A stretch of 64,000 nucleotides of DNA, taken from assembly GCF_002778325.1 (NCBI RefSeq), contig NZ_NESI01000001.1, forward strand, positions 186,001-250,000, given 5' to 3'. Position numbers and translations under genes: made by a program. Of this stretch, positions 1 to 64,000 are shown piece by piece. Position 1 is the first letter of the stretch. Every line of letters begins with the position of its first letter. The stretch is from Limnohabitans sp. B9-3. GTDB lineage: Bacteria; Pseudomonadota; Gammaproteobacteria; Burkholderiales; Burkholderiaceae_C. The notes beneath the pieces were generated by a model that saw only the letters and a list, made by a program, of their open reading frames with translations, searched no databases and was not told the origin of the DNA.

Positions 1-614
1 TGGCCGTTGATGGTGAGTTGTTTGTTCAGGTAGGCCACTTGGTCGCCGGGCACGCCCACCACACGTTTGATGTAGTCGAGGCTGGGCTTGGGTGGGTAAC
101 GAAACACCATCACGTCGCCACGTTGCACAGGGTTGCCGTCGGTGACCTTGAGGTTGAGCACGGGCAAGCGCACGCCGTAATGAAACTTGTTGACCAAAAT
201 CAGGTCGCCCACCCACAGCGTGGGGATCATCGAACCCGAAGGAATTTTGAAGGGCTCAAACAAAAATGAGCGCAACACAAACACCACGGCGATGACGGGG
301 AACAGGCCCGCCGTCCAGTCCAACCACCACGGCTGCATGATGAGGCGCTCTTTGGCCTCGGTCACGTTGACATCAGTTTGAGCAATGCCCAGTTTTGTCA
401 GCTCTTGACGGCGCTTGTCGGCTTCTGCCTCCAGAAGCGCGGCAGCTGCTTCGCGTTGGGGCAAGAAATAGAAACGCTCGGCCAACCAGTAAATACCGGT
501 GACGAACGTGGCCATGAACATGAGCAGCGCGAAGTTGCCCTCGATCATGCCCACATACCAAAACCCGGCGTAGCCCACAAAGGCGGCCAGAACAAATGCG
601 GTCAACGTAGCCAT
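1..614 (-). CDS. lepB: signal peptidase I (3' end cut by window edge)
   Basis: Membrane-anchored serine protease that removes signal peptides from exported preproteins. About 204 codons are visible, read from ATG at 614; the stop lies beyond the left edge. Two N-terminal hydrophobic segments (about residues 5-22 and 27-45) and a third near 104-116 precede the periplasmic domain. The nucleophile motif PSGSMIPTL gives Ser128, and the general-base Lys is K183 in YIKRVVG. The ATG overlaps the lepA stop (TGATG), so it is the distal gene of lepA-lepB, as in Escherichia coli. Family assignment is firm. Confidence 0.96.
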   Translation of the reverse strand, partial: MATLTAFVLAAFVGYAGFWYVGMIEGNFALLMFMATFVTGIYWLAERFYFLPQREAAAALLEAEADKRRQELTKLGIAQTDVNVTEAKERLIMQPWWLDWTAGLFPVIAVVFVLRSFLFEPFKIPSGSMIPTLWVGDLILVNKFHYGVRLPVLNLKVTDGNPVQRGDVMVFRYPPKPSLDYIKRVVGVPGDQVAYLNKQLTING

Positions 615-2422
615 CAATCCTCCACCTGCAAGATGGCCAAGAAGGCTTCTTGCGGAACTTCAACAGAACCAATTTGCTTCATGCGTTTTTTACCTGCTTT
701 TTGTTTTTCAAGCAGCTTGCGTTTACGGCTGATGTCCCCGCCATAGCACTTGGCCAACACGTTTTTGCGCAAGGCTTTGATGCTCTCACGCGCAATGATG
801 GTGGAGCCAATGGCGGCCTGAATGGCCACATCAAACATTTGACGGCTGATGATCTCGCGCATCTTGGCCACCACCGCACGGCCACGGTATTGGGCTTGGG
901 TGCGGTGCACGATGATGGACAAGGCGTCGACCTTCTCGCCGTTGAGCAAGATGTCGACCTTCACCACGTCAGAAGGACGGAATTCTTTGAACTCGTAGTC
1001 CATCGAGGCATAACCGCGTGAGACCGATTTGAGTTTGTCAAAGAAGTCCAGCACGATCTCGCCCAGCGGCATGTCGTAGGTGAGCATGACTTGGCGACCG
1101 TGGTAAGCCATGTTGAGCTGCACGCCGCGCTTTTGATTGGCGAGCGTCATCACGGGGCCCACGTAGTCTTGGGGCATGTACAGATGCACGGTGACGATGG
1201 GTTCACGGATTTCGTGGAGCTTGCCTTGTTCGGGCATCTTGGCGGGGTTCTCCACCATGACCACTTCGCCGTCAGGCATCTTGACTTCGTAGACCACGCT
1301 GGGCGCGGTGGTAATCAGGTCTTGGTCGAACTCACGCTCCAAACGCTCTTGCACGATTTCCATGTGCAGCAAGCCTAAGAAGCCGCAACGGAAACCAAAG
1401 CCCAGCGCCTGCGAAACTTCTGGTTCGTAGTGCAGTGAAGCGTCGTTGAGTTTGAGCTTTTCCAGCGCATCGCGCAGACCGTCGTATTGGTTGGCTTCGG
1501 TCGGGTACAAGCCCGCGAACACCTGAGGCTGAATCTCTTTAAAACCTGGCAAAGCTTGCGCAGCGGGGCCTAAGTTGTTAGGCAGCTTCTTTTCTAGGGT
1601 GATGGTGTCGCCCACCTTGGCGGCTTGCAATTCTTTGATACCGGCAATGATGTAGCCCACTTGACCCGCTTCAAGCGAATTGCGTGGCTCGTTGCTGGGG
1701 GTGAACACACCCAAGTTGTCGGCGTTGTAGACGGCTTCAGTAGCCATCATCTTGAAGCGCTCGCCTTTGCCCAAACGGCCGTCGACCACACGCACCAACA
1801 TCACCACACCCACATAGCTGTCAAACCAGCTGTCGATGATCATGGCGCGCAGCGGCGCGTCTTTGTTGCCTTGTGGCGGTGGTATTTTGGCCACCACGGC
1901 TTCTAGGATTTCTTCAATGCCTAAGCCGGTTTTAGCCGAGCACGGAATGGCATCGGTGGCATCAATGCCAATCACGTCTTCGATTTCGGCCTTGGCGTTG
2001 TCTGGATCGGCATTAGGCAAATCCATTTTGTTGAGCACGGGCACGACCTCGACACCGAGGTCGAGGGCGGTGTAACAGTTGGCCACCGTTTGGGCTTCCA
2101 CACCTTGACTTGCATCGACCACAAGCAACGCGCCTTCGCAGGCAGACAGCGAGCGCGACACTTCGTACGAAAAGTCAACGTGGCCAGGTGTGTCGATCAA
2201 ATTGAGGTTGTAGATCTGCCCGTCTTTGGCTTTGTATTGCAGCGCAGCGGTCTGCGCTTTGATGGTTATCCCACGCTCTTTTTCGATGTCCATCGAGTCG
2301 AGCACTTGCGCGGACATGTCGCGTTCTTCAAGCCCGCCGCAACGCTGAATCAAACGATCTGCCAGCGTAGATTTGCCATGGTCGATATGGGCAATGATCG
2401 AGAAATTTCTGATGTTATTCAT
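614..2422 (-). CDS. lepA: elongation factor 4 (LepA)
   Basis: Ribosome-associated translational GTPase (EF4) linked to back-translocation and initiation. The G motifs [17 protein letters not shown] and NKMDL lie in the first 140 residues, followed by EF-G-like domains and the LepA C-terminal domain. At 602 residues it has the usual length. I use the ATG at 2422 because it gives the family N-terminus [14 protein letters not shown]; an in-frame GTG at 2434 would add four residues. Neither has a strong Shine-Dalgarno. A hairpin with a T-run lies about 45 bp upstream, so expression may be attenuated. Confidence 0.97.
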
Positions 2423-2468
2423 CAACGGGGACACTTAAGTGATTGAATTCAAAGGGACGATCGCCAAG

Positions 2469-2499
2469 AAAAAAGGGCGCGTCATGTACTGACGCGCCC
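2469..2499 (-). terminator. intrinsic terminator or attenuator upstream of lepA
   Basis: A perfect 10-bp stem (GGGCGCGTCA/TGACGCGCCC) with a 5-nt loop is followed on the minus strand by six Ts. It lies about 45 bp before the lepA ATG and about 340 bp after the mucD terminator. It must therefore end a transcript that starts in the spacer, either a small RNA or a premature lepA leader. Confidence 0.8.
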
Positions 2500-2539
2500 A
2501 GAACCAACAAGCAATGGCAACTGCATAAGTTGGGACTTC

Positions 2540-2545
2540 ATTGTA
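2540..2545 (-). promoter_or_regulatory. possible -10 element upstream of lepA
   Basis: Minus-strand TACAAT matches five of six consensus bases. A -35 at 17-bp spacing (CTGTAC) is poor. If used, transcription would start near 2533, upstream of the terminator at 2469-2499 and of lepA. Confidence 0.35.
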
Positions 2546-2614
2546 GGCAAAAACCCCGAAACGTACAGCAGCGTGATCGCTACCGAAGTCTCGTTGCGCG
2601 TTTGCAACATGAAT

Positions 2615-2690
2615 TTATCCACAGCTTATTAACATTTTGACCAAGGGGTTTTGGGACAACTTGTGGGTGATCTGTGGAGCACCTGTGGAG
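2615..2690. promoter_or_regulatory. DnaA box plus phased TGTGG elements
   Basis: TTATCCACA at 2615-2623 matches the DnaA R-box consensus exactly. At 2662, 2673 and 2684 TGTGG recurs with exact 11-bp spacing, in the opposite orientation and with degenerate continuations. Helical phasing suggests a protein-binding array. No dnaA, rpmH or other origin marker is nearby, so an origin is not claimed. Confidence 0.4.
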
Positions 2691-2815
2691 TTTGTTACCC
2701 GATCCCATATCGTGGAGTTTGACGCATGCTTTTATATCGCAAAAGCACAATCAGCCCCCTGATTCTATACAAAAAGCGCTTGAACCCCTTTTGAGGCCTC
2801 TGACGCGCCGACTTG

Positions 2816-2843
2816 AAAAAAGGGCTAAAAATATTTTTAGCCC
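2816..2843 (-). terminator. intrinsic terminator of mucD
   Basis: Minus-strand GGGCTAAAAA-TA-TTTTTAGCCC forms a 10-bp stem and runs into six Ts, about 25 bp after the mucD stop. It separates mucD transcription from lepA. Confidence 0.85.
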
Positions 2844-2868
2844 TTAAACCCCACTGCGGTTTACGGGC

Positions 2869-4368
2869 TTAGCGGTTGGGACGAATCACCGTGTACTGGG
2901 CCCACTCGCCACGGCGAATCAGCACACTGACGGGCCTGCTGCGGTCGATCTTGCTGACCAAGGCTTCAAACGCCTGAAGGTTGGGTATTTCTATGTTGGC
3001 CAAGGCCACGATCACATCGCCCTCTTGAATACCAGCGCGTGTGGCGGGTTCGGCCACGGCATCCACCCGCACGCCATTGCGAAGTTTGAGCTCTTTCTTT
3101 TGCGCATCCGTCAAATCACTGACTGACAAACCTAGCAATTTGGCAGCGCTGGACATTTGAGGCTTTTCTGCAGGCACGTCCGCTTTCTTCTCTGGCTTCT
3201 CGGCTTCAAATTCGCCAACAGTGATGGCCATGTCGCGCTGACTGCCGCGACGCCAGACCTGCAGGTTGCTGCGCGTGCCTGGTTTGGTGTTACCCACCAG
3301 CCTCGGCAAGTCGGTCGATTTCTCCAGCGTTTTGCCATCGAACTTCAGAATGATGTCACCAGGCTCTAAGCCAGCCTTCTCAGCTGGTGAACCCTGTTCG
3401 ACGCCTCGCACCAAGGCACCTTGCGGTTTGCTCAAGCCCAAAGACTCCGCCACTTCTTTGCTGACTTGGTCAATCTGCACGCCCAAGCGGCCGCGTTGCA
3501 CGCGACCAGTGGCACGCAACTGCTCGCTCACTCGGACGGCTTCATCAATCGGAATGGCAAATGAGATGCCCATAAAGCCACCCGAGCGGGAATAGATTTG
3601 GCTGTTGATGCCCACCACTTCACCGCGCATATTGATCAACGGGCCGCCAGAATTTCCGGGGTTGATGGCGACGTCCGTTTGAATGAAAGGCAAATAATCG
3701 CCCGTGTCACGCTGTTTGGCGCTCACGATGCCTGCCGTGACCGAGTTTTCTAGGCCAAACGGAGAGCCAATGGCCATCACCCACTCACCCACTTTCAAGC
3801 GATTGACGTCGCCAATTTTCACAGCGGGCAAGCCCGTGGCCTCAATCTTGACCACGGCCACATCGCTGCGTTTGTCGGACCCCACAATGCGCGCCTTGAA
3901 CTCGCGCTTGTCGGGCAGAGTGACCAGCACTTGATCGGCGCCATCCACCACATGGGCGTTGGTCATGACAAAACCATCGCTTGACAAGATAAAACCTGAC
4001 CCCACCCCGCGCGGCTGCTCTTGTTCAGGCTGTTGTGGGCGATTGGGACGTTGCTGACGCGGTCCGTTGGGCGTTGGCATGGGGACACCAAAGAAGCGCC
4101 GAAACAGCTCTTGCATCTCATCATCGGCACCGTTGCTTTGGGCTTCACGCACCGCCGTTTTTTCTAAGGTGCGGATGTTGACCACCGAAGGGCCAACTTG
4201 CTCAACCAACTCCGTGAAGTCGGGCAAGCCGCGCATGCTCTGCGCAGAGGCGGGCATGGTGAATGTCAGGCTGACGCCGACTGTCAAACACAATGCAAGC
4301 AACTGGACCGAACGCGGGATGGCCAAACGCGCAAAAAACGAACGGATCAATGAGCAGAACGTGGGCAT
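2869..4368 (-). CDS. mucD: periplasmic Do/HtrA-type serine protease (MucD-like)
   Basis: DegP-family protease for envelope protein quality control. From ATG at 4368 the 499-residue protein has a signal peptide ending near MPASAQS (residues 38-44). It then has a trypsin-like domain with His139 (TNAHVV), Asp169 (SDVAVV) and Ser240 (NPGNSGGPL), and two PDZ domains. The start is supported by AAAGAG about 7 bp upstream and by the signal peptide. It follows a small membrane-protein gene by 10 bp. The sigma-E/anti-sigma genes that usually precede mucD are absent here. Confidence 0.94.
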   Translation of the reverse strand: MPTFCSLIRSFFARLAIPRSVQLLALCLTVGVSLTFTMPASAQSMRGLPDFTELVEQVGPSVVNIRTLEKTAVREAQSNGADDEMQELFRRFFGVPMPTPNGPRQQRPNRPQQPEQEQPRGVGSGFILSSDGFVMTNAHVVDGADQVLVTLPDKREFKARIVGSDKRSDVAVVKIEATGLPAVKIGDVNRLKVGEWVMAIGSPFGLENSVTAGIVSAKQRDTGDYLPFIQTDVAINPGNSGGPLINMRGEVVGINSQIYSRSGGFMGISFAIPIDEAVRVSEQLRATGRVQRGRLGVQIDQVSKEVAESLGLSKPQGALVRGVEQGSPAEKAGLEPGDIILKFDGKTLEKSTDLPRLVGNTKPGTRSNLQVWRRGSQRDMAITVGEFEAEKPEKKADVPAEKPQMSSAAKLLGLSVSDLTDAQKKELKLRNGVRVDAVAEPATRAGIQEGDVIVALANIEIPNLQAFEALVSKIDRSRPVSVLIRRGEWAQYTVIRPNR

Positions 4369-4378
4369 GAATTCTCTT

Positions 4379-4819
4379 TCAACGCAAAGGGGGACGGTCA
4401 TAGACCGCACATCGCAAATTTAACCAATGTGGCATGGCTGTTTCTTGGCCCAGCCAAAGATAACCACCACCCAACACAAGTCTGCCAGATGTGGGCTGCC
4501 ATCTCAAAACCAAGGCTTTTTGAATATCCAGCACCACAAAAATTTCAATCAGCTGGTCCTCTGCACCCTTAGTTCGGCCGTGCCAACACCAGACATCACC
4601 ATTCCAGCTCAAGGTGCCCGTTTGCGCATGCAAGCTGCGCCAGCCCAGCGCTATGCCAAACAAGGTGGCCAGGCCGCTCAGGCACAGAGGCCAACTCACA
4701 GGTTGGTGGATAGCCCAAACGAACATCACCGTGCATGTGACAACGCCCAAGACAGCCAAAGTGAGGCGATGAAATGCACAACGCCCCACCGGATAGGAAA
4801 CCGATGGGGCGCTGTGCAT
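4379..4819 (-). CDS. small two-helix membrane protein, possibly YgfX/CptA-like
   Basis: 146 residues of unassigned function. Two hydrophobic segments (about residues 18-36 and 43-60) precede a soluble Trp-rich part ending in HWLNLRCAVYDRP. The layout and the W..LR.A.Y.R ending resemble YgfX/CptA-like inner-membrane proteins, but the match is weak. The start has TGAGG overlapping the fabF stop, and mucD begins 10 bp after its end, so fabF, this gene and mucD look co-transcribed. Tight spacing and sensible membrane topology argue that it is real. Confidence 0.7.
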   Translation of the reverse strand: MHSAPSVSYPVGRCAFHRLTLAVLGVVTCTVMFVWAIHQPVSWPLCLSGLATLFGIALGWRSLHAQTGTLSWNGDVWCWHGRTKGAEDQLIEIFVVLDIQKALVLRWQPTSGRLVLGGGYLWLGQETAMPHWLNLRCAVYDRPPLR

Positions 4820-4829
4820 GGCAAAAACC

Positions 4830-6074
4830 TCAGATGCGTTTGAAAACTAACGCGCCGTTGGTACCGCCAAATCCGAAGTTGTTTTTCAGAGCGACATCAA
4901 TCTTCATGTCACGCGCCACGTTGGCACAGTAGTCCAAGTCGCACTCGGGGTCTTGGTTGAAGATGTTGATGGTCGGTGGACTCTTCTGGTGGTAGATGGC
5001 CAGGGCCGTAAACACGCTCTCGATGCCACCCGCGCCGCCCAACAAGTGGCCGGTCATGGACTTGGTCGAGTTGACCACTGTCTTCTTGGCATGATCGCCC
5101 AAGGCTGCCTTGATGGCATTGGTTTCGTTGACATCCCCCAAGGGGGTGGATGTGCCGTGTGCATTCAAGTAATCGACTTGATCGGCGTTCACACCTGCAT
5201 TGCGCAAAGCGCTCAGCATGGCACGGCGTGGACCGTCCATATTGGGTGCCGTCATGTGGCCCGCATCAGCGCTCAGACCATAGCCACCCAACTCTGCATA
5301 AATTTTGGCACCGCGCTTTTTGGCATGCTCGTACTCTTCGAGCACCAGCACGCCAGCGCCTTCACCCAAGACGAAACCATCGCGGTCGCGGTCCCAAGGA
5401 CGCGAGGCGGTGGCGGGATCGTCATTGCGGGTCGACAGTGCGCGCATGGAGGCAAAGCCTCCCACGCCCAAAGGAGAAATACAGCCTTCCGAGCCGCCCG
5501 CAATCATCACGTCGGCATCGCCGTACTCAATGTGACGACCGGCTTCGCCGATGCTGTGCAAGCCTGTGGTGCAGGCTGTGACCACGGCCAAGTTTGGGCC
5601 TTTGAAGCCAAAACGCATGGACACGTGACCAGAAATCATGTTGATGATGGACGCTGGCACAAAGAACGGAGAGATGCGGCGTGGGCCTTTGGCCAACAGT
5701 TCGCTGTGCATGTCCTCGATCAGCGGCAAGCCGCCAATGCCAGAGCCAATCACGACCCCGATACGGGTCGCTTCTTCTTCACTCAGCGCTTCGCCAGTGG
5801 CTAAACCCGAGTCTTGAACGGCTTGCATGGCTGCCGCCACACCGTAGTGAATGAACTTGTCCATCGACCTCGCCTCTTTGGGCGAAATGTACTGGTCCAA
5901 ATTTAAATCTTTCACTTCACCTGCGAAATGGCAGTTGATATTGGACGCATCAAAACGAGTGATGTTGCCAATGCCGGATTGACCGGCCAAAAGATTGGCC
6001 CAAGCTTCAGCCACCGTGTTACCCACGGGGCTGATACAGCCTAGACCGGTCACTACAACGCGACGACGGCTCAT
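4830..6074 (-). CDS. fabF: beta-ketoacyl-ACP synthase II
   Basis: Condensing enzyme that elongates acyl-ACP with malonyl-ACP, including the temperature-sensitive 16:1 to 18:1 step. The 414-residue protein shows the Cys-His-His triad: Cys168 (TACTTG), His306 (NAHGTST) and His343 ([10 protein letters not shown]). It starts 17 bp after acpP, the conserved acpP-fabF order, and sits near the end of the fab cluster. FabF rather than FabB is favoured by position and the CHH triad. Confidence 0.97.
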
Positions 6075-6091
6075 GCGAAATTTCCTAGTAT

Positions 6092-6367
<276 letters not shown>

Positions 6368-6423
6368 TTAACCGGACGGACGGACCGTATGGATTCAGTG
6401 AGATTTTGACAGCAACGGCACGC

Positions 6424-7167
6424 TTAAGCCATGAACATGCCGCCATTGACATGCAACTCTTGCCCAGTCAAGTAACTGGCGTTGACGCCAGCCAAATAAG
6501 CCACAGCGTGAGCGATGTCTGAAGGCTTGCCCAAGTGTCCCAACGGGATTTGGTTGAGCAATGCTTTTTGTTGTTCTTCAGGCAATGAGGCCGTCATATC
6601 GGTCTCGATAAAACCGGGGGCAATGCAGTTAACGGTGATGTTGCGGCTGCCCAACTCGCGCGCCAAAGCGCGGGTCATGCCTGCCACACCGGCTTTAGCG
6701 GCTGCGTAATTGGCTTGGCCTGCATTGCCCGAAGCACCGACCACGCTGGTGATGCTGATGATGCGGCCATAACGCTGCTTCATCATGGGACGAATGACGG
6801 CGCGGGACAGACGGAACACAGCTTTGAGGTTGGTGTCGAGTACGGCATCCCAGTCGTCGTCTTTCATGCGCATGGCCAAGGTGTCGCGGGTGATGCCAGC
6901 GTTGTTGACCAACACATGCAAAGCACCGTGCTCTTTGGTGATGCTGTCAATGAGCGCGTCGACAGCCGCTGCGTCGTTCACGTTCAAGTTCGCACCACGG
7001 CAACCGGCATGGGCCGACAGGGCTTGGCTGATTTTGGCGGCACCTTCATCCGAAGTTGCCGTGCCAATGACCAAGTAACCTTGGCTGGCCAGTTCTTGCG
7101 CGATCGAAGCACCAATGCCGCGAGAGGCACCGGTCACCAAGGCGATGTGTTGTGTGTGTTGAGTCAT
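6424..7167 (-). CDS. fabG: 3-oxoacyl-ACP reductase
   Basis: NADPH-dependent SDR enzyme that reduces beta-ketoacyl-ACP in fatty-acid elongation. The 247-residue protein has the cofactor motif GASRGIG (13-19), NNAG (88-91) and the catalytic tetrad Asn113-Ser141-Tyr154-Lys158 (YAAAK). It lies 18 bp after fabD. Confidence 0.97.
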   Translation of the reverse strand: MTQHTQHIALVTGASRGIGASIAQELASQGYLVIGTATSDEGAAKISQALSAHAGCRGANLNVNDAAAVDALIDSITKEHGALHVLVNNAGITRDTLAMRMKDDDWDAVLDTNLKAVFRLSRAVIRPMMKQRYGRIISITSVVGASGNAGQANYAAAKAGVAGMTRALARELGSRNITVNCIAPGFIETDMTASLPEEQQKALLNQIPLGHLGKPSDIAHAVAYLAGVNASYLTGQELHVNGGMFMA

Positions 7168-7185
7168 ACAAAAATAAATTGAGGT

Positions 7186-8136
7186 TCAAGCGAGTGCAGT
7201 TTTGACGTCGGCCAACGAAGCCGGGTCAAACAAAGGCAAGCCGGTCAGCTCGGCATCAATGCGCTTGGTCATGCCGGCCAGAACTTTGCCAGGACCACAC
7301 TCGACCAAGGTGGTCACACCACGCGCTTTGATGGCTGCCACGCACTCGACCCAACGAACGGGGCCAAACGCCTGACGGTACAAAGCATCCCGCATGCGAT
7401 CGGTATCGGTTTCAATGCTGACATCGATGTTGTTAACCAACGGGATTTGTGCCGGTGCAAAGGTGGTAAGTGCCAATTTTTCTTTCAAACGATCGGCAGC
7501 AGGCTTCATCAAACTCGAGTGAAACGGTGCAGAAACGGGCAACGACAAGGCACGTTTCGCGCCATTGGCTTTGAGAACTTCACAGGCTTTCTCAACCGCA
7601 GCTTTGCTGCCCGCGATCACGGTTTGACCTGGGTCGTTGAAGTTCACCGCCTCCACCACTTCGGCAGAGCCGGCGCCAAAAGTGGCTTGCGCCTCAGCAC
7701 AACCCGCGATCACTTGGTCTGCAGGCATGCCCAAAATAGCGGCCATGGCACCGGTTCCCACGGGCACCGCGTCTTGCATGGCTTGCGCACGGAAGCGCAC
7801 CAAGGGTGCAGCTTGCGCCAACGTCAACACGCCAGCAGCCACCAACGCGGAATATTCGCCCAAAGAGTGACCGGCCACCACGCTGGGCACAGCACCACCT
7901 TCGGCCAGCCACACGCGGTAAGCGGCGACGGCCGACACCAACATGACCGGCTGTGTGTTGGTAGTCAAACCCAACGCTTCTTTGGGGCCCTCATGAATGA
8001 GCTTGGCGATGTTTTCGCCCATGGCGTCAGACGCCTCGGCCAAAGTTTGCGCCACCACAGGGTGGTCGCCCCAAGCGTCGAGCATGCCGACGGATTGAGA
8101 GCCTTGACCTGGAAATACAAAAGCAAATGAAGTCAT
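7186..8136 (-). CDS. fabD: malonyl-CoA:ACP transacylase
   Basis: Loads malonyl groups from CoA onto ACP. The 316-residue protein shows the family's QGSQ near the N-terminus, Ser91 in GHSLGEYSAL and His206 in SAPFHSSLM. It lies 41 bp after fabH. Confidence 0.97.
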   Translation of the reverse strand: MTSFAFVFPGQGSQSVGMLDAWGDHPVVAQTLAEASDAMGENIAKLIHEGPKEALGLTTNTQPVMLVSAVAAYRVWLAEGGAVPSVVAGHSLGEYSALVAAGVLTLAQAAPLVRFRAQAMQDAVPVGTGAMAAILGMPADQVIAGCAEAQATFGAGSAEVVEAVNFNDPGQTVIAGSKAAVEKACEVLKANGAKRALSLPVSAPFHSSLMKPAADRLKEKLALTTFAPAQIPLVNNIDVSIETDTDRMRDALYRQAFGPVRWVECVAAIKARGVTTLVECGPGKVLAGMTKRIDAELTGLPLFDPASLADVKTALA

Positions 8137-8177
8137 AACGTGTCTTAAAAGTGTGTCACATCAAGTCTGGTGCGAAT

Positions 8178-9179
8178 TTACAGCTTCAGCAGCACAGCAC
8201 CCCAAGTGAACCCGCCGCCCACGCCTTCGAGCATCAGCGTCTGGCCCGCTTTGACTTGGCCGCTGCGCACCGCCTTGTCCAAGGCCAAAGGAATGGATGC
8301 CGCAGAGGTGTTGCCGTGATCTTGCACCGTCAACACCACTTTTTCCATCGGTAATTTCAGCTTTTTGGCGGTACTTTGAATGATGCGGATGTTGGCTTGA
8401 TGAGGAATCAACCAATCAATGTCAGTGTCTTTCAGGCCGGCTTTGTCGAGCACCGTGCGTGCAGCGCCTTCCAACAAGCCCACGGCGAGTTTGAACACCG
8501 CTTGGCCATCCATCTTCAGCACAGGGTCGCCCAAGATGTTGCCGTTGCGCACATGACCGGGCACACACAAGATGCCCACATGCTTGCCATCGGCATGAAT
8601 GTCGGTCGCCAAGATGCCTGGCGTCTCAGACGCCTCGAGCACCACCGCACCGGCACCATCGCCAAACAACACGCACGTTGTACGGTCTTGAAAATCGAGC
8701 AAGCGCGAGAAAATTTCAGAGCCCACCACCAAAGCACGTTTGGCGTTGCCTGCGCGAATCATGGCATCGGCCACGGTTAGCGCATAGATGAAGCCGCTGC
8801 ACACCGCTTGCACATCGAAGGCTGGCGCGCCAGCAATGCCCGCTGCCGCCTCGTCCAATTGCGCCAACTTGTGCTGCAAGATGCATGCGGTCGAGGGGAA
8901 CACCATGTCCGGCGTGGAGGTGGCCACGATGATCAAATCAATGTCTTGTGGTCGGCAACCTGCGGCATCCAGCGCTTGTTTGCAAGCTTCAAACGCCAAA
9001 TCACTGCTTGAGATCTCAGGGGCTGCGAAGTGACGTGCACGAATACCTGTGCGCTCGACAATCCATTCATCTGAACTTTCAACACCTTGTGTTGCCAGCT
9101 CCGCGACCAAATCGGCGTTGGTCAACCGGCGAGGGGGGAGGAAACTTCCGGTGCCAGTGATTCGGGTAAAACGAGTCAT
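8178..9179 (-). CDS. fabH: beta-ketoacyl-ACP synthase III
   Basis: Starts fatty-acid synthesis by condensing acetyl-CoA with malonyl-ACP. From ATG at 9179 the 333-residue protein shows Cys127 (VCSGF), His260 (IPHQAN) and Asn290 (HGNTSAAS). A TTG one codon upstream is in frame, but the ATG is the more natural start. It follows plsX by 24 bp. Confidence 0.97.
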
Positions 9180-9203
9180 CAATCAGTAGGCTCAGGTGGC
9201 TAC

Positions 9204-10226
9204 TTAACTCGTTTGTCCTAACAGCAGCAAAGGTGCTGCATGGGCAATCCGAGAGCGCACACGTTCGAGCAAGTTATGGTGGGCTGCATCATACGCGCGG
9301 TCCAAAGCGGTCCCAAATGCCACCTCATCAGCAGAGCCATGGCTCTTGAAAACGATGCCATTGAGCCCCAACAACGCAGCGCCGTTGTAACGCCGATGAT
9401 CCACCTTGTCTTTGAAATCAGACAAGACAGGATAAGACAAGATAGCCGCAATTTTGGTCAAGATGTTGCGCGTAAACGAATTTTTGAGCGTCTCGCTGAT
9501 CTTGTGCGCCAAGCCTTCACTGGCTTTCAAGGCCACATTGCCGACAAAGCCGTCACACACAATCAAATCGACGGTGCCTTGGTAAATGTCGTTGCCTTCG
9601 ACATTGCCATAAAAATTCAAATCGCCTGCATTAGCAGCAGTTCGCAACAATTCAGAGGTTTTTTTGATGACTTCGTTGCCTTTGATAGCCTCTTCACCGA
9701 TGTTGAGTAATCCAACTGTAGGACTTTCAATGTCATCGAGCACAGAAACCAGCGCCGACCCCAAAACAGCGAACTGCAGCAAATGCTCGGGACTGCAATC
9801 GACGTTGGCCCCTAGGTCGAGCATGGTGGTGCCGCCGCCTTTGAAGTTAGGCATGCGGCCGGCGATCGCAGGGCGGTCAATGCCATCCATGGTTTTGAGC
9901 ACGTAACGTGCGATCGCCATCAGAGCACCGGTGTTGCCAGCAGACACCGCTGCTTGCGCTGAACCATCTTTGATTTGTTCAATGGCGACCCGCATGGACG
10001 AGTTTTTCTTACGACGCAAGGCCACTTCAATGGGGTCATCCATGGCCACCACTTCCGTGGCAGCCACCACGCGGGCGCGCGGATGTTCGAATGAAGACAA
10101 GGCCTCAGGCAAACCCACCAACAAAAGTTGGGCGTCTTCATGCGTCTCTAAAAAGCGGCGGCAGGCCGCCAATGTGACGCGCGGACCATGGTCGCCGCCC
10201 ATGCAATCGACAGATAAAGTGATCAT
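9204..10226 (-). CDS. plsX: phosphate acyltransferase PlsX
   Basis: Converts acyl-ACP to acyl-phosphate for PlsY, the first step of phospholipid synthesis. The 340-residue protein opens with the family signature [11 protein letters not shown] and contains SAGNTGALM and CDGFVGN. It sits between rpmF and fabH in the conserved order. A terminator in the rpmF-plsX gap probably lowers its expression relative to rpmF. Confidence 0.97.
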
Positions 10227-10238
10227 TTGGGCACTCGC

Positions 10239-10278
10239 AAAAAAACAAAAGCCCGAGGCACCCTAAAGAGCCACGGGC
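10239..10278 (-). terminator. intrinsic terminator between rpmF and plsX
   Basis: On the minus strand GCCCGTGGC pairs with GCCTCGGGC (one mismatch) across a 10-nt loop and is followed by TTTTGTTTTTTT. It lies just upstream of plsX, so it probably acts as a partial terminator that lets ribosomal-protein transcription exceed fab transcription. Confidence 0.75.
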
Positions 10279-10296
10279 CAGTGAGAAGCAAAAAAA

Positions 10297-10479
10297 TTAA
10301 GCTTCTGATTTGGTTTTCAACACTTTACGGCCACGGTAAAAGCCTGTGGGGCTGATGTGGTGACGCAAGTGGATTTCGCCGGTGGTTGGCTCAACAGCTG
10401 TACCGGGGGCGGTCAAAGCTGTGTGCGAGTTGTGCATGCCGCGCTTGGAAGGAGATTTTTTGTTTTGCTGAACAGCCAT
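10297..10479 (-). CDS. rpmF: 50S ribosomal protein L32
   Basis: 60-residue basic ribosomal protein. The N-terminus [18 protein letters not shown] and the RGRKVL near the C-terminus match L32. The usual zinc-binding cysteines of some L32 forms are absent (a Cys-minus form, as in many proteobacteria). The yceD-rpmF-plsX-fab order is conserved. Confidence 0.97.
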
Positions 10480-10555
10480 GACCGGCTCCTGGAACTAAAT
10501 GTGGTTGATCATTGGGCCACAAACTAACCGGGGTCAGCGTGACACGAAGCCTTAA

Positions 10556-10561
10556 ATTATA
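10556..10561 (-). promoter_or_regulatory. -10 element of the rpmF-plsX-fab unit
   Basis: A perfect minus-strand TATAAT lies about 76 bp before the rpmF start, in the gap after the DUF177 gene. No good -35 is seen at 17 bp. It would give rpmF its own start site. Confidence 0.5.
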
Positions 10562-10578
10562 GCCCAACTCCTCTGATT

Positions 10579-11118
10579 TTAGGAAGGCCGCGTTTTGAGC
10601 ACTGCCAAAACCGCAAATGGGTTGGGTTTTTCCTGCGAAAGAATGGCCTCTTCTTCTTTAGAAAGAGGCGCTTGATCACTCAAACACGCCTGATGCATGG
10701 GCACCAAAGGCAAGGCCATGAGCAACTCATCTTCAATGAGGGCCATCAAATCGAGGGCGTCGGTCAGTACCAACAAGTCCTCTTCAGACTCGTCATCTTC
10801 AGCGATCGCCGTCTCTTCATCCGCCACGAAACGGAAATCTTGGGCAATCTCCAACGCGATGGGCACGGGCGTCAAACAACGCTGGCACGTCAACGGCACA
10901 TGGGCATGCGCTTCGACATGCAGCCACACTTCGTCTTTGCCGCCAACCTTGGGCTCTGTCGCACCTTGCGCGGCCCAAGTCACATTGCCACTCAACTCGC
11001 CTGCACAGTCTTCGACCAAACGTTCGAACTGCGCCAAGGGCGTGTCGCCTTCCAACCGCACTTGCGCCTTGGCAAAGGCGGCAACATCTAAGTGAGAGGG
11101 GTTCATGTCGTTTTTCAT
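10579..11118 (-). CDS. yceD: YceD/DUF177 family protein
   Basis: 179-residue acidic protein of the DUF177 family, which in bacteria and chloroplasts is linked to 23S rRNA accumulation and is nearly always next to rpmF. The family's Cys-x2-Cys pair appears as LTCQRCL near residue 95. An acidic stretch around 120 (EDDESEEDLL) and a C-terminal PFAVLAVLK follow. The start could be ATG 11118 or 11106. It is divergent from maf, with 27 bp between start codons if 11118 is used. Confidence 0.9.
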   Translation of the reverse strand: MKNDMNPSHLDVAAFAKAQVRLEGDTPLAQFERLVEDCAGELSGNVTWAAQGATEPKVGGKDEVWLHVEAHAHVPLTCQRCLTPVPIALEIAQDFRFVADEETAIAEDDESEEDLLVLTDALDLMALIEDELLMALPLVPMHQACLSDQAPLSKEEEAILSQEKPNPFAVLAVLKTRPS

Positions 11119-11145
11119 GCTGGGCAGTGTAAGAGAATCTAGGCC

Positions 11146-11754
11146 ATGTCTGACCTTCACACCTCCAAGCCCGCTCTGATTTTGGGCTCCACCTCGCGCT
11201 ACCGCCATGAACTACTGAGCCGCTTGCGCGTGCCATTTGACGTGGTCGCCCCCGACGTGGACGAAACGCCGCACCCACAAGAAACGCCTTTGGCGCTGGC
11301 AAGCCGCTTGGCTTTGGCCAAAGCCCATGCCGTGGCGCAACAGCACCCCCACGCCGTGGTGATCGGATCAGACCAAGTGGCCGACTTGCATGGGGAGCCT
11401 TTGGGCAAACCTGGCACCCACGAACGCGCCGTGCAACAACTGCAACGCATGCGCGGCCAAACCGTCATTTTTCAAACGGCCGTTGCGGTGGTTCGCTCGC
11501 GCACGCAGTTTGAACAGCTGGACGTTGCACAAGTCAAAGTGCGCTTTCGCGACCTGACCGATGCCGAGATTGAGGCCTACTTAAAAGCCGAAGAGCCTTA
11601 CGACTGCGCAGGCAGCGCCAAAAGCGAAGGCCTCGGCATTGCCCTGCTCGATGCCATCGACAACGACGATCCCACCGCTTTGATTGGCCTGCCTCTCATC
11701 CGCACCGCCCGCATGCTGCGCGCGGCAGGCATTGACTTATTAAGAGCCCTCTGA
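11146..11754 (+). CDS. Maf-family nucleotide pyrophosphatase (YceF-like)
   Basis: 202-residue house-cleaning pyrophosphatase. The N-terminal LGSTSRYRHELL and the SDQV motif are typical. The AGSAKSEGLGIALLDAI segment fits the YceF (7-methyl-GTP) branch better than YhdE (dTTP/UTP), but substrate preference is inference. It is divergent from yceD and is followed after 2 bp by a methylase gene, so the two look co-transcribed. Confidence 0.9.
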   Translation: MSDLHTSKPALILGSTSRYRHELLSRLRVPFDVVAPDVDETPHPQETPLALASRLALAKAHAVAQQHPHAVVIGSDQVADLHGEPLGKPGTHERAVQQLQRMRGQTVIFQTAVAVVRSRTQFEQLDVAQVKVRFRDLTDAEIEAYLKAEEPYDCAGSAKSEGLGIALLDAIDNDDPTALIGLPLIRTARMLRAAGIDLLRAL

Positions 11755-11756
11755 CT

Positions 11757-12521
11757 ATGAGCACCACCAAAGGCACCCTCTATTTGGTTCCCACCCCGCT
11801 GGACTTTGGCTGCGACACCCAAGCCCCCATCACCGATGTTTTGCCACAAGAGACCCTGCGTGTGGCGGCGGGTGTGACCCACTGGATCACCGAAAACGCC
11901 AAAAGCACCCGAGCCTTCTTGAAACGCGTGGACGCCCATGTGCCACTCGCCAAAACCATTCAAGACAACACCATCACGGAGCTGCCTCGTGAAGTCCATA
12001 AAAAAGGCGACCACACGGGTGACTTTGATGCCAAGCCTTTGCTCAAAGCGGCGCTAGCGGGTAACGATGTGGGTTTGGTCAGCGAAGCGGGCATGCCTGC
12101 TGTGGCAGACCCTGGCTCTTCGGTGGTGCGCGCCGCGCATGCGCTTGGCTTGAAAGTGGTGCCCTTGGTGGGACCCATTTCTCTGCTGCTGGCTTTGGCC
12201 GCCAGTGGTTTAAATGGGCAAAATTTTGCGTTTGTCGGCTACTTGCCTCAAGACGGTACAGCCCGCACGCAGCGTCTGCGTGAGTTGGAAAACTTGGCTC
12301 AAAAAACAGGACAAACCCAACTCTTCATTGAAACGCCTTACCGCAACCAAGCGCTCTGGGAAGCTTTGGTCAACGGTCTGCAAGGCCACACGCGCTTGGC
12401 CCGCGTCAGCGGCCTGACATTGCCCAGCATGCAGGTGCACAGCCAAGCTGTTCAGGCTTGGCGCAGTGCGGGGAAAACACAGATTTCTGGTGAGCCAACC
12501 GTGTTTTTGATCGGCAAATAA
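11757..12521 (+). CDS. RsmI-like SAM-dependent methyltransferase (tetrapyrrole-methylase fold)
   Basis: 254-residue member of the tetrapyrrole methylase superfamily. GTLYLVPTPLD at the N-terminus and SEAGMPAVADPGSSVVR (about residues 105-121) align with RsmI, the 16S rRNA 2'-O-methyltransferase for C1402. It lacks RsmI's usual C-terminal extension and the GTP.I.DPG spelling, so it looks like the shorter paralogue common in Burkholderiales rather than RsmI itself. Its RNA target cannot be told from sequence. It starts 2 bp after maf. Confidence 0.8.
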   Translation: MSTTKGTLYLVPTPLDFGCDTQAPITDVLPQETLRVAAGVTHWITENAKSTRAFLKRVDAHVPLAKTIQDNTITELPREVHKKGDHTGDFDAKPLLKAALAGNDVGLVSEAGMPAVADPGSSVVRAAHALGLKVVPLVGPISLLLALAASGLNGQNFAFVGYLPQDGTARTQRLRELENLAQKTGQTQLFIETPYRNQALWEALVNGLQGHTRLARVSGLTLPSMQVHSQAVQAWRSAGKTQISGEPTVFLIGK

Positions 12522-12525
12522 GCGC

Positions 12526-13494
12526 TTAGCGAATAGCCGGTTGACGCTGCAAAGCGTGCACAGCGCCTTCGCCGATGGCAGCGCCAAAACGCTTGGCCAA
12601 ACGCTCGGCCACATTGTCGTGACGCGTGTAATCAATGATGTCTTCGGCTTTCACCACCTCGCGCGCCACGTAATCCAAGTTGCCCAAACCGTCAGCCAAA
12701 CCGAGTTCGATGGCTTGCTGGCCGCTCCAGAACAGGCCGCTGAACATCTCGGGCGTTTCTTTCAAACGTTGACCACGACCTTCGCGCACCACCTGAATGA
12801 ACTGCTGGTGAATGTGGTCCAACAAAGTTTGGGCGTGTGCGCGTTGGTTTTTGGTTTGAGGGCTAAAGGGGTCCAAGAAGCCTTTGTTCTCGCCCGCCGT
12901 CATCAAGCGACGCTCAACACCGAGCTTGTCCATCAAGCCTGTGAAACCAAAGCCATCCATCAACACACCAATGCTGCCGACGATGCTGGCCTTGTCCACG
13001 TAAATTTGATCCGCAGCCACCGCAATGTAATAAGCGGCGGATGCGCAGGATTCCTCCACCACGGCATACACCGGCTTCTTGTGCTTCTCTTTCAAGCGAC
13101 GAATTTCATCGTTGATGATGCCCGCCTGCACAGGACTACCGCCCGGTGAGTTGATCAGCAGCACCACTGCTTGGGAGCCCTCGTCTTCAAAAGCCGCACG
13201 CAAAGCCGTGACGACCCAATCCGCACTGGCGTCTGCGCCATCGGCAATCTCACCTTTGATGGCCACCACCGCGGTGTGCGCTTGACTGGGGTTGGTCGCG
13301 CCAACGCCTGCGCGTTGGACGCCTGTCCAAACCAAAGCAATGGCAAACAGCAACCACGCTAGACGAAAAAAGATGCGCCAGCGTCGACTCGCACGCTGCT
13401 CGGCCAAGGTGGCGAAGGCCAAGCGCTCCAAGGTGTCGCGCTCCCACACGGTTTTATGACTCGGGGTTTCAGGGGGCATTGAAGGCTCAGACAT
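12526..13494 (-). CDS. sppA: S49 family signal peptide peptidase (SppA-like)
   Basis: Membrane serine protease thought to degrade cleaved signal peptides. The 322-residue protein has a cytoplasmic N-terminus, one transmembrane helix (about 42-60) and a single S49 domain, as in short SppA forms. NSPGGSP marks the oxyanion region, the Ser in ESCASAAYY fits the nucleophile, and the Lys in AGENKGFLDPF fits the general base. It converges with the methylase gene, with 4 bp between stops. Confidence 0.88.
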   Translation of the reverse strand: MSEPSMPPETPSHKTVWERDTLERLAFATLAEQRASRRWRIFFRLAWLLFAIALVWTGVQRAGVGATNPSQAHTAVVAIKGEIADGADASADWVVTALRAAFEDEGSQAVVLLINSPGGSPVQAGIINDEIRRLKEKHKKPVYAVVEESCASAAYYIAVAADQIYVDKASIVGSIGVLMDGFGFTGLMDKLGVERRLMTAGENKGFLDPFSPQTKNQRAHAQTLLDHIHQQFIQVVREGRGQRLKETPEMFSGLFWSGQQAIELGLADGLGNLDYVAREVVKAEDIIDYTRHDNVAERLAKRFGAAIGEGAVHALQRQPAIR

Positions 13495-13524
13495 GGCGGA
13501 CTCTTAAAAAATAAAACCAAAAAA

Positions 13525-13908
13525 TCAATCGAGAAACTCAAAGGGTTTCAAGTTGTAGGCAGTATGCCAGTGCACCACACCATTGGCTTCCGACAGGTTT
13601 ATCTTGACCAAGCCACCGCGACATGGACCACCGGCACATTCGCCTGTGTCAGGCGCATACGCAGCGCCGTGGGTGGCACACAGCAGCCAACGGCCGCTGC
13701 CATCAAAGAACTGGTCGGGCTGGAAATCCATTTCCATCGCCACATGGGTACAACGGTTGAGGTAAGCCTGCGGCTGGCCTTCAAAACGAATGGCAAACGC
13801 GCGGCAGGTTTGACCGGCATACACCACATCAAAGGGCACAGCTCGGCCGCCTTCTGCCAAATCGGCGCTGTTGCACAGAGGCATCGTTTGGGAAGCAATA
13901 TCAGTCAT
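13525..13908 (-). CDS. Rieske [2Fe-2S] domain protein
   Basis: 127-residue single-domain Rieske protein without signal peptide or membrane anchor. The cluster ligands are Cys53-x-His55 (RCTHVA) and Cys77-x2-His80 (CATHGA). It resembles the free-standing ferredoxin-like Rieske proteins that precede sppA in many Burkholderiales; partner and substrate are unknown. ATG 13908 lies 5 bp after the upstream phosphatase stop. An earlier GTG in frame would overlap that gene and is less likely. Confidence 0.88.
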   Translation of the reverse strand: MTDIASQTMPLCNSADLAEGGRAVPFDVVYAGQTCRAFAIRFEGQPQAYLNRCTHVAMEMDFQPDQFFDGSGRWLLCATHGAAYAPDTGECAGGPCRGGLVKINLSEANGVVHWHTAYNLKPFEFLD

Positions 13909-13913
13909 GGCTG

Positions 13914-14573
13914 TCACGCATTCGCCAACAACCAATCGTGCAACTCCTTCACAGAGTGCGCGGTGAAGCGGGGATTCAGCGGTTCAAACTGGCCATGGTC
14001 GTGCGCGCCGTAGCTCACGCCCACACTGGCGCAGCCGGCGTTCACCGCCATTTGCAAATCGTGCGTGGTGTCGCCAATCATCAAAGTGCGTTCTGGGTCA
14101 ACGCCGAATTCACGCATTAACTCGTGCAGCATGCGCGGGTGAGGTTTGCCAGCGGTCTCATCCGCCGTGCGCGAACCATCGAACACGCCTTTGAGCTCGG
14201 AGGTGTGCAGCGCCTCATCCAAGCCACGGCGACTTTTGCCCGTGGCCACCGTCAACCAATGGTGACGCTCACGCAAAGCGGCCAACATGGGCAGCACGCC
14301 GTCGAACAAGCTGATGTCGTCCACATGCTGCATGTAGTGAAAGCGGTAACGCTCGCCCAGCAAAGCGTACTTGTCTTGCGGCACATCGGGCGCGGCATGG
14401 GCCAAGGCCTGCATGAGCGCCATGCCAATCACATAGGACGCCGCTTCTTGGGTGGGCTTGGCGCCCCCGACATCGACCACCGCAGACTGGATGCAGCGGG
14501 TGATGATTTGGGTGGAATCGAACAGCGTGCCATCCCAATCGAAGGCAATCAAATCAAATTGGCGTGGGCGCAT
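13914..14573 (-). CDS. HAD-family phosphatase (Gph-like)
   Basis: 219-residue haloacid-dehalogenase-type hydrolase, subclass of phosphoglycolate and pyrophosphate phosphatases. Motif I is FDWDGTLFDS (Asp nucleophile), motif II ATGKSRRG, and motif IV MIGDTTHD. It is encoded directly after rluC (3-bp gap), as often seen in betaproteobacteria. The substrate is not evident. Confidence 0.88.
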   Translation of the reverse strand: MRPRQFDLIAFDWDGTLFDSTQIITRCIQSAVVDVGGAKPTQEAASYVIGMALMQALAHAAPDVPQDKYALLGERYRFHYMQHVDDISLFDGVLPMLAALRERHHWLTVATGKSRRGLDEALHTSELKGVFDGSRTADETAGKPHPRMLHELMREFGVDPERTLMIGDTTHDLQMAVNAGCASVGVSYGAHDHGQFEPLNPRFTAHSVKELHDWLLANA

Positions 14574-14576
14574 GGC

Positions 14577-15590
14577 TTAAACGTCGAGGTGGGGTTGGAT
14601 GATGGGCGGCTGCACCGAGTCGACAAAACTCTTCAACTCCGGCGGCAACGGGGCTTGCAAACTGACCAACCGCCCCGTTTGTGGGTGTTGGAACTTCAGC
14701 TGCCACGCATGCAAAAACATGCGCTTGAGGCCCATTTTTTGCAATTGCTTGTTTTTCTCGAACTCACCGTATTTGTCGTCGCCCGCAATCGGATGGCCTT
14801 GGCTGGCCAAATGCACGCGAATTTGATGGGTGCGACCTGTTTTGATGGTCACCTCCAACAAGGTGAACGGCCCAATCGTGCGCGCAACCCGCACCAAGGT
14901 GATGGACCGCATGCCATTGGGGTCGTCTTTGCCCACCACTTTGACGCGACGTTCGCCCTCGCCCACACCGGTGTCGACGGTGTATTTCATCAACGGCAGG
15001 TCAATCACCTTCTTGTTGGACGGCCACAGCCCCAACACCAAAGCCATGTAGGTTTTGCCGGTTTCCCGGTCCCGGAACTGGTCTTGCAGATGTTTCAGCG
15101 CGCTGCGCTTTTTAGCGACCAACAAAACGCCCGAGGTTTCGCGGTCTAAGCGGTGCACGAGTTCCAAGTTGGTGGACGCAGGCCGGGCGCGGCGCAATTG
15201 CTCAATCACGCCAAAGCTGACGCCACTGCCGCCGTGAACGGCCACGCCGGCGGGTTTGTCGATGGCCATCATGGCCTCGTCTTCCATCAGCACGGGGAAT
15301 TCACGGGCCGGTGCGGGTGCATCGGCCTTGGCCTGCACTTGAGCCGAGATGCGCACGGGTGGCAAACGCACCAAGTCGCCCGCCTCCACCCGCTGATCGG
15401 CCGAGGCGCGACCCTTGTTCACCCGCACTTCGCCGGAGCGGATGATGCGGTAAACGTGGGTCTTGGGCACGCCTTTGAGGTGGCGCATGAGGAAGTTGTC
15501 TAAGCGCTGACCCGCCGAGTCTTCGTCGACAGTCAGGGTTTGTACGGAGGGGGGAGGGGTTGGGGCTGAAGCCCCTATAATGTGATTCAC
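14577..15590 (-). CDS. rluC: 23S rRNA pseudouridine synthase (RluC family)
   Basis: 337-residue enzyme with an N-terminal S4 RNA-binding domain (about 25-90) and an RluA-type catalytic domain. The catalytic Asp is in HRLDRETSGVLL. Divergence from rne is the usual RluC context, and RluC modifies positions 955, 2504 and 2580 of 23S rRNA in Escherichia coli. It starts with GTG at 15590; a plus-strand TATAAT at 15576-15581 overlaps its first codons. Confidence 0.92.
   Translation of the reverse strand: MNHIIGASAPTPPPSVQTLTVDEDSAGQRLDNFLMRHLKGVPKTHVYRIIRSGEVRVNKGRASADQRVEAGDLVRLPPVRISAQVQAKADAPAPAREFPVLMEDEAMMAIDKPAGVAVHGGSGVSFGVIEQLRRARPASTNLELVHRLDRETSGVLLVAKKRSALKHLQDQFRDRETGKTYMALVLGLWPSNKKVIDLPLMKYTVDTGVGEGERRVKVVGKDDPNGMRSITLVRVARTIGPFTLLEVTIKTGRTHQIRVHLASQGHPIAGDDKYGEFEKNKQLQKMGLKRMFLHAWQLKFQHPQTGRLVSLQAPLPPELKSFVDSVQPPIIQPHLDV
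15576..15581 (+). promoter_or_regulatory. candidate -10 element for rne
   Basis: Plus-strand TATAAT within the 5' end of rluC. No convincing -35 is seen at 17 bp. If used, rne would have a leader of about 565 nt, in keeping with the long autoregulatory leader of enterobacterial rne. Confidence 0.35.
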
Positions 15591-16153
15591 CAGCGTTTTG
15601 CTCTAAGTCCTTGATTTAACAGAGATTAGATCATGGACTGACGAACGCGGTAAGGTCGATGCCCCTTTTGTGCCCGCGACGCAGACCCAGTACCCAAGAG
15701 ACTGCGTGGCCCGCGCCCCAAAAGATGAGCCGACGCTCAGAAAACACCGAAATGGAATACCCCAAGTTGTGGCGGCTCTTTTTGAAAAGCCTTCACAACG
15801 GATCACTGCAAGAAGCAAAAACGATGGTTGTGGCAATTTATATGTTGATGGAACTCTGCACAGCGTGGCTTTTGCCACCATCTGTGTGCAGCGTTGCGCG
15901 TCGCATCTTTGCCAGCTGGACCAGCCCTGTCTCCCCTGCACCGGCTCATCAGGCCTCGCACTCGACAACAGGACAACCGCGACTTCTTGCCCTTATCCAC
16001 GCGCCCAACCACCGTCCCCTGCGCTGATCTCACAATTTTGATGAGTGCAGCGGCGACGGTCTCAGCGGCAATTCCCTTCGTTTTCTGACGTTCGTTCCGG
16101 CATCGTTGGCCCGTCATGGGCCTGTGAAGATTTAGAACGTGAAGGACTGCATC
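15591..16153. other. rluC-rne divergent intergenic region and rne leader (563 bp)
   Basis: No gene is supported; short reading frames on both strands lack family features and start signals. The region should carry promoters for rluC (minus) and rne (plus). It contains a clear hairpin at 15856-15891. GAAGGA at 16141-16146 is a strong ribosome-binding site 7 bp before the rne ATG. Confidence 0.6.
15856..15891 (+). promoter_or_regulatory. hairpin in the rne leader
   Basis: GTGGC-TTTT-GCCAC forms an inner stem (15865-15878). CTGCACAG (15856-15863) pairs with CTGTGTGCAG (15882-15891) with a two-base bulge. It is a candidate counterpart of the enterobacterial rne leader hairpin that senses RNase E. 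That role is inference. Confidence 0.45.
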
Positions 16154-19100
16154 ATGAAACGGATGCTTATCAATGCCACCCAGTCGGAAGAACGCCGCCT
16201 GGCCATCGTCGACGGTCAAAAACTGCTCGACTACGAAATCGAAATTGAAGGCCGCGAACAGCGCAAAGGCAACATTTACAAAGCCGTTGTGACCCGTGTC
16301 GAGCCCTCGCTCGAAGCCTGCTTTGTGGACTACGGCGAAGACCGCCACGGTTTCTTGCCGTTCAAAGAAATCTCCAAACAGTACTTCGCCCAAGGCGTGT
16401 CGGTGAGCCAAGCGCGCATCCAAGACGTGATCCGTGAAGGCCAAGAACTGTTGGTCCAAGTGGAAAAAGAAGAACGTGGCAACAAGGGCGCAGCCCTGAC
16501 CACGTTCGTCAGCTTGGCCGGTCGCTACGTGGTGCTCATGCCCAACAACCCTCGCGGTGGCGGCGTCAGCCGTCGCATCGAGGGCGACGACCGCGCAGAA
16601 CTCAAAGAAGCCATGGACCAGTTGGAATACCCCAACGGCATGTCCATCATTGCCCGCACCGCAGGCATTGGCCGCAGCGCGCCTGAGCTCCAGTGGGACT
16701 TGAACTACTTGCTCAAGTTATGGTCCGCCATCGACGGCGCCAAAGGTGCCAAGGGTGCATTCTTGATTTACCAAGAATCGAGCTTGGTGATCCGGGCCAT
16801 CCGCGATTACTTCAACCACGACATCGGCGACATCTTGATCGACACCGATGACATTTACGACCAAGCGCAGCAGTTCATGGCCCACGTCATGCCCGAGCAT
16901 GCCGCCCGCGTGAAGCGCTACACAGACGAAACACCGCTGTTCAGCCGCTTCCAAATCGAACACCAAATCGAATCAGCCTACGCCCGCACCGTCAACCTGC
17001 CCTCGGGCGGCGCGATTGTGATTGACCACACCGAAGCTCTGGTGTCGGTGGACGTTAACTCGGCCCGCGCCATCAAAGGCGGCGACATTGAAGAGACCGC
17101 CACCCGCACCAACCTAGAAGCCGCCGACGAAGTGGCCCGCCAAATGCGCTTGCGCGATTTGGGCGGCCTGATCGTCATTGACTTCATTGACATGGACGAA
17201 AGCCGCAACCGCCGTGACGTGGAAAACCGCTTGCGCGATGCCCTGCGTCAAGACCGCGCCCGCGTGCAGTTCGGCACCATCAGCAAATTCGGCTTGATGG
17301 AAATGAGCCGTCAACGCCTGCGCCCTGCGCTGAGCGAAGGTGCTTCCATTCCTTGCCCACGTTGCGGCGGCTCTGGCCACGTGCGTGACACCGAGAGCTC
17401 GGCACTGCAAATTTTGCGCATCATCCAAGAAGAGGCGATGAAGGACAACACGGCGGCCGTGTATGCCCAAGTGCCGGTGGAAGTGGCCTCGTTCTTGTTG
17501 AACGAAAAGCGCACCGAGATCGCCAAGATCGAAATTCAGCAGCGCCTGAACGTGCTGTTGGTGCCCAACAAGTCGCTCGAAACCCCCAACTACAAGTTGG
17601 AGCGCTTGAAGCACGACGACCCACGTTTGGACCGCATCGAGCCGAGCTACAAGATGGTCGAAATGGTGGAAGACCCCACCGCTGTGACCCGCCGTTCGCA
17701 AGAACCCACCAACAAGCAAACGCCCATCATCAAAGGCGTCTTGCCTGATGCGCCGGCGCCTGTGCACTTGCCTAAGCCCGTGGCTGCGCCTAAGGCTGCT
17801 GCACCTGCAGCAGCCCCTGTCGTCGCCAAAGCAGTCGCACCTGTGGCTGCCCCCGCTGCACCAAGCCAAGGCTTGTTCGGCTGGATCAAAGGTTTGTTCG
17901 GTGGCAGCAAGCCTGCGGCGGTTCAACCCGCGGTAGAAGAGAAACAACCCAGCGAACGCAAAGAAGAGCGTCGCGACGGTCGCGGTGCATCGGCACGCGG
18001 TGGCCGTGGTGGACGTGGTGGACGTAACGGCGAACGTGGTGGTGAACGTGCAGAGCGTGGCACCGAGCAACGCGGCGAAGGCCGTCCAGAGCGCGGCGGT
18101 GATCGCCCTGAACGTGCCGAGCGTCCAGAGCGCGGTGAACGCAACGTCGAGAACCGCGGTGAACGCGGCGAAGGCGGTCGCAACGAACCCCGTGGCGAAG
18201 GCCGTGGTCCACGCCAAGACCGCAACCGTGGCGGCAACCGTCAAGCCGGTGAAGGACAAAACGGCCGCGCCCCTGAAGGCCAAGCGGTTTTAGACAACGC
18301 CAGCCCAGAAGCGCAAGCCGAAGCCCGCAGCAAAGCCCGCAACGAACGCATGGCGCGTGAAGAGCGCGGCGAGCAACGTGCTGACACGCGCGGTGAACCA
18401 CGCAGCGAAGAAGCCCGCACGGACGAGAACGGTGAAACCCGCAACGACGCACCGCGCGGTGAAGGTCGCTCTGAAGGCCGTCGCGAACGCGCTCCCCGTG
18501 GCGAAGGCCGCGGTGAAGGACGCCGTGAACGCGCCCCTCGCCAAGACGACGCAGCGCAAACAGAAGGCTTGCCACTCGACGTGAATGCGGCTGCCCAAGA
18601 CGGCCAAGCACCGCAAACCGACGAGAACGGTGGCGAGCGTCGTGAACGCCGTTCACGCGACCGCTACGGCCGTGACCGCCGCGAACGCGGTGGCGAGCGC
18701 GCCGACCGTGGTCCACGCGAAGAAGGTGATGCGCAATCGTCACAACAGGCACCAGCCAATGCTGACGAAAGCACCCACGAAGCGCCCGCTGAACGTGAGC
18801 AAGACGAGCGTCGCGAACCCCAAGTTCGCCACGAGCAAGAGCCTCGCGAACAACGTGCACCCCGCGAAGCGCGTGCCCCGCGTGAAGAGCGTGCACCTCG
18901 TGAAGAACGCGCACCTCGCCGTGAAGCACCTGAGGCATCGCCTGCAGCAGCTGTTGCACAAGCTGCACCAGCAGCCGTCAGCGGCATGCCCAAGGTGCAA
19001 GCGTTTGCTTTGTCTTTGCCTGAGTTGCACGCCATTGCCCAAGGCAGCGGTTTGGAATGGGTGAATTCAGACGCAGACCGCGTCGCATCCGTTCAAGCCG

Positions 19101-19207
19101 CCATTGCAGCAGAGCCTAAACCCGTGCATGTGCCACGCGAGCGCCCACCCGTCGTGGTGTTGAACGAAGGTCCTCTGGTGCTGGTTGAGACCCGCAAGGA
19201 CCTGTAA
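16154..19207 (+). CDS. rne: ribonuclease E
   Basis: Endoribonuclease that initiates mRNA decay and processes rRNA and tRNA. From ATG at 16154 (GAAGGA 7 bp upstream) it opens [10 protein letters not shown], as in other RNase E proteins. The order is an S1 domain (about 35-125), RNase H-like and DNase I-like catalytic region with [15 protein letters not shown] and QDRARVQFG, Zn-link CPRCGGSG (about 400), and a small domain. The amphipathic [12 protein letters not shown] (about 574-585) resembles a membrane-targeting helix. A very Arg-rich disordered tail follows, then a conserved C-terminus ([10 protein letters not shown]). 1017 residues. Confidence 0.97.
17940..18940 (+). repeat. Arg/Gly/Glu-rich low-complexity part of rne
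   Basis: About 1 kb of degenerate short repeats such as cgtggtgaacg and cgtgaagagcgtgc. They encode RGE, RGG and APREER-type units of the RNase E scaffold tail, which in this family binds RNA and degradosome partners. The bias creates long stop-free frames on both strands that are not genes. Confidence 0.8.
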
Positions 19208-19213
19208 ACCACC

Positions 19214-19231
19214 TCACCCCGAAAGGGGTGA
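19214..19231 (+). other. GNRA-tetraloop hairpin after rne
   Basis: TCACCCC-GAAA-GGGGTGA forms a perfect 7-bp stem starting 7 bp after the rne stop. It lies about 16 bp ahead of the terminator and may protect or shape the 3' end of the mRNA. Confidence 0.5.
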
Positions 19232-19246
19232 TGGAAGCCCTAAAGA

Positions 19247-19280
19247 AAACGGCCTAGAGATCACTCTCTAGGCCGTTTTT
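19247..19280. terminator. bidirectional terminator between rne and hemY
   Basis: AACGGCCTAGAGA pairs with TCTCTAGGCCGTT around TCAC, with A and T runs on either side (AAAAC and GTTTTT). It can serve rne on the plus strand and hemY, whose stop is about 20 bp away, on the minus strand. Confidence 0.9.
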
Positions 19281-19300
19281 GTTTGGCATCAAGAATCAGG

Positions 19301-20602
19301 TCAAACCAAAGCCACTTCAGCGGCGCGTTTCCAGCACATCTGGGCACGCGCCGTTTCTTCTTTGTGCTCAGCCAACAGAGCCAAGGTGCGCCAAGCTTGA
19401 CGCTGCATTTCAGGCTCTGACAACTGAGGCGCTGCCTGCTCCAGCATTTGCTGCGCTTTACCCCACAGCGCGTGGTGCCAGCACACCATACCCGCCAAAT
19501 ACGACAGCTCCATCCAACGCGGATAAGTTTGACGTGCCCGCTCAATGCTGGCCAGCCACTCCGCATCCGCAGGCTGCGCCACCAACGCACGCGCCAGCAT
19601 GTGCGTCACGCGCAAACGCATGTCTGGCGCGCAACTGTCGGGTTGTTGCACCATGCGGTTCCAAAGCGGGGTCAACCAAGGCATCACCAATCGGGCGTCA
19701 CCACTGAGCTGCAACATGCGCTCTGCAGCGTGCAGCACCACCTCGGGCAAATCGCGCTCTTGACGCTCCAGCCCTTCCCAAGCACGTTGTAATTGGGCGC
19801 TGTCGTGCGCATTGTTCAGGCTGGCCACGGCCAGCTCGCGTAACAAACTGTGCGCAGCAACGCCGGTGAAAGCGCCGTGTTTGGACAGCAAGCGTGCCGT
19901 ATCCAAGGCCTCTTCGAATTTGTGCTCAATGCGCGAGGCCTTGAGGCGCATGCGCAGCGCCAATGTACGACGCGCCGTGCCCATCCGCAAACCGTCCAAC
20001 CAACGCAGCGCTGCAGGCGCATCGCGGTCGCTCAGCGACCAACGGGCTGCGCTGAGTTGCGCCGCCTCCACCACCTCCAACACCGCTTCACTTGTACTGC
20101 CTTGGGCTTCGTCCAACACGGCTTGCAAATGGGTTTCGCGCGCTTCGCGGTCACGCAGAGCTTGCGCACTTTCCGCCGCAATCAAGTGCGACAACACACG
20201 CAACTGCTGCACATGGCGCGGGGCGACATCGTCGGCCGTGCGCGTCTGCGACAGCAAGTCCTCCAAATGCAGCACTTGCTCAGCAGATTTGACCGAACGC
20301 ACATATCGCCCGCTCATCAGCTGTGTCAACCCGTCGAGCAGCATGGCGTGCATGGCGCGCTCTTTTTGCTGCAAGCGCCAGCGTCGCGCTTGGTGCGGCA
20401 ACTCAAACAAAGCTGACAGGGCCCGCAACGCGAAATGCACCACGGTGAAAAACACGACCAACAACAGCAACACCAAATTCATCGACAGATCGACACGGTA
20501 CGGCGACCAAAACACGGTCACCGTGCTGCTGTTACCGCCTGCCAACAACGCCGAAGCCACGGCCACCGCGAACAACGCAATCAACCACAAAGCGGCTCGC
20601 AT
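19301..20602 (-). CDS. hemY: HemY family TPR membrane protein
   Basis: 433-residue inner-membrane protein of the HemY_N family, encoded with heme genes in proteobacteria but without proven enzymatic activity. Two N-terminal transmembrane helices (about 3-22 and 42-62) precede the HemY_N region and TPR-like helices. It is not the Gram-positive protoporphyrinogen oxidase of the same name. It starts 1 bp after hemX. Confidence 0.9.
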   Translation of the reverse strand: MRAALWLIALFAVAVASALLAGGNSSTVTVFWSPYRVDLSMNLVLLLLVVFFTVVHFALRALSALFELPHQARRWRLQQKERAMHAMLLDGLTQLMSGRYVRSVKSAEQVLHLEDLLSQTRTADDVAPRHVQQLRVLSHLIAAESAQALRDREARETHLQAVLDEAQGSTSEAVLEVVEAAQLSAARWSLSDRDAPAALRWLDGLRMGTARRTLALRMRLKASRIEHKFEEALDTARLLSKHGAFTGVAAHSLLRELAVASLNNAHDSAQLQRAWEGLERQERDLPEVVLHAAERMLQLSGDARLVMPWLTPLWNRMVQQPDSCAPDMRLRVTHMLARALVAQPADAEWLASIERARQTYPRWMELSYLAGMVCWHHALWGKAQQMLEQAAPQLSEPEMQRQAWRTLALLAEHKEETARAQMCWKRAAEVALV

Positions 20603-20603
20603 C

Positions 20604-21653
20604 TCAACGCCCCGCTGCAGCTGTGGTGAGTGCGGCTAAGGTGTCATCCACCCGCGGCAACTCCGTTTGCTTGGACTGCGCCTGCACCTCACGGGCTAGC
20701 ACCAAGGTGGCAGCGCCGCTGCGGCTGCTGGTGTCGAAGTACTGCACCAAATCGTCGGTGGCCTGCGCCAAGTCGGAACGCACCACATCGAAGTGGCGGG
20801 CCAGCAAAGCCAAGCGTGCATTCAGCAAACGCAGCTTCAAGTTTTCGCGCACAAAAAAGCTTTGATCGGGGGCCAGCAAGCTGGCTTCGGGGCGATCGAT
20901 ACGACTCACGCGCACCAAGCGGCGCGCGTCGTCCCACACATCGGCCAGCACCTGCTCCCACCAACTCATGCTGATGGCGCGGGCCCATGTGGTCTGCGGC
21001 ACAGGTGCTGGCGCTTTGGGTTTGGGCGCTGCTGCACCCACAGCATTGAGCAAGGGCAAGGTGTCCACCACGCGCACCAGCTCGTCGAGTTTGAACAGCA
21101 GGTTGGGTGTGTCTGCCACCGCCGCTTGTTTGACACGCTCAATATCGCGCGTGACCGCACGCATCAGTGGGGCCAAACGGGGCTGGGCCACTTTGTTCAA
21201 ACGCTGCTCGGCGGAGTTAAGCGCAGCCAGCAACGGCTGCACGCTGCCCGTGAGTTGCGACTGTTGCTGCGCCAAGCGAATGGCCGACTCGATGTCGACC
21301 ACCAAGTTTTCGTCGCGTGAGCGCGACAGGCTTTGCATCAACTCTTCGAGCTGCGTGCGTTGCAGCGCCACTTCGCTGAGCTTGGCATCGGTCACGGCCA
21401 AACGGGCGGCGGTTTCGCGGGCGAGTTCTTCGGCTTGCTTAGAGGCCGCTTTGGCTTCCACAGCTTTGCTGCCGGTGTCGGCACTTTGCAAAGCGAGCTG
21501 CTCTTGAATGCCGTTGAGCTTAGACCACATCAACCCCATACCCACTGCACCGATGATGGCCACCACGCCGACGCCACGCAACAACCAAGGGGTGTCGGCA
21601 ACAGGCTCTGTAGAGGCGGTAATGGAAGGGGGTTCGACGTGCTCTGGCTTCAT
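20604..21653 (-). CDS. hemX: HemX family protein (proteobacterial type)
   Basis: 349-residue membrane protein with one transmembrane helix (about 24-43), a coiled-coil stretch (about 48-115) and a C-terminal periplasmic helical domain. The name is by homology and operon position. Members were once called uroporphyrinogen methyltransferases, but no SAM-binding motif is visible. Its ATG overlaps the hemD stop by 4 bp (ATGA). Confidence 0.88.
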   Translation of the reverse strand: MKPEHVEPPSITASTEPVADTPWLLRGVGVVAIIGAVGMGLMWSKLNGIQEQLALQSADTGSKAVEAKAASKQAEELARETAARLAVTDAKLSEVALQRTQLEELMQSLSRSRDENLVVDIESAIRLAQQQSQLTGSVQPLLAALNSAEQRLNKVAQPRLAPLMRAVTRDIERVKQAAVADTPNLLFKLDELVRVVDTLPLLNAVGAAAPKPKAPAPVPQTTWARAISMSWWEQVLADVWDDARRLVRVSRIDRPEASLLAPDQSFFVRENLKLRLLNARLALLARHFDVVRSDLAQATDDLVQYFDTSSRSGAATLVLAREVQAQSKQTELPRVDDTLAALTTAAAGR

Positions 21654-22489
21654 GCCAGTGATTCTAATGAGGCCACCACGTCAGCCACCAAAGGCCGCGC
21701 CGCGTGAACCTCACCAAACCCGATCGCCTGCGCCGATTGCGCAATCCGCGCGTGGGTGGCGATGCAGCGCGTTTGGGCCCAATTTTGCGCGGGCAACAAC
21801 TGTTGCAAATGCGAGATGGCTTGTGAGCTGCTGAAACACCACACACTGCCATCAGACGCTGCTTGTTCGGCCTGCTCGCGTTGTGCTGGCGTCCACACAG
21901 GGGCACTGCGCGCATAAGCAGCGACCCACGACACCGTCACGCCAAGGGCCTGCAACTGCTGGGTCAGCCAATCGCGGCCTGAACCGCCCTTGGCTTGCTC
22001 GGCGGAGGTGTCTTCGTCACTGCCCCGCACGATCAAAACAACGGGTTTTGCAAGTGGGCCAAAAGGGGTGAGTGCTTGCACTTGGGGGGCCACCACGCGC
22101 CACAGCGCTTCAGAATCGAACTGGGCCTCGTGCTCAGGCGGGCTGTCGATGCGCGCAGCGGGAATGCCAGCGTTCAACAAGGCCTTGCGCGTGCCTGGAC
22201 CCGTAGCCCAGCAGCGGGGTCCGTTTGCTGTCGTGAGACGTGTCGCTTGATATGTATCTGCTCCCAAGGCCATGGATGGCTTGGCAAAGAAGTAGCGCAC
22301 AGCTTGTGCACTGACAAACATCACCGCTTGAAAGTTGAGCCACTGCGTCCAAGCCTCTTGCACAGCCTGCGGATCCGCCACGGGCGCGATCTCGATCAAT
22401 GGCAACACCAAGGCCTCATGCCCCGCCGCCTGTAAGGCGCTCACCCACGACGCGGCGTCGCCTGCGGGTCGGGTGATGACCAGACGCAT
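21650..22489 (-). CDS. hemD: uroporphyrinogen-III synthase
   Basis: Closes hydroxymethylbilane to uroporphyrinogen III with inversion of ring D. The 279-residue protein begins MRLVITRPAGDAASWV, the typical HemD opening; SVWCFSSSQAISHL fits the conserved C-terminal-domain motif. The family is poorly conserved, so the assignment leans on position between hemC and hemX. Upstream codons in the same frame read back into hemC and are not part of the gene. Confidence 0.9.
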   Translation of the reverse strand: MRLVITRPAGDAASWVSALQAAGHEALVLPLIEIAPVADPQAVQEAWTQWLNFQAVMFVSAQAVRYFFAKPSMALGADTYQATRLTTANGPRCWATGPGTRKALLNAGIPAARIDSPPEHEAQFDSEALWRVVAPQVQALTPFGPLAKPVVLIVRGSDEDTSAEQAKGGSGRDWLTQQLQALGVTVSWVAAYARSAPVWTPAQREQAEQAASDGSVWCFSSSQAISHLQQLLPAQNWAQTRCIATHARIAQSAQAIGFGEVHAARPLVADVVASLESLA

Positions 22490-22506
22490 GGGCACGACTG
22501 CCCCTA

Positions 22507-23445
22507 TCAGCGCGCGCCTAGGCTTCGCAATTGCGCGGCCACCGCTTCGCCCAATTGACGGGCCAAGTTGTGCGATGCGGGGTCGGTGGGGTCCATGGCC
22601 TGCTGCGTTTGAGCACGCAGCAACACGGGCGCGCCGTCGGGGTCGCCCCAAGCGGCTTGCAGGTGCAGCACACCGTCGGTCAGCGTGGCATGGGCCGCCA
22701 AAGGCATGGAACAGCTGCCACCCATGGCGCGGCTCACGGCACGTTCGGCGGTCACCGTCAGCCAAGAGGCGGCATGGGCCAGAGGGGCCAGGGCTTGGGC
22801 CACATCGTCGCGGTTGCTGCGCACTTCAATGCCCAACGCGCCCTGCCCTGCGGCGGGCAACATCTCAGACGTTTCAAAAATGTGGCGAATGCGCTGGCCC
22901 AAACCCAAACGCTTCAAGCCCGCAGCAGCCAACACAATGCCGTCGTACTGGCCTTCGTCCAGCTTGCGCAAACGGGTGTCGAGGTTGCCGCGCAGGGGCT
23001 CAATTTTCAAATCAGGGCGCAACGCACGCAGCAGCACCGTGCGGCGCAAGCTGGAAGTGCCCACCACCGCGCCTTGCGGCAAATCGTTTAGGTGTGCATA
23101 AGTGGACGATACCCACGCATCGCGCGGGTCCTCGCGCTCCATCACACACGCGAGGTCAAAACCTTCGGGCAAATCCATTGGCACGTCTTTGAGCGAATGC
23201 ACAGCCAAGTTGGCGCGACCTTCTTCCAGCGCCACTTCGAGCTCTTTCACAAACAAGCCCTTGCCACCCACTTTGCTCAATGAGCGGTCCAAGATTTGGT
23301 CGCCCTGCGTGGTCATGCCCAGCAACGACACGCTGTGGCCGAGACCCTGCAACAAGGCTTGGACATGCTCGGCTTGCCACATGGCCAAACGGCTTTCGCG
23401 GGTGGCGATGGTCAGGGAAACGGTGGGTGTGGGGGCAGTGGACAA
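22507..23445 (-). CDS. hemC: porphobilinogen deaminase (hydroxymethylbilane synthase)
   Basis: Polymerises four porphobilinogens into hydroxymethylbilane. Motifs include [19 protein letters not shown] and the dipyrromethane-cofactor Cys in GGSCSMP. No ATG fits. I use TTG at 23445, preceded by CGAGG 7 bp upstream, giving 312 residues; GTG at 23472 is the alternative. The open frame continues 890 bp further into antisense argH, which is a shadow. It is first in hemC-hemD-hemX-hemY. Confidence 0.93.
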
Positions 23446-23550
23446 AACAAAACCTCGCTTTTGTAGGGCCACGTCAGAGGTGGCGAAATCAATTGGACCA
23501 AATGTTAGCAGGCGTTTTAAGAGCCGCCAGCCCGATAAAATCTTCCACCT

Positions 23551-24999
23551 ATGACAAACCAACTCGACAAAAAATCCCAAGCCTGGTCCGCGCTCTTTTC
23601 TGAACCCATGAGCGAGTTGGTCAAGCGCTACACCGCCAGCGTGTTCTTTGACAAGCGCCTGTGGCAAGCTGACATCACCGGCAGCCTGGCCCACGCCGAG
23701 ATGCTGGCCGCGCAAAAGATCATCGGCGCCAGCGACCTGGCCGACATCCAGCGCGGCATGGCGCAAATCACCCAAGAAATCGAATCTGGCGCTTTTGAGT
23801 GGAAGCTCGACCTGGAAGACGTGCACCTGAACATCGAAGCACGCCTGACCCAACTGGTGGGCGACGCGGGCAAGCGCCTGCACACCGGGCGCAGCCGCAA
23901 CGACCAGGTGGCCACCGATGTGCGCCTGTGGTTGCGCAGCGAGATGGACCTGATCATTGACTTGCTGGCCGACCTGCAAAAGTCGCTGGTCGATGTGGCC
24001 GAGCAAAACGTCGAAGTCATCCTGCCGGGCTTCACCCACCTGCAAGTGGCCCAGCCGGTGAGCTTTGCGCACCATTTGCTGGCTTATGTGGAAATGTTCA
24101 GCCGCGATGCCGAGCGCATGGTCGACGTGCGCCGCCGCACCAACCGCCTGCCGCTGGGCAGCGCCGCCTTGGCGGGCACCACCTACCCGCTGGACCGCGA
24201 ACGTGTGGCCCGCACGCTGGGCATGGTCGACGACCAAGGCCACGCGCAGGTTTGCCAAAACAGCTTGGACGGTGTGAGCGACCGCGACTTCGCCATCGAA
24301 TTCACCGCAGCCGCTTCGCTGTGCATGGTGCACATCAGCCGCTTCTCTGAAGAGTTGATTTTGTGGATGAGCCAGAACTTCGGCTTTGTTCGCATTGCCG
24401 ACCGCTTCACCACCGGCTCATCGATCATGCCGCAGAAGAAAAACCCCGATGTGCCCGAGCTGGCACGCGGCAAAACCGGTCGTGTGGTCGGCCACTTGAT
24501 GGGCTTGATCACCTTGATGAAGGGCCAGCCCCTGGCCTACAACAAGGACAACCAGGAAGACAAAGAGCCACTGTTCGACACGGTGGACACGCTCAAAGAC
24601 ACGCTGCGCATCTTCAGCGAAATGGTCGGCGGTCAGGTCAACCCCGCCACGGGCCAAAAAGAAGGCGGCATCACCGTCAACGCCGCCGCCATGGAAGCGG
24701 CCGTGAAAAAAGGCTACGCCACCGCCACCGACTTGGCCGACTACTTGGTGAAAAAAGGATTGCCGTTTCGCGATGCCCACGAAGTGGTGGCCCATGCGGT
24801 CAAGACCGCCCAAGGCTTGGGTGTGGACCTGTCAGAGCTGCCGCTCGAAACCCTGCAAAAGTTCGACAGCCGCATCGAAGCCGATGTGTTTGGTCCGCTC
24901 AGCCTGCAAGGCTCGCTCAACGCCCGCAACACCTTGGGCGGCACCGCGCCTGCGCAGGTGCGGCTGCAGATTGCGCGGCATCGGGTGAGGTTGGCGTAA
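23551..24999 (+). CDS. argH: argininosuccinate lyase
   Basis: Last step of arginine synthesis: argininosuccinate to arginine and fumarate. The 482-residue protein carries the fumarase/aspartase signature [11 protein letters not shown] and [12 protein letters not shown]. It is divergent from hemC with about 105 bp between starts; the ribosome-binding site is weak. Confidence 0.97.
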
Positions 25000-25075
25000 C
25001 GCTAATTAAGTGGCTTCTTAAGTTGCAAGCACAGCCACTGTCGTTGTGGCAAGACGTAAATAGGGAGTGTTTTGT

Positions 25076-25327
25076 TCAACCGCCCTGAGTTGGCAGCGGC
25101 AAAGAAGCCTCAATTTTTTGCAAAGCCTTCAACTCCGCACGGTGTGCACCGGTGGCGGAGTCCCAGCTGAACAACTCGGGATGGCGCTGAATCACCTCGC
25201 GAATCAGTTGACTAGATTCGACTTGGCTCAATCCAAACATCTCAGACAGTGCCTGGCGGGTCACGTGGCCGTGCTCTTTGGCCACCTGAACCACCATGCC
25301 AAAATATTGATCAAAATTCTTAGACAT
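25076..25327 (-). CDS. small hypothetical protein, winged-helix-like
   Basis: 83 residues, family not recognised. HGHVTRQALSEMFGLSQVES followed by a second helix and a short hairpin-like segment fits a winged helix-turn-helix (about 18-60), suggesting DNA binding. The start ATG 25327 gives MSKNFDQYF; an extension of 16 residues is open but unsupported. It is convergent with argH and divergent from the lldD-type gene, from which an AT-rich 239-bp spacer separates it. It could regulate that neighbour (inference). Confidence 0.6.
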   Translation of the reverse strand: MSKNFDQYFGMVVQVAKEHGHVTRQALSEMFGLSQVESSQLIREVIQRHPELFSWDSATGAHRAELKALQKIEASLPLPTQGG

Positions 25328-25566
25328 CTTTTTGCTGTGCTTGCTGACGCGGACGCTGGCCCCAAAAAAGGCCAAAACAACGTCTACTCAATTCAAATTA
25401 TTTTATTTGGTTTTCTTAATTTAATCAATTAAGTTAAATTCAATATTACAACGAGTGTGCATCGAATTGGCATTCATAAAAAATTTCACATGCGATGTCG
25501 CAGGCATCACAGGCCAAGCGGTGTTGGGCGGCTAGGATGCGGAGCATCAAATTTGGAGACTTGCCC
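25328..25566. other. AT-rich divergent spacer upstream of lldD-type gene
   Basis: A markedly AT-rich block (about 25383-25450) lies between divergent starts and should hold both promoters. No single -35/-10 pair stands out. GGAG at about 25555 is the ribosome-binding site for the downstream ATG. Confidence 0.45.
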
Positions 25567-26721
25567 ATGCCCGTGATTACCAACATCGAAGACTTACGCG
25601 TTTTGGCGCAAAAACGCGTGCCACGCATGTTTTACGACTATGCCGACTCCGGCAGCTGGACCGAAAGCACCTACAAAGCCAACGAAAGCGATTTCCAAAA
25701 GATCAAGCTGCGTCAACGCGTGGCCGTCAACATGGAAGGCCGCAGCACCGCCGCCCAGATGATTGGTCAAGACGTGGCCATGCCCGTGGCCATCGCACCC
25801 ACCGGTTTGACCGGCATGCAGCACGCTGATGGCGAAATTTTGGCAGCCCGCGCAGCCCGCAAATTTGGCGTGCCCTTCACACTGTCGACCATGAGCATTT
25901 GCTCCATCGAAGACGTGGCGCAACACGCCGGCGAAGGCTTTTGGTTCCAGCTCTACGTCATGAAAGACCGTGGCTTCATTGAGCGCCTGATCGACCGCGC
26001 CAAAGCCGCGAATTGCAAAGCCTTGGTGCTGACGCTCGATTTGCAAATTTTGGGACAGCGCCACAAGGACTTGAAAAACGGCCTGTCAGCGCCGCCTAAA
26101 TTGACCCTCACCAACATCTTGAACATCGCCACCAAGCCTCGCTGGGCCTTGGGCATGCTGGGCACCAAGCGCCGCGAATTCGGCAACATCGTGGGCCATG
26201 TGAGCGGCGTTGAAAACATGAGTTCCCTCTCGTCGTGGACCGCCCAACAGTTTGACCCCGCTCTGAGCTGGGACGATGTGGCATGGATCAAAGAGCGCTG
26301 GGGTGGCAAGCTGATTTTGAAAGGCATTCAAGACGCCGAAGACGCCCGCTTGGCCGTCAAATCAGGGGCAGACGCCTTGATCGTCTCCAACCACGGCGGA
26401 CGTCAACTGGACGGAGCGCAAAGCAGCATCGAAGCGCTACCCGGCATCGTGGCCGAAGTGGGTTCGCAAATTGAAGTGCACATGGACGGCGGCGTGCGCA
26501 GCGGCCAAGACGTGCTCAAGGCCATGGCCTTGGGTGCCAAAGGCACTTACATCGGTCGCTCGTTTTTGTACGGCTTGGGCGCAATGGGCGAAGAAGGCGT
26601 GACCAAAGCCTTGGAAATCATCCACAAAGAGTTGGACTTGTCGATGGCCTTTTGCGGTCGCACACAAATGGGTCAAGTCGATCAATCGATCTTGTTGCCT
26701 GGCACGTTCCCAACGGCTTAA
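25567..26721 (+). CDS. lldD: FMN-dependent L-lactate dehydrogenase / alpha-hydroxyacid oxidase
   Basis: 384-residue flavoprotein that oxidises L-lactate or a related 2-hydroxyacid to the 2-oxoacid. Visible features are YDYADSGSWTE near the N-terminus, WFQLYV, the catalytic His in SNHGGRQLDG, and FMN-phosphate binding in YIGRSFLYGLG. ATG 25567 is chosen for GGAG 8 bp upstream. Exact substrate is uncertain, because Burkholderiales carry several paralogues (lactate, glycolate, mandelate). Confidence 0.85.
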   Translation: MPVITNIEDLRVLAQKRVPRMFYDYADSGSWTESTYKANESDFQKIKLRQRVAVNMEGRSTAAQMIGQDVAMPVAIAPTGLTGMQHADGEILAARAARKFGVPFTLSTMSICSIEDVAQHAGEGFWFQLYVMKDRGFIERLIDRAKAANCKALVLTLDLQILGQRHKDLKNGLSAPPKLTLTNILNIATKPRWALGMLGTKRREFGNIVGHVSGVENMSSLSSWTAQQFDPALSWDDVAWIKERWGGKLILKGIQDAEDARLAVKSGADALIVSNHGGRQLDGAQSSIEALPGIVAEVGSQIEVHMDGGVRSGQDVLKAMALGAKGTYIGRSFLYGLGAMGEEGVTKALEIIHKELDLSMAFCGRTQMGQVDQSILLPGTFPTA

Positions 26722-26770
26722 GCAAACGCATCAACCAGCGCGGCGCCAAGCGCCCCAACTTCGTTGAAAT

Positions 26771-26808
26771 AAAAAAGCTGCACAGCGCCAAACGCGTGCA
26801 GCTTTTTT
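26771..26808. terminator. bidirectional terminator
   Basis: AAAAAAGCTGCAC and GTGCAGCTTTTTT form a 13-bp stem around a 12-nt loop, between the convergent lldD-type and tautomerase genes. Confidence 0.9.
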
Positions 26809-26836
26809 AATGGGTGGTTGACCCGCTGGCTGACCC

Positions 26837-27028
26837 TTAGCTCGTCTTGTTGCTCCACAAAACACCGCCCGTCGACCAATCGTGTTTTTTGATGTCAAAA
26901 AACAAAATATCGACAGCTTCTGGGTTGCTGCCCAAGGTTTTACAGGTGGCTTCGGTCAAAGCCTTCGCCAAATCACGTTTTTGTTCGGGGGTGCGGCCTT
27001 CCATGAGTTCGACGCGGATGGTGGGCAT
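26837..27028 (-). CDS. 4-oxalocrotonate tautomerase family protein
   Basis: 63-residue tautomerase subunit. Pro2, which becomes the N-terminal catalytic base after Met removal, and the PTIRVELMEGRTPEQKRDL opening are diagnostic. The length fits the hexameric short form. No catechol meta-cleavage genes lie nearby, so its role is unknown. It is divergent from dinB. Confidence 0.88.
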   Translation of the reverse strand: MPTIRVELMEGRTPEQKRDLAKALTEATCKTLGSNPEAVDILFFDIKKHDWSTGGVLWSNKTS

Positions 27029-27074
27029 GAGGGTCTCCAGTGGTTAAAAGTGACAGCGATTATGCTTGGCGGTT

Positions 27075-28337
27075 GTGAGTCTTTCTACACCCGCTACCCC
27101 TCTTGTGCGTCGCATTGCGCACCTCGATATGGATGCTTTCTATGCTTCCGTCGAGCTGCTGCGCTACCCCCAGCTCAAAGGCTTGCCCGTGGTGATTGGC
27201 GGCTCTCGCCGGCGCGAAGACGACTTGCTAGGCCGCCTGCGACTGGCCTACCCCGACCAAGCTTGGTCTGCCGAGAATTTGGCTGAGATTCCCCTTGATT
27301 TTTTCCCCCGCCTAACAAGCTACTCCGGTCGCGGCGTGGTCACCACCGCCACCTACGCCGCTCGCCAATTCGGCGTGGGCTCGGCCATGGGCGTCATGAA
27401 AGCAGCGAAGTTGTGCCCAGACGCCATACTTTTGCCGGTGGACTTTGAACAATACCGCCATTACTCGCAACGCTTCAAAGCCATCATCACCGACATTGCG
27501 CCAGTGATGGAGAACCGAGGTGTGGACGAGGTCTACATCGACTTCACCGATGTCCCGGGCGGGCAACGCGAAGGTGGCCGCGTGCTGGCCCGATTGATTC
27601 AAAAAGCCATTTTTGACGATACGGGCCTCACCTGCTCTGTGGGCGTCGCCCCCAACAAACTGCTGGCCAAGATGGCGAGCGAGTTCAACAAGCCCAACGG
27701 CATTTCCATCGTTCAAGCCGACGACTTGCAAACCCTGATCTGGCCCCTGCCCTGCCGCAAAGTCAATGGCATTGGCCCCAAAGCCGAGGCCAAACTGGCA
27801 GCTCAAGGCATACACACCATCGGCGATTTGGCCAACCGTGAACGTTTCTGGTTGATGGAAAACTTCGGCAAAAGTTACGGCGCATGGCTGCACGATGCCG
27901 CCCACGGCCAAGACAACCGGCCCGTAGAAACCAGCAGCGAGCCCGTCAGCCTGAGCCGAGAAACCACCTTTGAGCGAGACCTGCACGCCGTGCGCGACCG
28001 GGAAGCGCTCAGCGCTATCTTCACCCAACTCTGCGAACAAGTGGCGGCCGACTTGCAGCGCAAAGGCTATGTAGGCAAAACCATCGGCATCAAACTGCGC
28101 TACGACAACTTTCAAAGCGTCACACGCGACCACACCGTGGACGCCTATCTCGATTTGGCAACCCCGATTCGACACACCGCGGGCCAACTGCTGAAACGCG
28201 TCGACTTGACTCGCCGTTTGCGCTTGTTGGGCGTGCGCGTCGGCTCGCTGATGCGCAAAGACGAATGGCTGGCTCAGGGCATGCAGGTGCAAAACGTGGC
28301 GCCACAACCACAAACCGAATCCCTCTTCGAAGATTGA
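27075..28337 (+). CDS. dinB: DNA polymerase IV (Y family) with fingers insert
   Basis: Error-prone lesion-bypass polymerase. HLDMDAFYASVE and DEVYIDFTD carry the metal-binding acids; the little-finger domain begins near residue 240. Between VVIGG and GRGVVTTATY there is an insert of about 35 residues not present in Escherichia coli DinB. The C-terminus QTESLFED looks like a clamp-binding motif. No ATG fits: GTG 27075 is used, TTG 27066 is the alternative. The stop touches an operator-like palindrome of the next gene. Confidence 0.92.
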   Translation: MSLSTPATPLVRRIAHLDMDAFYASVELLRYPQLKGLPVVIGGSRRREDDLLGRLRLAYPDQAWSAENLAEIPLDFFPRLTSYSGRGVVTTATYAARQFGVGSAMGVMKAAKLCPDAILLPVDFEQYRHYSQRFKAIITDIAPVMENRGVDEVYIDFTDVPGGQREGGRVLARLIQKAIFDDTGLTCSVGVAPNKLLAKMASEFNKPNGISIVQADDLQTLIWPLPCRKVNGIGPKAEAKLAAQGIHTIGDLANRERFWLMENFGKSYGAWLHDAAHGQDNRPVETSSEPVSLSRETTFERDLHAVRDREALSAIFTQLCEQVAADLQRKGYVGKTIGIKLRYDNFQSVTRDHTVDAYLDLATPIRHTAGQLLKRVDLTRRLRLLGVRVGSLMRKDEWLAQGMQVQNVAPQPQTESLFED

Positions 28338-28384
28338 TTACAAATTTGTAATTTTGACAACTTCAAGTTGTACCGCGTCACAAT
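28337..28384 (+). promoter_or_regulatory. promoter and dyads upstream of the response regulator
   Basis: A perfect 16-bp palindrome, ATTACAAATTTGTAAT (28337-28352), is followed by TTGACA (28354-28359), a second dyad ACAACT-tca-AGTTGT (28357-28371) and CACAAT (28379-28384). The -35/-10 spacing would be 19 bp, longer than standard and typical of activated promoters. A start would fall at or beside the ATG at 28391, and no Shine-Dalgarno is seen, so the mRNA may be leaderless. The first dyad resembles TTACA/TGTAA sites of CopR/CusR-type regulators. Confidence 0.5.
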
Positions 28385-28390
28385 GACAGC

Positions 28391-29074
28391 ATGCATGTGT
28401 TGATGGTTGAAGACGAGCAAAAAATTGCCGATTTTGTGATGTCAGGCTTTAACGCCGCAGGTTTCATCACGCACCACGAAGTCGATGGTTTCAGAGGGCT
28501 GAACACCGCCTTGATTCAACCCTTCGATGCGATCGTGCTCGACGTGAGCCTGCCTTTGATGGACGGCTTCAAGGTACTCAGCGAGATTCGCCGCCATGGT
28601 TTGACCACCCCCATCGTCATTTTGACGGCACGCACCGAACTCAACGACCGGTTGACGGCGTTTGAACTAGGGGCCGACGATTACTTGCCCAAACCGTTCT
28701 TCATTGAAGAGTTGATCATTCGGTTGAAGACCCTGATCAACCGCACATCAGGCCAATTGGAAAAAACCATCCACCACCAAGGCCTGACGCTCGACCGTTT
28801 CTCACGCATCGCAACATGGGGGGGGCGCAGTGCCACGCTGACACAACGCGAGTTTGTGCTGCTGGAGTGCTTGATGCTCTCGCCAGGACAAATCTTCACC
28901 CGCCAGAAAATTCTCAACCGAGTTTGGAACGTGGACTTTGACCCAGGCACCAATGTGGTGGACGTGTGCATACAGCGTTTGCGCAAAAAGCTGACGGGCC
29001 CAAACTCAAGCTGCGATGACGTATTTCCTATTGAAACCATTCGTGGTGTGGGCTATCGATTGAAAAAACATTGA
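28391..29074 (+). CDS. OmpR-family response regulator
   Basis: 227-residue two-component regulator. The receiver domain (1-120) has acidic Glu7/Asp8, phospho-acceptor Asp51 (VLDVSLPLMDG) and the Lys in PKPF. The C-terminal winged helix (about 130-225) ends in IRGVGYRLKK. Overall it resembles the CusR/CopR/TctD branch, but the signal is unknown. It is followed after 6 bp by its likely kinase. Confidence 0.93.
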   Translation: MHVLMVEDEQKIADFVMSGFNAAGFITHHEVDGFRGLNTALIQPFDAIVLDVSLPLMDGFKVLSEIRRHGLTTPIVILTARTELNDRLTAFELGADDYLPKPFFIEELIIRLKTLINRTSGQLEKTIHHQGLTLDRFSRIATWGGRSATLTQREFVLLECLMLSPGQIFTRQKILNRVWNVDFDPGTNVVDVCIQRLRKKLTGPNSSCDDVFPIETIRGVGYRLKKH

Positions 29075-29080
29075 GGCACC

Positions 29081-30451
29081 ATGAAACGCTCATTCCACGT
29101 GCATGTATTTTTAATGACGCTGTTGGGAGTAGCGCTTTTTCTAGGCGGCGCTCGCATTTCTGTCCGGTATTTTGCCGACGACCTTTTGCTGAATTACTTC
29201 AACGAAACCTTAGCCCACCACGCGGCCAGAGAAATCGAGGAAGCAGGGCTTGCGCTAGATGTCGGCCTCATGCTGCGCAACTTGTCCAAAACCATCGATG
29301 ACTTGAAACCCGGTGAACTGCGCGTCAGCCTGGATGACGCGAACTATCAGCAAGGGGACCTTCAGTGGCAACCATTGCGCAAACAGAGTGAAAAACACCC
29401 TGTGGCGTCCAGCTACGTCACGTCCGAAGGGCAAGTCTGGAGCGTCTTACGCACCCCAGTCCTGAATGGCGGCCATCAGCTTTATATCGCTGTGCAACGC
29501 CAAGCCCTAGAGCGGTCTTTGGAAGAGGTATTGGCGATTCGTGATGCCACCACTCAAAAAATATTACCCATCGTCTTGGCGTTCGCTGTCTTGTGTTCAT
29601 TTTTGATCAGTTACACCTCGTTCTACCCAGTCAACGAACTTCAAAAATCATTTGCAAAAATTCAAATTCACCGACGCGACGACCAGATCAGCTCCCGCAG
29701 CAACTACAAAGAATTCGCAGAATTCATTCACTACTTCAACGCGCTGATTGACCGCCTGCGCAAAAGCTACGAACAAGCGGCCCGATTCTCCAGCGACGTC
29801 TCACATGAACTTCGAACGCCACTGACCATCGTTCGCGGCCATATCGACCGATTACTTCAACAAGCCGAAGACAACTCTGCGCAGCAAATCCAGCTCGCTT
29901 TGGTCGGTGACGAGGTAGAGCGCCTCATCAGCATCACGGACAAACTCTTGTTATTGGCACGCGCTGACGCAGGTGAACTGTTGAAGAACCCTGCGCAGAT
30001 GAACTTCAGCGACAGGCTTGGGCAAAAAGTGGATGCCCTGACCATTGACAGTGAAACCTTGGAGGTGACGTGTAGCATCTCCCCAAAGATTCAGCTCAAT
30101 TGCGACGAAGCGCTGATCGACCTTTTATTGAGCAACTTATTCAACAACGCCGTCAAATACAACGTGCCTCAGGGCTGGATCAAGGTATCCGCCCACACCG
30201 ACGGCCAGAGCTTGCAGTTTTCTATTCACAACACCACGCACCTTTCGTTGAATTCGGGCATGGATGAGCGTGTATTTGACCGCTTTTACCGTCACCGAGA
30301 AACCAGCGATCAATCCAGCAGCAGCGCCACTGGCTCTGGCTTAGGGCTGAGTTTGTGCCGCGAAATTGTGAAAGCACACGGGGGCACGATTCAACTGCGC
30401 AAAGCTGCTAACCCGTCCGTTGGCTTTGAGATCACCTTGCCCCTCGGTTGA
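29081..30451 (+). CDS. sensor histidine kinase
   Basis: 456-residue membrane kinase. Transmembrane helices at about 8-23 and 161-181 flank a 137-residue periplasmic sensor region with no recognised fold. A HAMP-like linker (about 182-235), the phospho-acceptor His242 (SSDVSHELRTP) and an ATPase domain with NLFNNAVKY, VFDRFYR and GSGLGLSL follow. The order resembles CusS/heavy-metal-type kinases, but the periplasmic part has no obvious metal-binding His/Cys cluster. Partner of the preceding regulator. Confidence 0.93.
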   Translation: MKRSFHVHVFLMTLLGVALFLGGARISVRYFADDLLLNYFNETLAHHAAREIEEAGLALDVGLMLRNLSKTIDDLKPGELRVSLDDANYQQGDLQWQPLRKQSEKHPVASSYVTSEGQVWSVLRTPVLNGGHQLYIAVQRQALERSLEEVLAIRDATTQKILPIVLAFAVLCSFLISYTSFYPVNELQKSFAKIQIHRRDDQISSRSNYKEFAEFIHYFNALIDRLRKSYEQAARFSSDVSHELRTPLTIVRGHIDRLLQQAEDNSAQQIQLALVGDEVERLISITDKLLLLARADAGELLKNPAQMNFSDRLGQKVDALTIDSETLEVTCSISPKIQLNCDEALIDLLLSNLFNNAVKYNVPQGWIKVSAHTDGQSLQFSIHNTTHLSLNSGMDERVFDRFYRHRETSDQSSSSATGSGLGLSLCREIVKAHGGTIQLRKAANPSVGFEITLPLG

Positions 30452-30473
30452 ACACTCTCGCGGATTACATTTT

Positions 30474-30490
30474 TGTCATCCACCATGACA
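30474..30490. promoter_or_regulatory. inverted repeat upstream of the Cys-repeat gene
   Basis: TGTCAT-CCACC-ATGACA has perfect 6-bp arms 50-70 bp before the ATG at 30542. The arms resemble TGTCA/TGACA half-sites used by OmpR-type metal-responsive regulators, so the preceding two-component system may act here. That is inference. Confidence 0.45.
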
Positions 30491-30496
30491 GGTTGT

Positions 30497-30510
30497 TTGT
30501 TTTAGATCAA
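30497..30510. promoter_or_regulatory. FNR/ANR-like box
   Basis: TTGTT-TTAG-ATCAA matches 9 of 10 half-site bases of the FNR consensus TTGAT-N4-ATCAA. It lies 32-45 bp before the ATG at 30542. Standard -41.5 activation geometry would put the start site at about 30545, at the annotated ATG, so either the mRNA is leaderless or translation starts further in. Confidence 0.4.
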
Positions 30511-30541
30511 GGATGGCGAAACATGCAATACGCTCAATTAA

Positions 30542-30877
30542 ATGAAGTTTTCCATTCAACGCCCACGGTTAAGACGCAGCACAGCCGCGGCAATGCTTAT
30601 GGTGATGCCCCTGTGGGGAGCATGCGAAAGCATTCGTGAGTGCGAGTTCAAACCCACCAAAGATGCGCGCTACCTGTGCACGGCGGTCGCGATGGTCAAC
30701 CCGGTGGTGTGCGATCAAATTTCAACGCGCGATGGCATCACGCAATGCCGCGCCATCACCTCGATCAACCCCTATGAATGTGACCGCATCGACAGCCCCG
30801 GCAAACGGCAATATTGCAAGATGGCTGTGCGGGACTTACAGCGCGACAGCATTTGGGCCATCAAGCCCATGAAGTGA
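30542..30877 (+). CDS. secreted small Cys-repeat protein, unknown
   Basis: 111 residues, not a family I recognise. A basic N-terminus (RPRLRRST) and hydrophobic stretch AAAMLMVMPLWGA (15-27) look like a signal peptide or short anchor. The lipobox-like WGAC is not canonical. Seven cysteines (28, 34, 46, 57, 69, 80, 92) follow; the last five alternate x10 and x11 spacing and repeat NP-x-x-C-D-x-I, giving about 23-residue tandem units. Disulfides or metal binding in the periplasm are plausible. The next gene starts 10 bp downstream. Internal ATGs at residues 18, 20 and 22 are alternative starts. Confidence 0.65.
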   Translation: MKFSIQRPRLRRSTAAAMLMVMPLWGACESIRECEFKPTKDARYLCTAVAMVNPVVCDQISTRDGITQCRAITSINPYECDRIDSPGKRQYCKMAVRDLQRDSIWAIKPMK

Positions 30878-30887
30878 TGGACCATGG

Positions 30888-31706
30888 ATGCATGAACTTG
30901 TCAAAAAATATGGTGGTCATGCCAAGCAGGAAGAAATCCTGACCGATTTCTTCAACCGTGTCAGCAGCGAACGGGGTCTGATGCACTACTTCTTCAACGT
31001 GCCCCTGAAGCAAGTCTTGGCCGATCAGCGGGAGTTGATGCCCTATGTCATGCGCAAGCCAGACATCGACTACCGCACGGCACCGGTGCAAACCGCCATT
31101 CGGGAGATCAACATTCGAATTCCTGTGTTTGAAGATGTGTTGAAGGTGCTGAACTTGGTGCTTAAGCATTTCAAAGTGCATTACACGGAAGCCCCCATGA
31201 TGGCCATGCACATCATTGAAATTTTGGAAGAAACACGCAGCCGGTTTGCTGACACCAAAAAATCGTTTTACAAACCTGCCGACATCACCCCTGCCGTGCT
31301 GCTCAGCTTTTACCGCACGCAAGGGATCCTGTCAGAGTTAGACGCCGAATCCGGTGAGATTTATTCCATGCACGGCTTTGGTCTGGCCTATCCGCTCTAC
31401 ACCGCCATCGATGCCGCGAACAACAGCTTGGTGTTGATGGCCAGGGCGCAAGCGAGAGACGGCGTGACACTGACGGAGGTCCAGACCTTGGCAGACGCCG
31501 CAGGCGCGAAGGTCCAACCTCTGCAATTCACGGCATTCACCGACGGGCAAGGGTGCCCCACGTTTCAAGCAAGCTATAGCGTGCCCACGCAATACGGCGT
31601 GCCCAAGCGTTTGTTACAACGTGTGACCAACCACTTCACATGGCGCTTTGAAGAGGCCATGAAAGTGAACACGAACTTTCAATTGATCGATGTGGTGAAC
31701 GGCTGA
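30888..31706 (+). CDS. degenerate truncated-globin-like domain fused to a YbjN-like domain
   Basis: 272 residues, function unknown. Residues 1-115 read like a group-1 truncated globin: VKKYGG, DFFNRV, HYFFN and a helix around VFEDVLKVLNLVLKHF. At the expected proximal-His position, ten residues before VFEDV, there is Ile, so heme is probably not bound in the usual way. Residues about 165-265 (LVLMARAQARDGVTLTEV to VTNHFTWRFEEA) loosely fit a YbjN-like fold. Both assignments are by eye. It lies 10 bp after the Cys-repeat gene, probably in the same transcript, and converges with queF. Confidence 0.6.
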   Translation: MHELVKKYGGHAKQEEILTDFFNRVSSERGLMHYFFNVPLKQVLADQRELMPYVMRKPDIDYRTAPVQTAIREINIRIPVFEDVLKVLNLVLKHFKVHYTEAPMMAMHIIEILEETRSRFADTKKSFYKPADITPAVLLSFYRTQGILSELDAESGEIYSMHGFGLAYPLYTAIDAANNSLVLMARAQARDGVTLTEVQTLADAAGAKVQPLQFTAFTDGQGCPTFQASYSVPTQYGVPKRLLQRVTNHFTWRFEEAMKVNTNFQLIDVVNG

Positions 31707-31720
31707 GGCGCACCGTGGTG

Positions 31721-32566
31721 TTATTGCCGCGCCGTCCTTACGTTCGATGGCACGGCCTGCGGGTGGCTGGTGCGCCAAGGGTTGATGTCCAAGCCGCCAC
31801 GTCGGGTGTAACGGGCATACACCTCTAAGCGCGAAGGTTGGCACTGCTGCCAAATGTCCATGAAGATGCGCTCCACGCATTGCTCGTGAAACTCGTTGTG
31901 ATTGCGAAAACTCACGATGTAACGCAACAGCCCCGCTTGGTCAATTTGTGGGCCGCTGTATTTGATGCGCACACTGCCCCAATCCGGCTGCCCCGTGACC
32001 AAACAATTGCTTTTCAGCAAGTTGCTGGTGAGGGTTTCGGTCACGGGCGCTTCACCCGATGTGGTGCTCAACAGTGACGGCGTCGGTTGGTAAATATCGC
32101 AATCCAAGTCCAAACGATCGAGACTGAGGCCGTCCAACTCATGCACGGGCTCACGGTCAAACTGCTCGGGCAGCACCAGCTGCACGCCCACACCGGCCAT
32201 CATCGGCCCGCCGTGCCACACCGCTGCGCTCAGGTCTTGACGCATGCGGGTTTGCACCTCTGCCGCATCTACGAGGCGGGTATTGTTGAAACTGTTGAGG
32301 TAGAGCTTGAACGACTTGCTCTCCACAATGTGTGTGGACTCGGCAGGCACGGTGATGCGTGCCAAGGCCACTTGGGGTTTGCCACGCAAATTGAGCCAAC
32401 TCAGCTCAAAGGCCGTCCACAAATCAGCACCCAAGAATGGCGGCTGGCCTGTGACGCCAATCTCATCGCGCTTAGTTTGGCGCGGAATCGGGAACAGCAC
32501 AGACGCGTCGTAGTGGTCCAGATAGGCCGAGGTCTTGCCCAGCTGCGATTGTTCAGGGACGTTCAT
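31721..32566 (-). CDS. queF: NADPH-dependent 7-cyano-7-deazaguanine reductase
   Basis: Reduces preQ0 to preQ1 in queuosine synthesis. At 281 residues it is the long bimodular type. The NADPH motif [12 protein letters not shown] (about 82-93) and catalytic Cys188 ([10 protein letters not shown]) with Asp195 are present. Its ATG overlaps the yaaA stop by 4 bp, so the two are translationally coupled. Confidence 0.96.
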
Positions 32567-33360
32567 GCGGCGAGCTTTCTGCGAAACACAAGTCGGTCGG
32601 GCTCAGATGCAGCCGCATCAAAGGCGTAGCCCTCTGCGCCAAAGCCCTGCAAGCCCTTTGGCGTGGTGATGCGATGCATGACCGCATAACGGGCCATCAA
32701 GCCACGCGCACGCTTGGCGTTGAAGCTGATGATTTTGTATTTGCCGCCTTTGAAATCTTCAAACACACACTCAATGACACGGGCTTGGAGGGCTTTGCGA
32801 TCCACCGATTTGAAATACTCTTGGGAGGCCAAGTTGACGAGGACAGGCTGTGCGCTGTCAGCTTGCGCTGAGGCTTGTTCTTTCAAATGCACGTTCAAAT
32901 ATTCAGCAATTTGGGAACCCCAAAATTTGTAGAGATTGCCGCCTTTGTCGTTGGCCAACGCCGTGCCCATCTCGAGACGGTAGGGCTGCATCCAATCAAG
33001 TGGCCGCAGCACGCCATACAAACCACTGAGGATAGCAACGTGGTCTTGTGCCCACGCCAAGTCAGCAGGCGCAAGGCTTTTGGCATCCAAGCCTTCGTAC
33101 ACATCGCCGTTGAAGGCCAGCACCGCTTGCTTGGCATTTTGGGCTGTAAATTTGGGACGCCACGCTTGGTAACGCGCCACATTCAAGGCCGACAGCGCAT
33201 CGCTCAGGTGCATCAAGCTGGCAATGTCTTGCGGCGATTTTTCTTTAAGGATGTCGATCAACTCGGCCGATTGCTTCACAAACAAGGGTTGCGTGTGGGG
33301 CACATCACCGGCAGGTGTGTCGTAGTCAAGGGCTTTGGCGGGAGAGAGTACAAACAACAT
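32563..33360 (-). CDS. yaaA: YaaA/DUF328 peroxide-resistance protein
   Basis: 265-residue YaaA-family protein, which in Escherichia coli lowers intracellular iron during peroxide stress. [13 protein letters not shown] at the start, [21 protein letters not shown] and [15 protein letters not shown] are family motifs. ATG 33360 is used; the open frame extends 37 codons further without family similarity. Confidence 0.94.
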
Positions 33361-33481
33361 GCTCAATCCACCCTCACGTTGCGTGCCTTGTGTGAATGGC
33401 CTTTGGCGGATCGCCGACCTTGGAGTGCTGCCATGTGTGTCTTTCCCGGCCAAACGCCGGATGAGTTTCAAAACACATAGT

Positions 33482-35080
33482 TTAGGGTTTCAGGGAGACC
33501 CCATCAAAGCTGTGGCGACCTGAGGGGCTGAGCACAAAGCCCTGCACCTCGGCACGCAAGACCTTGAACTGAACGGTATGCGCCAAGGTGAACCACGGCG
33601 CTTGCGACTTGAAGATGGCCTGCGCACGGTGGTACAAGCGCGCACGCTCATCGAGCTCCGACGAGACCTTTGCTTTTTTGACCAAGTCGTCATAGGGCGC
33701 GAAACAAAACTTGGCCACGTTGTGGCCTTTGAGTGAGGTGCAACCCAATAAGGTGTTTAAAAAATTATCAGGGTCGCCGTTGTCACCGGTCCAGCCCAAA
33801 ATGCCCATGTCGTGCTCGCCGGCCTGCATGCCACTCACGTAATTCACCCAATCGGGGCTGTCAATCTTCACGGTCACGCCCACCTGCGCCAAGTCTTCTT
33901 GAACCAGTTTGGCCACGCCCATGGCGTCAGGCATGTAGGGGCGTTGCACGGGCATGGCCCACAAGGTGGTTGAAAACCCGGCGGGGTAGCCCGCCTCGAC
34001 TAGCAACTTCTTAGCCGCCACAGGATCGAACACATCGTCCTCGACCTCTCGGTTGTACGACCAGACCATGGGCGGGATTGGGTTGATCGCCGGCACCGCT
34101 GTGTTTTTGTAGATCACACGCAAGATGCGTCGCTTGTTGATGGCCATGTTCAACGCCCGCCGCACGCGCACATCGGTGAACGGTTTTTTGAGCAAGTTGT
34201 AAGCAACGTAACCCACGTTCAAACCCGTTTGGTTCATCACCGCCATGCGCGGATCGTCACGCATGCTCGGCAAATCGGCTGGGTTGGGATAAGCCATGAC
34301 GTGACAAGCCCCCGATTGCAGCTTCGCCCAACGTTGGCCCGCGTCGGGCGTGATGTCAAACACCAAACGGTCCAGCTTGGCCCTGCCGGCCCAGTGTTTG
34401 GCAAAGGCTTCATAGGTCAAAGCAACATCTTTTTCAAACCGCAGCAACTGAAAAGGACCGGTTCCCAGGGGGGCTTGGTCTATTTTTTCGGGGGTTCCAG
34501 CTTGGCGCATCGCCCGGGCGTATTCGGCTGACTCAATGCCCGCCCAACTCATGGCCATGTTCGCCACAAATGGCGCATCGGGTTGTTTCAAGGTGAATTT
34601 GACCGTGTGGTCGTCCAACTTTTGCAACGAGGCCAAAACTTCGGGCATGCCCACATCGTTGAAATACACGTGTTTGGCGCTGGTCACCGTATAGAAGGGG
34701 TGATCACGCTTCCACTGGCGCTCAAAGGTAAAAAGCACGTCATCGGCATTGAAATCTCGGCGCGGCGTGAACAGCGCATTCGACTGCCACTTCACACCGC
34801 GACGCAGGTGAAAGGTGTATTCCAAACCGTTGGGCGACACCGTCCAGCGTGTGGCCAAGGCAGGAATCACCTGCGTACCGCCGGGCTCAAACGTGACCAG
34901 CTTGTCAAAGATTTGCTCGGTCACATCAAACGAGGTGGTGTTGGTGTTCAGGCTGGGCTTCAAAAACTCTGGATTGCCTTCGGAGCAAAACACCAGGGTT
35001 TGGTTGCTGGCCCATGTCAAAGGCGCAATACAGGCGATCGGCAAGGCCCAGATCAGACGCGAAATCATTGAACTCTTCAT
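33482..35080 (-). CDS. peptide-type ABC transporter substrate-binding protein (DppA/SBP family 5)
   Basis: 532-residue periplasmic binding protein. A signal peptide (about 1-25, cleavage near TWAS) precedes a family-5 solute-binding domain with [11 protein letters not shown] and PLGTGPFQL. By family it binds di- or oligopeptides, nickel or heme-like cargo; ligand cannot be told. No permease or ATPase genes adjoin it, so it is an orphan receptor here. It is divergent from valS. Confidence 0.9.
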
Positions 35081-35185
35081 AGGACATCACCCACTTAAAA
35101 TTGAAAACCAAGGAACTCATTTTTACCCAATCTTGTGTCATGCGCGTGAGGTCCAGCGCTGAAAGTCATCACGAGTCACCCTAGG

Positions 35186-35191
35186 TAAAAT
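35186..35191 (+). promoter_or_regulatory. possible -10 element for valS
   Basis: TAAAAT matches five of six bases and lies about 73 bp before the valS ATG; the -35 is weak. A start near 35198 would place the terminator-like hairpin at 35215-35247 inside the leader. Confidence 0.35.
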
Positions 35192-35214
35192 GAGGTATCT
35201 CCGATTTCGGCCAC

Positions 35215-35247
35215 AACGGCAGCCTTGGTGCTTGCCGTTTTTCTTTT
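35215..35247 (+). terminator. leader terminator (attenuator candidate) before valS
   Basis: AACGGCA-GC pairs with GC-T-TGCCGTT (one bulge) around a 6-nt loop and is followed by TTTCTTTT, ending 16 bp before the valS ATG. No plus-strand gene lies upstream, so it can only act on the valS leader or on readthrough. Confidence 0.65.
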
Positions 35248-35263
35248 GTCTAAAGCCCGCCCC

Positions 35264-38200
35264 ATGAGCAACACGCCAGTCCTCCCCCTCGAACAACCCG
35301 GCCTTGAAAGCCTGTCCAAATCGTTCGAGCCCGCCGCCCTCGAAGCCCATTGGGGCCCCGAATGGGAAAAACGCGGTTACGGCGTGGCGGGTTTCAGAGG
35401 CACCGGTGCTCCAACGGCAGATGCACCCGCATTCGCCATCCAGTTGCCGCCGCCCAACGTGACCGGCACGCTGCACATGGGCCATGCGTTCAACCAAACC
35501 ATCATGGACTCGTTGACCCGCTACCACCGCATGTCGGGCTTCAACACCGCATGGATTCCGGGCACCGACCACGCGGGCATTGCCACGCAAATCGTGGTGG
35601 AGCGCCAGCTGCAAGCCAAAGGCATCAGCCGCCACGACATGGGCACCAGCCCAGCCGAAGCGCGCAAGAACTTTGTGAGCAAGGTCTGGGAATGGAAAGA
35701 AGAATCGGGCAGCACCATCACCAGCCAGATGCGCCGCATGGGCGACAGCGTGGACTGGAGCCGCGAGTACTTCACGATGGACCCCAAGCTTTCCAAAACC
35801 GTGACAGAAACTTTTGTGCAGTTGTATGAGCAAGGCCTGATCTACCGTGGCAAGCGCCTGGTCAACTGGGACCCGGTGCTGATGAGCGCGGTGTCTGACC
35901 TCGAGGTCGAGAGCGAGGAAGAAGACGGCTCGATGTGGCACATCCGCTATGACCTTGTGGACCCGGATGGCAGCCTTGCGGCTAAGGGTTCTGGGAGCTT
36001 GACAGTCGCCACCACCCGCCCCGAAACCCTGCTGGGCGACGTGGCCGTGATGGTGCACCCCGAAGACGAACGCTACAAACACCTCATCGGCAAGCAGGTG
36101 AATCTGCCTTTGTGCGACCGCACCATCCCCGTGATCGCCGACGACTACGTGGACAAAGCTTTTGGCACCGGCGTGGTCAAGGTCACGCCTGCGCACGACA
36201 CCAACGACTACCAAGTCGGCCAGCGCCATAAGCTGGACATGATTTGCGTGCTCAACCTCGACGCGACCATCAACACCAACGCGCCCGAAAAATACCGGGG
36301 CCTGGACCGTTTTGTGGCCCGCAAAGCCGTGGTGGCCGACCTCGAAGCCGCAGGCTATTTGGTGGAAGTGAAGAAACACAAACTCATGGTGCCCCGCTGC
36401 GCCCGCACCGGCCAGGTGATCGAGCCCATGCTGACCGACCAATGGTTTGTCGCGATGAACCAAGTGGGTCAAGGCGACGCCACGGGCAAGAGCATCGCCC
36501 AAAAAGCCATCGACGCGGTGCAATCTGGCGAAGTGAGCTTTGTGCCCGAGAACTGGGTCAACACCTACAACCAGTGGATGAACAACATCCAAGACTGGTG
36601 CATCTCACGCCAGCTGTGGTGGGGCCACCAGATTCCGGCTTGGTACGACGAAGACGGCAAGGTGTACGTGGCCCGCGACGAAGCGGAAGCTCAGGCCAAG
36701 GCACCCGGTAAAACGCTCAAGCGCGACGAAGACGTGCTGGACACTTGGTACTCCAGCGCCTTGGTCCCCTTCTCTACGCTAGGCTGGGCCGCTGGCCCTG
36801 AGGGCGTGGGCAACGGGGATGGGCGCAGCGACATTCTGAGCGAAGCGAAGAGGAGCAAGACCGTCTCCGGTGGCCACGACCTCGGAGCCAGTGAAAGCCA
36901 ACAAACCGACTACGACCTGTACCTCCCCAGCAGCGTATTGGTGACCGGCTACGACATCATCTTCTTCTGGGTCGCCCGGATGATCATGATGACCACCCAC
37001 TTCACCGGCAAAGTGCCCTTCAAACACGTCTACATCCACGGTCTGGTGCTCGACGCACAAGGCAAGAAGATGAGCAAGTCCGAAGGCAACGTGCTCGACC
37101 CGGTCGACCTGATCGACGGCATCACCTTGGAGCCACTGCTCGACAAACGCACCCAAGGTTTGCGAAAGCCCGAGACAGCGCCCAAAGTCCGCAAGCAAAC
37201 CGAAAAAGAATTCCCAGAAGGCATCCCGGCCTACGGTGCGGATGCCCTGCGCTTCACTTTTGCAGCTCTCGCCAGCTTGGGGCGCAGCATCAACTTCGAC
37301 AGCAAGCGCTGCGAGGGCTACCGCAACTTCTGCAACAAGCTGTGGAACGCCACCCGCTTTGTGCTGATGAACTGCGAAGGCCAGGACTGCGGACTGAAAG
37401 AGCACACCAAGGCCGAATGTGCGGCACCCGGCGTCGATGCCAGCGGCCAAGCCACGCCAGCAGGACCCGTGCACGGCTACCTGTCATTCAGCCAAGCCGA
37501 CCGCTGGATCAGCTCGCAGCTGCAACGCGTCGAAGCCGACGTGGCCAAAGGCTTTGCCGAGTACCGCCTCGACAACGTGGCCAACACAATTTACAACTTC
37601 GTGTGGAACGAGTTCTGCGACTGGTACCTCGAAATCGCCAAAGTGCAGATCAACACCGGCACCGACGCTGAAAAACGCGCGACGCGCCGCACCCTGATTC
37701 GCACGCTCGAGACCATCATGCGTCTGGCCCACCCAATCATCCCGTTCATCACCGAAGAACTCTGGCAAAAAGTGTCGGTGGTGGCCGGTCGTCCGGGTGA
37801 GTCGGTCAGCATCGCCGCCTACCCCGTGAGCCAGCCCGAACGCATCGACGAGGCGGCAGAAGCCCATGTGGCCCGCCTCAAGTCCTTGGTCGACGCGTGC
37901 CGCAATTTGCGCGGTGAGATGAACGTCTCACCCGCCAACCGCATGCCCTTATTTGCGTTAGCGGGCAACGCAGAAGAACACGCGTTCATGCAAAGCGCAG
38001 CCCCCGTGTTGCAAGCCCTGGCCAAATTGAGTGAAGTCAAAGTGTTTGACGACGAAGCCGCATGGTCGGCGGCTGCACAAGCCGCGCCCGTGGCTGTGGT
38101 GGGTGAGTTGCGTGTGTGTTTGTTCATCGAGGTGGACGTTGCCGCTGAAAAAATTCGCTTGGGCAAGGAAGTGGACCGCTTGCAAAACGAGATCACCAAG

Positions 38201-38338
38201 GCCGGTGCGAAGTTGGGCAACGAAGCTTTTGTGGCCAAAGCACCCCCTGCCGTGATCGAAGAAACCAAAAAACGCGTGGCCGACTTCGCCGCCACCTTGG
38301 CCAAAGTGCAAGAGCAGCTTGTCAAGCTGGGGGAATAA
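35264..38338 (+). CDS. valS: valyl-tRNA synthetase with two insertions
   Basis: Class I aminoacyl-tRNA synthetase charging tRNA-Val. The HIGH-type motif is in [13 protein letters not shown] (about 62-75), the editing domain follows, and KMSKS lies at about 601-605. A C-terminal coiled coil ends the protein. At 1024 residues it is longer than the 951 of Escherichia coli. Much of the excess lies at about 511-547, between STLGW and [13 protein letters not shown], and at about 705-740. The start is ATG 35264, [11 protein letters not shown]. The first insert uses codons such as agg and gga that are rare in neighbouring genes. Confidence 0.96.
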
Positions 38339-38377
38339 AGCAGCGTTAAGCTTGGCAAAACAATCACCATCACACAT

Positions 38378-39262
38378 ATGAATAAACCTCTCACCAAAGC
38401 CGTGTTCCCCGTCGCCGGCATGGGCACACGCTTCTTGCCCGCCACCAAAGCCAGCCCCAAAGAAATGCTGACGGTGGTGGACAAGCCACTCATCCAATAC
38501 GCGGTGGAAGAGGCCTACGAGGCGGGTATTCGTGAAATGATTTTTGTCACAGGCCGCAGCAAACGCGCGATCGAAGACCACTTCGACATGGCCTATGAGT
38601 TAGAGACTGAATTGGAAGCCGCAGGCAAACAAGCCTTGCTCGACATCGTGCGTGGCGTGCAGCCCGATGACATGCAATGCGTGTACGTGCGCCAAGCTCG
38701 CGCGTTGGGCTTGGGGCATGCGGTGTTGTGTGCCGAGCATTTGGTAGGAGACGAGCCTTTTGCCGTCCTGCTGGCCGACGATTTGATGCGCGGCAAAGCG
38801 GGTGGACCAGGCGTCTTAAAGCAAATGGCCGAGGTGTTTGCGCGCACCCAATCGTCGGTGTTGGCCGTGCAAGAAGTGCCACTTGAGCACGTCCACCGTT
38901 ACGGCGTGGTGGCGGGCAAAGACTTGGGCAACGGCTTGATCGACATTCAGCAGATGGTGGAGAAACCCAAGGCTGACGTGGCGCCCTCACGCACCACCGT
39001 GGCGGGCCGTTACATCTTGACGCCTGCTGTGTTCGACCGCATCCGTGCGGGCGGGCGTGGTGTGCAAGGCGAGATTCAACTCACCGATGGCATTGCCGGT
39101 TTGTTGGCCACAGAAAAAGTGTTGGCCTTCTCGTACGAAGGCAAGCGTTACGACTGCGGCAGCAAACAAGGCTTTTTGCAAGCGTCTGTCGAACTGGCCT
39201 TGGAGCACCCAGAAGTGGGCGCCGAATTTCGCGCTTACTTGAAAGAGTTCAAACTCGATTAA
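38378..39262 (+). CDS. galU: UTP-glucose-1-phosphate uridylyltransferase
   Basis: Makes UDP-glucose for envelope polysaccharides and galactose metabolism. The 294-residue protein has the nucleotide-binding [20 protein letters not shown] and metal-binding LLADDLM. It lies 39 bp after valS and may be co-transcribed. Confidence 0.95.
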
Positions 39263-39336
39263 AGCTGAACGACTGAGACGCTGTACTTTCGCCTAAAGCC
39301 CACGAAAGCGAAGGCCTCAGCGCTTGTTGAAGCGGA

Positions 39337-39564
39337 TCAGCGGCGCTTCAACACATGCACAAAGTCGTTGCCTTCGGTGGTTTGCGACAACAGCTCGTTG
39401 CCCGTTTGCTTGGCGAAGGCCGCAAAGTCACGCACCGAGCCTGTGTCGGTGGACACCACTTTCAAAATCTGCCCGCTCTCCATCGCCGTGAGTGCTTTTT
39501 TGGCTTTCAGAATAGGCAAGGGGCAGTTCAAACCGCGTGTGTCGATTTCTTGGTCAATGTGCAT
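39337..39564 (-). CDS. TusA-like sulfur-carrier protein
   Basis: 75-residue SirA/TusA/YeeD-family protein. Cys14 in RGLNCPLPILKAKKAL is the persulfide-carrying residue of the CPxP motif. Members relay sulfur for tRNA thiolation, molybdenum cofactor or sulfur oxidation; the role here is open. It ends the minus-strand group cysM, nudix, tusA-like, which places it next to cysteine synthesis. Confidence 0.9.
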   Translation of the reverse strand: MHIDQEIDTRGLNCPLPILKAKKALTAMESGQILKVVSTDTGSVRDFAAFAKQTGNELLSQTTEGNDFVHVLKRR

Positions 39565-39568
39565 GGTG

Positions 39569-40111
39569 TCAGTCTAAGCCTTTTGCCTCACGCTGCGCCC
39601 ATTCCATGAAGCGCGGCTCAATGCCTTGGATGCGCTGCCAATCGGCCATGGCGTAACCCGTGCCGGCGGGCCAACAAATCACGTCAGCAGGGTTGTACAG
39701 CTTGTACTCAGCGAGCTCAGGCGAGAGCTGGATGTCGCCATCGGCCACCGCATGGTAGGCAATGATGACTTGGTTCATACGCTGAAAATCGTACACACCG
39801 ATGAGCTTCAACGCGCTGACCTGCAAATTAGTTTCTTCAGCAATTTCACGGGTGATGCCACCTTCGGGCGTCTCACCCGCCTCCATGAACCCCGTGATCA
39901 ACGCAAAGCGACGCCCTGGCCAAGCGGCATTGCGCGCCAACAAAATTTGGCCTCGGTATTGCACGATGCCTGCGAGCACGGGTGTGGGGTTGTTCCAGTG
40001 CGTCCAATCGCAAGCTGTGCAACGCAAGCGCTGCACCATGCCGCCATCTTCTTCACGTTCGATCAAGGCCAACGGGGTGGCACAGCTGGGGCAAAAACGG
40101 AATTGACTCAT
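39569..40111 (-). CDS. Nudix hydrolase with zinc ribbon (NudC-like)
   Basis: 180 residues. An N-terminal zinc ribbon (CPSC at about 7-10, CTAC at about 32-35) precedes a Nudix box, GFMEAGETPEGGITREIAEE. This layout recalls NudC (NADH/NAD-capped RNA pyrophosphatase) but lacks NudC's N-terminal domain and its SQPWPFP signature, so the substrate is unclear. It overlaps the cysM stop by 4 bp. Confidence 0.88.
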   Translation of the reverse strand: MSQFRFCPSCATPLALIEREEDGGMVQRLRCTACDWTHWNNPTPVLAGIVQYRGQILLARNAAWPGRRFALITGFMEAGETPEGGITREIAEETNLQVSALKLIGVYDFQRMNQVIIAYHAVADGDIQLSPELAEYKLYNPADVICWPAGTGYAMADWQRIQGIEPRFMEWAQREAKGLD

Positions 40112-41022
40112 GCGGGAAACACTCCAGTAGACAAGTAACGGTCACCACGGTCGCACACGATGAAAGCAATCGTGGCGTTTTCAACCTGTTGTGCAATTTG
40201 CAAGGCCACCCAGCAAGCACCGGCTGCAGAGATGCCCGCAAAAATGCCCTCTTCGCGCGCCAAGCGACGGCACATGTCTTCGGCGTCGTCTTGGCTGACG
40301 TAGACCAATTCATCGACGTTTTTGGCATCGTAGATTTTGGGCAAATAAGCCTCAGGCCATTTGCGGATGCCAGGAATGCGCGAGCCTTCGCTGGGTTGCG
40401 CGCCAATGATGCGCACCGCTGGATTTTTTTCTTTCAAATAACGCGACACGCCCGTGATCGTGCCCGTGGTGCCCATGGCACTCACAAAATGGGTCACGCG
40501 CCCGTGGGTGTCGTTCCAAATCTCAGGGCCCGTGGTTTCGTAATGGATGCGCGGGTTGTCCAAGTTGGCGAATTGGTCGAGCATGCGACCTTTGCCTTCT
40601 TTTTCCATACGTTCCGCCAAATCACGGGCGTACTCCATGCCACCGCTTTTGGGCGTCAGGATCAATTCAGCGCCAAAAGCCTTCATCGTCTGAGCGCGCT
40701 CAATCGACAAGTCCTCCGGCATGATCAGCACCATGCGGTAACCCTTGATGGCCGCAGCCATGGCCAAAGCGATGCCGGTGTTGCCGGAGGTGGCTTCAAT
40801 CAAGGTGTCGCCAGGCTTGATTTCCCCACGCTCTTGTGCCCGTTGAATCATCGACAAAGCGGGACGGTCTTTGACCGAACCTGCCGGGTTGTTGCCCTCT
40901 AACTTGCCAAGAATCACGTTGCCACGCTTGGCATTTTCAGCAGCATGAATACGCTGCAAAGACACCAGAGGCGTTTTTCCGATGGCAGCTTCAATGGTTT
41001 GGTAAAAAATCTGTTCAGTCAT
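40108..41022 (-). CDS. cysM: cysteine synthase B (O-acetylserine sulfhydrylase)
   Basis: PLP enzyme making cysteine from O-acetylserine and sulfide or thiosulfate. The 304-residue protein has the PLP Lys51 in NPAGSVKDR and the phosphate-binding loop SGNTGIA. The CysM rather than CysK branch fits the sequence. The true start is ATG 41022. The frame stays open further through the antisense of the tRNA gene, which produces a spurious extension. Confidence 0.94.
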   Translation of the reverse strand: MTEQIFYQTIEAAIGKTPLVSLQRIHAAENAKRGNVILGKLEGNNPAGSVKDRPALSMIQRAQERGEIKPGDTLIEATSGNTGIALAMAAAIKGYRMVLIMPEDLSIERAQTMKAFGAELILTPKSGGMEYARDLAERMEKEGKGRMLDQFANLDNPRIHYETTGPEIWNDTHGRVTHFVSAMGTTGTITGVSRYLKEKNPAVRIIGAQPSEGSRIPGIRKWPEAYLPKIYDAKNVDELVYVSQDDAEDMCRRLAREEGIFAGISAAGACWVALQIAQQVENATIAFIVCDRGDRYLSTGVFPA

Positions 41023-41033
41023 GCCATAAATGT

Positions 41034-41039
41034 GCCATA
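41034..41039 (+). promoter_or_regulatory. -10 element of tRNA-Leu
   Basis: CATAAT lies 21 bp before the mature tRNA end; TTCAGT at 41014-41019 is a weak -35 with 14-bp spacing. The promoter overlaps the 5' end of divergent cysM. Confidence 0.4.
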
Positions 41040-41060
41040 ATATTGGCTGTTGATTCCAGT

Positions 41061-41145
41061 GCCCGGGTGGTGAAATTGGTAGACGCAGGGGACTCAAAAT
41101 CCCCCGCCGCAAGGCGTGCCGGTTCGATTCCGGCCCCGGGCACCA
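41061..41145 (+). tRNA. tRNA-Leu (anticodon CAA)
   Basis: 85 nt including an encoded CCA. The acceptor stem GCCCGGG/CCCGGGC closes with discriminator A. The anticodon loop CTCAAAA gives CAA (UUG codon). The long variable arm typical of leucine tRNAs lies between the TCCCC anticodon stem and the T-arm (GGTTCGATTCC). It is a single gene, 40 bp before the Asn-x-Gln repeat protein. Confidence 0.97.
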
Positions 41146-41184
41146 CTGGTTAATAACTTCATCTGACAACTTGACTTCGAATTT

Positions 41185-42807
41185 ATGCAAGACGAAGAGT
41201 ACGCCAACATTGTCAGAAGCGGTGCAAGGCATTCCGTTCAAGTCTCTGAACGCACAGGCAACGCAAAAACCCCAAAAAATATTGTCAATTCATTGGCTGA
41301 TGTCGATTCAGCAAGGAAAAAAGCTGAGCTTGAAGCTCAGGCCTCAGCGCTTAAGACAGCCAAATTAGCTGAAGAAGAAGTACCACTCAGCAAGTTTGAG
41401 CTCGCACTCCAAGAAGCTTTGTCTGCCAAAGAGACGATCGTCACGCTCAAGAATGACGCAGAGGTTGAGCCCAACGTTCAACTCGTGACAGAGAACGATG
41501 CCGCATCGCCCAATGTGCAAAACGTTCCTATCGACAAGCTGCCAGCCAACATTCAATCGGTCACCAATGGCAACGCGGTGGCGTCCAACGTGCAACAAGT
41601 GTCTGTCGATCAGATGGTCGACAACGTTCAACACGTCGAGACATCCACCGACACAGAAAATCGTCAAACGCTGACCGTCGATGGCGCATCCTCCGCCAAT
41701 GTTCAAAACATCGCGGTTGACAAAACGCAAGACAACCATCAGACCCTAGAAACGTCGACCACATCAGAGAATCGACAGGGCATTGCCACCGAGCAAGCCG
41801 CAGCGCCGAACGTACAAAGCATTCCTGTCGACAAAATTGCAGACAACGTGCAAACGCTCGACAAAGAAAGCGTCATCGACAACCGCCAAGGCATCGCCAC
41901 AGAGCAGGCTGCAGCGCCCAATGTGCAAAGCATTCCGGTCGATCACATCGATGACAACACGCAAGCTATTGAAGTGTCGGCCAGCACTGAAAATAAAGTG
42001 GTGGTTGCCGAAGACTCTGCGACTTCACCCAATGTGCAAAACATAGCGGTTGACCAAGTCGCGAACAACGTTCAGCAAATCGACGTTGATGCCGCTGTTG
42101 ACAACCGTCAAAGCATTCCCAAAGACGAGGTGTCTGAGAATGTGCAAGTCATTTCCAATGACAACGCGACGGACAATCGCCAAGCCTTAGACCCAACACC
42201 CAGCACGCCAGTCAACCACATCGCCATCGACACGGCCGTTGAGTCAGACAACCGCCAAGCTTTGGCAACCGTCCATGAGACAGACAACGTCCAAGCACTG
42301 GGCAATGCGGCCATCGTGGACAACGTGCAAGCGCTCGACAAAGAAGGCGTCATCGACAACCGCCAAGCCGCGCCAGAAAACCCGCTGCCCGGGTTGAACC
42401 AACAAGAGGTGCCGATCGATCGCGTCGAAGACCATCTTGAAGTGTTGCCATCGACCGCGGTTGAACGGGCCACCGTCTCGTTTCCAACCAGCGACAGCGC
42501 GCCAGCCACTGACACCCCACGAGAGGCTCCCGCAGCGCCATCCCCTGAAACTCAAGCAGCTGTGCCCACTGCGCCTGTGATTGCGCAAGCCGTGCCATCA
42601 GCGGCCGAACTCAAAAAGATCCAGCAAGAAGAAGCACGCGCCGTATTTCGCAGCCGTTTAGCGGGTATCAAAAACACGGTGAATAACCTGAATTCACGGC
42701 TGACCGACATTGAAGTGGATGCAAAGACCTCAAAAAGCACGAAGGTCGAGAATGCCATCAGTCTGGAGGATCTGGAAGCCGACGAGGACGACGAGGGTTT
42801 CCTCTGA
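41185..42807 (+). CDS. large Asn-x-Gln repeat protein, unknown function
   Basis: 540 residues, no family recognised. Residues 1-95 are charged and helical (SARKKAELEAQASALKTAKLAEEE). Residues about 96-430 hold roughly 27 copies of a 12- or 13-residue unit N-[V/R]-Q-x-[I/L]-x-x-D/E-x4-D, such as NVQSIPVDKIAD and NRQGIATEQAAAP. Some units group as 13+12+12 (37-residue) super-repeats. A Pro/Ala-rich spacer (430-470), a helical stretch EEARAVFRSRLAGIKNTVNN and a very acidic tail (DLEADEDDEGFL) follow. No signal peptide, Cys or membrane segment is seen, so it is probably cytoplasmic. The ribosome-binding site is weak; a terminator at 42872 ends it. Confidence 0.75.
   Translation: MQDEEYANIVRSGARHSVQVSERTGNAKTPKNIVNSLADVDSARKKAELEAQASALKTAKLAEEEVPLSKFELALQEALSAKETIVTLKNDAEVEPNVQLVTENDAASPNVQNVPIDKLPANIQSVTNGNAVASNVQQVSVDQMVDNVQHVETSTDTENRQTLTVDGASSANVQNIAVDKTQDNHQTLETSTTSENRQGIATEQAAAPNVQSIPVDKIADNVQTLDKESVIDNRQGIATEQAAAPNVQSIPVDHIDDNTQAIEVSASTENKVVVAEDSATSPNVQNIAVDQVANNVQQIDVDAAVDNRQSIPKDEVSENVQVISNDNATDNRQALDPTPSTPVNHIAIDTAVESDNRQALATVHETDNVQALGNAAIVDNVQALDKEGVIDNRQAAPENPLPGLNQQEVPIDRVEDHLEVLPSTAVERATVSFPTSDSAPATDTPREAPAAPSPETQAAVPTAPVIAQAVPSAAELKKIQQEEARAVFRSRLAGIKNTVNNLNSRLTDIEVDAKTSKSTKVENAISLEDLEADEDDEGFL
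41776..41997 (+). repeat. 111-bp tandem unit inside the Asn-x-Gln gene
   Basis: Two adjacent 37-codon units begin with codons for NRQGIATEQAAAP. Their first two-thirds encode almost identical protein, but the DNA differs at many third positions (gccaccgagcaagcc versus gccacagagcaggct). The duplication is therefore old or maintained by selection on protein. Confidence 0.65.
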
Positions 42808-42871
42808 AACCCATCCCGCGTGTCTTTGTCGCGCAGTTGCCAACTGAAACACAAGCAACGATTTACGATCC

Positions 42872-42905
42872 ATGCCTGCCTCATCCGCAGGCATTTTTGT
42901 TTTTG
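42872..42905 (+). terminator. intrinsic terminator of the Asn-x-Gln gene
   Basis: ATGCCTGC-CTCATCC-GCAGGCAT followed by TTTTGTTTTT, 64 bp after the stop. It isolates the repeat gene from the oxidoreductase that starts at 42914. Confidence 0.88.
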
Positions 42906-42913
42906 GAGTTCTC

Positions 42914-44035
42914 TTGAGCCACCTCTTTTCTGAATTCACCCTCACCTCACCGCGCGGCCCTTTGACCTTGGCCAACCGCGGCGTCGTGGCCCCCATGTGC
43001 CAATACTCGGCCGACAACGGTCAAGCCACCGACTGGCACCTGATGCATTGGGGCAACCTGCTCAACAGCGGCGCAGCCCTGTTCATCATCGAAGCCACCG
43101 CTGTCACCGCACGCGGCCGCATCACGCCCTATTGCCTTGGCTTGTGGGACGATGCCACAGCCGCTGCACTGAACGACACCCTGCAACGCGCACGCAAACT
43201 CGCGCCGCAAGTCCCCGTGTGCATCCAGCTCGCACACGCAGGTCGCAAAGCCTCCAGCGCCGCCCCTTGGCAAGGGGGTCAATTGGTCGACGATGCGAAC
43301 GGCGGCTGGCACCCCGAAGCGCCTTCCGCGTTGCCGCATTTGGCGCAAGAAACACCGCCTGAAGCCATCGACGCCCAAGGTTTGGAAGACATCAAACAGG
43401 CCTTCGTCAAAGCCGCCGAACGCGCCGACGCCATGGGCATTGAAGCCATTGAGTTGCACGGCGCTCATGGCTATTTGTTGCACCAGTTTTTGTCCCCCCT
43501 GTCCAACGTGCGCACCGACGGCTACGGCGGCAACTTTGACGGCCGCACGCGATTTCCCATGGAAGTTTTTGAAGCCGTGCGCGCGGTTTACAAAGGCGCT
43601 TTGGGCATGCGTTTGTCCGCGACCGATTGGGTCGAAGGCGGTTGGACACCCGAAGAAACCGCCGACTTCTCGTTGCGCTTGAAACTCGCCGGCGCAGACT
43701 TCGTGCACATTTCCTCAGGCGGCGTGTCGTCGCAGCAAAAGATCGCGATTGGCCCCGAGTACCAAGTGCCTTTCGCCAAGTTGGTGAAACAAAAAGCCCA
43801 ACTGCCCACCATCGCTGTGGGCTTGATCACTGAACCCCAACAGGCCGAAGACATCTTGGCACGCGGTGACGCTGATCTGGTCGCTTTGGCCCGCAGCTTT
43901 TTGTATAAACCCCGCTGGATGTGGGAAGCCGCAGCGGCGCTTCAAGGCACCGTGCAAGCTAGCCCACAATATTGGCGCAGCATGCCGCGCGAAGCGCAAA
44001 CCATTTTTGGTACCGTGCGTATTGGCCAACGCTAA
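42914..44035 (+). CDS. NADH:flavin oxidoreductase, old yellow enzyme family
   Basis: 373-residue FMN-dependent ene-reductase. QLAHAGRKAS, the ELHGAHGYLLHQFLSP active-site His region and NVRTDGYGG are class markers, closest to the YqjM-like thermophilic-type branch. The start is probably TTG 42914 with GGAG 5 bp upstream, because upstream codons of the same frame lie in the terminator stem. It may form a unit with the following receptor gene (28-bp gap). Confidence 0.9.
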   Translation: MSHLFSEFTLTSPRGPLTLANRGVVAPMCQYSADNGQATDWHLMHWGNLLNSGAALFIIEATAVTARGRITPYCLGLWDDATAAALNDTLQRARKLAPQVPVCIQLAHAGRKASSAAPWQGGQLVDDANGGWHPEAPSALPHLAQETPPEAIDAQGLEDIKQAFVKAAERADAMGIEAIELHGAHGYLLHQFLSPLSNVRTDGYGGNFDGRTRFPMEVFEAVRAVYKGALGMRLSATDWVEGGWTPEETADFSLRLKLAGADFVHISSGGVSSQQKIAIGPEYQVPFAKLVKQKAQLPTIAVGLITEPQQAEDILARGDADLVALARSFLYKPRWMWEAAAALQGTVQASPQYWRSMPREAQTIFGTVRIGQR

Positions 44036-44063
44036 AACCAACAAAATTCAAAGGAACCACAAC

Positions 44064-45056
44064 ATGAACCTGTTCAACCGTCGTCAACTCCACATCACGT
44101 TGGCAGCCTTAGCCGCACTGGCTAGCCTAGCGTCGTCAACCGTTTGGGCGCAAGCCGATGCCTACCCCAGCAAGCCCATCACCTTGGTCGTGCCCAACCC
44201 GCCCGGTGGCTTGGTCGACACCTCGGCTCGCTTGGTCAGCGAGTCTTTAGGCCGCTTCATTGGTCAATCTGTGGTGGTCGATAACAAACCCGGTGGCAGT
44301 GGCAATTTGGCTTACTCCCTCGTTGCACGCAGCCCCAAAGACGGCCACACGGTGCTGGTGTCGTATTCGGGCTACCACATCGCCAACCCCATCCTGATGG
44401 ACAAACTGCCTTGGGAGCTCAAAGACCTCACGCCCGTGGGCTTGGTCACGGTTGCCACCAACGTCATTGCAGTCCACCCCTCCGTGCCTGCCAACACGCT
44501 CAAAGAGTTCATCGCGTGGGCCAAACAAAACCCGGGCAAGCTCAATTACGCGTCACAAGGCAACGGCTCTGTGTCGCACATTGGCACCGAAATTTTCAAG
44601 CAGCAAACCGGCATTGAGATGACGCATGTGCCTTACAAAGGTTCGGGCCAAGCCATTCAAGATGTGCTGGCCGGCCAAGTGCAAGTGTTCATCACCACAC
44701 CACCATCGGTGATGGGCCATGTGCTCAACGGCAAGCTCAAAGCCTTGGCCGTCACAGGCAAGATTCGCCATCCCCAATTGCCACAAGTACCCACCGCGTC
44801 CGAAGCGGGTTTGACGGGTTTTGAGTTGGAGTCGTGGGTGGCTTTGTACGTCGCCAGCGGCACGCCCAAAGAAGTGGTGCAAAAACTCTCAGCCGAAGTC
44901 AAACGCGGCATGGAGTTGCCTGAGACCAAGCAACGCGCCGACCAGGCGGGCATTGAAATTCGCTACCTCACCCCTGACAACACCACCAAACTGCTGGAGC
45001 GCGACACCGTCAGCTGGGCCAAGGCCATCAAGGCCGGCAACATCAAGTTCGATTGA
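44064..45056 (+). CDS. tripartite tricarboxylate receptor (Bug/TctC family)
   Basis: 330-residue periplasmic binding protein. A signal peptide ends near STVWAQA (about 24-31), then comes YPSKPITLVVPNPPGG, the Bug family opening. GKLNYASQGNGSVSH and the VPYKGSGQAIQD segment form the ligand pocket region. No tctA or tctB permease genes are in the window. AAAGGA 8 bp upstream supports the start. Its 3' end overlaps the convergent epimerase gene by 14 bp. Confidence 0.92.
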   Translation: MNLFNRRQLHITLAALAALASLASSTVWAQADAYPSKPITLVVPNPPGGLVDTSARLVSESLGRFIGQSVVVDNKPGGSGNLAYSLVARSPKDGHTVLVSYSGYHIANPILMDKLPWELKDLTPVGLVTVATNVIAVHPSVPANTLKEFIAWAKQNPGKLNYASQGNGSVSHIGTEIFKQQTGIEMTHVPYKGSGQAIQDVLAGQVQVFITTPPSVMGHVLNGKLKALAVTGKIRHPQLPQVPTASEAGLTGFELESWVALYVASGTPKEVVQKLSAEVKRGMELPETKQRADQAGIEIRYLTPDNTTKLLERDTVSWAKAIKAGNIKFD

Positions 45057-45981
45057 TGGTTGGCGAGCTGGTCAAGCCCGCCGTCACATCCACATAGCGC
45101 AGCTGCAACCGCAGCTCGCGCTTCATGCGGGTGTTCTCCAGGCGGCGTGACTCGCTCATGAAACTCAGCTGCATCGCAGGCACGTCAAACTCCGCTTGCG
45201 CACGGCTGATGCGCGGCGGTTTAGGCAAACAGTACAAACCTGCAGCCATGTCAAAGTAATCGCCCATCAACAAGCTGCTGTCGTCGCTCACGTTGTAAGC
45301 GCGCTGCGTTTTGCCGCGCCACAGCGCCAGCTGGCACGCACGGGCCAAATCGTCGGCGTGAATGTGGTTGGTGAACACATCGTCTGCGCGGTTCAACACC
45401 GGCGCACCGCGTAAAAGGCGCTCGCGGGGCGTGCCGCCTTCACGATCCGGCGCATAAATGCCCGGAATACGCAACACGCTCATACGCACCGCGTTGCCCC
45501 GCAAACGCGCATAGTGGCGCTGCCGCGCCTCTGCGTCCACACGGCGCATGGCACGCGGCGTGGCGGGGTTCACAGGGCGGCTGTCGCTCACCCAAGCACC
45601 CGCGCAATCGCCAAACACGCCGCTGGTGGAGCCATACACCCAGCTGCGCGGCGGCGTGCGCACGCTGAGGGCACGGGTGATTGCTTGGGTGCGCGGATCG
45701 GTGCTGCCGCGCAAAGGCGGTGGCGCTAAGTGAATGACTCGGGTGGCCAAGCCCGCCAAGCGTTTCAAGGTGGCAAGCTGGTCTAAATCACCCAGCAGAG
45801 GGGTGACACCCAAGGCTCGCAATTCAGTCAGACGCGCAGCATTAGAAGTCAGCGCCAGCACGCGCACATGGCGCTGGGCGCGCACCACACGCACGCCCAC
45901 ATCACCACAACCGATGATCAGTAAGCGTTCACGTCGAAATCGGGCAGGCAAAGCGCCAAGAGGGGATTGGTTGGAGGGCAA
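45043..45981 (-). CDS. NAD-dependent epimerase/dehydratase-like protein (YeeZ-like)
   Basis: 312-residue Rossmann-fold protein. LIIGCGDVGVRV near the N-terminus is the dinucleotide-binding loop; VYGSTSGVFGD sits where extended SDRs have the catalytic Ser/Tyr. The Tyr-x3-Lys pair is not intact, so classical epimerase activity is doubtful. It is divergent from the ferredoxin-reductase gene and convergent with the Bug gene. Confidence 0.8.
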   Translation of the reverse strand: MPSNQSPLGALPARFRRERLLIIGCGDVGVRVVRAQRHVRVLALTSNAARLTELRALGVTPLLGDLDQLATLKRLAGLATRVIHLAPPPLRGSTDPRTQAITRALSVRTPPRSWVYGSTSGVFGDCAGAWVSDSRPVNPATPRAMRRVDAEARQRHYARLRGNAVRMSVLRIPGIYAPDREGGTPRERLLRGAPVLNRADDVFTNHIHADDLARACQLALWRGKTQRAYNVSDDSSLLMGDYFDMAAGLYCLPKPPRISRAQAEFDVPAMQLSFMSESRRLENTRMKRELRLQLRYVDVTAGLTSSPTINRT

Positions 45982-46015
45982 AATACAGCCTATAAAAGTT
46001 CAAGGATACCCAAAG

Positions 46016-47047
46016 ATGAGTTTCAACATTACGGTCCAGCCCAGTGGCCGCACTTTCACATCAACGTCTGACGAAACCTTGCTCGCCGCAGGCATGCGCC
46101 AAGGCATTGGCCTGCCCTATGGCTGCAAAGACGGCGCCTGCGGTTCTTGCAAATGCAAAAAGATTTCGGGCGATGTGACCCATGGCAAGCACCAAGAAAA
46201 AGCCCTGAGCGCTGAAGAAGCCGCCAACGGCTTTGTGCTCACCTGCTGCGCTACCGCCCACAGCGATGTGGTGCTGGAGTCGCGCCAAGTGGTGGAAGAA
46301 GGCGCGTTTCCCATCAAGAAGATGCCGGTGCGCGTGATCTCTCTGGAGAAAGCCTCGCACGACGTGATGATCGTCAAACTCCAACTGCCCGCCAACGACG
46401 TGATGAAGTTTCACGCCGGTCAGTACATCGACTTTTTGTTGCGCGACGGCGATCGCCGCAGCTACTCGATGGGCAATGCGCCACACACCTTGGTCGCGGG
46501 CAGCCCCGCGATTGAATTGCACATCCGCCACATGCCCGGCGGCAAGTTCACCGACCATGTGTTTGGTGCCATGAAAGAAAAAGAAATTCAACGCATCGAA
46601 GGTCCGCAAGGCACCTTCTTCTTGCGTGAAGACTCAGACAAACCTTTGGTGTTCTTGGCTTCGGGCACGGGCTTTGCCCCGATCAAGGCCATCTTGGAGC
46701 ACATGCAATTCAAAGGCATCACACGCCCTGTCACCCTGTACTGGGGTGGCCGCCGTCCTGAAGACTTGTATTTGAACGACTGGGTGCAAGCCCAATTGGC
46801 CAACATGCCCAATTTGACTTACGTGCCCGTCATCTCCAATGCCTTGCCTGAAGACAACTGGAGCGGCCGTACCGGCTTTGTGCACCAAGCCGTGTTGCAA
46901 GATACCCCTGACCTCAGCGGCTATCAGGTCTACGCGTGTGGTGCGCCCATCGTGGTGGACTCGGCGCGTGCCGACTACACCGCAGCAGGGTTGCCCGCCG
47001 ATGAGTTTTACGCCGACTCGTTCACCTCGGCTGCCGACAAAGCCTGA
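46016..47047 (+). CDS. [2Fe-2S]-FAD oxidoreductase (CDP-6-deoxyglucoseen reductase-like)
   Basis: 343-residue electron-transfer protein. A plant-type ferredoxin domain (1-90) has Cys37, Cys42, Cys45 and a fourth ligand at Cys77 or Cys78. An FAD-binding domain follows with RRSYSMGNAP, then an NAD domain with LASGTGFAPIKA. The order matches AscD/phenol-hydroxylase-type reductases; in Burkholderiales this protein is a conserved single gene whose partner is unknown. ATG 46016 follows AAGGA by 10 bp. Confidence 0.9.
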   Translation: MSFNITVQPSGRTFTSTSDETLLAAGMRQGIGLPYGCKDGACGSCKCKKISGDVTHGKHQEKALSAEEAANGFVLTCCATAHSDVVLESRQVVEEGAFPIKKMPVRVISLEKASHDVMIVKLQLPANDVMKFHAGQYIDFLLRDGDRRSYSMGNAPHTLVAGSPAIELHIRHMPGGKFTDHVFGAMKEKEIQRIEGPQGTFFLREDSDKPLVFLASGTGFAPIKAILEHMQFKGITRPVTLYWGGRRPEDLYLNDWVQAQLANMPNLTYVPVISNALPEDNWSGRTGFVHQAVLQDTPDLSGYQVYACGAPIVVDSARADYTAAGLPADEFYADSFTSAADKA

Positions 47048-47082
47048 GCCAACTCAGCCACCTAAGCCTCGAAAGCCTTCAC

Positions 47083-48153
47083 ATGCCCCACATTCAAACG
47101 CAAACCACAGGCGCCACCCACATCGCTGTCCATCGCAAGATTCAAGCGTCGTGGCCCCACATCCGACGCATCGGTGCCAATGTCTATCTGGGGCTGGGCT
47201 TAGGTCTAGGTTTGGCGACAGCGTCACTCACAGCCAACGCACAAAGCTTCCCCACCAAACCCATCCGTTGGGTGGTGGTGGCGCCTGCAGGCTCATCATT
47301 GGATGTGATCGCACGCGCCATGCAAGACCGCCTCAAAGACAATTTGGGGCAAGCGGTGGTGGTCGAAAACAAACCTCAAGCCGGTGGCACCGTGGGCACC
47401 AACGAAGTGGCCAAGTCAGCGGCCGATGGCTACACCTGGGTCATGTCGTACAACGGGCCTTTGTCGTTTGCGCCCTACCTTTACCCCAAACTGCCTTATC
47501 AGCCTTTGAAAGACTTGCAGGCGGTCATGATCACCACCTCGCAACCCAATGTCATTGCCGCCAACGTGCAACTGCCTGCCAACAACATGCGGGAGTTGGT
47601 CGGACTGCTGAAGGACTCTCCGGGCAAATACAACTTTGCATCGGTGGGCAATGGCAGCTCGTCGCACCTGACGATGGAATACATCAAGGCGGTCACGAAC
47701 ACCTTCACGGTTCACATTCCGTTCAACGGGAGCCCACCTGCGGTGCTCTCTACCTTGTCGGGCGAGACCCACTTGATTGCCTCCGTTCCCACGGTCATCG
47801 CACCCCAAGTCAGACAAGGTCGTTTGAAGTATTTGGCGGTCACCAGTGCGCAGCGTTACGCCTTGCTGCCCGATGTGCCCACGGTGGCCGAGAGTGGCTT
47901 GCCCGAACTGAAAGGCTTTGAAGCTTTGGCTTGGAACGGCGTGTTAGTCGCCGCTGGCACCCCGCGTGCCGTGGTGGACCGCATCAACAGTGCACTCAAC
48001 GCAGCCTTGCAAGATCCCGCCGTCAAAGAGCGCCTCAAAGCGGCAGGACTCGAAGCCATCGGCGGCACGCCTGAGCAGTTCGCCAAGTTGATTCAAGATG
48101 AGTCAACCAAATGGGCGCCCATCATTCAACGCTCTGGCGCACGCATTGACTGA
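47083..48153 (+). CDS. tripartite tricarboxylate receptor (Bug/TctC family)
   Basis: 356-residue second Bug protein. The N-terminal leader is long (about 55 residues), with the hydrophobic core YLGLGLGLGLATASL and cleavage near ANAQS. FPTKPIRWVVVAPAGSSLD then starts the mature domain. A shorter start further in is possible. It is only distantly similar to the Bug protein at 44064, so it is not a recent duplicate. No permease is adjacent. It lies 35 bp after the ferredoxin-reductase gene. Confidence 0.88.
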   Translation: MPHIQTQTTGATHIAVHRKIQASWPHIRRIGANVYLGLGLGLGLATASLTANAQSFPTKPIRWVVVAPAGSSLDVIARAMQDRLKDNLGQAVVVENKPQAGGTVGTNEVAKSAADGYTWVMSYNGPLSFAPYLYPKLPYQPLKDLQAVMITTSQPNVIAANVQLPANNMRELVGLLKDSPGKYNFASVGNGSSSHLTMEYIKAVTNTFTVHIPFNGSPPAVLSTLSGETHLIASVPTVIAPQVRQGRLKYLAVTSAQRYALLPDVPTVAESGLPELKGFEALAWNGVLVAAGTPRAVVDRINSALNAALQDPAVKERLKAAGLEAIGGTPEQFAKLIQDESTKWAPIIQRSGARID

Positions 48154-48157
48154 GCGC

Positions 48158-48179
48158 AAGTCGGTTTTAAACCGACTTT
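48158..48179. terminator. possible terminator hairpin
   Basis: AAGTCGGTTT and AAACCGACTT form a self-complementary hairpin between convergent genes. A third copy (AACCGACTTT) follows at once. The T-run is only three bases, so efficiency is doubtful. Confidence 0.4.
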
Positions 48180-48188
48180 GAACCGACT

Positions 48189-48998
48189 TTAGGCTTGTCT
48201 GTGCCCCACTTGAAAATCGTTGCGTCCTGTGCGGTCTTCACCGCGTAGCAGCCACAAAGGACGCGTGCCGAAACTCACGGGCACACCGGTCTTGCCATCC
48301 ATAGGGCGCAAGTCACGGTCAAACAAAGAGGTGCCAGGCATGAAGCGCAAAGCCACACCGGTTCGACGCTGGGTGGAGGTGTTGGCTTTGGCCCCGTGGA
48401 TCATGTAGACGTCATGCATGGACATCTGGCCGGGCTGCAGCTCCAAATCAACCGCCTGCGCCTCGTCGAAAGTGCCTTCGGCCATGCGCTGGTTCAAGAC
48501 CAAATCTTGGCGGTCTTCGTGCAGATGCTCGTGCAACACATGGTCACGGTGCGAACCAGGGACAACACGCAAACACCCGTTCTCACGCGTGCTGGGCTCC
48601 AGGGCCACCCAGACAGTACAAGTGGCCAAAGGACGAATGGGCCAGTAGTGACCGTCTTGGTGCCACGGTGTCTCAAACCCCTCACTGGCCGGTTTGCAAA
48701 ACACATGACAGCCCCACAAGATGATGTCAGGCCCTATCAATTGCTCGACCAAATCCACAATCGGCTTGTGCATCGCAAGCTCTAAAAAGCGCTGACTGCC
48801 GTGCACGCCTTCGTCGTTGCGCCCCTCAATGTGGGCGCTCACCAGCTTTTCAGGGCGCACTCCTGGGTTGTTGGCAATCAGGGTGTTGAGGGCGTCTTGC
48901 AAGCCCTTGAGCAACTCCGGCTCCAAACGGTAAGGCGGAATCACAAAGCCTTGTGTTTGGTAGTGGGCGATGTCGTCGGCACTGAGTCGCTGGGTCAT
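48189..48998 (-). CDS. phytanoyl-CoA dioxygenase family protein
   Basis: 269-residue Fe(II)/2-oxoglutarate-dependent oxygenase. The iron facial triad is His113-x-Asp115 (WHQDGHYW) and His201 (MIHGAKANTS); Arg212 or Arg211 would bind 2-oxoglutarate. PhyH-family bacterial members hydroxylate varied small molecules, and the substrate is unknown. It starts 5 bp after livF, making it the last gene of the liv unit; that suggests the transported compound could be its substrate (inference). Confidence 0.88.
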   Translation of the reverse strand: MTQRLSADDIAHYQTQGFVIPPYRLEPELLKGLQDALNTLIANNPGVRPEKLVSAHIEGRNDEGVHGSQRFLELAMHKPIVDLVEQLIGPDIILWGCHVFCKPASEGFETPWHQDGHYWPIRPLATCTVWVALEPSTRENGCLRVVPGSHRDHVLHEHLHEDRQDLVLNQRMAEGTFDEAQAVDLELQPGQMSMHDVYMIHGAKANTSTQRRTGVALRFMPGTSLFDRDLRPMDGKTGVPVSFGTRPLWLLRGEDRTGRNDFQVGHRQA

Positions 48999-49003
48999 GG
49001 TGA

Positions 49004-49732
49004 TTACGCTCCTAAATAAGCTGCTCGTACTTTGGGGTCATGCAACAGGTCTTGCGCGGGGCCACTGAGGGTGATCACACCCGATTCCATCACGTAGCCA
49101 CGATCGGCAATTTGCAAGGCCCGGCTGGCATTTTGCTCCACCAGCAAAATCGTCACACCTTGGGCCGAGACCTCACAGATCACTTCAAAAATCTTGTCCA
49201 CCATGATCGGCGACAAGCCCATGGATGGCTCGTCCAGCAACAGCATTTGGGGTCGGCTCATCAACGCACGGCCCATGGCCAGCATTTGCTGCTCGCCGCC
49301 CGACAAGGTGCCGGCCAGTTGATCGCGCCGTTCTTTAAGGCGAGGGAAGGTGGTGAACACGCGCTCGATGTCGTCGGTGATTGCCGCTTTGTCGTCACGC
49401 AGATAAGCGCCCATTTGCAAGTTCTCAAGGATGGTCATGCGCGTGAACACACCACGGCCTTCGGGCACCATGGCCAAGCCTTGTTGCACCAGGTTCCAAG
49501 GACCAAGGCCCGAGATGTTTTGGCCCGCCAACACAATCTGGCCGCCGCCCAAAGGCAAGAGCCCCGTGATGGCGTTCATGGTGGTGGTCTTACCCGCCCC
49601 GTTGGAGCCGATGAGCGAGACCAACTCGCCCTGCCTCACCTCAAAGCTCACGCCCTTGACGGCTTGAATGCCACCGTAGCCGACTTTGAGATCGCTGACC
49701 TTCAGCAGCACCTTTGCGTTGTGATCGGTCAT
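49004..49732 (-). CDS. livF: branched-chain amino-acid-type ABC transporter ATPase LivF
   Basis: 242-residue ABC ATPase. Walker A GSNGAGKTT, signature LSGGEQQ, Walker B MLLLDEPSMGLSP and the LivF-type EGRGVF are visible. ATG 49732 follows the livG stop by 1 bp; an upstream extension of 11 codons is less likely. Confidence 0.95.
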   Translation of the reverse strand: MTDHNAKVLLKVSDLKVGYGGIQAVKGVSFEVRQGELVSLIGSNGAGKTTTMNAITGLLPLGGGQIVLAGQNISGLGPWNLVQQGLAMVPEGRGVFTRMTILENLQMGAYLRDDKAAITDDIERVFTTFPRLKERRDQLAGTLSGGEQQMLAMGRALMSRPQMLLLDEPSMGLSPIMVDKIFEVICEVSAQGVTILLVEQNASRALQIADRGYVMESGVITLSGPAQDLLHDPKVRAAYLGA

Positions 49733-49733
49733 A

Positions 49734-50573
49734 TCAGTGCGCTCCCGTGCCGAGATAGGCGTCAATCACCTGCGCGTTGCGCTGCACCTCGGCGGGCGTG
49801 CCTTGCGCAATCACTTTGCCGTAATCGAGCACGGTCACGCGATCGCACAGGCCCATGACCAGCTTCACGTCATGCTCGATCAGCAAGACCGTGCGCTGGT
49901 CGCGCCGAATTTTGTCGATCAGCTCGCGCAACTGCACTTTTTCGGTGGCGTTCATGCCCGCTGCCGGCTCGTCCAAGGCAATGAGTTGCGGGTCGGTGGC
50001 CAAGGCCCGCGCAATTTCTAAACGCCGCTGGTCACCGTAACTGAGCGTGCGCGATTTGTAATCGGCGAGTGGCCCAATGCCCACGTAGTCCAGCAGTTCG
50101 CGCGCGCGTTGTTCAATCGCCGCTTCTTCGGCGACAAAAGCACGGGTTCTGAAAATCGCACCCAACAACCCAGAATGCGTGCGCACATGACGGCCCACCA
50201 TCACGTTTTCGAGTGCGGTCATTTCGGCAAACAAACGGATGTTTTGGAAGGTGCGTGCAATGCCCGCTTGGGCCACACGGTGCACCTCGGTGGGCTGGTA
50301 AGGCTGGCCCGCCAATTCAAACTGACCGCTGTCGGGGGTGTACAGGCCCGTGATGACGTTGAAGAACGTGGTCTTGCCCGCGCCGTTAGGGCCAATCAAG
50401 CCATAGACCTGACCGCGCTCAATCCGCATGCCCACCTCGCTCAAGGCTTGCAAACCGCCAAAGCGTTTGGAGATGCCAGACACATTCAACACCCAATCGG
50501 CGGTCAGTCCGTGGGCCACGTTCGAAGAAGGGTTGGCCGTGCTGGCCGGGTTGCTGGTGCTGGTGCTGCTCAT
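49734..50573 (-). CDS. livG: branched-chain amino-acid-type ABC transporter ATPase LivG
   Basis: 279-residue ABC ATPase. Walker A GPNGAGKTT, LivG-type ARTFQNIRLF, signature LSYGDQRR and Walker B LIALDEPAAGMN are present. About 22 low-complexity Ser/Asn/Thr residues precede the domain, so translation might start later. It overlaps the livM stop by 4 bp. Confidence 0.95.
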   Translation of the reverse strand: MSSTSTSNPASTANPSSNVAHGLTADWVLNVSGISKRFGGLQALSEVGMRIERGQVYGLIGPNGAGKTTFFNVITGLYTPDSGQFELAGQPYQPTEVHRVAQAGIARTFQNIRLFAEMTALENVMVGRHVRTHSGLLGAIFRTRAFVAEEAAIEQRARELLDYVGIGPLADYKSRTLSYGDQRRLEIARALATDPQLIALDEPAAGMNATEKVQLRELIDKIRRDQRTVLLIEHDVKLVMGLCDRVTVLDYGKVIAQGTPAEVQRNAQVIDAYLGTGAH

Positions 50574-51673
50574 GCTTGACCTCCCGCTGCGGGCAAATTT
50601 TTGCCATGCTCAGGCGTAGGCCACAAGCCACGTGGCCGCCAAAGCATGATGACGATCATGGCCAGCGCAATCAACAGCTGACGCAAGATGGCCGCGTCCA
50701 AACGCCCACCCGTCATCTCTTGCAACGGCCCCGCCACATAGCGCAGGGCTTCGGGCAAAGCGGCCAACAACACCGCGCCCAAAATGACGCCGGGCAAATG
50801 GCCCAAGCCTCCCAAAACCACCATCGCCACAATCATCACCGACTCCATCAGGCTGAACGACTCTGGGGACACAAAGCCCTGAAACGACGCAAACATCGCC
50901 CCCGACACACCGCCAAAGGACGCGCCCATGCCAAAGGCCATGAGTTTCAAGTTGCGGGTGTTCAAGCCCATGGCTTTGGCCGCGATTTCGTCTTCACGAA
51001 TGGCCATCCAAGCGCGGCCGATGCGCGAGTGTTCGAGCCGCGAACACAGCACCACGCTCACCACCACCAAGGCCAAGAACAGGTAGTAATACAGGGTCAC
51101 CGAGGGCAGCTGAAAGAAGCCCAAATCCAAACGCCGCGACAGGGGGTAGCCAAAGACCGTCACCGCATCAATTTGCCCCAAGCCTTTGGGGCCATTGGTG
51201 ATGTTGACGGGGTGGTCCAAGTTGTTCAAAAACACGCGGATGATTTCGCCAAAGCCCAGCGTGACGATGGCCAAGTAATCGCCGCGCAGCTTCAACGTGG
51301 GCGCACCCAGCAAGAGACCGAACAGCCCCGCCAAGCCCGCTGCCAAAGGCAGCACCAGCCACAAACTCATGTGCAAGCCATCTGGAAACAAGGTGGCGAT
51401 GAGGGGAAACGTCTCGGTCAAATGGGGCGAGGCCATCAAACCAAACAAGTAAGCGCCCACCGCAAAGAAGGCCACATACCCCAAATCCAGCAAACCGGCG
51501 TAGCCCACCACGATGTTCAGGCCCAGTGCCAGCAACACATAGAGCAGCGACATGTCGGCAATGCGCACCCAAGCGTTGCCAAAGCTTTGCAGCACCAAGG
51601 GCAACACCAACGCCAAGCCCAAGATGAGCCAAGGTTGGTTGAGCCCGCGTTTAGAAAGATAAGTCTGTGTCAT
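50570..51673 (-). CDS. livM: branched-chain amino-acid-type ABC permease LivM
   Basis: 367-residue inner-membrane permease with about ten hydrophobic helices. The family motif LNIVVGYAGLLDLGYVAFFAVGA is at about 53-75, and AMGLNTRNLKLMAFGMGA forms the coupling region. ATG 51673 lies 5 bp after livH. Confidence 0.94.
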   Translation of the reverse strand: MTQTYLSKRGLNQPWLILGLALVLPLVLQSFGNAWVRIADMSLLYVLLALGLNIVVGYAGLLDLGYVAFFAVGAYLFGLMASPHLTETFPLIATLFPDGLHMSLWLVLPLAAGLAGLFGLLLGAPTLKLRGDYLAIVTLGFGEIIRVFLNNLDHPVNITNGPKGLGQIDAVTVFGYPLSRRLDLGFFQLPSVTLYYYLFLALVVVSVVLCSRLEHSRIGRAWMAIREDEIAAKAMGLNTRNLKLMAFGMGASFGGVSGAMFASFQGFVSPESFSLMESVMIVAMVVLGGLGHLPGVILGAVLLAALPEALRYVAGPLQEMTGGRLDAAILRQLLIALAMIVIMLWRPRGLWPTPEHGKNLPAAGGQA

Positions 51674-51678
51674 GTCCG

Positions 51679-52608
51679 TCAAGCCCGATCTGCCACACGC
51701 TCGCCCAACAGGCCCGAAGGCCGTAGCGTCAACACCACGATGAGCACGATGAACGCCAAAATGTCGGTGTAGTGGCTGCCCAACACGCCCCCCGTCCAAG
51801 CGCCCAAGTAACCCGAACCGATCGACTCAATCAGACCCAACAGCAGCCCGCCCACCACAGCGCCGGCCAAATTGCCAATGCCACCAAACACGGCAGCTGT
51901 GAAGGCTTTCAGACCCGGCAAAAAGCCCATCGCGTGCTGCACGGTGCCATAGTTCGACGCCCACATCACACCCGCGATGGTGGCCAGCACCGCACCGATG
52001 ATGAAGGTGGCCGAAATCACCGTGTCGGGCTTCACGCCCATCAAGCTGGCGACGCGCGGGTTTTCTGCCGTGGCACGCATGGCACGTCCGAGCTGGGTGC
52101 GGTTGACCAACCAAGACAACACAGCCAGCGCCATGGCTGTGACCGCCAAAATCATGATCTGCGTGGGTGTGATGACCGCCTCGCCAATGGCAATGGGCGT
52201 GCTGGGCAACAGCGTGGGAAACGATTTGTAATTGGGCTTCCACACAATCATGGCGATGGTTTGCAACAAGATCGACATGCCGATCGCGGTGATGAGTGGG
52301 GCCAACTTGGGCGCATTGCGCAAAGGTCGATAAGCGATTTTTTCAATCGCAAAGTTCAGCGCAGCGGCTGCAGCCGAGGCCACCACCATGGAAATCAGCA
52401 AGATCACCCAACCCGGTGTGTCAGGCATGAGAGGCTGCAAAAGGCCGATGACCGACCAGCTGCACAAAGCACCGATCATCAGCACCTCACCATGCGCGAA
52501 GTTGATGAGGTTGATGATGCCGTAGACCATGGTGTAGCCCAGCGCCACCAACGCGTACATGCTGCCCAGCACCAAGCCGTTGATGACTTGTTGAAGCAAG
52601 ACGTCCAT
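51679..52608 (-). CDS. livH: branched-chain amino-acid-type ABC permease LivH
   Basis: 309-residue permease with about eight helices. LVLGSMYALVALGYTMVYGIINLINFAHGE is the LivH N-terminal signature region, and RATAENPRVASLMGV the coupling loop. It begins 3 bp after rarA. No LivJ/LivK-type binding protein precedes it, unlike the usual order. Confidence 0.94.
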   Translation of the reverse strand: MDVLLQQVINGLVLGSMYALVALGYTMVYGIINLINFAHGEVLMIGALCSWSVIGLLQPLMPDTPGWVILLISMVVASAAAAALNFAIEKIAYRPLRNAPKLAPLITAIGMSILLQTIAMIVWKPNYKSFPTLLPSTPIAIGEAVITPTQIMILAVTAMALAVLSWLVNRTQLGRAMRATAENPRVASLMGVKPDTVISATFIIGAVLATIAGVMWASNYGTVQHAMGFLPGLKAFTAAVFGGIGNLAGAVVGGLLLGLIESIGSGYLGAWTGGVLGSHYTDILAFIVLIVVLTLRPSGLLGERVADRA

Positions 52609-52611
52609 TTG

Positions 52612-53901
52612 TTATTTACCTGCTTGTTGGTTTTTGTCGCGCAATTGGCGCAATTTGTCAGCGATTTTGATCTCTAAACCGCGCTCCACGGGACGGTAAA
52701 AGCCCGTACTTTCCAAGCCTTCGGGCATGTAGTTTTCGCCCGCCGCAAAGCCATCTTCTTCGTCATGGGCGTAGCGGTAGCCCTTGCCCCAGTCCATGTC
52801 TTTCATCATTTTGGTAGGGGCGTTGCGCAGGTGCATGGGCACGGGGCGCGTGCCGTCTTTCTTGACCAGGGCCCTGGCTTCTTTGTAGGCTTTGTAGACC
52901 GCGTTCGATTTGGGGGCGACTGCCAAATACACCACACACTCGGCCAGCGCCAGCTCGCCCTCAGGCGAGCCTAAGCGCTCATACACCTCGGCGGCATCCA
53001 GCGCCAGGCGCAAGGCGCGTGGGTCAGCCAAGCCGATGTCCTCGGCGGCCATGCGAATCAAGCGGCGGGCCATGTATTTGGGCTCAGCGCCGCCATCGAG
53101 CATGCGCACCAGCCAATACAAAGCCGCATCGGGGTCTGAGCCGCGCACCGACTTGTGCAGGGCGCTGATGGTGTCGTAAAACTGTTCGCCACCTTTGTCG
53201 TAACGGCGCATGCGTTCGCCCAGCACGCGCATCAGCCATGCGTCGTTGATGGCTTCTAGCTTCTCTCGGTTGGCCGCCACCGCCAAGGTTTCCAGCGTGT
53301 TGAGCAAGCGGCGGGCATCGCCATCGGCGTAGGCAATGAGTCGCTGCAAGGCGGCTTCATCCAGCGCAGGCACCGCACCCATGGCTTGCGCTTTGGCAAT
53401 GATTTGCCCCAAATCTTGCTCGCTCAGCGACTGCAACACATACACCGCAGCGCGAGACAGCAAGGCCGAATTCACCTCGAACGAAGGGTTCTCGGTGGTC
53501 GCGCCAATGAAGGTGAACAACCCCGATTCGACGTGCGGCAAAAACGCGTCTTGCTGGCTTTTGTTGAAGCGGTGCACCTCGTCCACAAACATGATGGTGC
53601 GCTTGGGGTCGATGCCATCACGCTGGGCGATGGCCAAATCCACCGCTTCGCGAATTTCTTTCACGCCGCCCAACACCGCGCTGATCGACAAGAACTGCGC
53701 ATCAAACGCATCGGCCATCAAACGGGCGATGGTGGTTTTGCCCACGCCGGGCGGCCCCCACAAGATGCAGCTGTGCGGTTGCCCCGACTCAAACGCCACA
53801 CGCAGCGCCATGCCCTCGCCCAGCACATGCTGCTGGCCGATGACCTCACCTAAAGTGCGCGGCCGCAGACGTTCAGCGAGGGGGGTGTGGGTGGTATTCA
53901 C
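52612..53901 (-). CDS. rarA: replication-associated recombination protein A (AAA+ ATPase)
   Basis: RarA/MgsA acts at stalled forks. The 429-residue protein has Walker A GPPGVGKTTI, Walker B FVDEVHRFNKSQQ, sensor GATTENPSFEV and a C-terminal tetramerisation region. No ATG suits the family N-terminus; GTG 53901 gives VNTTHTPLAERLRP. Between lolA and rarA lies a DNA glycosylase gene. livH follows after 3 bp. Confidence 0.95.
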   Translation of the reverse strand: MNTTHTPLAERLRPRTLGEVIGQQHVLGEGMALRVAFESGQPHSCILWGPPGVGKTTIARLMADAFDAQFLSISAVLGGVKEIREAVDLAIAQRDGIDPKRTIMFVDEVHRFNKSQQDAFLPHVESGLFTFIGATTENPSFEVNSALLSRAAVYVLQSLSEQDLGQIIAKAQAMGAVPALDEAALQRLIAYADGDARRLLNTLETLAVAANREKLEAINDAWLMRVLGERMRRYDKGGEQFYDTISALHKSVRGSDPDAALYWLVRMLDGGAEPKYMARRLIRMAAEDIGLADPRALRLALDAAEVYERLGSPEGELALAECVVYLAVAPKSNAVYKAYKEARALVKKDGTRPVPMHLRNAPTKMMKDMDWGKGYRYAHDEEDGFAAGENYMPEGLESTGFYRPVERGLEIKIADKLRQLRDKNQQAGK

Positions 53902-53947
53902 AAGAATGTGGGGTGTCGTCAAAGGTCGAGAAAGTGTACCGAGCGTT

Positions 53948-54511
53948 TCAAGCGTGATCGTTAGGCGCGAGCATGCAGGGCGTGCTGTCCAGCCATTCAC
54001 GCCAAGCCGCCAATTTACGTTCCAACGACCATGACGCATGGGCTGGGCTGGTAGATGGCAAGCGAGACACCGGCAAGCCCAAAGCGCGGGTCAGCACCGC
54101 GTGTTTGAAACTCTCGCCGCCATTGTGGCCAATCGCCACCAAGGCGGGGCAACGCACGCGTAAGCTGAGCAAGTCGTTGGGCACGGCGTTTTGAATGCGG
54201 CTGTCCAAGCTGCCTTCGCGCTCACACGACCCGTAAACGTCCCACAAACCGACGCCTTGGGCCAGCAACCATTGCGCACGTTCGGCATAGGCAAGCGTCA
54301 ACACGTCAGGTCGATCGGGGGCCAATAAAGCGACCATGATTTTCCAAAATTGGTTGTGAGGATGGCCGTAGTACTGCTGTGACTTCAGCGATGCAACCCC
54401 CGGAAAACTGCCCAAAACCACCACCCGCGTGCGGGCATCAAGCAACGGCGGCAAGCCCAACAACACGTTCGGGCTGCGCTGAATGCCGACCTCAGTACTC
54501 ACCCACTGCAC
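53948..54511 (-). CDS. DNA-deoxyinosine glycosylase (UDG superfamily, family 6-like)
   Basis: 187-residue base-excision enzyme. VVLGSFPGVASLKSQQYYGH followed by PHNQFW matches the hypoxanthine-DNA glycosylase branch of the uracil-DNA glycosylase superfamily. It would excise hypoxanthine from deaminated adenine. Substrate is by family only. It starts 3 bp after lolA. Confidence 0.85.
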   Translation of the reverse strand: MQWVSTEVGIQRSPNVLLGLPPLLDARTRVVVLGSFPGVASLKSQQYYGHPHNQFWKIMVALLAPDRPDVLTLAYAERAQWLLAQGVGLWDVYGSCEREGSLDSRIQNAVPNDLLSLRVRCPALVAIGHNGGESFKHAVLTRALGLPVSRLPSTSPAHASWSLERKLAAWREWLDSTPCMLAPNDHA

Positions 54512-54514
54512 GCC

Positions 54515-55198
54515 TCAAGGGCGCACCACATCAACGCCTTTGGGCGGCACAAAATTAAAAGCGGCATGCCCCAAGCTGCTGGGGTTGACTTCGAACCGCT
54601 CAAAACTCAGCACCGAGCGCTGGCCCAAGGCATCCAAAATATCCAGCTTGGCCAAGGCTGCGTAACCGCCGTCGAGGCGCAAGCCGATGCGAACCGACTG
54701 CAAGGCACTGTCGCGGGCTTTGGGCGTGGCTAGCACCCATTGCAGGCTCTCGGCATCGGGCTCGGCGGTCAAGGTAAAGTCTTTTTGCAAAGCGCCCAAG
54801 TCGGCGGCCGTGGCCACCAAGGCAGCAGGCGTGCTGGCCAAGGTTTGGGCCTGCTTGCGGGCTGTCACTTGTTCTAGGTCGGCGTCGTAGAGCCACAAGG
54901 TTTGACCATCGGCGACGATGACCATGGGGAACGGTTTTTGGTAATCAAAACGAAAGCGCGAGGGCCGTACAAAGGCAAAAGTGCCTGTCGATGTTTTGCC
55001 GCGCACAGTCTGCCCAGATTTGGCGGGCGGCGTGACCACTTGGGTGAAATCGGCGCGTCCGCTTTGGGTGGCTTTTAAAAATCGCTCTAGCGTGTCTAAG
55101 CTGCTGGCACAGGCCAGGCTGGCACTCAAGGCGCAGACGACGAGCACAGCACCACCGCGACGTATGCCGCGTTTTAAAAAAGCCAAATTGATGACCAT
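54515..55198 (-). CDS. lolA: outer-membrane lipoprotein carrier protein LolA
   Basis: Periplasmic shuttle that takes lipoproteins from LolCDE to LolB. 227 residues from ATG 55198, with a signal peptide ending near LACASS (about 27-32) and TFAFVRPSRFRFDYQKP typical of the family. An upstream ATG (55237) overlaps ftsK by 8 bp but would put acidic residues before the signal peptide. Encoded directly after ftsK, the usual order. Confidence 0.93.
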   Translation of the reverse strand: MVINLAFLKRGIRRGGAVLVVCALSASLACASSLDTLERFLKATQSGRADFTQVVTPPAKSGQTVRGKTSTGTFAFVRPSRFRFDYQKPFPMVIVADGQTLWLYDADLEQVTARKQAQTLASTPAALVATAADLGALQKDFTLTAEPDAESLQWVLATPKARDSALQSVRIGLRLDGGYAALAKLDILDALGQRSVLSFERFEVNPSSLGHAAFNFVPPKGVDVVRP

Positions 55199-55229
55199 GC
55201 CGCTTTCGGCCGGATCCTGCGCATCTTGC

Positions 55230-57581
55230 TTATTCATCTCTTTTAGGTACCAAAATTTCGCGCTGGCCGTTGTTGCTCATGGCGCTGACCATGCCGGCTT
55301 TTTCCATGTCTTCCACCAAACGGGCCGCACGGTTGTAGCCAATCTTCAAATGGCGCTGCACCAGCGAAATGCTGGCCTTGCGGTTTTTGAGCACCACCTC
55401 GACGGCTTGGTCGTACATGGGGTCTTTTTCAGCGGGTGCATCACCAAACAAATCGGGGCCTGCAGCATTGCCGTCGCCATCGAGCGTGCCACCTTCGAGC
55501 ACGCCTTCGATGTAGTCGGGCTCACCTTTGCTCTTCAAGTAGTTCACGACGCGGTGCACTTCTTCGTCACTCACAAACGCACCGTGCACCCGCACCGGAA
55601 AGCCTGTGCCGCTGGCCATGTACAACATGTCACCCATGCCCAACAAGGCCTCTGCGCCCATTTGGTCGAGGATGGTGCGGCTGTCAATTTTGGAGCCCAC
55701 CGAAAACGCAATACGCGTGGGAATGTTGGCTTTGATCAGACCGGTAATCACGTCCACACTAGGACGTTGTGTGGCCAAAATCAAATGGATGCCTGCTGCA
55801 CGGGCCTTTTGCGCCAAGCGTGCAATGAGCTCTTCAATCTTCTTGCCCACCACCATCATCAAGTCGGCCAACTCGTCAATCACCACCACGATGTGCGGCA
55901 GGCGTTGTAAGGGCTCGGGCTGATCGGGGGTCAAACTGAAGGGGTTGTAGATGAACTCTTCACGCGCGGCGGCTTCGTCAATCTTGGCGTTGTAGCCCGC
56001 GAGGTTACGCACGCCCAGTTTGCTCATGAGCTTGTAGCGTTTCTCCATTTCGCCCACGCACCAGTTCAGGCCGTGTGCAGCTTGACGCATGTCGGTCACC
56101 ACGGGGGCTAGCAAATGCGGAATACCTTCGTACACCGACATTTCCAACATCTTGGGGTCGATCATCAGCAGGCGAACATCGCGCGCTTCGGCCTTGTAGA
56201 GCAAGGACAAAATCATGGCGTTGATACCCACCGACTTACCTGAGCCCGTGGTACCCGCCACCAAGACGTGGGGCATCTTGGCCAAGTCAGCCACGATGGG
56301 ATTACCCACAATGTCTTTGCCCAAACCCATGGTGAGCATGGACTTGGATTCGTTGTACACATCGGAGCCCAAAATTTCGCTGAGGCGAATGGACTGACGC
56401 TTGGCATTGGGCAGCTCCAACGCCATGTAGTTTTTACCGGGAATGGTTTCGACCACGCGAATGGACACCAGCGACAACGAACGCGCCAAGTCTTTGGCGA
56501 GGTTCAGCACTTGCGAACCTTTCACGCCAGTGGCGGGCTCAATTTCGTAACGGGTGATCACAGGGCCAGGCGACGCCGCCACCACACGCACTTCCACGCC
56601 GAAGTCTTTGAGTTTTTTCTCAATCATGCGGCTGGTCATTTCCAGCGTTTCGGGGGCCACGGTGTCTTGGCGAATGAGGGGGTCGTCCAGCAAATCGACT
56701 TGCGGTAAACGGGAGTCGGTCGCCGCGTCGGTGAACAAGGTTTTTTGGCGTTCTTTGGCCACGCGTGCACTCTTAGGCACCTCGATCACTTCGGGCTCAA
56801 TGTGCACGGCGATAGGCGGGTGCTCTTTGATGTCCACACGTTCTTCAAACACCACTTCTTCGCGCTCACGGGCAGCGACCAAACCATAGGCCACGTCTTG
56901 CTCACGCTCACGGCGTTCACGCCACGTCTCGATGGCACCGTCCAACCAAGCGCCTAAGTTTTCAGCGGTCTGAGCCCACGAAAAGCGAAACACCCACGAG
57001 GCACCCACCACGCCAAACACAATAAAAATCAAACCCGATCCGTTGAAGCCCAACCACTTCAAGCTGGATGGGCCCACCACATAGCCCAGCACACCGCCGC
57101 TGACATGGCCGGGCAAGCGGTCTTCAAAGCGGTACAAACGCGTCCACTCCAAACCTGCGCTGCAAATCAGCAACAAAGCCAAGCCTATCCAAAACGCGAA
57201 CTGGGTGTAGCGCCAACCGACAGGGTCGTCGTGTACCGAATCGTCATCACGCAAACGGTCGGCCAAGGCGGAGAGCCAGGCCACACTGGCCGCTGCAAAG
57301 CACCACCACACCGAGTAGCCCAGCAAAAAGAAGCTCATGTCGCCCAACCATGCGCCCAAGCGGCCGCCAAAGTTACGCACTGTGCCACCCGCCCCCGACG
57401 TGGTCCAAGCAGGGTCCAGTGGCGAATGGGTGATCAGGGCCAAAAACCAAAAGGTCATGAACACAAAGCCAGCGGTCAGCGCAATTTCTTGCGCAAAGCG
57501 TCGCCAGCCAGTCGGTTCGCGGTCCTTGTCAGCGCCAGAAGCGCGGGTTTCGTTTTTGAGGGTGTTGAGCGAGTAAGTCAT
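55230..57581 (-). CDS. ftsK: DNA translocase FtsK
   Basis: Septal DNA pump for chromosome dimer resolution. The 783-residue protein has four N-terminal transmembrane helices (between about 34 and 205), a short linker (about 215-300), and the motor with Walker [11 protein letters not shown] and Walker [16 protein letters not shown]. The C-terminal gamma winged helix ([21 protein letters not shown]) recognises KOPS. The linker is far shorter than in Escherichia coli FtsK (1329 residues), as in the compact SpoIIIE-like form. Divergent from trxB. Confidence 0.96.
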
Positions 57582-57653
57582 GTTTCAAGAGAGAGCTTAC
57601 CCGAGAGGCAGCCTGACGCAACGCAGGGCCATGGGGGCTTTCTTACAATCTAG

Positions 57654-58640
<987 letters not shown>

Positions 58641-58660
58641 TCAAAGCGACTTAAAACGCG

Positions 58661-58666
58661 CTACAA
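58661..58666 (+). promoter_or_regulatory. -10 element for rpmB-rpmG
   Basis: TACAAT lies about 100 bp before the rpmB ATG in a 127-bp gap after trxB, giving a leader of about 95 nt. The -35 is weak. Confidence 0.4.
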
Positions 58667-58767
58667 TTTCAGGCTTTGCTGGATTCAGCGAAGTTGGGTT
58701 ACCGCCACCCTTTCTGGCGAGGTGAGGCGCTCGTGTGAACGACCGCCGTTGAATATGGAGTGTCCAC

Positions 58768-59001
58768 ATGGCACGCGTATGTGAAGTCACGGGCAAAGGC
58801 CCTATGTCTGGGAACAACGTTTCCCACGCTAACAACAAAACAAAACGCCGTTTTTTGCCTAACCTGCAATACCGCCGTTTCTGGGTAGAGACTGAAAACC
58901 GTTGGGTTCGCTTGCGCGTTTCTAGCGCAGCTCTGCGTTTGATCGACAAAAACGGCATCGACGCCGTGTTGGCTGACTTGCGTTCGCGCGGTCAAGCTTA
59001 A
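58768..59001 (+). CDS. rpmB: 50S ribosomal protein L28
   Basis: 77-residue basic protein. [21 protein letters not shown] and the C-terminal [18 protein letters not shown] match L28. It starts an rpmB-rpmG pair. Confidence 0.98.
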
Positions 59002-59026
59002 TTCCAGTTACTGAAAGGACACGATC

Positions 59027-59197
59027 ATGGCATCCAAAGGCGGACGCGAAAAAATCAAGCTGGAATCGACAGCCGGCACAGGTCACTTCTACACGACCAG
59101 CAAAAACAAGAAAACAATGCCCGAGAAAATGTTGATCATGAAATTTGATCCCAAAGCTCGCAAGCACGTTGAATACAAGGAAACCAAACTGAAGTAA
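59027..59197 (+). CDS. rpmG: 50S ribosomal protein L33
   Basis: 56-residue protein read directly from the sequence. It begins [15 protein letters not shown], contains FYTTSKNKK and ends [11 protein letters not shown], as in L33. It lacks the Cys pairs of zinc-binding L33 forms. GAAAGGA 7 bp upstream is a strong ribosome-binding site; the gene starts 25 bp after rpmB. Confidence 0.98.
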
Positions 59198-59219
59198 TTC
59201 AGGTTGGACCTCAACAAAT

Positions 59220-59250
59220 AACCCGCTCATCGTTTGATGGCGGGTTTTTT
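59220..59250 (+). terminator. intrinsic terminator of rpmB-rpmG
   Basis: AACCCGC-t-CATC pairs with GATG-GCGGGTT around a 4-nt loop and runs into TTTT, 22 bp after the rpmG stop. Confidence 0.9.
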
Positions 59251-59314
59251 GTTGTCTGTACGAAACTAAGCTCATGTGCACTGCGGGCTCAGCTGTGCGG
59301 GATTGACGTCGCCC

Positions 59315-59342
59315 AAAAGAAAAGGCACCCGAAGGTGCCTTT
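59315..59342 (-). terminator. intrinsic terminator of the desaturase gene
   Basis: AAAGGCACC-CGAA-GGTGCCTTT is a 9-bp stem. On the minus strand it continues TTCTTTT. It lies about 20 bp after the desaturase stop. Confidence 0.85.
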
Positions 59343-59361
59343 GTCTTGAGCGCTGTATTGT

Positions 59362-60573
59362 TTACACGCGTGCAGCGCGCATCTGCATCGAGAACTCTTG
59401 CAGGGCAGCAATGCCGCTGGCCTCAGCGCGTTTGCACCACGCTTGCAGGTCTTGCGCCAGCTGAGCGCGGTTGAGGTTGGTGTTGAGCCACAACTGGCGC
59501 AGCTCTTCACGCATCTTCACCATGGTGTCCACATTGGGCAAGGCAGCGCGGGCAAGGGCTAACTGCTCGGCGACCGTTGCAGGCACCTTCTCGGCATCGC
59601 GGTGCATCCAACGCTTGGCTGCCGCCAACACCGCTTCAGTGGGCAAGGTCGGCAGGTTGGACAACTCTTGGTTCATCGTCAAACGCAATTGGCGTGCGTA
59701 ATTGGCCATCACCTCGTAGCGGTTGGCAATGACGGCTTCTAAGGTCTTTTCGTCAGCCACAGGCTTGATATCGCCAAAGGCCAATTTCGGCACAGTTTTC
59801 TTCACGGTGGCAAGACCACAGGTTTCCAAAATTCGAATGTAGAACCAACCTAAGTCGAACTCGTAGGGCTTGACCGACAACTTGGCCGATGTGGGGTACG
59901 TGTGGTGGTTGTTGTGCAACTCTTCGCCACCAATCAGGATGCCCCAAGGGGAAATGTTGGTACTGGCATCGGTTGCCTCAAAATTGCGGTAACCCCAGTA
60001 GTGCGCTGCCCCGTTGATGATGCCGGCGGCTGTGATGGGAATCCACATCATTTGCACGGCCCAAACGGTGAGACCCAAGGCGCCAAACAAGGCCAAGTTG
60101 ATGATGAGCATCAACGACACACCCCACACGGAATGGGGGGTGTAGAGGTTGCGCTCGATCCAGTCGGTGGGTGTGCCGTGGCCGAAACGATCCAACGTCT
60201 CTTGGTTCTTGGACTCTTTGCGGTACAGCTCAGCACCGGTGAACAACACGGTTTTGATGCCATGCACATGCGGGCTGTGTGGGTCTTCCGCTTGCTCGCA
60301 CTTGGCGTGGTGTTTGCGGTGAATCGCTGTCCACTGCTTGGTCACTTGGGCGGTGGTGAGCCACAGCCAAAAGCGGAAAAAGTGTGCCACGACAGGGTGC
60401 AAATCTAGCGCACGGTGCGCCGAATGACGGTGCAAATAAATGGTCACACTGGCAATGGTGATGTGGGTGAGCACCATCGTGACCAAGAAAACTTGCCAGC
60501 CAGAGAAATTCAAAAGGCCATTGCTCAACCAGTTCAAGGTTGCGTCAAGCCAAGCCCATTGGGGTAACAACAT
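59362..60573 (-). CDS. membrane fatty-acid (acyl-CoA delta-9-type) desaturase
   Basis: 403-residue di-iron membrane enzyme that introduces a double bond into acyl chains. The three histidine boxes are HRHSAH (48-53), HRKHH (85-89) and HNNHH, with about four transmembrane helices. The last 130 residues or so form a soluble, helical extension not needed by the core fold; its role is unknown. ATG 60573 is preferred over TTG 60588. Substrate (CoA, ACP or lipid-bound acyl) cannot be told. Confidence 0.92.
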   Translation of the reverse strand: MLLPQWAWLDATLNWLSNGLLNFSGWQVFLVTMVLTHITIASVTIYLHRHSAHRALDLHPVVAHFFRFWLWLTTAQVTKQWTAIHRKHHAKCEQAEDPHSPHVHGIKTVLFTGAELYRKESKNQETLDRFGHGTPTDWIERNLYTPHSVWGVSLMLIINLALFGALGLTVWAVQMMWIPITAAGIINGAAHYWGYRNFEATDASTNISPWGILIGGEELHNNHHTYPTSAKLSVKPYEFDLGWFYIRILETCGLATVKKTVPKLAFGDIKPVADEKTLEAVIANRYEVMANYARQLRLTMNQELSNLPTLPTEAVLAAAKRWMHRDAEKVPATVAEQLALARAALPNVDTMVKMREELRQLWLNTNLNRAQLAQDLQAWCKRAEASGIAALQEFSMQMRAARV

Positions 60574-60628
60574 GTCAGAAACTTTCAATTCAATTGAATA
60601 ACGAGCAGCGAGTTTAAGTGGGATAGCC

Positions 60629-61972
60629 TTATTTGGCTACCCAAACTGCCGCGAAGAAGCCATCCGTGGCATGTATGTGGGGCCAAAGACGCAAATACAA
60701 GCCGTCAGGTGTGCAAAGCTTGTCGGCATTGGCCACCTTCAGCTCGGTCAAGGTGTCGACGGCCGACAAAGGCACGAAGTTAGGGTGCGCCGCGCTGAAG
60801 GCTTGGGCAATGGCCTCGTTCTCTTCAGGCAACACGCTGCACGTGGCATACACCAGGCGACCACCCGACTTCACCAAACGCGCAGCGCTGGCAAGAATCG
60901 CAGTCTGCTTCTCGGTCAACTCTTGCACCGCCTTGGGCGATTGACGCCACTTGAGATCGGGGTTGCGGCGCAATGTGCCTAAACCTGAGCAAGGGGCATC
61001 CACCAACACACGGTCGATCTTGCCGCTCAAGCGTTTGATGCGCTCGTCGCGCTCATGCGCAATCGCCGAAGGGTAAACGTTCGAGAGCTTGCTGCGCGCC
61101 AAACGCGGCTTCAACGACTCCAAGCGGTGTGCCGAGGTATCAAAGGCGTACAAACGACCCGTGCTGCGCATGGATGCGCCCAAGGCCAAGGTTTTGCCGC
61201 CTGCGCCTGCACAAAAGTCGACCACCATTTCGCTGCGCTTGGCGTCAAGCAGCAGGGCTAACAACTGCGAGCCTTCGTCTTGCACTTCTATCGCGCCACG
61301 CGCAAAAGCGTCCAAATTCGACAACGCCGGTTTGCCTTCAATCCGCAAACCCCAAGGCGAAAAAGGCGTGTCCACGGCCTTGATGCCCGCCAACTTCAAC
61401 TCATGTTGCACATCGGCGCGTTTGTCGGTGAAGGTGTTCACGCGCAAGTCGAGCGGCGCACCGCCGTTCAAACGCTCGACCAACGGCCAAAAGCCCTCGC
61501 CCACTTGGGCTTTGAGCGGCTCTACCAACCACTCGGGCATGTTGTGGCGATGGCGATCCATCAAATCAGTGGGGTTCACCGCTTCACAAGCTTCGAGCCA
61601 GGCAGCTTCTTGCTTGTTCAGGGCGCTGATCAAAAAGTCCAGCGCTTGGCTGCCGGGTTGTTGGTGACGCTTGGGTTGGTTGGACGCAGGCTGAGGCGCC
61701 GCGTGCTCTTTCAAATGCTGGGCAAATCCCAAAATCGCCAAACGGCGCTCTTTGGGCCCCGAGCCTGAAGGGGCGAAATGGTCGAAGCGCAATTTGTTGC
61801 GCAACACGTTGTACGTGGTTTCGGCTAAGGCGGCGCGCTCACGCGGGCCGAAGGCGTAGGTCTTACGGTAATCACGAAAAAACTTAGAAACCACCGCGTC
61901 AGCAGGGTGGTCAAACTTCAAAGTGAGGCGAACGAGCTCAGTACAAGCTTCAAGAAGGGCTTTTGGATGCAT
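60629..61972 (-). CDS. rsmB: RsmB/NOP family RNA (cytosine-5) methyltransferase
   Basis: 447-residue SAM-dependent methyltransferase. VDFCAGAGGKTLAL is the SAM-binding motif. Catalytic cysteines lie in VDAPCSGLGTLRR and YATCSVLPEENE. The N-terminal part differs from the NusB-like domain of classical RsmB, so the 16S C967 specificity is uncertain; the RsmF or a related subgroup is possible. It is divergent from the DUF1653 gene (20 bp between starts). Confidence 0.86.
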   Translation of the reverse strand: MHPKALLEACTELVRLTLKFDHPADAVVSKFFRDYRKTYAFGPRERAALAETTYNVLRNKLRFDHFAPSGSGPKERRLAILGFAQHLKEHAAPQPASNQPKRHQQPGSQALDFLISALNKQEAAWLEACEAVNPTDLMDRHRHNMPEWLVEPLKAQVGEGFWPLVERLNGGAPLDLRVNTFTDKRADVQHELKLAGIKAVDTPFSPWGLRIEGKPALSNLDAFARGAIEVQDEGSQLLALLLDAKRSEMVVDFCAGAGGKTLALGASMRSTGRLYAFDTSAHRLESLKPRLARSKLSNVYPSAIAHERDERIKRLSGKIDRVLVDAPCSGLGTLRRNPDLKWRQSPKAVQELTEKQTAILASAARLVKSGGRLVYATCSVLPEENEAIAQAFSAAHPNFVPLSAVDTLTELKVANADKLCTPDGLYLRLWPHIHATDGFFAAVWVAK

Positions 61973-61992
61973 AGGGTGTATTGTCCCACCCT

Positions 61993-62235
61993 ATGAACGA
62001 CCAAGACCTGACCCCACTCCAAGAAACCCCAACCGGACTCTACCGCCACTACAAAGGCGGCCTGTACGAGGTGATTGGCACCGCCAGACACAGCGAAACC
62101 CTAGAGGTGATGACGGTTTACCGTGCTCTCTACGGCGAACATGGCCTGTGGGTGCGCCCCGCCGCCATGTTCACCGAGCAAGTGACGATTGAAGGCGTGT
62201 TGCAACCACGCTTTCAAAAAACCGCCACCGCCTAG
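61993..62235 (+). CDS. DUF1653 domain protein
   Basis: 80 residues from ATG 61993. TGLYRHYKGGLYEVIGTARHSETLE and YRALYGEHGLWVRP are the DUF1653 signature: a small beta-rich protein of unknown role. It converges with the acyl-CoA dehydrogenase gene, with 6 bp between stops. Confidence 0.88.
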   Translation: MNDQDLTPLQETPTGLYRHYKGGLYEVIGTARHSETLEVMTVYRALYGEHGLWVRPAAMFTEQVTIEGVLQPRFQKTATA

Positions 62236-62241
62236 AAACGC

Positions 62242-63357
62242 TTAAGCAAACACCCCTGCGGTGTCTTGCATGTACGCCGACACTTCGCCCAAGTGGTGCA
62301 AGGTGTCTCCAAAGGTCATTTCAAGTTGCGTGAGCTTCTTGAAATAGTGGCTGACGATGTACTCGTCGGTCACCCCAATGCCACCGTGCAACTGCACCGC
62401 TTGTTGGCCCACAAAACGCATGGACACGCCCAATTGGTACTTGGCGCGGCTCATGGCGCGACGACGCTCGAGCGCGGGGTCATTGAGCTTCAAGGTGGCG
62501 TAGTAGCTCATGGAGCGGGCCAACTCAAGCTGCATCTTCATGTCGGCCAAGCGATGGCGCAGGGCTTGGAAACTGCTGATGGCCACACCAAACTGCTTGC
62601 GCATGTTCATGTAATCAATCGTGATGGTCACGGTTTTATCCATCACGCCCACGGCTTCAGCGCACAAAGCAGCAACGCCAATATCCACAGCATGCTCCAA
62701 GGCGGTTTGGCCATCGGCCGTCACCAGCTGCGCAGAAGCGTTGTTCAAATGCAGTTCTGCCGCGCGGCTGCCGTCTTGCGACACATAGCCCTTGGCCGAC
62801 ACGCCAGCGGACGCGCGCGCCACGATGAACAACGCCAATTTGCCGTTGGCCACCGCAGGCACCAAATACGCATCGGCCATGTCACCTGCGGGCACCACGC
62901 TCTTGGCACCCGTCAACGTCCAGCCCGTGCCCACTGGCGTGGCTTGTGTTTTACAAGCTGCCAAGTTGTAGCGCCCTGCGCGCTCTTGCTGCGCCAGCAC
63001 CACCAAAGCTTCGCCGGAGGCCACTTTGCCGCACCACTCGGCTTGTACGTCAGCAGGCGCATAACCCGTCAACACCGCGCCCGCAATCAGGGTGTGTGCC
63101 AGAGGTTCAAGCACGATGCCGCGCCCCAACTCCTCCATCACCACCATGCCCTCGACAGGACCCATGCCCAAACCGCCCAGCTCTTCAGAGACATACAAGC
63201 CGCCCAAGCCCAGCTCGGTCAACTCGGTATAGGCCTCGCGCGAAAAGCCGCCCGCAGCCACGATGCCACGGCGACGCTCGAAGTCGTAGCCTTTATCCAC
63301 CCATTTGCGCACCGCATCGCGCAGTTGTTCTTGGTCGTCAGAAAAATTGAAATCCAT
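62242..63357 (-). CDS. acyl-CoA dehydrogenase, PimD-like small subunit
   Basis: 371-residue FAD enzyme for alpha,beta-dehydrogenation of an acyl-CoA. MDFNFSDDQEQLRDAVRKW, YMNMRKQFGVAISSFQALRH and LHGGIGVTDEY are class features. The pairing with a second, larger subunit gene 15 bp upstream matches the PimC/PimD pimeloyl-CoA dehydrogenase arrangement. The true substrate may be another acyl or steroid-type CoA ester. Confidence 0.9.
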   Translation of the reverse strand: MDFNFSDDQEQLRDAVRKWVDKGYDFERRRGIVAAGGFSREAYTELTELGLGGLYVSEELGGLGMGPVEGMVVMEELGRGIVLEPLAHTLIAGAVLTGYAPADVQAEWCGKVASGEALVVLAQQERAGRYNLAACKTQATPVGTGWTLTGAKSVVPAGDMADAYLVPAVANGKLALFIVARASAGVSAKGYVSQDGSRAAELHLNNASAQLVTADGQTALEHAVDIGVAALCAEAVGVMDKTVTITIDYMNMRKQFGVAISSFQALRHRLADMKMQLELARSMSYYATLKLNDPALERRRAMSRAKYQLGVSMRFVGQQAVQLHGGIGVTDEYIVSHYFKKLTQLEMTFGDTLHHLGEVSAYMQDTAGVFA

Positions 63358-63372
63358 GATGAATCCTTGTGT

Positions 63373-64000
63373 TTAGCCCAGCACCACTTGCGCCACGATG
63401 TTGCGTTGCACCTCGTTAGAGCCGCCGTAAATGGTGGTTTTACGCATATTGAAGTAGGTCGACGCCAAAGGCGCGCTGCCCATGTCGCCGTTGGGCCACA
63501 AGCTGCTGAGCGCTTGATCGCCTTGGTAACCGGCTTGCATGGCCTCTTCAATGAACGGCACGCTGGCAGGGCCAGCCGCCAACATCATCAACTCGCTGTA
63601 ACGCTGCTGAATTTCGCTGCCCTTGATTTTGAGCAAGCCCGCGATGTCCAGCGACTGCTTGCCTGACTTCTCGGCCGACAGCACACGCAGCACCAGCATT
63701 TCCAGCGCCACCACATCCACCTCCAGCTTGGCCACTTCGTCGCGGAAGCGTTGAGCTTCTGCACCACCCGTGGCGGGGTCGTACACGCCCTCGGCCTTGG
63801 CAATGCGCTTCAAACGCTCCAACTCGCGCTTGGCGCGGTTCACGTCGGCAATGTTGGTGCGCTCGTGCGCCAGCAAATGCTTGGCATACGTCCAACCCTT
63901 GTTCTCTTCGCCCACCAAGTTTTCGACGGGTACTTCGACGTTGTCGAACCACACCTCGTTCACCTCACACTCGCCGTCGAGCAGCTTGATGGGTCGCACG
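63373..64000 (-). CDS. acyl-CoA dehydrogenase, PimC-like large subunit (5' part cut by window edge)
   Basis: About 209 C-terminal residues are visible. FDNVEVPVENLVGEENKGW is a mid-protein ACAD motif, so the true start lies beyond 64000. The end, TTIYGGSNEVQRNIVAQVVLG, is the typical FAD-contact C-terminus. Partner of the downstream PimD-like subunit. Confidence 0.92.
   Translation of the reverse strand, partial: VRPIKLLDGECEVNEVWFDNVEVPVENLVGEENKGWTYAKHLLAHERTNIADVNRAKRELERLKRIAKAEGVYDPATGGAEAQRFRDEVAKLEVDVVALEMLVLRVLSAEKSGKQSLDIAGLLKIKGSEIQQRYSELMMLAAGPASVPFIEEAMQAGYQGDQALSSLWPNGDMGSAPLASTYFNMRKTTIYGGSNEVQRNIVAQVVLG

Follow-up and report, generated by a model that had tools for sequence, protein, structure and literature searches.

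The window, a stretch of 64,000 nucleotides from Limnohabitans sp. B9-3, carries behind a tRNA-Leu gene an open reading frame for a protein of 540 residues, a large part of which consists of a short repeat. The question raised by this locus is what kind of protein this is, and what an array of such units may be used for. An initial annotation, made from the sequence, had described about 27 Asn-x-Gln units at a spacing of 12 or 13 residues, and this description holds. The protein contains 24 strict N-x-Q motifs, and 21 of the 23 gaps between them measure 12 or 13 residues; the other two measure 25 and span one degenerate unit each. None of 10,000 shuffles of the whole protein produced more than 12 motifs or more than 2 gaps of 12 or 13, and the same maxima were obtained in 10,000 shuffles of residues 95-410 alone. 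In register, 27 units fit residues 97-429, a total that takes in the degenerate units starting at 270 (NKV), 344 (NHI) and 417 (HLE). As judged by eye, 26 of the 27 units have I, V or L two positions after the Gln (+4), where the annotation had noted a hydrophobic residue, and the protein fits the view that it has no signal or membrane segment. Sequence counts confirmed the absence of Cys and revealed no Trp either, and the predicted acidic tail is borne out by the last residues, EADEDDEGFL. The majority of the units can be regarded as old, the between-unit nucleotide identity over the first 36 nt being 47% on average (best pair 94%). Some, by contrast, can be taken as recent duplicates: a 37-residue block of 12- and 13-residue units that begins at residue 196 recurs, with few changes, at residue 233.

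Features of the repeat-protein locus, with positions in the window
Feature	Position	Strand	Basis
tRNA-Leu (caa), probable first part of the repeat-gene transcript	41061..41145	+	ARAGORN
39-nt spacer	41146..41184	+	no terminator-, promoter- or Shine-Dalgarno-like sequence seen
Gene for the 540-aa 12/13-residue-repeat protein (family A, subfamily A1)	41185..42807	+	ORF, ATG start
Conserved N-terminal motif, residues 9-34, IVRSGARHSVQVSERTGNAKTPKNIV	41209..41286	+	alignments; hhalign between subfamilies
Predicted N-terminal helix, residues 37-88	41293..41448	+	AlphaFold2, blocks 41-80 at pLDDT 65-80, ends 57-58
27 units of 12 or 13 residues, N-x-Q-x-[IVL] core (residues 97-429)	41473..42471	+	sequence
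Predicted C-terminal helix, residues 473-528, with family coil FxxRLxxIKxxVxxLNxRLxxxE	42601..42768	+	AlphaFold2 pLDDT 82-94, residues 471-520; hhalign
C-terminal tail, residues 513-540, acidic at its end	42721..42804	+	sequence
Terminator-like hairpin with T run after the gene	42872..42894	+	terminator scan
Downstream neighbour, oxidoreductase (presumably Old-Yellow-Enzyme-like), synteny marker	42914..44035	+	ORF, neighbour search

Searches for a known family were judged by the curated cut-off of each collection, or by E 0.01 where none exists (Pfam, NCBIfam, PHROGs, PADLOC). The best Pfam match of the window protein was XhlA (E 0.028, 15 bits against a cut-off of 34.7) and its best NCBIfam match scored 15.1 bits against a cut-off of 140; PHROGs and PADLOC gave nothing at E 0.01. 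Over 21 members, the best match was COG4_C (E 0.0035, in two members). These hits, together with MgtE_N, SRP19 and eL24, were rejected because they lay below the cut-offs or had E-values near 1. No credible sequence match was found in the PDB. A known repeat family or structure recognisable by sequence in Pfam, NCBIfam, PHROGs or the PDB was therefore dismissed, as was a defence protein of the PADLOC set, and the claim of the annotation that known repeat classes do not fit agrees with the absence of a curated-family match. Likewise, we rejected phage or plasmid cargo and a viral origin, since tblastn against 50,697 phage records and 72,556 plasmid records gave no match and, on viral contigs, 27 stretches fitted a pattern and none was a relative. 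A literature search returned nothing about a 12-residue repeat of this kind.

Comparison with relatives indicates that the length of the unit is held far more tightly than its sequence. In 19 proteins of the window protein's subfamily A1 (a filter left out six further A1-type proteins), the spacing is 12 or 13 for 324 of 357 N-x-Q gaps and 11 or 14 for only 3. In subfamily A2 (15 proteins, 147 gaps), 68 gaps measure 12 residues and 11 measure 13; in family B (13 proteins, 119 gaps), 69 measure 12 and a gap of 13 does not occur. The remaining gaps in both groups are mostly longer. A lag analysis that does not depend on N-x-Q (22 A1, 15 A2 and 13 B proteins) gave mean self-identities at lag 12 of 0.24 for A1, 0.22 for A2 and 0.18 for B, against about 0.05-0.08 at most other lags. 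The peak at lag 12 in family B is thus like that of A1, which in addition has a peak of 0.12 at lag 13 and further ones at lags 25 and 37, the latter two because a 13-residue unit often succeeds units of 12. In the proteins of loci L091-L096, D-H-x-V-G largely replaces N-x-Q and the 12-residue period stays (by eye). Similarly, L152 and L153 carry E-N-R-x-x-L-P words at steps of 12, with a single step of 14 or 13 (by a pattern chosen by eye), and have identities of 0.21 and 0.27 at lag 12 and of 0.16 and 0.19 at lag 13. Since the period persists where N-x-Q has mostly gone, Asn and Gln are not essential to the repeat. Residue frequencies per unit further show G, P or A at +5 and D at +7. The relatives are about 20-38% identical to the window protein and have kept the unit length, the +4 hydrophobic residue and the N- and C-terminal motifs; the ends are common to them, and the number and wording of the repeats vary.

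Homology of these ends was assessed with hhalign, using separately built profiles of A1 (22 sequences), A2 (15), A3 (4), A4 (3) and two groups named midN (2) and midS (10). The C-terminal coil related all 15 pairs of the six groups (E 1.5e-6 to 5e-16), A1 matching the five other groups with E 6e-8 to 3e-14, against 0.004 to 0.46 in five controls with reversed A1. The N-terminal motif related all ten pairs among A1-A4 and midN (E 1.4e-3 to 3.8e-9; five reversed controls, E 0.27 to 0.3). It should be noted that three of these pairs had probabilities below 50% (A1-A4 17%, A1-A2 30%, A2-A4 48%), A1-A2 reaching 67% with 60 residues. The window protein contains the family A motif [IV]IRS...HxVxV..GSxNAK as IVRSGARHSVQVSERTGNAK, and hhalign finds in it the family A coil FxxRLxxIKxxVxxLNxRL. 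No match to the N-terminal motif was obtained for midS in five comparisons (E 0.2 to 0.77), so that midS would be a member by its coil only, and convergence, which the reversed controls do not fully exclude, can produce such matches between coils of about 30 residues. The coil of family B showed no profile relation to that of the window family (E 0.21). On these grounds, we regard the N-terminal motif and the C-terminal coil as the marks of one family, with five or more versions distributed over four kinds of genomic place, and repeat, motif and coil together as an undescribed protein family.

The relatives appear confined to one genus as far as these searches reach, and the named loci identify it as Limnohabitans. 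Matches were found in 39 of 61 same-genus genomes, and in 22 of the 26 of good quality; in some of the 39 the match lies in a TerB protein and involves nothing but the repeat. When 398 genomes of the bacterial family were searched with a profile built from A1 and A2, which could miss remoter relatives such as midN, six matched; all six belong to the window's genus, one among the 133 genera covered. Twenty-three loci came from named records. Four of them bear the name Limnohabitans, two being from Limnohabitans sp. Jir61 and two from MAGs, and the others come from MAGs assigned to Comamonadaceae, Burkholderiales or Betaproteobacteria. An identical neighbour protein is encoded at locus L042 of Jir61 and at locus L065 of the same-genus genome G032, which connects the name Limnohabitans with the window.

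The four kinds of place are behind tRNA-Leu, behind an AerR-like B12-binding gene, beside a kup-like gene, and in a flagellar operon after flhB and a SPOR-like gene. The kup-like gene adjoins three of the four A3 loci (L136, L138, L139 and L140; by eye). A4 proteins are 733-769 residues long in genomes G011, G018 and G050, with a partial one in G026; their flagellar location refers to G018 and G050, the flagellar genes of G011 and G026 not having been read. The order in G018 is fliI, fliJ, a methyltransferase-like gene on the other strand, fliO, fliP, fliQ, fliR, flhB, a gene for a 728-residue SPOR-like protein, A4, and a gene for a 434-residue membrane coiled-coil protein (FliI, FliP and FlhB by Pfam, remaining names by eye), and the stretch covered in G050 agrees with it from fliO on. 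The membrane coiled-coil neighbour was matched in 57 of the 61 genomes and in 25 of the 26 good ones. In G022 and G051, whose flagellar genes were not read, the same gene is preceded by midN, with 209-210 residues comprising the N-terminal motif, 12-residue units and the coil. In ten other loci it is preceded by midS, which is coil only as far as read; four of these ten were read for their flagellar genes (G000, which is the window's genome, G006, G032 and G057), and in all four the coil-only gene occupies the middle slot in the flagellar operon, identified in G000 by FliI and FlhB with Pfam. The SPOR domain passes the Pfam cut-off in two of the four proteins scanned (E 4e-6 in G057 and 5e-6 in G006; 0.001, just under, in G000; 0.0078 in G018). 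By their position behind flhB and the SPOR-like gene, the A4 members thus resemble accessory genes of flagellar operons, from which they differ, together with midN and midS, in matching no Pfam family.

The flagellar operon is apparently the home site of the family. The window gene itself lies outside it, behind tRNA-Leu, and the window genome's own flagellar middle gene has neither the N-terminal motif nor the repeats; a flagellar role may therefore have been left behind. Of 16 genomes tested for flagellin domains, 15 have them, among them the window's own, and G016 has none. Some flagellin-domain open frames are very long, up to 1793 residues (G029); the export operon of the window's genome is at L160 (G000:C17). 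Four Limnohabitans strains compared in the emended genus description are all non-motile, according to the part available to us (PMC3031073), which speaks against a flagellar role, and flagella went without mention in the accessible part of a Limnohabitans phage paper (PMC12195039). Near the flagellar trio, a ParA/MinD-like ATPase (PF01656, 2.7e-13) with a small neighbouring gene was seen at L161:10831-11784, and another such ATPase with a small neighbour at L163:4278-5252 (by eye).

At the site of the window, ARAGORN identified the adjoining tRNA as tRNA-Leu (caa), as annotated. The A1 loci scanned at this site (the contig-end pieces L013 and L017 were not among them) have a tRNA-Leu ahead of the gene on the same strand, at a distance of 39-68 nt in 23 of 25 loci and of 216 nt in L002 and L050, and no terminator-like hairpin was seen in the 39-68 nt spacers. 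A promoter scan detected nothing in the 39-nt spacer and nothing ahead of the tRNA either, and the silence of the spacer therefore says little. Counting both strands, the terminator scan reported seven terminator-like sites over 2.1 kb, where shuffled sequence gave 3.3 +/- 1.8. In five of seven other A1 loci, too, the stop codon is followed by a hairpin with a T run (by eye; not in L048 and L011). The tRNA-Leu and the repeat gene thus look like one transcription unit, into which the window copy appears to have been captured, and with this arrangement the repeat-bearing copy would probably be made by read-through from the tRNA promoter. Further A1 copies are found elsewhere, namely an extra copy in Jir61 (L005, L046) and a copy in G040 (L006, L041; in L041 about 4 kb from the tRNA).

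The downstream oxidoreductase was sought in 22 genomes, chosen mostly for having no A1, and 19 loci were obtained. One (G010) has an A1 piece, seven have an adjoining tRNA-Leu and no A1, and 11 have a flank without tRNA. At such empty sites, a hairpin with a T run lies no more than about 45 nt after the tRNA in five of six (absent in L105; by eye). On a tree of the neighbour protein, the A1 label needs three changes with labels as first seen. The A1 rows fall within one 23-row branch (support 98/94), made up of 21 A1 rows, L063, which these labels count as lacking A1 because its contig ends but which carries the A1 C-terminus, and L041, where the A1 copy lies elsewhere. This tree fits a single capture of A1 at the tRNA-Leu site. 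With both occupied and empty versions of the site present in a single genus, the apparent capture of a protein gene by a tRNA transcription unit can be studied here by comparison.

What, then, may the protein do? Most probably it acts as a multivalent scaffold and not as an enzyme, in agreement with the initial annotation, for which a scaffold was a conjecture. More specifically, we tentatively favour, at somewhat below even probability, a cytoplasmic, oligomeric scaffold with many binding sites, relocated from the flagellar operon and tied to the flagellar or polar membrane apparatus. We infer this from the home operon, in which a SPOR-like gene and a membrane-protein gene adjoin, and from the coil together with the multivalent array. 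The window gene would be a relocated copy of a gene whose home order is flhB, SPOR-like membrane protein, this gene, membrane coiled-coil protein. Its N-terminal motif of about 25 residues, with the following helix, may dock on a partner, and the C-terminal coil, as sequence and model suggest, may oligomerise the chain. The 27 units of fixed length would then form a periodic acidic array, unfolded as a monomer, with one short binding site per unit; alternatively, the array might become ordered only when chains are brought together or bound along a partner. As the number of units varies between species, partly by tandem duplication, the length of such an array would be tunable.

The structural evidence comes from an AlphaFold2 monomer model of the window protein, built on a shallow alignment of 21 sequences (mean pLDDT 47, pTM 0.20). 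The helical N-terminus and coil-like C-terminal part proposed in the annotation are present as helices 37-88 and 473-528, besides a small hairpin (16-19/33-36). Residues 97-429 show no strand and are coil apart from short helices at 116-122 and 414-417, with pLDDT 29-49 by blocks of ten over residues 91-430; FoldIndex of the repeats is borderline at -0.04. With a 21-sequence alignment, low pLDDT is a weak sign of disorder. The annotation had named uniform disorder together with no conservation of the repeat as the finding that would speak against it: the disorder is predicted, and the repeat is kept among the relatives. Linkers that are simply disordered do not usually keep a fixed unit length, and we therefore favour an array in which every unit makes one contact, or else an array that becomes ordered when it assembles or binds. 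What fixes the repeat length, in an array that is unfolded alone in the model and has near-perfect unit length, is a testable question.

The solenoid with stacked Asn and Gln that the annotation had also considered would be a monomeric beta-solenoid with 12 residues per turn. Its strict unit length, the possibility that N0, Q2 and the +4 hydrophobic residue share one strand face, and the turn-like look of +5 and +7 speak for it. However, the modelled repeats contain no strand, their pLDDT is low, and N and Q are replaced in several subfamilies in which the period stays. A monomeric solenoid is therefore not supported, and we consider it unlikely. Insect antifreeze beta-helices (Tenebrio, Dendroides) are secreted, Cys-rich proteins of 12/13-residue repeats. 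The window protein shares their unit length and differs in its lack of Cys, of a matching PDB sequence and of strand in the modelled repeats. The amyloid units of curli and HET-s measure about 21-22 residues. Functional amyloids of this type resemble the window protein in having Asn and Gln at fixed repeat places and are unlike it in that it has 12-residue units, no secretion signal seen by eye and no curlin match, the curlin repeat profile being absent from Pfam scans up to E 10 for the window protein and up to 0.1 for the 21 members. Asn and Gln ladders are a topic of the HET-s papers in the parts at hand.

No better placed than the monomeric solenoid is a trimeric or otherwise intertwined fibre in which the coil sets the register and the repeats fold only as a bundle, as in the fibre shafts of viruses and phages. 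It would account for short exact repeats that adjoin a coil and for the failure of a monomer model, but the protein is acidic and no secretion signal was seen by eye, and we rate such a fibre as improbable.

A different setting is indicated by the A2 copies, known by the word SVEIPEG, which lie about 12-72 nt behind an AerR-like B12-binding gene on the same strand (L056, L057, L059, L083 and L086-L096). The AerR-like neighbour P0002 has a PF02310 B12-binding domain (2.8e-18), and its best PDB match is AerR (7te2, 1e-9). AerR is a B12 photoreceptor of purple bacteria with the motif ExHxxG, according to the accessible part of PMC6199135; the H and G of this motif are retained in the neighbour as S-M-H-I-L-G (by eye). 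The A2 genomes G006 and G014 have photosynthesis-type genes with another AerR-like open frame (named by eye). These copies point to light or B12 signalling instead, and the protein could serve as a scaffold of such a route rather than of the flagellum. Still, P0002 had no match at E 1e-10 in six genomes that keep A1 (G032, G040, G047, G049, G052 and G057), and A4 lies in a flagellar operon, so that we hold this for quite unlikely in the case of the window protein. A literature search that combined Limnohabitans, cobalamin and the photosynthesis gene cluster returned nothing. A second pointer to B12 comes from Jir61, whose extra A1 copy is located some 1 kb behind a probable cobalamin adenosyltransferase gene (L046:4465-5028; by eye). 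An AerR-like match with one reported in-frame stop is present in the window's genome (G000:C20:121948-122754), and the nearest relatives in L097-L100 adjoin other genes, some of photosynthesis type (by eye).

Family B (L018, L026-L036 and L076-L079) combines TerB stretches, 12-residue repeats and a coil, in several cases with a membrane segment and a C-terminal domain (by eye), and its neighbours are TsaD-like, HrcA-like or sensor-kinase-like genes (by eye). The four proteins scanned (L018, L026, L036 and L076) have two TerB stretches each. TerB-domain proteins (PF05099) are thus linked to the window protein through a family of the same genus with the same kind of repeat, and are unlike it in that the window protein has no TerB domain in the Pfam scan and a coil unrelated to that of family B by profile. 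TerB domains are also found in other genera, and the three loci read there (L122, L123 and L125) lack the repeat. The 12-residue module is hence used in at least two architectures that have no other common part.

Nebulin and tau are arrays of strict spacing that bind along a polymer. The window protein resembles them in a chain not folded alone, a near-constant unit length and a variable unit number, and differs in having no sequence relation to them in the Pfam and PDB searches. The family might be a new bacterial class of rulers that bind a filament or lattice. Each 12-residue unit of the unfolded chain (about 4 nm extended) would contact one subunit of a regular polymer or of a ring, located at the cell pole or at the base of the flagellum, both ends being anchored and the length being tuned by the number of units, and the module would be combined with several sensors (TerB domains, B12-binding neighbour). 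We regard this as a speculative proposal with a small chance of being right.

Flagellar axial proteins and rulers have a helix, a long unstructured part and a second helix. This layout, the position of A4 two genes behind flhB and the variation of unit number between species would suit a protein that the flagellar type III apparatus exports, either as a substrate or as a length ruler, but no flagellin, hook or FliK domain was found in Pfam scans of the window protein and the 21 members and most copies seen lie outside the operon, making export very unlikely. Least probable is a low-complexity expansion of little function, for which the varying unit number, the recent duplicates and the restriction to one genus could be cited, but which is at odds with the conservation of unit length, +4 hydrophobic residue and end motifs at the low identities given above.

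Limnohabitans is prominent in freshwater plankton, as stated in the available part of PMC3591437. An apparent flagellar home of the family in a genus with non-motile strains offers a concrete handle on the role of this operon there. The A1 N-terminus is present in 16 of the 61 genomes, with contig-end A1 pieces in G010 and G027 in addition; by direct reading, the A2 N-terminus was seen in 16, A3 in four, A4 in four (one partial) and midN in two. No genome was seen in two classes, the classes having been searched in differing ways and 17 of the 61 genomes being without a class. G032 has two A1 genes and the short P0004, a protein of 187 residues that is full length only in this genome and looks like a short divergent member. 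In the A1 copy of one MAG (L051:5570-6664), the frame departs from the family sequence before the C-terminal coil, which would reflect either a sequencing error or a broken gene.
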